Origin: Agarophyton chilense
Lineage: Eukaryota; Rhodophyta; Florideophyceae; Gracilariales; Gracilariaceae
Reading direction: 5' to 3'
Assembly (NCBI GenBank): GCA_030374765.1
Contig: JARGXX010000081.1
Span: 1 to 33,492, forward strand
Length of the DNA: 33,492 nt
Position 1 is the first letter of the stretch. Every line of letters starts with the position of its first letter. Positions 1 to 33,492 of the stretch are shown piece after piece. The notes under the pieces are model-generated. The model ran no database searches. It worked only from the letters and a program-made list of their open reading frames with translations, and was not told the origin of the DNA. Position numbers and translations under genes: made by a program.

Positions 1-65
1 CCTCCCCGTCCCTCCTCTCCCTGCCTCTTCCCCGTTTCTTTCCTTCTCTCTTCTCGAAATGATAG

Positions 66-1660
66 ATGCCGCACCGTGTCTTCTGAGTCCCCAAATCCAG
101 GCTTCACCCACCGTGTGCCTTCTTCCCTGATGACGTCCAGTTGCCCAGTGCGCCGGCGCACACTAAGCGCGCGCTTCCCGCCACTCCGGCTCCACCCTGC
201 GCTGGCCACCACAACTCCTTTTACTACTTCCGTTGAGCAACCTACGAAAATGCCGCTTGGGAGCTGGCTCATTCTGCCGTCGCTGATCTCTCTTAGGGCG
301 CGTCTTGCGGCGCCATTGGCGAGTTTCACTGCGCCAAACCTGGCGTTAACCCCCTACGTTCGCAGTTCTAGGCTGCATGCAATGGACTGCTGTCTCCGGT
401 TGGCGCGCTTGACGCCGCGCCTCGCGCAGCCACACCACTGCTCACCACTAAGAGAAGGTCACGGCGTGCTGTCCAAAACGTCTGTACTTGCCATGCTGCT
501 TTGCATTCCGCTTCCATCGCAAATCCGTTTTCCTTCCCGCATCGCGCCGACCGAACCCACTGTTTGTTGGCCTCATCCGATGATGAAGATTCGGTACCGC
601 CGGATGACGAAAATGACCTTGATAACTTGGATGACGACTATTGTCACCGTTCCGCCGACTGTTGTGGTTGCGCTGCTGCTTGAAAGTCTTGCGTGAAGAA
701 CAGCGTACTCAGTTCACCCTCGGCGATTTTAACCCTTATGGCATTTCTGCCGGTGATATCACTGCTGAGTATGCCGCCCAAGCTGTCGATGTATAGGAAC
801 GTTCTATGGGATACGCTACAAGTCCCCAGGGTTGACTATCGCGATACGCGCCTGCGCGAAAATCCAGGTCGCTTTGTCTTGGAATGCGCCGATGGGGTGG
901 TCAAGGAACCGAGGAAGGATGCAAGATTCTACGAATTTTATAGGAATACCAGAAAGGTTAAGTGCAACATTATTCATTCTCGGCTGCAAAACCTTGCGTG
1001 GGCTACTAGCAAGCATGACGTTTTTGTCATGAATGAGGGCATCATTGTTCACTGGGATGCCTGTGCCAAGCGCAAGCCAGAGGTGCTTGATCTTAGTGGC
1101 TCTACCATTTCAGGACCTGACGGCCTCGGCATGTAGGTTGCAGATCTCTACACTTACTACGAAGGACGACTTGGTTATTGCGGGCGGCTTCTATTGAGAA
1201 GTGATCGCCAAAAATGATAAGAACAGCACAATCATTCACAACAACAGGATTACTTATGACGACAATGCGATCACCAGAGCCATCGACATCCATAACGATA
1301 CTGCCATTGCTAGTAATTAGAGCCGGTAGCTGCTTTTATCAGAGTGAGAGTTGCCGCACCCAGGAGCCAATAGTAGGGGCCCTAATGCAGCTGCGGCTGC
1401 GGCTGCAGCTGAATACCGAAAATACCAAGCGTCGCTAGCCAAGCAGCATGGCGCGTGATACAATAATCTCTAGTGGCAGCAGACACTACGCTATAATGGA
1501 CTAAGACTTCAACATGCCGCAGAGTTATAATCCGTACTAGAAATATCTCCAATCATACATGAACATACATGCTTCTGTGAATAGCGCTGATGGTAGTGTG
1601 GGAGTGCCTGCCAATGCTGCCTGGCCAAATGCTGTCGGTGCCGAAGGTAAGACCTCATTT
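66..1660 (+). pseudogene. Decayed WD40-repeat protein gene
   Basis: Relic of a WD40-repeat protein of the conserved family that includes S. pombe SPAC2A9.03 and plant homologues; the molecular role is not well defined. The clearest part is 784-1136, with a block YRDTRLRENP followed by NLAWATSKHDVFVMNE, which is the family signature leading into the propeller. Beyond a stop near 1134 a shifted frame continues (STLTTKDDLVIAGGF, then RITYDDNAIT), then an alanine run encoded by GCN codons near 1385-1413, DTIISSG near 1455, and NIHASVNSADGSVGV near 1560-1607, all typical of the next blades. An acidic stretch (SSDDEDSVPPDDEND) at about 571-615 is probably its N-terminal region. There are at least four stops and several frame changes, and the last blades are missing after about 1660. 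Confident as a pseudogene of this family; the 5' limit is uncertain. Confidence 0.72.
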
Positions 1661-1957
1661 GTCTCTTTATTAACGAGCAGAATCATCTGTTTGGTCTTTG
1701 AAGAGAGCAAGATTTTCTATTTTTGCAAAACCAGGTTTTTACTGGCTAAAGTGAGCATGTCTTCCTTGTTATGCGCAGCCTTAATGCAATAGTTCGTAGT
1801 CGTTGCCGCGTTTTTTGAGTACTTATCGACGATCACGTTTAACATATTTCCTTTCCTTCTCCATGTCTTCCTTAGGATCAGGAGCAAAGAAAGAATCGAA
1901 GCCCGACCTATAATACTCTAACCACCTAACTAAACTGTCTTTAGCCACCACCAGGTT

Positions 1958-2948
1958 TCACATACCATGATACTCATGTTCGTCGCGTGATTCTTCGTTA
2001 ATGCAATAGTTTTTCAGCTTCATAGCGTTATTTATTATTACTAATAACCGCTGTACACCGAACTTTAACGGTCGCCATAGAATTCCCCATCGACCTTTTA
2101 ATCGTCCAAATGCCTGCTCGACGTGCACCCTGTGCGACGACAACAGCATGTTGAGACCCTGATCAAATTCATCAGTTCAGAGCTAAACACCGCTCTAATT
2201 ATATATCGTTACAGATATAAGACTCATCTCCAGTAATTCAAAAACCCGGCGGTAGTCCAATCTCGTCTAAGAACTTTGAGATATTAGAATGGGCGAACGC
2301 AACTGAGTCCACGGTAGACCTAAGGCAGATTGCAGAACAAGCAACAAAACGATATCTAGAGTCTACTACTGCCTGCACAGGGACACCAAACCCTCCTTCT
2401 CGAGTGTTGAACTGTTGATTATTTAGTTCTTTCGAAGGTTTCTCCAAATATATGAAAGATCCATCCACAGCACCAATGCGCCCCGGTAGGGAACTAAAAT
2501 GCCTTCTCGACAACGAGAAATCTATCGCACTGTCGAAATAAGCAGTGTGGTCTTCTTTTTGCGGAAACTGCTCAAAATGTAGTCCTGAATCACACGCAAT
2601 TAAAACACTATCGAAAATGGTATATAACGTTGATCTTTCTAGGCCAATCGTAAAGCACATATCCCAGTAGCTGGCTCCGGCCATAATTCGTAAAACAATT
2701 GCCATCTTCGTCGCCGTCTCGACGTCATGCCCTTTGATATGGGCTTCCGGTTCGTGGTGTTCTTCACCGTCGTAAAAGCGACAAATAAATGGCTGAAGAA
2801 GATCAGCAAGAGCATAAAACGCGGTACGCGACATCCGAAAATTTTTGGTGAAATCGGATTTGGTGAGATGTTGAGTGACAGAAATGAAAGAACGACGATT
2901 AGGTGCTTCTTTTTCTTCGAGTATTTCTCCCTTTTGTTGTACACCCAC
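1958..2948 (-). pseudogene. PIF/Harbinger (DDE_Tnp_4) transposase relic
   Basis: Transposase that would cut and rejoin the ends of a Harbinger DNA transposon. The main piece (2238-2948, 236 residues) has a possible helix-turn-helix region at about 100-117 and the first catalytic Asp in GAVDGSF (D162). PSKELNNQQFNTREGGFG then leads to the second Asp in STVDSVAF (D214). The third catalytic residue, Glu, lies in VHVEQAFGRLKGRW in a separate frame at 1958-2149. Between the two pieces the frame ends in a stop right after GLPPGF, where the family has Trp, continues as ITGDESYICN, and then shifts frame. All three acidic residues are therefore still present, but the gene is broken. No matching nuclease/Myb partner protein was seen nearby. 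Terminal inverted repeats and the expected 3-bp target duplication were not found by eye. Confidence 0.85.
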
Positions 2949-3489
2949 AAAAATTTATGGTGAACACCAGCACCAAATATTGAAAGCCGCGACGTTTCCG
3001 CTCAATCATAACGGATAGAAACGCTGTGGAACTGACGTGACGATCAATGAATCACGGCACGGCGATAGCGGCCTGTGAAACGTGACGAAGCTCTTCGTCG
3101 TCTTCATGATTTATCTGAAGTTGTAAAGTCATAATTCAGTAAAACTTGTTTTTTATTTTCAAAGCTTTTCGTAGTTGGCAATGAATGACGAAGTGCCGAT
3201 GGTGTTTACATGGTTCTGCACGAACGAAACTTTTTCCCTAGGACCCCCCCTAAATTGTCGCCGTAGGATGCGTTGGTCTGCTGATGCCGTCTTGGCGTGT
3301 TAATATGCTTGTTTTACTGATCAGCTGTATGGGCCCATAACCTGTGAAGGAAGTATTTGTCTCTTTTACTCTCGTCGCCCCGGCGACGTCGTCTTGTCTA
3401 TCATCTTCTCTATTGTAGTGTGATCTGACTGAAAAGTGGCAGGACAGAGATACGGCAAATGCGATGTGACAGTTTCTCAACAACAGTGA
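2949..3489. other. Gene-free flank between Harbinger relic and RepA
   Basis: No coding signal on either strand. It may include the promoter-side end of the Harbinger element, since it lies upstream of that minus-strand gene. No terminal repeat could be matched to the other side. Confidence 0.4.
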
Positions 3490-5705
3490 GTAAGTCTCAT
3501 CGAATTAGAAGGATTGAGGCCAATGCCAAGTGTCGGTTCGGATCATGAGCCGAGCTGTTGGAGAGCCAACAGCAGGGTTCCTTACCCTGTACTTGGATAA
3601 GTTACAATTTATCGCTGCTTTTTTGTTACGACGACGAATGCGAGTACGTGGTATTTCTACGATTCATTCGGCTTGGCAGAATAAAAAACAGTCCAATCCA
3701 TAAAGATCTTCCGAGTACACGGATGTTCCTTGTTCTATAAAATGTTGACAAGAAAGCCACCTCCACGCCTGGGACCTGAACCTGAAGGTGGCATGATGTT
3801 TGTGCAGCTATCATTGGCCCATTTGAAACATAGTTATGGGTGTCTTGCCCAAGAGATGGTCATCCCCAGACCTGCAAACCCCTACCAAGCAAACATCAAA
3901 CGATATTGACGACGTTTAAAAATGAAACAGCAGAATAGATTTTTTTTATATCTCTTGCCTCAACTACAATCATGCATCCAATTTGGAATCGGCGAGCTTT
4001 CGGTCCAGCTTTTGTCCAACGATATGCATCATAGGCGAATAGTGAAATATGTCCATTTCAGAAGATAATCTGGTCAATACAGCGCATTGAACCTTTACAG
4101 CTGCATTATACTGGGTACATGCTTTTCCAATTTTTCGCCACTGCTTTAAAAATACCTTGGGAGACCTACCACCTCAACGACGTTTGACGTTTGACCACCG
4201 TTTCGTATTACTATATGCCGAATCAAAACGCTTTATTCCCTTGATATAAGAACTTTAAAAAAGTCTTGAAAATGGAGCAGATTTCGTTCCAGCCCAACCT
4301 CTAGCGTTCGTAAACGCCACAGATGTACAACGTGCAAGCAAACGAATCTCGCCTTTGTTCCGTCCCAGCTCTTTTACAGTTCGCTTGGCGGCGATGGCTG
4401 CATCATCGGTTTCAGCGACATAAGCACTCGTTTGTCACAAGCAAGACTCATAAAAGACTCGAGAATGTCATTTTAGGTGAATGTGACAGTTTTATTTTTC
4501 GATGGAGAGGACAAAAACCAAAGATGCGAAATACTCATGGGTTTGGATGGAAGTACCCGTGTTTTCCCAAATTGACCGCGCAAACCCAATGCTAGCTCGA
4601 AATAGGCGGTAGCCGCCCAAACGTAATGACTTTTCGCTGGCTTAGGAACAATAATTAGTTATAGGTCCCGTTTTGGGAGAAAACGTATTTCAACTCAAAG
4701 AGAAAACGAAATGCCTCTTTGTAGTTTGGACAAGAGCCGTGGGCATCCTTATAGCTCTCATTGTAAATGTTCCAAACTATCGGCATGATACAGTAAGCTA
4801 GTACGTCGAATAACAACGGAAATGATGATTGGCATGGAAAGTTTATATCTCGGAAGAAGAACACATTTTTGTGGTCGCTGAAGACAGAGGGTGTATCTCA
4901 AAAAATAATTGGAGGAGCCAACATGAACATAGCCATTTTATATGGCGGTCCTGGATTGTAGATACATATATCCAAAGGTGTAGAGCGAGAAGCGCTTAGA
5001 GCGGACACACCTGTGGCGGCTACAGAATTATTCTTTCTCAGCAGTAAAAAGCCTTCAAATGCGATGCAACAGAAGAACCTTGATCTTTTGAATTCAATTC
5101 GGAATGCAAATGAATGATACGCTGAATATACAGTTCAAGGCAAACCGAAGTTTTTGTCCGCCCGGAATTTTTTACTCGGAGGAGAAGAGGACTGTTTTGT
5201 GAATAGACAGGTTTGAAAGTAGCTCTAACTCTTCTGTAGTTCGATATCGAAAGTGGTAGTGAAGAGTCCTTTTCATGGAGTTGAATTAGTTTTTATACGT
5301 TTTAGGAGGCACAGCAAAAGGATGTGGCATTTCGCGTCGCAGAAAGACATTCAGTTCCTTTTTCAGTATGGACGACCTTCGTATAGTGGAGCTTCCCCAA
5401 AGAGTTGCTATATATGCACATCAAAAGCACAGTGCTCATATCCAAGTCCCGAAAGATTAATGCCTCTACTTTTACATCCCCGATCTTTTATCCCTGGAGA
5501 TAAAATCCGAACTTACCAGAAGACATCTGAACATCTTACAACAATTCTGCCCGTAACCGTGCTCAGTTCATTGCAGGATCTTCTGTTTTCAGATATGTCG
5601 CGCATAGAATCGCCTGAAAGGAAAGATTTAGTTGATGAAGTAGATAGTTTGTTTATCTCTGTGTATCTTTGATCCCAGTTAGGCACCTTGATATCAGTAG
5701 AATAC
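3490..5705. repeat. RepA copy 1, long non-coding interspersed repeat
   Basis: About 2.2 kb that aligns along its length with 14118-15722 plus 17390-18285, with differences spread throughout. Clear anchor pairs are 3501-3620 with 14139-14258, 4260-4700 with 14800-15722 (minus the SINE), 4805-5090 with 17390-17670, and 5190-5665 with 17770-18245. No protein family is recognisable in any frame, and the open frames are not conserved between copies, so it looks like a non-autonomous element or the non-coding part of a large one. Near its left end are two adjacent hairpins shared by both copies. Copy 1 keeps the uninterrupted sequence at both places where copy 2 carries insertions. Confidence 0.8.
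3554..3589. other. Double hairpin conserved in RepA (copy 1)
   Basis: An 8-bp stem GCTGTTGG/CCAACAGC with a 4-base loop is followed directly by a 6-bp stem CAGGGT/ACCCTG with a 5-base loop. The two share one base at 3573. The same pair of stems is at 14192-14227, with changes only in the loops. Confidence 0.6.
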
Positions 5706-5910
5706 AAAGAAGATGTACCCTAGATGTATTTGTGTGCATTATGATGTCCCGGTGATGTACAATAGTTCTGAAAATAAAATTTGAAGAATACGTGAAGGTG
5801 AGCAGGATGCACCGACGATGTGCCATGCAGTACTCCACTCACGTTGGATGCGCTATGGTTTCTGTTTAGCACGTTAGATCTGCTTTGGATGCACCAAAGA
5901 CTTTTTTGGT

Positions 5911-6724
5911 TTGAGTGGTGAGGAGTGCGTGTATCGCACCCAGAGACATTGCACGGTACTCGTACGAAACGAGCCGCTGCTCATCTCCCCAACCTCATTT
6001 CCAACATGCTTCTACCCTCCTCTGTTTTTCTACTCTATCTCGACATTTCCCGCATTTACTGTCGTCAAGAGTTTGGCTCCTGGGCGTAACTACCGTCGAG
6101 AGCATTGCATTGGGCAATTCGATCCCTATTGGCGTGTACGCCGCCATGGCCAGCACCTTGCTTTCCAACGTCTTCACTTTGACTGCGCCAGTGCCATCTC
6201 TCTAATTACTTTGTTGGGCTATGCGTGGTCGTGTTTCAATTTCTCTACTTCTATCTATTACGTGCTCAATCTACGCTACTGTGCTGATAATTACCGAGCC
6301 ACCGTCAAAGCATTCATCGCCAATCTTTTCTCCCTTGCCGTCGCTCTCCTTTTTGGCTTTTTCGATCAAGAGCTGCCAGCCTTTTCTACTTACTCCATAT
6401 CTCACCCAAAGGCCCCCTAGTTTTTTCATTTGCCTCAGTGCGGGATGCCTCTTGTTGGTGTCGTCTGCGTTTGACGCTGCGTCGAGCAGTGTTCTACCCT
6501 ACCTTGCGCAGACATAGGGGATCGCGATGTTTTTTATGGGAACTGCAATTTTGCGCACCAAGGCTAACCCTCACGCTTGGTTCGGTGTTTTCCCTGCGTT
6601 GATATCGGGCTTCCTGTTCGTGTACGCCAAAATACATACCCACAATGTGGCGTTAGGCATTTCCAGACCCATTGTTAGCAGTCCAACGTTAGAGCTGCTG
6701 CTTCGCTCACATCAGATCAAGTAG
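5911..6724 (+). pseudogene. Relic of an unidentified multi-pass membrane protein
   Basis: Several overlapping frames together spell a protein rich in predicted membrane helices. One lies near 6076-6205 (VESIALGNSIPIGVYAAM), one in another frame at about 6190-6400 (FIANLFSLAVALLFGFF), and one in a third frame at 6430-6724 (WFGVFPALISGFLFVYAKI). The last frame carries an in-frame stop at 6515-6517 and then continues to a stop at 6722-6724. The family was not recognised. The relic ends 58 bases from the end of the convergent COG6 relic, as expected for neighbouring host genes in a compact region. Frame switches and the internal stop show that it is no longer functional unless unspotted introns explain them. 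Confidence 0.5.
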
Positions 6725-6782
6725 ACCGCCAATTCGAACCCGCAGCCCCACAGTTGCAGACGGCAAAACATGAAAACATTCT

Positions 6783-8135
6783 TTACACCGCACAAACGAG
6801 CAACGGGTAGGTTAGGGTAGCAATGATCTCTCCTAGGAAGGTCATGGACTGATTCACGGCAGTGGAGTGTGTAAGATCCTCTGAGGGTCCCAAATCAGAA
6901 AGGCGGTACGATTCCATTTTGGACTTCCAAGCTGAATAGAAACCATACATTGCAGTACAGTGGTATTCTATGAGGATCTCTGGAAGGACTGCATCTTTGC
7001 CCAATAGGTGCGACACTGTCGTAACATAGAACTCCACCAGACTGGAAAGTCGGTAAAGAACAACAACAGGCAAGGTCTGCTACAAAGATTGTTCAACTCG
7101 AATACGAAACTGGCGACAAAGGGCATCAAGTACAGTGTTGAAAACTTTAAGGGCCAACTTTTCGTTGTGAGCTCGAATGGGATCATAGCCAGAATTCGCG
7201 TCGAGTGGAAAAGCGACTCGTTAAGTCCTACTCCGAAGAAAGACCCTGATATATCCATGCATACATTTCATTGGTATATCGCATAGCGTCATGGGCGTGC
7301 ATCTTGATGGGTGTGGCCATGCCAGCCGGACCTCCCTTTGTTCACTAATTTAGTTACAAGAGAGACTCCACGAGCTGAATTACGCTCTTCAGCCCAGTAG
7401 CAAAGCAGCATCAGACGAGCGCGAAGCGTCCGAATAGCTTTCTCGCAAAAGAACGATTTCTTGTTCATTTTCCTCAGCAATTACATCCAAAATGGCGCAC
7501 TGAGCCTGGAAAAAATGGAATACCTTTTCATACCCCTCTTTGTTCTTGGTAGCTGCGAACTCTAGAGCTTCCAAGCCAGCGTGTTGGGTGCCTAATCGTA
7601 GAAGAAAACGAGAATCACGATCAACTCGGTTCAGCTTACGCAACGCTTCCAGATATGTGGCATCGGCGTTATTGGTTTGAAAGGCAGATGCAAGCGCACC
7701 TTGCAACACAGATCGACTTAGAAATGTGTTGGACACAGCAGCGCGATACTGATCATCGAAAAGGTTTGCTCGTAGTTTTGAAGTTTGCCACCCGACTGTG
7801 CCGGCATCACTGAGCGGGCCGGATATTCGCTCGGTGAGGAAAGTGATGTCCTTTTGTATTTCAGCAATGTGAGTTTGCACAGGTTGAAGTTGCTTTTGAG
7901 CGTCAGGAAAAATGTCTGGAACGGTTTTGCTGCTTCCAACTGCGCGGTGCGCCAACATAGGGGCGAGGTCGCCTTGTGTGGCGGGTGAGTTAGTTTGTAG
8001 AAGGATTGAATCTCAAGGATTGCAGCCAACAAAACGGGATGTTCACCTGGAATGAGAGCGTAAAAAGGGAGTGCATCTTGATGACAGCCCATGACCTGGC
8101 GGGCTGTTGCTAGACGTTTCAGTTGTGGTAGTCAT
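6783..8135 (-). pseudogene. COG6: COG6 pseudogene (conserved oligomeric Golgi complex subunit 6)
   Basis: COG6 is a subunit of the COG tethering complex on the cytosolic face of the Golgi, acting in retrograde vesicle traffic. The likely start is the ATG at 8133-8135 (MTTTTETSSNSPPGHGL). The order of recognisable blocks follows the family. First comes a coiled-coil (QLQPVQTHIAEIQKDITFL) with FLSRSVL, then YLEALRKLNRVDRDSRFLLR, GLEALEF and YEKVFHFFQAQC at 7389-7958. The hallmark GGPAG...HAHDAMRY follows near 7275-7325, and a C-terminal part with NESLFHSTRIL and LKFSTLYLMPFVASFVFELN is at 6968-7258. The blocks lie in different frames, with at least four frame changes, so the gene is dead. About 450 codons remain, against a usual 600-700. 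The intact host copy should exist elsewhere in the genome. Confidence 0.83.
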
Positions 8136-8760
8136 GAGTGCCGCGGAGCTTTGTGGATGCAGGTTCTTCAGCATGGAATCGGCGCGAAGGGACGATCACT
8201 ACTGAGGCGGGGACGGGACATGCAGAAGAAACCCAACCTGCAACAGCCTACGAACACTGATTACTCTAACGAGGGTTTCAGTTGGATTGCTTCTTCGTGG
8301 GCAGTCGATGGCGTTGAGTTTCGTGTAGAAGAGAACTGCGAAATGCGCCACGACGCGGTGGTGAGAAGTGTTTGTTCGTGTATGAAAGTTAGAAGTGTGC
8401 AAGGCTGCCAATTCAATCGGGCGACAACAAAGCAGCTGCTCGCGCCGACTGCCTCCTCGGCTCTACATCGACAGGGATCAACTTCCAAGCCAAATTTATC
8501 TTCGAGATTCTTGCGCCCCTTTTGGGCGCGAAAGAACGTCTTCCTGCTTCATCCTGTTCTTTCCAGGCCTCTCGCATGCGGTGCCGTAAAGCAGAGCGCC
8601 GGAAAGACAACTGAGAACTTTTCACTCTCTTCTCTTTCATGCATATTGGCTGAGAACGTCGGAATTGAAACACACTGCGTTTGCCTGCCTTGCCCTTCAC
8701 AATATGAACTCCATAACTCCGAACCCTGTACACAGGTGACTAATCGAAAGAAATCCTACA
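8136..8760. other. Unassigned interval between COG6 and CACTA relics
   Basis: A plus-strand frame is open for 227 codons (8091-8774), and minus-strand frames overlapping it are also open. None has a recognisable motif, and the plus frame overlaps the 5' end of the COG6 relic. It may hold the old divergent promoter region of COG6 and the left end of the CACTA element. No CACTA terminus could be confirmed. Confidence 0.3.
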
Positions 8761-8814
8761 TTGGTTTCCGTTGATCACCATCCTTCACAAGTTGTACGCT
8801 CTCCGTCGCACCCG

Positions 8815-9757
8815 ATGTCGCGCCCTGTGCCCATGGTCGTCACCATAGATGACGGCGATTACGAAGACCCGGGGCGCACCAATGCCGCTGAGGTTTCTCA
8901 AGAAGTCCATTACAGCAGTAGCTCGCGGAGTGATTCTTCAGACAGTCGATCTGAATCTTTGAAAAGGATATTACAACAAACTGCCAATGCGAATAGGACC
9001 CTCGACGAAGAGACTCAGAAGCACAAAAGACAGCGGAAATCTTCTGAGCCTGAATCACTGCATGTCACACAAAATGCATGTACAGTTCTAAAAGAGCAAG
9101 AGCTTTTTACTCGAAGCTGGCCCAATGCAGAAATGAATCGTATTCATTTAGATAATGGTGAAGAAGAAAACACCATCAACGCGCCATCCAATGATGTATC
9201 TGGAGATCTTTTCGAAAGCAGCATCGATTCTTTGAATCCGGGGAATTCGGGAGTATGTACGTATCGACTTCCCAACGTCTTCTGTCCCTGCTATTGTACA
9301 AAAAACCGTTGTGGGCACCACAAGCGGCGCAAATCATCTGGAAGACGAGATGGGATTCCTTTTTCAGGATGCAGAAGATCCTTTGTATGATTGGCAGCCA
9401 GATGAAAGCAAATGCTTTGTGGTTGTCGGAAGTGAAGGAATAAGGCAATGGAAAGCTTGTCGGGTAACAATTCGTTCGAGGCCACCCCAAGGAATAATCG
9501 ATGCCCTGAAGCAGATTGAAACAAAAAGGCTGCTGGAAGCTTGTTCAATCATTGAGTGCGGTGGACATTCAGAGAATCAATTGCAAAGGTTGCTTCAAAC
9601 AGCGGATATAGGTTTAAAGTTTAGCTACGACGCCAATATGATCTTTTTGAGGCGAAGATCTGGAGTTCGACGCTATTTTGGCGTCATGTGCCAAGAAGAA
9701 CACGCACCATGCTTCGAGCAGTACACTGAAAACATACGGTGCCCGAGTGGCAAATGA
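8815..9757 (+). pseudogene. N-terminal region of CACTA transposon protein, degenerate
   Basis: The start chosen is ATG 8815 (MSRPVPMVVTIDDGDYEDPG). It is followed by a Ser/Asp-rich, disordered-looking region and a basic patch (KHKRQRK), which could be a nuclear localisation signal. Near 9250-9310 the frame changes, and the reading continues at 9311-9757 with an acidic/aromatic stretch (LEDEMGFLFQDAEDPLYDW). No domain was recognised. It is assigned to the CACTA relic only by position: same strand and directly upstream of the tnp2 core, where such proteins carry a variable N-terminus. It could instead be an unrelated host gene fragment. Confidence 0.4.
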
Positions 9758-9989
9758 AGCCTTCCAGTAATAAATCATAGAAGATATTAGTACAGACTGC
9801 TTTCAGAGCAGATAGCTGCACTTTGCAGCGAGCGAGATTCCTTCCAAGCCTTGTGGAAAGGATGCAAATTTGCATATGACGCAGCACTAGGAACCGATAG
9901 CCATGATCTCTATCTGTATGGCTTCTACAATTGCACAAACGTTCTAGACTTACACATGGAGCAACTGTGCAAGTGAAACGAAGATGATG

Positions 9990-11506
9990 AATTATATGTT
10001 TTCTTAACATTCTCATCGGACGGTGTTGAAGTGTCTAAGGGGCGAAAGATGAAAAAATCTCTCTGGACTTTGATGTTCACCATTCTGAACTACAGTCCGG
10101 AGTACCAATCCCAAGCTTCAGACGTTCTTTTGGGTGCCTTAGTTCCCGGATCTCACGATACTGAGCTCTTCGACTTGTTCTTCTCGCCTCTAGTCAACGA
10201 CATTGTAAATCTGGAAAAGGGAGTTAGTATGTACTGCAACGACGGGAAGTTAAGGACCGTTTATGTTTACCTCCTATTCTGAACAGCAGACTGGCCTGCA
10301 CCCAGCAAAATGATTGGCAGGAAGGGTCATAATGCGGAGTTTCCCTGAAGAAAATGTCACAAAGGAGCTCGGAGAGCATCTCAAAGAGGAAATCGTCTAT
10401 TGATGTTACCTGCATCTACAAACAGTAGGCGCCTCAATAGAGTCTCGCCAAGGAGCAGACCAGAAGCTTGTATTGCAGTAGAATGTTCATAGTTGCCCAA
10501 TGCAAATGAAGTTATGAAAACATGGAGTCCATTGGAGAGATCTGGCAGTAGAAATGTGCAGGAAAGAATCATGAAGAGTACAGGAATCAAGAGACGTCTA
10601 GTAATGGGAAAGCTCTAATTTGATATAGTAAAGTGTGCGCCCTATGATCCTACACACCAATGGCTTCCAGACTGGGCAAAACATTTGGTTGCTCTCAGCA
10701 TTGCTACACATCCAAAATTGGACCTGTGAAAATACGCTTTCGTCGTTGAGGACGGCGTTATCTAGAGTATTAACGAGGCGCTTTCGTCTGGTTACAGGGG
10801 AGTTCGGGCAATATGGGGACGTCCTCCGGAATCGTTCAAGTACATTTGGGGGTTTAAGGCGGAGGACTTCCAGAGTTTTGCACTGTTCTACGGACCCTAC
10901 CTATTTAACAACAGCTCGATCAATGCAAGGCTGACCACTAAATGGAGGTTGACGTCCAAAATCACGCATATTCTTTTAAAAACGGTACCTAGAAAGGACG
11001 ACGTACTTCGACTGAGAGAACCGGTGGTACAAGCTCATTCATTGTTTGTGAAGTATTTCTACAACGGTACCTCTTCCCTGTTCTGTTTCACTCCTCGTAC
11101 GCATGCCATTCTCCACTTTCCTGAAATTTTACATGAATGTGGCCTTCTACGTAAAAGATCCCAGTTCTTTGTTGAGCGTGTGGCGGGGAGTTTGAATGAC
11201 ATTTTGAAGTCCAGGCAACGGCCAGAAGCAAACGTATTACACAAAATAAATACCCTGTTCGCCTTGAAAATGATTGGTGGCGGGATGGGGTCCAAGAAAG
11301 AGAAAGCAGAAAACGAGTTGAGCACACCGTGGAACAAAAATATGAGACACCCAAATTCGCATTTTTCGAGCAACTCCGAATCCCTGCAACAGGAGACCGA
11401 AGAGCTGAGTGGCAAAAGCAAAACCATGTTACAAACAGCCGTGTCTCGTGTAAAATCTTCGGGACTCGCTCGAGGTTGTGAGGCCCGGAACGTTTCAGGC
11501 AAGTGA
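9990..11506 (+). pseudogene. CACTA/EnSpm transposase core (Transposase_21, tnp2 family)
   Basis: Transposase relic whose single frame runs through almost 1.5 kb with six in-frame stops but no frame change. In order it shows SSDGVEVSKGRKMKKSLWT with the probable first catalytic Asp (codon 10019-10021), YSPEYQ, LVPGSHDTELFDLFFSPLV and LEKGV (the PGP...PLV...GV block). After the stop at 10280 come TADWPAPSKMIGRKGHNAEFP (the D-PA-K-G-KGH block) and, around 10563-10680, GIKRR...FDIVKCAPYDPTHQWLPDWAKH with the probable second Asp (codon 10646-10648). GFKAEDFQSFALFYGPYLF and FTPRTHAILHFPEILHECG follow, the latter the block shared with tnp2 C-terminal parts. The order matches the family well. The stops make it inactive. 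Confidence 0.82.
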
Positions 11507-12110
11507 AAGAATACGTTGGGTCATCTCTTCCGATCACTGCAAACGACATTGAGCTAGTGAGTTGGGACTTGTTCCCGTCAATCACAGCGTCAGGCGATGA
11601 TGCCTCTCTTGAAATAGAGTGTTTGGCTGTATTTTTCCGTCTTGAAAGACAGGGTATGCATAAAGCCCGACAGCGATGGTGTGTGGCAGCACATGTCGAG
11701 CCTGAAGACTCGGATGACGTACGAAACTGTGATGGTTCTGAAGTTCAACCGTTCAACATGTATTATAGGGTCATACATGAGCTTTGGGTGGTCAACGTCT
11801 CGTACCAAACGCCAATGGAGCAAGTAACATTCTCCAGAACCTACCAAAGTTCAAGGTTCTATTAGATGTACGGAATCTTGTTCGACCGCATCACAGGGCG
11901 GTTGTACACCCGCTTAAATGGAGCACAGCGGAGGGGTACCATTCGAGACACAAAAAAAACTATCGAGGACCTTTCTTGTATCAAGAGAAACATCGTTTCC
12001 TGGAGTTAAACGGCCGTCGAACCTTCTTCGATTCTGTGGGTGAAAGTATTGTTGATGGAACTGGAAGACAAGGGCGTTTACGAGGAGTCGCAGGAGAAAC
12101 GCATTCGTGA
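11503..12110 (+). pseudogene. Probable C-terminal part of the CACTA transposase gene
   Basis: Two overlapping plus frames (11503-11865 and 11784-12110) continue directly from the transposase core. The second contains VLLDVRNLVRPHH, close in style and position to the conserved VDVRNL segment near the end of tnp2-type proteins. Frame changes separate the pieces. Identification rests mainly on position and that one short motif. Confidence 0.5.
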
Positions 12111-12636
12111 TGAGCAGTGGAGAGTCATTGATAAAGGTGCGCCGATGTGCGAGGAAAACTAACATTGAGTGTGACAGGTTGTGACGAAGAAATACGAGAT
12201 AATGGATACGAAATGGACAGCACATTGTGAAAGAGCAGTGTTTGGAGGCCAACTGCACTTGTTATCTACATTCCATGTTCAAGTTGCAATGGCATCAAAT
12301 GCCAAATAATATTTGCCAAACAGAATTGGCTGCGAGTTCAAATATAATCAACTTTGATTGGATGATCTTGATGCCGAGACGGGCATTGTAAGGGTATCTC
12401 AAGAACATATTATTTTCACGGACGTAGGAAACTGCTGCGCATCCAATGCACACATTGTCGGTCATCATCTTCACATCAATAGAGCGTCCATTGTAGATAC
12501 CGTGTACATCCACAGTACATAATTTGAGGTAATCTTTTGCGTATTTTCTGTAGATCCAGTGCACATCATTTTGCCTTCAAAATTGTTTTAAGTTGACTTC
12601 AAAATCGATGTAATCTTAAATATCTTTGGAACATTT
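12111..12636. other. Gene-free stretch inside the CACTA relic
   Basis: No convincing coding signal. An 89-codon minus-strand frame at 12295-12564 has no recognisable motif. The stretch is AT-rich compared with the transposase core. Confidence 0.3.
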
Positions 12637-13207
12637 ATGGCATATCACAGTGCCTCTCCGGAACAGGACGTCAAGATAAAGAATTCACTGCTTTTCATCA
12701 GTGATCTCATATACATTTCCTCTTTTCAAAGGAATGAAGGAGGAAAGATGTTGGAGAAAGAGGACAAAAAGCACTTCTACGATTACTTCCCATGTTGCAT
12801 TGTGGCCCACTTTCGACCGAAAGACTTCTGTAATGTTTACAGAGTTCCTCGGAACGAAGCCAACTTAATGCCCGGGTCGGCAGAGGTGATCGAAAGAAAT
12901 ATGAAATGCTGGTGAAACGATATAATTCGGTTCTGGTGGACTACAACTTTAGATTTGAACCACTCCAACCCTGTTGATGGTGCCTGGTACAAAACTTCAA
13001 AGCAAAGATCAACCAAGAAACCTTCAAAGAGCACTCCGCGTTGTTTGGGGCGACGTGCAACGCCCATACTTGAGCTTTGATCCGGCAAGTCTCCATACTA
13101 GCGTGGCTTCCCTGGAAACAACGTTCAATGCCATTACAAAGGAAGAAGCCCATAAAAGGTTTACACAGAAACTACAGAATAGCGTTTACGTCTTCGACAA
13201 TCTGTAA
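12637..13207 (+). pseudogene. Unidentified reading-frame remains near right end of CACTA relic
   Basis: A 92-codon frame (12637-12915) is followed in another frame by a 77-codon one (12974-13207) ending in KRFTQKLQNSVYVFDNL. Both look protein-like (charged, few low-complexity runs) but match no family I recognise. They may be the end of the CACTA transposase region or a second protein of that element. The right terminal repeat of the element was not found. Confidence 0.3.
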
Positions 13208-13377
13208 GAAAAAATGATTACTAAACAACAACAGAAAGCCTCACGCTCGTCGTATATTCCCTGAAAAGGTTTTCGTATTCAAAAGTCGATATACGGAACT
13301 GAATGAGCTGCACGATTATAGGGCATTCTATTCCATTACACAGTGACAGCCTAGAGAACTCCCTCAGCATTTCATTC

Positions 13378-13470
13378 CAGACATTTGATGTACACAGCAT
13401 GACTCTCATTAAGACATCCGTGATGTTCTAATAGACGTCCTCAAGATATTCGGGAGATACTAGTAAGATG
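13378..13470. repeat. RepB, partial degenerate copy
   Basis: Matches the RepB segment that includes GACATCTxxAxTATA, AGCATGACT, GATGTxCTATAGACGTCC and AAGATxTTCGG (compare 21350-21440). It precedes a longer RepB copy in the same orientation, so part of RepB is duplicated head to tail here. Confidence 0.5.
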
Positions 13471-13559
13471 TATCTAAAGTAAAATTGTTTAATCACATCT
13501 TAGGAATATATTATTATGGTGCAGTCAAGCAGTCTATTAAAGACGGCCGTCTCTACTTG

Positions 13560-14117
13560 TACAAGCCTGTGCCCTATGAACCAGATTGATATCCTCGAGA
13601 AACCCGTTCGATTTTGGTTTCAGACATCTCAAATACATGGCATGACAATCAGTTGGACTTTCGAGATGTCCTGTAGACGTCTTTAAGATATTTAGAAGAG
13701 GTTAATAAAAGTTATTCGGTAGATCTCCAGCCCATATCCCTTTTCTTTCCTAATGATGTCTATTGTGATTTCGCTTACATTATCAATCAATTAAACCATC
13801 AATCACGTGGGTCCTTATTCTAATAAGACTTTATAATTATAAACTCTAACATTATAATATATTCTTAACATTCAGGTTGATTAATTAATGTTTCAAGTAT
13901 CCCTCCTTTTAATTTATTGACCATTACGTCATATAGGCAGATGTCAACTTTGATCCGAACTCCTCAATATTAAGATTCAAATTAATATCCTGCCCCGATA
14001 GACTCCTACCGTAATAATAATGTTAAGTTATAAATAGTTATAGCAAAAAGCAAAGCGCCGTGAATGTAATACATTAATGAATCTGAAGATCGATGAAAGA
14101 CCTTTGATTGTTTCTTG
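13560..14117. repeat. RepB copy joined to RepA copy 2
   Basis: Aligns with 21285-21880, including the common blocks TTGATATCC near 13590, GTAGATCTCCAG near 13721, TCCTCAATAT near 13963 and GCCGATAGACTCCTACCGT near 13995. It runs straight into RepA copy 2, suggesting that RepB and RepA are parts of one larger element. AT-rich, with no coding potential seen. Confidence 0.7.
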
Positions 14118-14191
14118 ACAACGATGAGGAGTTCCAATCGAATTAGAAGGACTGAGGCCACCGCCATGTGTCGGTTCAGAACATGTGCCGA

Positions 14192-14227
14192 GCTGTTGGT
14201 GAGCCAACAGCAGGGTTCTCTACCCTG
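14192..14227. other. Double hairpin conserved in RepA (copy 2)
   Basis: Same two stems as at 3554-3589. Loops are TGAG here versus AGAG, and TCTCT versus TCCTT, so the stems are kept while the loops vary. Confidence 0.6.
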
Positions 14228-14864
14228 TACTTGGATAAGTTACAGTTTATCGCTGTTTTTGGTTTCGACAACGACTGCGAGGACGTGGTAATACGACGGT
14301 TGGACTGGACAGAATAAAAACAGTCCAATCCATATAGAATTTCCGTGTACACGAAAGTTCCTTGTACTACAAAACGTCGACAATCAAGCCAGCCCTACGT
14401 CTGGGGCCCAAACTTAAAGGTCGCATGATGTTTGTGCAGCAAACATTGCCCCATTTAAGACATGATATCAGGCGTCTTGCCCAAAAGAATATTATCCTCA
14501 CGCCTTCAAAATCTTACCAAGCCAACATCAAACTATGTTGACGTCACTAGAAGATGAAGCAGCAGAAGTAATCGCTTTTATTCCCCTTGCCTCAACCACA
14601 TTCATGCCTCCAATTTGCAATGGGCGAGCTTTCGGTCCAGGTTTTGGTCAAGAATATGCATCACAGACGACCAGTTTAATATGTGGATTGCAGCAGAATA
14701 TCTGATGAATATATCGCAATAAATCTTAACGGCTGTATGCTTCTTGCTTCATGGTTTCTAATTTTCTCGTATCAGAACACTTTTTGCCCTTGAGCTAAGA
14801 ACTTTACATAAGTCTTGAGAATGGAGCAGACTTCGTTGCAGCCCCACCTGTATCGTTCGTAAAC

Positions 14865-15310
14865 TGTAACGAAATGACCGCTGGGATAGCGTACAGGTCT
14901 CGACGGGTGGTAGTGTGCTAGAGCAGATCCTAAGGTTCGAATCGTTGACGGCGGCCCTCCCAGAGTACTCGGTGCAATGGGCTGGCGTTTACTGCGTAGT
15001 CCTACAGGTTGGAGCTACGAAAACGACGGTTTGAAGACCAAAGGGCGGAACTAATATACCAAAGGGGGTTGATTAGTACCCTAACGGTACTTACCGTGCT
15101 TTAAGGGAGAAGCGCCACTCGAGCCAAGTACATAGTACTGGCGAGGCGCTGGGATCTCCCTGGCACTGTAATGCTAAACTATTACACTAATTAAAATAAT
15201 TTAATAATCTACATGAGTCCACCTGAGGTCGACCCGTCCACGTGTCGTCTGTGAGATACCTCAGGGCCCGGCGGCTCACAGAGCTCAACCGTTGTCATCG
15301 CTCCTTCAGA
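14865..15310 (+). mobile_element. tRNA-derived SINE, 446 bp, inserted in RepA
   Basis: Insertion defined by comparison with the uninterrupted RepA copy 1 (4310-4325). It is flanked by the 5-bp direct repeat TAAAC (14860-14864 and 15311-15315). Its left end has an internal pol III promoter pattern: a box A-like TAGCGTACAGG at 14887-14897 and a perfect-looking box B GGTTCGAATCG at 14934-14944, with spacing usual for a tRNA gene. The remaining body of about 360 bp has no coding frame and no similarity to the rest of the window. SINEs of this type are transcribed by RNA polymerase III and moved by a partner LINE, and no LINE was recognised in this window. The exact tRNA ancestor cannot be named from the sequence alone. 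Confidence 0.7.
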
Positions 15311-16207
15311 TAAACGCCAAAGCTGTACCATGTGCAAGCGGACAAATCTCGCCTTCGTTCCGTTCCAGCCCTTTCACAGTTCGCTTGGCGGCGATGGCTC
15401 CATCATCTCTTTCAGCGACTTTGGCACTCGTATGACACAAGCAAGACTATTAAAAGACTCGAGAATGCCATTTTGGATGATTGTGATTGATTTGAGATTC
15501 GAGTGCAAGGACAAAAATCAAAGATGCGAAGTATTGATGGGTTTGCATGGAAGTTTCCGTCTCTGCCCCGAATTGACTGTCCAAACACAAAGCCAGCAAA
15601 AAGAAGACATTGGCAGCCCAAACTTAATCATTTCTTTGCTGGCTTAGAGACAATTATTACTTTTAAGTCCCGTTTTAGTTTTTAACGTATTTCAACCCAA
15701 AGCGAAAATGAAATGCCTTTTTAGTCAATAAATGCCAGGTAGATGGCGAAGTCCTCGTAGTTGAAAAATCTAATACGAAGAAATCAATCTATGGAAGCAG
15801 GAAGTAGAAGAAAAAACGTACAACCTCGAAACCCTTCAAATCTTTTGACTAAATCCGACCCAATGTGCAGAAAAGAAAAGAAAATTCACAAAAGAAAGAA
15901 GCTTGATAAACAATATATCTCGAAAAAGCTCAACAAAACCTATTCTTAGATGGTAACTATGAATCAGAACTTGCCTTTTGATAAGGCATCTCTTATATGA
16001 CGCATTAGGATTATTCTTTGAACTTCTGCTTCAAGCAGAAATAGACGTGTACATCCCCTACAAAGTAGTGAAACAAGTACTCTGTGACAAAGGTATAGCG
16101 AAGTGATTATGAGCTTTCCAGTGTTGAAAACTAAACCCACTTCTAAGAACTATTTCCAGCACTTCTTAATGGGGCATAACGTTTGACCTGAATGAATCCA
16201 GCTAATT

Positions 16208-16432
16208 GTGTCGAACATTTGTCCAGCTCTCGCCAAGTTAGGATTGATTGTCGTGTCTTCTTTTTCGAGCACATCCGGCACCGCTAAAGAGCCCTGCGTG
16301 ATGCTTTCGAACAATGATGACCCCATGTCTGTGTTTCTACGCCGATTAGATAATCGGCTTTTTCTGCGATTGACTCCGTTTTACGAAAAAGGTCTGCGTT
16401 TCCAGTCCACACCGAGTATCATCTTCGATTAA
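16208..16432 (+). pseudogene. Unidentified coding-like fragment
   Basis: A 74-codon open frame with mixed composition (MSVFLRRLDNRLFLRLTPF near its middle). Not recognised. It could be a fragment of a gene captured within the insertion, or chance. Confidence 0.2.
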
Positions 16433-16554
16433 TGTCCTTCTAGCCCGCTTTCCGCTCAACGGGTCTTCCAGCTCTACCACCTTTTCGTTAAAGCTCAAGG
16501 ACACGTACGCCATCCGAACTCTGTCGTTGGTGTTTTCATTTACCTTTGAGGTGG

Positions 16555-16618
16555 ATAATACAAATGGTCTTGCAACTTCGAAGCGCTGCGGTCAGCTGCG
16601 CTAACCATTTCGCTCCTG
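16555..16618 (-). other. Degenerate tRNA-like sequence
   Basis: Read on the minus strand it has a D-arm-like GAGCGAAATGGTTAGCGC, an anticodon-arm-like GCTGACCGCAG with GCA in the loop position, as in tRNA-Cys, and a T-arm-like AGTTGCAAGACC. Acceptor pairing is not evident. It is likely a tRNA relic or the head of a decayed SINE rather than a working tRNA gene. Confidence 0.3.
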
Positions 16619-16893
16619 TATCAAGATATCGATACAAATACTTGGAACTAGGAAAATCGTTCTCTTCTACCAGGTACCGAACCACTTCCGACTAGTGCGC
16701 AATTTCCCAGAGGTGGACAAATTGTTGGCAAGGAGAGAAAACCCATTTGTTTCGCACCTGTATATAAATTGGGTCTACGCAGCTGAAGAGCCGAAGCCAC
16801 TCAAGTAGTTGACACCGACATCCTACCAGACCACCCCAAAAGCTGTATTCCGCCTCCCTTGTAGACGCTGAAGAGCTGGTCGAGCGGTACACT

Positions 16894-17324
16894 ATGTTTC
16901 GCTCCCTCCCTGTTAAGAATAAACGGGATCCCACGGGAAGTCCCGGTTGCTGTTGTGGAGATTTCGGTGCTCTCCAAAGAATCCATACTCGCCAGAAGCG
17001 TCCTTGGAATTGGAAGAAGTATGGTCCTTGCACCAAACTGCTCCGTTTCAAGTCTGGGATGAGCACTTCATCCTCACGAAATGGTTGCCTGCGCCTGGTT
17101 GGCTGTGTATGGCTGCCCTTGGATTCTCTGTTTCCTGCTATTATCATAGAATCTGGAAGATTCTTCTCGATTTAACGGTTTCTTCAAACGCCTGGAGGAG
17201 GCAGTATATGCGCAGAACTGCTGCAAAACCATTCTTGCTAGAAAAAAAAGAAGTTCCCTTTTACGAAGACCATTCGAAGAAGCGGACATTTCGATATAGG
17301 AAGCGGATTTTCGCCCGTTATTAA
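16894..17324 (+). pseudogene. Unidentified coding-like fragment with one possible membrane helix
   Basis: Two overlapping plus frames are open. The longer (16947-17324, 125 codons) contains WDEHFILTKWLPAPGW, then a hydrophobic stretch (LCMAALGFSVSCYYH), then a basic tail (MRRTAAKPFLLEKKEV). The composition suggests the end of a small membrane protein. The same tail region is present again at 33303-33492 as part of RepC, so a gene end has been duplicated along with repeat DNA. A minus-strand frame over the same bases (16692-17147) is also open but less protein-like. The family was not recognised. Confidence 0.35.
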
Positions 17325-17345
17325 AATGAAGAATGGTAAAATGCG
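17147..17345. repeat. RepC copy 1
   Basis: About 195 bp, roughly nine bases in ten identical to 33303-33492, including TTTCTTCAAACGCCTGGAGG, TGCGCAGAACTGCTGCAAAA and CGCCCGTTATTAAAATGA. The high identity suggests a more recent duplication than the RepA and RepB copies. Confidence 0.8.
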
Positions 17346-17389
17346 GAGTGTAACAGTTCTAGGACTCTTGATTCTGCTTATTTAAATTC

Positions 17390-18285
17390 GTTAAATAACA
17401 AGGGAAACGGTGATGCTTATGAAAGGTCCATATCTGGGAACAAAACACTTCCTTGTGGTCATTGGAGAAAGAAGATGTAACTCAAATATGATTGGAGGAT
17501 CTCATATGCACATATCCGTTTTACCGGGCAGTTCTCAACAATAGACAAAACAATCTGAACGGGTAGAACAGAAAGCTCTTTGGGCACGCAACTGTGGCGG
17601 TTACATTGTTGTTCTTTCTGAGCACTAAGATGCCTTCACCCGCCGTACAACAGGAGATCCTGTACCTTACGCATGCGACTGGTAAATCGAGGGAACTATG
17701 TCCTGAGTATAGATCGAAGCATACCCAAGCCTTTGTTTGCCTGTAGTTTTCAAATCGGCCTATAAAAAGATCGCCATGTACATTGACAGGTTTGAAATTA
17801 GCACAATCTCATTTCTAGCTGGATATCGAGAGAAGTTTTGCAGCGTCTTTTTCTTGAAGTTAATTTGGTTTTCACAAGTTATAGGAGACACGCAAAAAGA
17901 ATGCAGCATTTCTGGTCGCAGAAAGCCTTTCCGTATCTTTCTGAGGAAAGAAAGCCTTTGTATGGTGTAGCTTCTCCAATGTATTTCTTTACAGGGGCAT
18001 CAAAACCAGCTTGCTGATATTCAAGTCCCGAACGACTTGCACGCCTCTATGTACACATACATGACCTGTTTTCCCTGCCGATAGAACTCGAACTGGGCCG
18101 GACCAAATCTGAATTTCCGGAAACTATGCTACCCGAAACTCTGCTTTCCTCACTCCAGTATCCTACATGTTTAGTTTCCCCACATGAAAGGTCGCTCGCG
18201 AAAGATGCTGTAGAAGATGAAGTAGATAGTTTGTTTAGGTCCATGTAACCTTGATTCTTGGTATCTGACAGGATTCTCGAATCGA
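17390..18285. repeat. RepA copy 2, right part
   Basis: Resumes the match to copy 1 at 4805 and follows it to about 5705. Anchors are CTGTGGCGG at 17592, GACAGGTTTGAAA at 17785 and GATGAAGTAGATAGTTTG at 18217. Minus-strand frames at 5513-5707 and 18047-18304 share the residues NKLSTSS but little else, so coding is doubtful. Confidence 0.75.
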
Positions 18286-21194
18286 TACTACTTTTATATC
18301 TCACAACTTCCCGAAGACGTTCTGGTTGTGGAGCATCATAAATGAGCTTTTGAGATGGTAGGATTCAGCAAAGACGTGATTCCAGGGCGAGGCACTTGCC
18401 AACTGCTAAATGCTTCATCGGTTTCTGTCTTGAGACCATTTTTCTTTGAAGGCAGGGACATTTGCAACTGATATATGAAACATCTCTCAATGTGCCAATG
18501 ATATGTGGCTGAGGCTTGAGGAAAATTAGTCTATGGAGGAAAAGAGCTAAAACGCCGATGCCTATATCGTGTAAACATTTTAGTTGGGCACTTATTCGAG
18601 GAACACCTATAAATCTTAGAGAGGCCACAAACAGTGGTCATGAGGATGAACAACAATCTGAGTTTGTATTGTGGAAGTTTGGAGACAAAATTAGGTCAGC
18701 GTTGTGCAGACTTGTTGAAAACCCTCAGAGAACACTGTCAAGGTTTACACTTCGGTAAACGGTTTGTCTTTCTGCGATGATGACACGTAACCGATGTTCT
18801 TCTCAGTTCCCAGAAAAACAAAATGAAAATAACTCGAACCGAAATCCTTTACATATAGCGTCCTACCAGAACAATGTGCATTTGAGTACTACTACGGCAT
18901 AAAAAATGTGACGAGGGTTGCTGAAGAGAGACATATATGCGGCTTCCTCCATGAACTCTCCATCACAGCTTATTTCTGGCTATATTTGGTGACGGTTGTG
19001 AAAGATGAAAATCCTTCTTTATGGCCCTTATCATCTTCTAATCAAATCTTCCAACAGCGTAAGCATCAGAAAAGAAATTGAAAACTTTATTAAAGTCCAT
19101 TAAGGAAACCTTATGAGTTATCCGAGCTCGGAGAAGGAACTATTATGAGGATCGCTGTTGTACGTATTCGTCGTTCAGCTTCTCAAGCTGAGTGACGTCT
19201 TTCTCTTTAACGAATCAAAGCACTGCGCATGAACAAAATGGCTGGGTTATGACGGAGTTCATCAAAAAAACATTCAAAGAGACACGAAAGATGCTACGGC
19301 TGAAAAGACGAAGAAAATTCGTGACAAATGTTCGTCTGGAAGGGTTAGCGAGCGTATCTTGGAAGACCCGCATGCTTGAAAAAGTGCACCTACGAAGGCA
19401 AATGGACGAACTCAACCGATGCTATCCGTCAATTCTTTTTACCTGAGTCAGACGTAGGAATTTTGGACAGGTTTCCTCATCGAAACAATTCTGCATAGCG
19501 TGGACACTCGAAGCATATCTAGAAGACTCGGATGACCAAAACGGTAACACAGGCTCGAGCAATTCTCACTTGGAAGCCGCAGACGAAAACCATGGTTGTA
19601 CCTGTCATCAGCCACGTAGCCTGAAATCAAGGCACTACGAGAACAGAAACCGCAACGTCAACCGTAAGAGCATCTGTTACACAGACATCAAGCTCGTCCA
19701 TTCTCGCATCAAAAATTCTTCTGCTGCCCCTTCCCTTCGGGGCCGACTTATGTGAATTAATTTGATTCATATGCCTCTTAAGCGGTTAGAATCCTTTTGC
19801 ATACTTTTTTTTCAGGTAGTTCATCTTCTCTGTTTGTGTTTGTTTTTGTGTGGGTAGGTTACTAGATAATAATTTAACTTACTGTGCGCAATGCCAGAGG
19901 TTTATTTTAAACCTGCGTATGGCGCGACATACCACTTTGTTTTCGGTCGTTCTATTTCTTTGGATCTTGGTATGGTTTCGAAGTTTTCCTATGACTCACT
20001 CTTTATATAATTCACATTGCAAAATCTCTCATGCGCGCCTAGTACTCCCCAAAACATATACTTCTTCCGTTTCCTTCGATATCTCGTTGCAGAGGGCCAC
20101 CGTTTGAAACTGATACACCGCTATGAACTTTTCACAGCCCAACTTGATCTCCGAAGAAAAGAATGCAAAATTCAAAACTCTACCATGTAAGTTTACCTAC
20201 TTGAAACAGCATGATTCACCGTAATGTCCATTAGGCCCATTCCTCTCCAATGTTTTTGACTTTTTCGCAGATCCGACTCTGCGTGATCAGAACTCATGTC
20301 GGTGTCTTTTAGGTTTAAGATTATTGATCCAGTCAAATGTTCTGGAAAGCAGAAAGTAACATTCCGAATTCTCTCAAGTCCACCAGTTCGTAATTCCAGT
20401 CTGCGACAGAGTCCTAACGTTCTAATGCTTCTCCTCTTTCACAGTCTGCCACCACACTACCATTCCTCCCCCTCAAGATCTTAGGGCGCCGCAACCATAT
20501 CGATGTCGTTCATCCTTCTACTAAAGCAGCAATGGACAGATCAATATATTCTTTTCTCAAGTGTGGCCAACTCTCTACACGACTAATGTTTAAACTAAAC
20601 TGCATATCACTCACTGCCAAGTGTACCCACACTTCCTAAACCCCCTTGAAGACTTGATATCTCTCTTGCACGTTCAAAGTGGTTCTGAATTTATGAAAGT
20701 ATGTGCCAGTTCTTATGCTCTGAATTCTAACGGATTTAAGCCCACCGAAGCTCTTTTAACAATCGCAGAAATTCTCATTATTTGACTGCTCTGATGCGGA
20801 TCTTCTAACCATAAAGCAAATTCATCGTTACATTTTACATGCGACGTCGATATTGGCTTGCCACAAGGCGCGGTAGTGTTCTGATCGACATATGGACAGA
20901 CCTACCTATATATGAATAGTTTAGAACTCTTACGGTGTTAATTCGAACTTGTTCTGGGCTATAAGCTGACTTATTGGGTCTTTTGCTGGAGAAATTGAGA
21001 GCTAAATGTGGCTTTAATCTCGTCGCGAGTCCAACAAAATTGTTTGGTACCTGGTAGACCTGATTCTGAACATATTTCCAACAGAAAAAATAAACGAGGT
21101 GGCCTAGTTTTCGGCAACTGTGAATCAGAACGTGATCAAATTTAACACTTTTTTGAGACACATTTTCATTGCATCTGGTTCACTTTTATAAGTT
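18286..21194. other. Long interval without recognisable genes
   Basis: Short open frames occur (for example 18516-18758 plus, 18365-18628 minus, 19192-19446 plus, 19850-20107 plus), but none has a recognisable motif. The 84-codon frame at 19192-19446 is rich in Lys and Arg. No repeat shared with the rest of the window was found here. Confidence 0.4.
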
Positions 21195-21880
21195 CATATA
21201 TGGAGCATCTCTTAATGTTCGCATTTGGGACAAGTAGATGACCCACATGCAGTACTTTTTCTGGGCCATATTTTGTACACAAATAGTTGATCAAGTTTGG
21301 GCTTCGTGAAGCACATTGATATCCTTGAGAACCCCGTAAGATTTTAGTTCCGGACATCTAAACTATATAGCATGTAGCATGACTGTCGGTCCGACTTCTG
21401 AGATGTCCTATAGACGTCCTTAAGATGTTCGGTAGATGTAAATAAAAGGTATTTGGTAGATCTCCAGTCCACATATTCGTCCGATTTGTCAGTGTTGTGT
21501 AATATGTTTTGCTGTGATCATGAATCAACTCAATCATCAATCAACTAGATCTTTATTTTAATACTACTTTATAATGATAAACTGTACCATTATAATAAAA
21601 TATTAGATAAAGAAAACGAATTATTATACACGGGTTGATTAAGTGTTGTTTCAAGTATATCTCGTTCCGATTTTTTGACGAATTCGTCAGATATGCTGAT
21701 GTCAACTGTAATTTGGACTCCTCAATATAAATATTCAAGATAATATCCTGGGCCGATAGACTCCTACCGTGATAATAATGTTAAATGATAAATAGTTGTA
21801 GCAAAAAACAAAGCGCCATGAATAGGGTGTTTCATTAATGAATATGATGATTCAGAGAAGACCTTTGAATGCTTTTGTCC
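21195..21880. repeat. RepB copy, most complete
   Basis: Left part (21195-21420) matches 32955-33185 and right part (21285-21880) matches 13560-14117. Shared words include AGCATCTCTTAATG, TTGATATCCTTGAGAA, ATATAGCATGTAGCATGACTG and CATTAATGAAT. No coding frame was recognised. It ends close to the truncated end of the neighbouring copia fragment. Confidence 0.75.
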
Positions 21881-22035
21881 ATGCCTTTGAATCGGCACGT
21901 GACATTGCATCACGACATGACGGGGGAATGTCGTCACTGGCAGTGAGCAGAGCGGTTCCTCGCCACCAAGACGTTTGTTTACTCCGTTCGCGCGTGTAAC
22001 GTCGCAATTACTGTGTCTCTTGTTCAGGTGAAGCA

Positions 22036-22480
22036 ACGTGTTCTACCACTGGGGATTTGGCTGTCTCAAGATCGAGTGGTCCATCACATGCTGTTGTTGG
22101 TGTGCAGGGATCCTCTTGTGCCGGATCAATAACTGTGGAAGAGTTTTCGAGTTCATTTGACTCAGATTCACCCGAAACTTTAACATCGACATTGTTAGAG
22201 TTGTCAAAACTGTTTAACGGGTCATCCGTGCAGTTCAGCTCAGTAAACTATACATCCCGTGACACTATTTTTTCCTTCTTATTCATATCCTACAGCTTAT
22301 ATCCGTGCCACTCGGCAGTGTTTCCGATAAAGACAGATTCCTTGGCGCGCTTCTCTAATTTCTTCAGCTTGTGGTGCACCACCTTATACCATCACTTGCT
22401 TCTAAAGACTGGCAGATTGCTGAGATCAGGCTTGCGTCCACTCCAGAGCTCAAATGGTGTTACATCGCTCGGCAATGCTT
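22036..22480 (-). pseudogene. Region after copia integrase core, truncated
   Basis: VTPFELWSGRKPDLSNL (about 22410-22465) is the copia segment that follows the integrase core, where the family has TPFELW-GKKPNLS. Further on, KIVSRDV is followed by an in-frame stop and FTELN (about 22240-22265), matching the usual SRDVxFxE segment before reverse transcriptase. The reading then becomes a Ser/Asp/Glu-rich linker and ends without any reverse transcriptase. Confidence 0.65.
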
Positions 22481-23384
22481 TGCAAGTGACTCGAGAGGGC
22501 CATGTCCATGAGTGTGCGGTTGAACCTTTCGGCGAGCATGTTCTGGTGTGGGTTGTACGGCACAGTTCGCTGATGTTCAACACCGAGATGTTCTAATTCT
22601 GCAGAAAACTTTCGAGAAAAATATTCACCATCTTTGTCTATGTGTAATGCAAGTAGCACATTCTCACCTGCGGTGACGGTTTTCACTTCTGTTCCTGTTT
22701 CGTTCTGCACGAACTTGAGCCTCTGAATAAACATCCGAAACACCTCATCTTTGGTCTTGAGCATGTAAACGTAGCAGTACCTACTGTACTCATCTATGAA
22801 TGTGACAAAATAACCCGAGCCTCCGAAGTAAGCTAGCTCCATTGAACCAGAAACGTCCGAGTAAACCACTTCGAAGAGCTTTGTTGCGCGTTGCCTCCTT
22901 GCTTGAGAGTAGGAGCGCGCGTGATTTGGTCTACTACACACCAATCGCACAAATACATATTCTGCTTCAAGTTCACATTAAGACCAGATACAAAACTGTT
23001 GCGAGCCATTTTCATGATACAATCTTCATTCACATGAGCCATTCTAGCATGCAACAGAGATAAGTCGGACGGCAGTGCGATACCTCGATGTGTGAGCTGA
23101 TCAGAAGTAGTGCGAAGGTGGTACAAACCTTTGATGCGACTGCCATGAGCAATGAATTCGGAGCCCTTGTATTCATTCACATGAAGCCTGTTAAACACAA
23201 CATGCGCTCCCATGTCCCAAAATGCTGAAACTGACAACAGGTGGTACCTTAAACCAGGTACGTGCACAACTGGGTTGAGTCTGGACATGCGCTTCGAACC
23301 ATCAACTGCGAGGTCTAGCTCAACACAGCCTTGTCCACAAGACTCAAGTTTGCAATCAATGCCAATACTAACACCGGAAGACAT
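22450..23384 (-). pseudogene. Copia integrase, zinc-binding domain and catalytic core
   Basis: The first piece (22833-23384) has the HHCC zinc-binding module: HARMAH (His-X4-His) and CDWC (Cys-X2-Cys). The second (22450-22950) holds the core. The first catalytic Asp is in VVYSDVSGSM, followed by GYFVTFIDEYSRYCYVYML; the second Asp is in HIDKDGEY and Glu is in NMLAERFNRTLMDMA. All three acidic residues are kept although a frame change separates the two pieces. Integrase would insert element cDNA into the genome. Confidence 0.85.
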
Positions 23385-23659
23385 TCTGTGTTTTCATAGG
23401 ACTGAAGCATTGATTTGTAATGAGTAATGTGTGCAATTGCGCCAGAGTCCACGATCCACTGGCTATTGGTGGCCTTGTGCAAAATGGTCGCAATGAGACA
23501 AACTAGATAGGAATCATCATCATCTTCGCCGCCCTGGTCGCAGAGTGCGGAGTGAAAACTTGTGTTAGCAGACGATTCTGGATCCTTTTTGGCCTCATCG
23601 CATTGCTTCTTGACGCAGTTTCTCCGGATATGACCCTTTTTGCCACAACAAACACGCAA
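23315..23659 (-). pseudogene. Copia zinc knuckle and protease region
   Basis: The N-terminal residues CCGKKGHIRRNC are a CCHC zinc knuckle in which the expected first Cys is replaced by Arg. About 60 residues later comes WIVDSGAIAHIT, the aspartic protease active site (DSG), as in the family's WIVDSGAS-HIT. The knuckle would bind element RNA and the protease would cut the polyprotein. The frame then runs out into non-family sequence, showing a frame change before the integrase part. Confidence 0.8.
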
Positions 23660-24294
23660 TCGACTTCCATCGCAGGTTTCTGCCTACTAAGGTGGCGTCA
23701 TTTACAGATTCGTCTTTCGTGCGATCCATTATGAGCTGCTGTTCTTGCAGAAAACGACTCTTGGCGAATTCGAGAGTGAGTGGACGGTCACATATGGTAG
23801 TATCGATTGCGACAATCAGGTGCTCAAAGCGTTCAGGCAGCCCAAACAGAATAGCTATGACAATTTCTTCCTCCTCAATGATGACGTCCATGCTTTTCAT
23901 GTCTGACGCAAAATGTCGAACACTATTGATAAACTGTAGCTTTTTCTACTCGTCACGCATCCTGGAGTTTTAGAAAGAACGTCTGGAGTTGATTCTGTTC
24001 AGTAAAGAATTGCTCTGAAACACATCGCAAATCGCCCTCTACATATATATATGCGACACTTTTGCTTTCAATGACGTGATCCAAATGATCGTCATTGAGG
24101 CTCAGTCAGATGATAGCTCTAGCGTTTTCATCGTACTTCCTCCACGTTGAAAGCTCCTCTCCGTCGGTGGGTCTCGTTGAGCTCAGATGTTCGTCAAGGT
24201 CTTTGGGCGCAAGTAACAGCTCTATTTTCTGCTTCCAAACATGGAAGTTGCCCTCACCAAGCTTTTCCATCTCCACGCCACTGAACGAGTCCAT
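23595..24294 (-). pseudogene. Copia gag region (UBN2-type), broken
   Basis: The start is the Met at 24292-24294. The N-terminal piece MDSFSGVEMEKLGEGNFHVW then WKQKIELLL is the usual copia gag opening, in which the family has a KLxGxNYxxWK-like motif. It stops at 24106. A central part with several stops links to the second piece (23595-23900), containing EEEEIVIAILFGLPERFEHL and TLEFAKSRFLQEQQ, the end of the UBN2-like domain. The gag protein packages the element RNA in cytoplasmic particles. Confidence 0.8.
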
Positions 24295-24403
24295 AGCGAC
24301 ATTCGCTTGAATGGGGTGTGGATCTCACGGAGTAAACACAAAACACGACAACGGCAAAACTAAATAGAACAACAATAAAAAAATTCAAAGATTGACCTGA
24401 AAA

Positions 24404-24475
24404 GAGTCAGTCGGCGCAATGGCACGGCTTCCTATAACCGCTGCCCAAGGGAGTTGGACCCCTGGCTTCCAAAGC
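24404..24475 (+). other. tRNA-like sequence / possible extended primer-binding site
   Basis: On the plus strand, GAGTCAG at 24404-24410 can pair with CTGGCTT at 24462-24468, which is followed by CCA. Between them are a box A-like CGGCGCAATGG and a box B-like GAGTTGGACCCC. Read on the minus strand, TGG at 24469-24471 begins a sequence that could serve as the primer-binding site of the copia fragment, about 175 bases upstream of its gag start. The T-arm pairing is poor, so a tRNA relic, a SINE head and a primer-binding site are all possible. Confidence 0.35.
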
Positions 24476-25860
24476 TTTTTTGGGTAGATGAAGGTTTCTG
24501 CAGTCTACCTTCTCTCACGCTAAAGGAAGAAGGCGCGTTGCTCCCTACGAGGCGTCCATTAAATGGCTTGTGACCAAGGATATGCCTCCACCATTTTAAC
24601 CCTCCCTGACCTCTTGCAAGAACTTGTGCAACCTTGAAAGCGAAGCTACTTCAACACCCAAAGTACGTTCCTGACGCGCAACCAATGCAGATTGCACGTG
24701 GCTTGATCCTGAAAAGGAGTTCAGCCTGCAGAACGTAGCCTCCCCGTTTAGCACGGATCAAAAGCTCTTTATAGTACCTGTTCCGACAGTCCAATCGCCC
24801 ACTAAAAATGCCAGGCTCATAAACAAATTCAACAACCCTACCGGATGCAGTACGCAACGGCACCCCGTCCACAGATGCACCCGGGGTTCTCACCAGCTCT
24901 TACCGATCGTCACTGTTATCCACTCTAAAAAGAGCCATCGGGGAGCCCGCTTGAGGGAACACCTGCTTTTGTTCAAGCCACCAGGCTAACCTCCCCGTCG
25001 CACTGGATAAAGATGATGACCAAACACAAACGATTTCTGAGCCCAAAACAGAAGGCTCAGACTTCAGCGAAACAAGAGTCGCACCCCGAAGAACTAACAC
25101 GAAAACCACACGGGGTTCCAAAGACGAAACAAAAAAGGGGCGACTCTAACAAGAACAGAACGCGAAGCAGAATGAAATCGACAACGACGGCCAAAACAAA
25201 GTCCCAAAGCAAAAAATAAACCATAAAACACGTCGAACCACGACCGCCAAGACGCTTTTCGGAAAGAACGCCAACCAAAAACATAACACAGATATCAACA
25301 CCGATTAAGTACAGCAATCAAGACACCCAACTCGGCGACGGCGAAATGAAGCGAAATCGAAACGAAACAACGAAAACGATACGACAGAGCGGGTATACAA
25401 CGGTGCGGGAGAGTGGGGACAAACGGAATTTGACGGCAGATGTCAGCGGGGCTAGGCCCATAACCTGATGTAGGTAGATGAAAAGGTTGAGGGTTGTAAG
25501 GGAAGGGCGCCAGCTCTGGCTAGAATTTACTTGGAGGTTGTAGATCTTCGACTTATATACTACTTCACTCTGATAGCCATCCAACCTTAAGCTCCTGTAA
25601 ACCCTAGATTACAAGCCGAGGATATTCAATACCACGAATCATATTCCACAATGACATTAAAGCCTAACCCAAACTCACTTCCACATACTACAGCAAGGTA
25701 CAACAGTGCACAATACACCATTACAATGACTTGAGCACAAACTCAACGTGCTAGCACATATTAAATGTAATCCGCCTCCATGCACGATCTTGTTCCAACA
25801 AAGCACTGCATGCCTTCTGTAATACACAAGAAAATATATATCCATTCTTCCAGAACATTC
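24476..25860 (-). other. Possible leader/LTR of the truncated copia element
   Basis: No recognisable gene. Open frames on both strands are of low complexity: the plus strand is A-rich with many AAAC/AAAG words (25000-25260), and the minus strand is T-rich. TATATAAG on the minus strand at 25552-25559 could be a TATA box driving transcription toward the copia fragment, so part of this stretch may be its 5' LTR. No second copy exists in the window to prove it. The last 250 bases (25600-25860) show nothing. Confidence 0.3.
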
Positions 25861-25867
25861 CATAGTA

Positions 25868-26073
25868 TGGGAAGCAATCGTATGCAGAGCGAGAGGGCTG
25901 TCAGTCTAATGTGTAGCATGCACTTGTAACGCGCGGTGGAACCGACGAAGATGGAACAGGCACAATTTGTCTTCCCTTGCTCCTCTCTCCTCAGTGTCTC
26001 GAGGTAGAAGAAGGGTGAAGTTCAGTATGTAGCACCGGCGGCATTGGGCCAGATGGCAATCGTGTATTGCACA
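25868..26073 (-). repeat. 3' LTR of copia element 2
   Basis: 206 bp matching 32619-32824 at about 80-85% identity by eye. Read on the minus strand it begins TG and ends CA, as LTRs do. The best-matching part is around 25930-25965 (CGCGCGGT...GAAGATGGAAC). Confidence 0.8.
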
Positions 26074-26391
26074 ACCCCCGCCTTGGCGCCATAAAAAAAG
26101 TTTTTATTTTTTGAAGTGCGGCCAAATTCTCAAGAACTCCTTTCTGACCCTAAGCGCAATATTTTTTGGCGCATCTTCCTCACGGGCCAGGTATCTCAAA
26201 TAACCCCCCATGCCTATCTTCAGCGTTTTGCGATTACCCCCATTTTTCCGTTCGAAAACCGCACACGCGCCGAAAACGCTTTATTTGCAACGTCACTGCT
26301 TCGATCTGAAAGTGTGAATTCTTGACTCGGAACTGGACGTGTCACCTCTCTTCGAAAAGTGTGGACGACTTTCGCTCAGGTGAATCCATCG
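26074..26391 (+). other. Interval between 3' LTR and accessory reading frame
   Basis: Upstream of the plus-strand accessory gene and downstream of the minus-strand pol. It contains no recognisable gene. A promoter for the accessory gene would have to lie here or in the antisense direction of the LTR. No clear TATA box was seen. The A-run at 26092-26099 and the T-rich 26100-26117 could mark the polypurine side of the LTR only loosely. Confidence 0.3.
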
Positions 26392-27739
26392 ATGGCTCGA
26401 ACTAAGCATACGGGTCGCAAATCTGTTGGCCGAAAACCCCCACCGCGCCAGCTTGCAGGCAGAGCGGCAAAAATCACAAGCGAGACATATCTTGACCAAT
26501 ACCTTAACAAGAATATTGTCAAGGTTCTCTGTTCGAAACTGCAGCGTGGCCTGAGGAAAATCTACGCAATCACATTGAAGGCAGAAACAATCTCGTGCGA
26601 TTTAGCGAAAACGAAGCGATTATTCTTCTCGGGCGCAGGATACTCATTTTATCCGGCCGTTTCGTGGCACGCAGTTTGGAGGGTTGATGATGTTCCGATT
26701 GGACCTTACAGAGGCTTTGGACGACGACGACGATCCCGATATCAGAATTGAGTACAACGATTGGATGATCGAGAAGTTATGGTATTTGGGAGGAGGTCGT
26801 GGTAAAATTAAGGACCAAATCTATGCTCTGGAGCATGTCACTAACGTAGTGTGCCGCATCGATATCCATACTTTCCGAATCGAGTACAGTCAGGCAGTTG
26901 GAGGCGGTGCGTCGAGAAGTAGGGTGACGTATAATGAGGAAGGCGCAGAAGAAACCATCTATTTGGGAGTTAAGGACCGTTATGAAGCGACCAAGAGCAT
27001 TTAGGCTACTTGCAACGCAAAGCCAGGTCAAAGGCCCACCGTGTTTCAACCCGAAGCGCAGATGCCGTCGTCGGGCGTCCGATGTTTCCATCTCCTTCAT
27101 ACGTCCGTGCAGTTTCGCGACGAGACGTTTCTGTGCCTTAAAGCTTCTCTAAGTATTGCATTAGCTCTCCCCATTAGGTCCGAGAAGGCTGCTCAGTGTT
27201 GGGCGTATCTCGTCGATCGTGTTACGAAAAACGCAGAAGATAATGAGATGTACTTGAACGCCGTTGCAGGTCTTGGGTTTAGTGATATTCTTGAGCTTGA
27301 CTATTGGAACCGGAAGGGGCGAGGGGAGGTCCGAGGGAAGTTTCGTGATCTCAAGGATATGCAGAGATTTGTTCGGGAAAAGACGCGTGTCATTATCCTC
27401 CATTACCTTCGTGATGGGAATGAACACCGAGAAGAAAAATTAGATTTGTGGAACTTCCGCGATAGTGGAAACGTCTTCCTTGTCAGTCTTCAGGCCATTG
27501 ACGGGGACCTGCCTGCGATTTGCATAGATGGGGAGCGCAACATGATTATTGATCCAGTGGACAAGTGTCACATGGATCTCATGCAGGTTGCTCTCGAGTC
27601 CTGTGTTGGATCAGACCGTTCTTCCAGTCATATTGTAGACTGTCGCGTATTGCGTTTGCTCCCAGGGAGGAAGAATGGGAAACGGGCTCGCCGCGGGAAG
27701 ATACATCGTCACCAAGAAGGTTCTTCAAACAGAGTTTGA
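26392..27739 (+). pseudogene. Antisense accessory gene with histone H3 tail-like N-terminus
   Basis: Function unknown. The ATG at 26392 is preferred over the in-frame ATG at 26359 because it places ARTKHTGRKS directly after Met. Residues 1-25 match the histone H3 tail at 16 positions, keeping K4, R8, K9, S10, K14, P16 and QLA(19-21), with Arg for K18 and K23. No histone fold follows. After about 26600 the reading shifts to another frame, which stays open from 26606 to 27739 apart from one stop at 27002-27004. This part has an acidic run (DDDDDPDIRIEY), a conserved-looking YNDWMIEKLWYLGGG, and near the end CLKASLSIALAL and GDLPAICIDGERNMIIDPVD, which recall the Cys and His/Asp regions of papain-like peptidases. 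The gene lies tail to tail with pol inside the element. Confidence 0.55.
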
Positions 27740-27779
27740 AATCTTTTCTATAGTAGATCCTAACCCTTAGGGTTCCATG

Positions 27780-28200
27780 CCTTAAGATGGTGGCCCATAG
27801 TAGATATGATAAATTTGCTTAGTATGGCTTGAAATATATCTTGGTTCGATTGAGTAAATGAATGATGATTGCCCTTTGTCAACACGTTGGCTTAGTGCAG
27901 ACTTCCTGTTCTCCAACGCATCGAGGATATGTCTCCAGTTTTAAAGGAGTCACGGAGGCGCGACAGCGTGGGGCGCAATCAGTAGTCTCGGCATTCGTGA
28001 AGGGTGGTAATTGTTGAGTATAAACCAAATGCGTCCACGTAAAGGGCGAGCGAACGAAAACCCGATGCAAGAACTTCAATGCATTTCTTAATTAGTATGG
28101 ATCTGTCTGCGGCTTCTGTTGCCGCAAGAATTTCGGCACCAATTGAACTAAAAGATATGCGTCTTTTCTTCAAGCTATGCCAGTCGACGATGTGATATGA
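27780..28200 (-). pseudogene. Copia RNase H domain, broken
   Basis: SSIGAEILAATEAADRSILI (about 28095-28155) is the hallmark copia RNase H segment carrying a catalytic Glu, followed by LALYVDAFGLY with Asp. In another frame LRDSFKTGDISSMRW and ANVLTKGNHHSF follow, the latter being the family's terminal A-x-x-LTK motif, at about 27850-27890. RNase H removes RNA from the cDNA hybrid. A stop precedes ANVLTK and at least one frame change is needed, so it is inactive. Pol ends here, close to the end of the convergent accessory gene. Confidence 0.75.
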
Positions 28201-28379
28201 AACGTTTTCACCTTTGGAGAAGGGGATGCCACTAATATAGCCTGTTTGATCGTAGGATGATTTCCAGTGCTGGCTTCAGAGATCGTCACTATGTGGCAAA
28301 CGTTCATGTTATCTTATACGATCGCAGATCTCGGAGCCATGTACTCAAGGACCGGGACGGAGCTTTAGGACGAGGTTGA

Positions 28380-29297
28380 GGATCTAGTTTTCCTTCAAAA
28401 GATGCTTCATGCCCATCTCTGCGACCAGCTGCTGCATGAAACTAGAAGGGTACGCGGCTTGAAGCAGCACACCATGGCCGAAGTAGTTGAGTTTTCCAGC
28501 AAGAGACTGGGTATCTCGGACATCTTCTTGGGTGCATGGATCCTCTGACTGTTTCCTCCGATCCCTCGAGATTGGAATGGGAGCGAGCTTTTACATAAAC
28601 TCTGCCATGTAGATCTCAATCGAGAAGTCTTAATATGCCGAATCCAAAGGCGGCTAAAGATAATCTCGTTCTTGAAGATGGCTTTGCCGACCTTGAAGTG
28701 AGCTGAGAGAGCCTCGGAGAATGTTTTAATCTCACTCTTTTATCCGGCAAGGAGAAGATCGTCCACCAATTTGGCCAGGTGTAGAGAAATATGCCCGTGG
28801 TTGTTCGACAATAGAAACATCTCTGGCATGCCAGGGACAGTAAGAAATTCGTACTCGCATAGCCATCGCTCGATGCAAAGCTGCCAAGAACGACTGGACT
28901 CTACGAGGCCATTCGCAGACTTGAGTAGCTTCCATACTTCGTCTACAAACTGTTCCCATCCCTTTGGAGGCCGCATGTATATATCTCGTTTGAGGTCGCC
29001 TCATTGCAAATACGCTCTAGAGAGATCAATGTTTACAAGGTAGAGGTGTAGTAAAGTTGCAAGGGAAAGCAGAAGTCTGCTGCAGGTAAATTGAGCCGTA
29101 GAGGAGTCAGATCGAATGTTATCTTTTTGGGAATCTCGATTCCTATGGGGTTCCAGTCAGCACTTGAGCTTAAGCTTACCACTCTCCCCATCGAACTTCG
29201 TCACGAAGAAGTGGTGGGAGGAGATAATATTTGCATTTCGCGGGAGTCCTTTGATGGAGACTGGCTTGTATGCCTTGGCATCAGAGTAGTTTCTTTT
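28380..29297 (-). pseudogene. Copia reverse transcriptase, broken
   Basis: The start region has AKAYKPVSIKGLPRNANIIS and HHFFVTKFDGESGKLKLK. A stop follows at the conserved Arg position, then NIDLSRAYLQ with the first catalytic Asp (about 29010-29040), another stop, then DIYMRPPKGWEQFVDEVWKL, KSANGLVESSRSW, and LAKLVDDLLLAG (28740-28976) with the DD pair of the YVDD box. The connection part GKLNYFGHGVLLQAAYPSSF lies at about 28430-28490. It copies element RNA into cDNA in cytoplasmic particles. Two or more stops make it inactive. The box reads LVDD rather than YVDD. Confidence 0.82.
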
Positions 29298-30593
29298 CTA
29301 TGCTTCGATGGCCTTGTCGGTTATCCATGGTGGGGCAAACTGGAGCTTGGCTTCTGTGGCTGGCTGGTCTACAATGAACTTCTTGATCTGCTCAAGAATT
29401 CTTTTCACCGAAGACAATAGATTTTCGCCTAGGGTAGGGAACCTAAGCGAGGTGTCACCAACACCTCTGCAGAGTTGCAGGTTTCTGACATCCATTGAGG
29501 GTGCAATCATAGCAGTTTTGTCTTCTTTGGACGCAAACACGGATAAAGAGAACGGATGCATAGACCAAAAGTTTGGTTCGTCCGATATGTTTAGGTCGAA
29601 ACTTAAAGGGTCTTGTGTGTTTTTCTCAGGGAAGTCTGTGACTTCTTCATCCTGGAGAGGCGGAAGAGAAGAACAATCGGAATAATTCCTTTCTTCAGGG
29701 ACTGCGATTGGTTCTTCTTGTGCGTTGGTGTCCGCGAAGAACGAGTATCCAAGCTCCTGTTTGCCCAGTTTTTGTAAAAGAAATGAACGCGGGACTAACC
29801 TTATGTCTTCGTAGGCGATCTGATGCTTTGGTCCCTGGAGGTTTTTTCTAGGAGAGACCGACCTTATATGGTCAGTAGTAGTGACCACAAATTTCTTGTG
29901 CCAGGCACCATGTTTTCCGACTCTCTTGAAGACATATACCTGATTCTTTGGTACCAGAAGGTGTTGTGATAAAGGGTACGATGGCCTGATACGAAGAAGG
30001 GTGTGTACGGCACGCCTGGAAAGTTGTTCGCTGTAGAAAGCAAGGAGCTTCTCTGGTAGCATCTGCTTGGGTACCCCAAAAACAGAAGGAGTGTAGCAGT
30101 GAACAAGCTCGACGATGCTGAGTGACTTGTTACCATACACCAAATTCTTAAGGAATGTGGCTTTTAAGAGGTTCCCTGATTCCGTGCGATACACTTGACG
30201 AGTTTTCCTCAGATGAGGTTCGTCGAGAAGGAACGTTTGGACAAATATACGGATGGTCTCGTTGCTCGATTGGACGCTTCCAATTTTGTTTTGGCGTCGA
30301 GCAGGCCACGGTTCGAATGATATCTGATTCTCGCCACCCAATCGCTGAATTGAGACGTTATCGAACTCTGAGTCTCCTGGTAACTTTGATGGAGGCCCAA
30401 AGACATAAAAAAAGTGAACCACAATCATGTGAGCGGTATCAGTCATATCCTTTAAAGTCAATAAGACATTAACGGAGAGACCGGTTGATAAATCGTTTAT
30501 ATGCAGAATGGGGAGCTTTCGAAACTCGCGTATGAATAGGAAATCAACTTGAGGGTGCTCGTTGTACTCATCCATTATTTTCTTGAGTGACAT
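29298..30593 (-). pseudogene. Copia integrase core and linker, catalytic Glu changed
   Basis: A 431-codon open frame. Residues about 25-120 are the integrase core: first Asp in ILHINDLSTG (D34), HFFYVFGPPSKLPGDSEFDN with the second Asp (D74), and PARRQNKIGSVQSSNETIR, in which the usual catalytic Glu of GSVExSN is Gln (Q108; codon CAA, one base from GAA). Then RQVYRTES...FLKNLVYGNKSLS is the typical post-core segment, followed by a variable linker (VYVFKRVGKHGAWHKKFVV and a Pro/Glu/Asp-rich part) leading toward reverse transcriptase. The zinc-binding domain was not found upstream in frame. Integrase acts in the nucleus to join cDNA ends to host DNA. The Glu-to-Gln change alone should abolish catalysis. 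Confidence 0.75.
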
Positions 30594-30708
30594 CTTTCGA
30601 GAATGTAGTAGGCGGTTAGACCTTTTGCATGAAGGGCAAGATTGTAGGCCTCTTCGAGCTCACCAGCAAGTGTTCGATTTAGAATCCCACCTCGACTGCA
30701 AAGCTTTT

Positions 30709-31335
30709 TCATGTCCTTGGCGGAGAGATGGGACTGAAAGTGAAGCTTTTTGGCGAAACGACGGGCATGGGTTCGATCGCTTGATCCATGCCGTCCTTGC
30801 CAGATAGTTTGGCGATCGGATGAGAAATCGTACAGAGAAAGGAAGAATGAGAATAAACGAAGGATTTGAACGAAGGTTTTATCGAAGGAAGGACAAATAA
30901 GTGTGTTTGGCGGTCAATGTCTTCTCTTAGGACGTATATTGACAGAACTGCGTCATCCCGAAAGATTCCGACCGAAACGGGCACTACATGCGTTTTGTCC
31001 GAAGTCATGAGGTCCGAACGTGACACTATGTCGTTCCCAAGTAGCAAAGGACCGTCGCCTTCCGTAATGTAGAACTTAATGTCTGATTCCACATCGTTGA
31101 GTCCTTTGATCTTCAACACCCAAGTTCCAAATATCAGTTTTGGATATGAACATTCTCGATCATCATCGTGATATAAGGAGTCATAGTCAAGGTCTTCAAC
31201 GTGAAATTGGATGCCAATTGCGATTGATAGAGCAGCGGCAGAGTCAATGCTTCGCACAATATGGGGACAACAAATGTCAATGAAGGGGTTAGGATCTCGC
31301 GTACCACTAACCACATCAGAAGGAGCCCCAACCAA
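30709..31335 (-). pseudogene. Probable copia protease region
   Basis: A 208-codon open frame between gag and integrase, the position of the aspartic protease. VGAPSDVVSGT at the N-terminus resembles the DTGAPxSVVG active-site box but lacks the Asp-Thr pair. GDGPLLLGNDIVSRSDL at about residues 92-108 is like the second conserved block of such proteases (PLLLGLDxL). The rest is not recognised. The missing Asp suggests an inactive enzyme. Confidence 0.5.
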
Positions 31336-31340
31336 TGACT

Positions 31341-32408
31341 TTAGCCATGATTGCGCTTCGATGGGGCAGCGCCTGGCGTAAATTGAGCGTTAAACCCACG
31401 ATTTCGTTTTCTGGAGGAATCTTTCCTCGGGTTTCTTCCTCCACGACGAGGAACTGTGGACCTACCGTCTAAGTCGTTGCTCGATATCACCACAATCGAA
31501 ACAGAAAGACGACTTTCCATCTTTCCCGGCTTAAGATCGGTGCGTTTCCTCTTGCCATTGCCCGGTTTGAAAGACACGGTTGATGCATTTCCCTCTTTCC
31601 TATTTCCCAAGCGTGTTAGTACGCTCTCGTTGGATTGGAAAATTGCAAATAAGGCAGTTTGGACTTTCTGAACCACGATGTTTTCAAGGTCCTCCCTTAT
31701 ATAGTGAGCAGTAGAGCTCGAAGAGGTAAAAGAAAGACTCCATATGACTGTAACGGCGTCATCCAGGTTTAGATGGCATCTGCGGGAAGGATGAATTAGC
31801 TTGTTGATAGAAGGAGTTGGGCTAGTCTTTGAGTGAGTGTCTGTAAGATTACCCTCGAACTCAACGACCACTTCATTGATCTTTCTCTCGGTTACGAAAA
31901 GCTTTACCTTTGTCGTATTGTGATTATTGCTCCTCGAAATCTTAAGGTGAGGCCTCCACAGCATTTCACGAAGGTGAATTACGGACTCCTGAAACTTCAA
32001 AAGATTGATGTGGTACTGGGTATCCCCAGCATAACTTCCACTTCTCATACGAGTTTCGGCGAGAGAGATTGGTTGTAGTTTGGCATTGGTCAACGTCTCC
32101 TCACACAAAGATGCGTTGTTGAGTAGCGTTATTGCCAGAACATCTCCAACCTTAGATGAGAATGATAGTCCACCATGCACGAGATGCTCGGCTGCCAAGC
32201 CGCCGAAACGTGATACGAAGCTAGCCACAGGCTCGACCTTGCGACGACAGCAGTTTGTAACACGATTGAAAGAAGAAACCAAAAAAGAAACAACAGCAAT
32301 CGGATGGTCGACTTCAACAAGTTTACCATTTTTGCCTACCGCTTTGACTTGGTCCTCTTGCTTGTAATGAACAACTCCTTTTTCCTGGGCTTCGTCGCCA
32401 TTGAACAC
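31341..32408 (-). CDS. Copia gag-like protein, open frame of 355 codons
   Basis: First gene of the element, about 200 bases inside the 5' LTR, with start Met at 32408. The middle part has ASFVSRFGGLAAEHL, typical of gag proteins in this type of element, and LRE/LREMLWRPH. Toward the C-terminus the sequence becomes basic (KPGNGKRKR, RRGGRNPRKDSSRKRNR), fitting RNA binding. A zinc-knuckle-like FCFDCGD is readable near 31490-31505, but in another frame, so the end of the protein has probably been shifted by an indel. Gag forms the particles in which reverse transcription occurs. The frame is open, but the element as a whole is dead, and this one may also be altered at its C-terminus. Confidence 0.6.
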   Translation of the reverse strand: MFNGDEAQEKGVVHYKQEDQVKAVGKNGKLVEVDHPIAVVSFLVSSFNRVTNCCRRKVEPVASFVSRFGGLAAEHLVHGGLSFSSKVGDVLAITLLNNASLCEETLTNAKLQPISLAETRMRSGSYAGDTQYHINLLKFQESVIHLREMLWRPHLKISRSNNHNTTKVKLFVTERKINEVVVEFEGNLTDTHSKTSPTPSINKLIHPSRRCHLNLDDAVTVIWSLSFTSSSSTAHYIREDLENIVVQKVQTALFAIFQSNESVLTRLGNRKEGNASTVSFKPGNGKRKRTDLKPGKMESRLSVSIVVISSNDLDGRSTVPRRGGRNPRKDSSRKRNRGFNAQFTPGAAPSKRNHG

Positions 32409-32618
32409 CAGGTAAAGCTCTGTCGTACAGCCGTAGACCTAGAGTTGCAAAGATTGTTGGGTAACATCGATCGGTGCCCTTCTTGGCAGCACTATAAATA
32501 ATATCTACACATCCACAAACGTTGCGATGACAGTCTTGTAGATCCTTGGTAGGGTCAATCTTTTTGGTGTCTCTCGGATTGAAAGATATAACAGCTCATG
32601 AAGCTGGGTCCATAGCTA
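32409..32618 (-). promoter_or_regulatory. 5' leader of copia element 2 with probable primer-binding site
   Basis: Between the 5' LTR and the gag start. On the minus strand TGGACCCAGCTTC starts at 32612, a few bases after the LTR end. It has the TGG start expected for a site complementary to a tRNA ending in CCA. The tRNA species cannot be named. Confidence 0.5.
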
Positions 32619-32824
32619 TGGGAAACAGTCGTACGCAGAGCAAGAGGTCTGCCGGTCTAATTTCTACTATGCGCTTGAAACGCGCGGTAGAACCGAGGAA
32701 GATGGAACGGGCACAAGGTGCCCCCTCTTGCTCCTCTGTCTACAGTTTTTTGAGGTGGAGCAAGGGTGTGGCTTAGTATGCAGCGCCGGTGGCATTGAGC
32801 CAGGTGGCAATCATGTGTTACACA
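32619..32824 (-). repeat. 5' LTR of copia element 2
   Basis: Partner of 25868-26073. Begins TG and ends CA on the minus strand. Element transcription would start in this LTR. Confidence 0.8.
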
Positions 32825-32954
32825 CATACAGCCTGTACTATATATTCAACATAAGATCTCGAAAGCGTGGACACGTGTATACGGCAGACTCCTACTACCT
32901 TCCCACCAACTACAGTGACAGCACTTATCAATCACACGATATCCAACAATAACG

Positions 32955-33185
32955 TCATATTTGCAGCATCTCTTAATGCTCGCATTCGGGACAAATAGGG
33001 GACCCACATTCAGGACTTGTTCTGGGCCATATTTCACACACAAATAGTTGATCTTGTGTGGGCCCTATAAAAAACATTGATATCCTTGAGAAACCCGTTC
33101 GATTGTAGTTCTCGAAATTTAGAGTATATAGCATGTAGCATGACTGTCAGTCAAACTTCTGAGATGTCTTATAGACGCCCTGAAT
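32955..33185. repeat. RepB, left-part fragment
   Basis: Matches 21195-21425 of the fullest RepB copy and breaks off at GACGCCC, after which unrelated sequence (33186-33302) leads to RepC. Confidence 0.75.
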
Positions 33186-33302
33186 GTCGCTGGACACTTT
33201 GCAGGGTCGCCAGGCTGACTATAGACCAAGCTACAGCGCGGAACGAGCCTGACGTAGAGACTGAAAGATAAGAGCGAAAGCGATAGGATGCTATTAACGT
33301 AG

Positions 33303-33492
33303 AATCTGGAAGGTTGATCTCGAGTTAACGGTTTCTTCAAACGCCTGGAGGCGGCAGTACATGCGCAGAACTGCTGCAAAACCATTCTTGCTAGAAAAAA
33401 AGAAGTTTCCATTTACGAAGACCATTCAAAGAAGCTGACATTTTGATGTAGGAAGCGAATGTTCGCCCGTTATTAAAATGAGGAATGGTAAA
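33303..33492. repeat. RepC copy 2, cut by window end
   Basis: Highly similar to 17147-17341. The match runs to the last base of the window, so the repeat continues beyond it. Confidence 0.8.

Follow-up and report, generated by a model that had tools for sequence, protein, structure and literature searches.

An antisense open reading frame in a Copia-type retrotransposon family of Agarophyton chilense begins with a histone H3-like tail

A 33,492-nucleotide stretch of contig JARGXX010000081.1 from the red alga Agarophyton chilense (hereafter the window, meaning the whole stretch of DNA that was analysed) contains an open reading frame (ORF) that begins at position 26392 of the plus strand with MARTKHTGRKSVGRKPPPRQLAGRAA (translation of 26392-26469). 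Why should an ORF within a retrotransposon begin like histone H3, and what could the likeness have meant to the element that carried it? In a position-by-position comparison, this tail is in register with H3 and identical to it at 16 of residues 1-25, including K4, R8, K9, S10, K14 and Q19-L20-A21, while R stands at positions 18 and 23 and K at position 26. The initial annotation of this DNA had claimed just these identities and substitutions, and all of them are borne out. Chance can be ruled out as the source of the likeness, because the runner-up among all Met-started 26-mers in the six frames of the window has 7 H3 identities, and when the residues of the tail were shuffled 200,000 times the maximum was 13, as compared to 16 observed. 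A phmmer search matched the window tail to 125 distinct PDB sequences at E ≤ 10 (best E 0.0057), the best 60 of which are all H3 or H3-like, including Cse4 and H3/CENP-A chimaeras. With the tail of a less decayed copy (L010), 129 sequences were matched at E ≤ 0.01 (best 1.1e-6), and the best 60 of these are H3 or H3-like throughout. At E ≤ 1, neither the tail piece nor the middle piece of the window ORF matched any Pfam family, and the Pfam search with its C-terminal piece returned no histone match. The further claim of a tail without a histone core is therefore upheld, as the likeness stops after residue 26 and Pfam finds no histone domain in the ORF.

The same annotation had placed the ORF inside a retrotransposon. 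This is correct, the carrier being a Copia-type element (Table 1), but leaves out that the ORF is located between pol and the 3' LTR, in antisense to gag-pol. The window element, whose own reverse transcriptase is broken, is typed as Copia because of its DNA identity to L085, the whole element around the L007 copy. L085 has a reverse-transcriptase match of the Ty1/Copia type (RVT_2, PF07727, at L085:2131-3561:-, E=1.6e-23), LTRs that are 94.8% identical and the target-site duplication GTAAT on both sides; such an LTR pair with a 5-bp duplication is that of a Ty1/Copia element, the duplication of the window element agreeing at 4 of 5 positions. The tail ORF of L085 lies on the plus strand between the minus-strand pol and the 3' LTR, so that the two genes stand tail to tail. 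An integrase placed before the reverse transcriptase would fit the order as judged by eye, although neither window 29298-30593 nor L085:3565-4896 gave an integrase Pfam match. At this putative integrase position, residues 253-295 of L085:3565-4896:- resemble a Tudor domain below the Pfam threshold (PF18336, E 0.00085, 19.7 bits where 25.9 are required), and this stretch may be the integrase C-terminal fold.

Table 1. Positions of the element, its parts and the antisense ORF in the window
Feature	Position	Strand	Remarks
H3-tail-like N-terminus, decayed copy	26392..26469	+	26 codons; translation, H3 comparison, PDB matches
First open piece of antisense ORF (tail and next region, before frame change)	26392..26751	+	
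Middle piece of antisense ORF	26606..27004	+	another frame; acidic DDDDDPD stretch; stop at 27002-27004
C-terminal piece of antisense ORF	27005..27739	+	244 aa open; FLCLKASLS, AICIDG and IIDP motif region; basic C-terminus
Copia-type LTR retrotransposon with tail ORF	25866..32824	- (gag-pol)	86% DNA identity to L085
3' LTR	25866..26073	-	208 bp
5' LTR	32617..32824	-	208 bp; LTR pair 79.6% identical in local alignment
Left target-site duplication, CATAG	25861..25865	.	4/5 match to right one
Right target-site duplication, CATAC	32825..32829	.	
Gag-position open piece	31344..32438	-	position and homology to L085; no Pfam match
Open piece, protease position of pol	30709..31389	-	order and by eye; no Pfam match
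Open pol piece, integrase position	29298..30659	-	matches Copia elements in genome; no Pfam match
Broken reverse-transcriptase region (approximate limits)	28400..29300	-	homologous to L085 RVT_2

A host gene family outside any transposon was considered and rejected, as the element edges and pol recur across copies. The left edge of homology falls at 25862-25869 in 18 of the 20 other non-duplicate insertions, the exceptions being L030 and the rearranged L008, and in 15 of the 20 the homology reaches beyond 28,000 into pol. Five insertions are exceptions on the right: L025, L027 and L028 end earlier, and in L009 and L017 the gene is interrupted or succeeded by a Gypsy element. ORF and pol matches on opposite strands within 3 kb were seen by eye at more than 20 non-duplicate places. 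The position between pol and the 3' LTR, the antisense orientation and the retention in most copies are those of the antisense ORFs called aORF-3R in plants.

Several other features of these loci were recorded. At L043 3366-9901 (L009) and at L046 3448-9846 (L017), the tail gene is abutted or cut by one and the same Gypsy element, whose orientation agrees between the two loci; this is either coincidence or targeting. In the rearranged L008, a gag piece and the tail gene share one strand, with one open frame just before the tail. Elsewhere in the window, a DDE_Tnp_4 transposase fragment occupies 2238-2948 (-; PF13359, E 4.7e-6), and a second retroelement at 22450-23900 (-) adjoins the tail element and contains an rve integrase fragment at 22450-22950 (PF00665, PF13683).

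Within its family the window copy is old, and its frame is broken by a change after about 26600 and a stop at 27002-27004. Alignment of L009 and L015 gives an estimated full protein of about 450 residues, arranged as H3 tail, acidic stretch, C-terminal domain and basic end. No intact ORF was found among the copies read, and the longest open frame from the tail Met has 377 codons (L009). Across 15 copies, the ORF frame contains 7.0 stops per 1000 codons, versus 15.5-72.2 in the other five frames. The nearest in-frame upstream stop lies 23 codons before the start in 21 of the 35 copies with a readable tail, and in 27 of the 35 the Met of MARTK is the first in-frame ATG in the stretch examined. 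Since the start codon is the first in frame in most copies, removal of the Met would expose ARTKQTARKS as in H3, and the H3-tail sequence would then stand at an exposed N-terminus, as it does in a histone mimic. The antisense position, the large C-terminal domain and the related antisense ORFs without an H3 tail described below go beyond the initial annotation.

A search of the source genome (79.8 Mb, 135 contigs) with the first 100 codons of the tail ORF gave 52 matches. The gene start was inspected at 45 loci and in the window; the match C128:730553 lies outside this set, and the plus-strand match C21:374885 has no entry of its own in the analysis. Window duplicates and one contig-end copy (L002-L006) were excluded, the non-duplicate set comprising 41 copies with the window included; L048, L058-L061 and L065 are omitted from the tail counts. 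L044 and L045 represent duplicated segments or haplotigs, as opposed to insertions of their own, because their identity to the window (99.6% and 99.9% over 9.9 kb) continues outside the element. Whether other copies of the element have the tail had been set beforehand as one test that could refute the original claim, and the claim passed it: the tail is readable in 35 of the 41 copies. Five of the remaining six retain cut, frame-shifted or weak remnants by eye (weak ones in L058 and L061), and no remnant was found by eye in L065.

Each of the 35 copies has between 12 and 21 residues in common with H3 1-26, the number being 16 in the window, 20 in five copies and 21 in L009, L017 and L025; the likeness is strongest in the less decayed copies. 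The H3 residue occurs in at least 23 copies at positions 1-10, 12, 14, 16, 19-21 and 23-26. For example, K4 and Q5 are kept in 31 copies each, R8 and K9 in 29 each, S10 in 26, K14 in 23, Q19, K23 and A25 in 30 each, and A21 in 28. Positions 13 and 17 keep it in 17 and 19 copies, respectively, and mostly non-H3 residues are found at positions 11 (H3 residue in 3 of 35), 15 (12 of 35), 18 and 22 (0 of 35 each). The likeness stops at R26; K27 of H3 is absent from the family, and 29 of the 35 copies have none of the five H3 residues at positions 27-31.

A check for purifying selection on the tail had also been proposed at the outset. We compared majority states (at least 70%) between subfamily A (11 copies) and subfamily B (8 copies), averaging codons with several changes over paths; 292 codons were usable within codons 1-375, and 23 within the tail. 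Codons 1-375 differ by 28.5 nonsynonymous and 58.5 synonymous changes, against a neutral ratio of 2.64 (P 6e-15), and the differences fall 19, 12 and 56 times on the first, second and third codon positions. An upstream non-coding control gave 18.5 and 8.5 against a neutral 2.37, that is, it was neutral-like. Purifying selection on the antisense ORF is thus firmly established, P being 4e-9 for the whole ORF even at an 80% majority cut. The tail points in the same direction on 7 changes in all, 1.5 nonsynonymous and 5.5 synonymous (codon positions 1, 1 and 5; P 0.03 with the nonsynonymous count rounded up to 2). Its figures are unchanged at a 60% cut and become 1.5 and 3.5 at an 80% cut (P 0.17), while comparisons with the heterogeneous group C, which offers few sites, gave 1 and 2 for the tail in both cases. 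Selection on the tail by itself is therefore likely though weakly shown; that diverged copies have for so long kept about 20 H3 residues is a further point in its favor. A reference-anchored count with another rule for multi-change codons, which over-counts synonymous changes, gave 1/6 for the tail and 24/63 for the ORF. A cruder count, on whole-length MAFFT columns with variants in at least 3 copies, suffers from misalignment where cut copies end, and the tail signal in it was weak (22 synonymous, 40 nonsynonymous, neutral ratio 2.25). The tree was used solely for picking subfamilies, its long branches reflecting the same alignment artefact.

The remaining outcome named as counting against the claim was a recent insertion of a true H3 gene fragment. 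Compared with the three host H3 genes tested, the window tail is at best 64.9% identical in DNA and the L043 tail (L009 copy) 70.1%, each over 77 bp; identities of 65-70% are too low for a recent insertion of host H3 DNA, which is therefore ruled out. Such values would fit an old capture from H3. Convergence appears unlikely, because the exact H3 register is kept over 26 residues. A separate repeat (L037, L038, L039 and L041, on C113, C7, C77 and C31; copies 86-90% identical over 1.5-3 kb) contains a host H3 gene fragment in degraded form, together with its 5' flank, 70-85% identical in pieces to L031, and shows no apparent relation to the tail family. Two divergent host H3 variants, L034 and L035, were recognized by eye; in one of them the ARTKQTARKS start may be separated by an intron, and one is CENH3-like with a long Ser/Thr/Pro-rich N-terminus.

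Our preferred reading, to which we give close to an even chance, is that the antisense accessory protein was an H3-tail mimic that engaged host readers or modifiers of the H3 tail, most plausibly against silencing. The window would thus hold a dead Copia-type copy, whose living ancestors would have made, from the strand opposite gag-pol, an accessory protein consisting of a captured H3 tail (residues 1-26) fused to an unrelated body. Once translated, present in the nucleus and freed of its Met, the tail could become a ligand or substrate of the host proteins that act on H3K4, H3R8-K9-S10 and K14-K23. The mimic might then pull those factors to or from element chromatin, most plausibly weakening silencing to the element's benefit. 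A fuller version, which we put forward more tentatively, is that the retrotransposon lineage captured the tail and selection kept it as an exposed N-terminus, a free-standing decoy that would compete with nucleosomes for K4/K9 silencing readers and writers, and that the body, common to other antisense ORFs, would work at the element. Against an H3-tail mimic stand the lack of any protein of the tail family at E ≤ 10 in the protein database, the lack of an intact copy among those read, the fading of the tail-only signal at the 80% cut and its weakness in the cruder count, the absence of K27, and the weak H3 likeness of the sister family with the latest apparent activity, whose one EukProt match leaves the N-terminus uncovered.

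That sister family also bears on the main rival, which we regard as rather unlikely. Here the tail would be a basic peptide for nuclear import or nucleic-acid binding, the H3 likeness being inherited and unread by chromatin enzymes, and the protein would be nuclear and DNA-associated in the manner of other accessory proteins that LTR elements encode in antisense. Many relatives of the C-terminal domain exist in the genome, some of them in long open frames with other N-termini. One is L067 (C92:376215-377486), an intact sister antisense ORF of 424 aa, whose Arg-rich N-terminus, MAVTRQRVRAQRTRRVPRSHVRG, lacks the H3 tail, as the basic-peptide alternative would have it. With 8 of 26 H3 identities (shuffle frequency 0.0015), it is possibly a faded common H3 tail, and a distant broken relative, L073, retains TVTKQTACASVGGRALRRQ. 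Near-identical copies of L067 occur on C3, C4 and C135, and 276-codon frames of the family on C96, C88, C77, C100 and C71 have one internal deletion common to all five; the family has apparently been amplified recently, and of the sister families it looks the latest to be active. The EukProt protein P0002 is 98% identical to L067 over 94% of its length and starts 25 residues in, so that the L067 N-terminus lies outside it. Sister antisense ORFs, as distinct from the tail family, are probably transcribed, because the name of this protein looks transcript-derived, being in what we take to be the style of a transcript-assembly accession. Word-based searches found no relatives of the tail protein at E ≤ 10 among 5.8 billion proteins, none of it in IMG/VR, and none of the pol piece in the protein database. 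A basic peptide would also suit the basic C-terminus of the tail protein, and PMC7264820 and PMC11963269 report nuclear location or predicted DNA binding for antisense accessory proteins of plants. However, uncharged H3 positions (A1 in 31 of the 35 copies, T3 and G12 in 28 each, and Q5, Q19, A21 and A25 as given above) are kept about as often as K and R, which argues against the basic-peptide rival and in favor of the H3-tail mimic.

The other alternatives fare less well. One is that the tail serves in integration or tethering, H3-tail readers leading the protein and integrase complexes to particular host chromatin. Chromatin-guided integration of LTR elements is well established and lends this idea some appeal, but the antisense position of the ORF would make the tail protein separate from integrase, and we consider it improbable. 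Still harder to credit is bait and cut, in which a papain-like thiol protease, the C-terminal domain, would cleave H3-tail binders recruited by the tail, or the tail would be a pseudo-substrate of an H3-clipping enzyme. In the alignment of distant families, most of them, though not every member, show a Cys in CLxASLxNA, a His in (D/L)HxxxVD and an Asp in I(I/L)D, a pattern that may be like that of papain-like thiol proteases. On the other hand, Tyr replaces the motif Cys in L083, the domain has no Pfam, NCBIfam or PDB profile match, and single-sequence structure prediction of the window C-terminal piece alone gave a pLDDT of 34. Least probable is an ordinary relic, an H3 gene fragment that hitch-hiked in a decayed repeat and never had a function: none of the copies read is intact, tail-only selection amounts to 7 changes and another repeat does bear a degraded H3 fragment, but the codon-position bias, the nonsynonymous deficit over the ORF, the scarcity of stops in the ORF frame and the low DNA identity to host H3 all speak against it.

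There are precedents both for antisense accessory ORFs and for short histone mimics in viruses. Plant LTR retrotransposons contain antisense ORFs between pol and the 3' LTR (aORF-3R), for example Grande gene23, RIRE2, Retand ORF4 and PvRetro13 (PMC7264820, PMC11963269), whose role is described as not determined in the available part of PMC7264820. The tail ORF resembles them in its place between pol and the 3' LTR, its orientation and its retention across copies, and, as with them, a nuclear role is suspected. Unlike the plant examples given in those parts, its element is of the Copia type and its protein starts with an H3 tail. H3 and CENH3 share tail residues 1-26 with the tail protein, which has no histone fold and an unrelated body. 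Accessory transposon genes that counter, or are thought to counter, epigenetic silencing include VANC of the Arabidopsis VANDAL elements, an anti-silencing protein (PMC10398659, PMC5735166), and the gene of KIU/Ulp1 elements (PMC13317346), and the role proposed here would be like theirs. VANCs are described as sequence-specific, and the carriers of VANC and KIU/Ulp1 are DNA transposons without a histone tail. The open-licence literature matches listed include no report of an H3 tail in a transposon, and the words 'transpos' and 'ARTK' are absent from the main text of a review of histone mimics (PMC10208167). The viral mimics treated there, such as influenza NS1 (ARSK) and SARS-CoV-2 ORF8 (ARKS), likewise are parasite proteins bearing an H3-tail sequence. 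Theirs are short motifs, whereas the tail protein follows the H3 register exactly over about 26 residues, at its N-terminus and in a retrotransposon. An H3-tail mimic on an antisense accessory protein would offer a direct handle, namely which H3 readers and writers bind it, and, if the reading is true, histone mimicry would extend from short viral motifs to a nearly whole tail in a genome-resident parasite.
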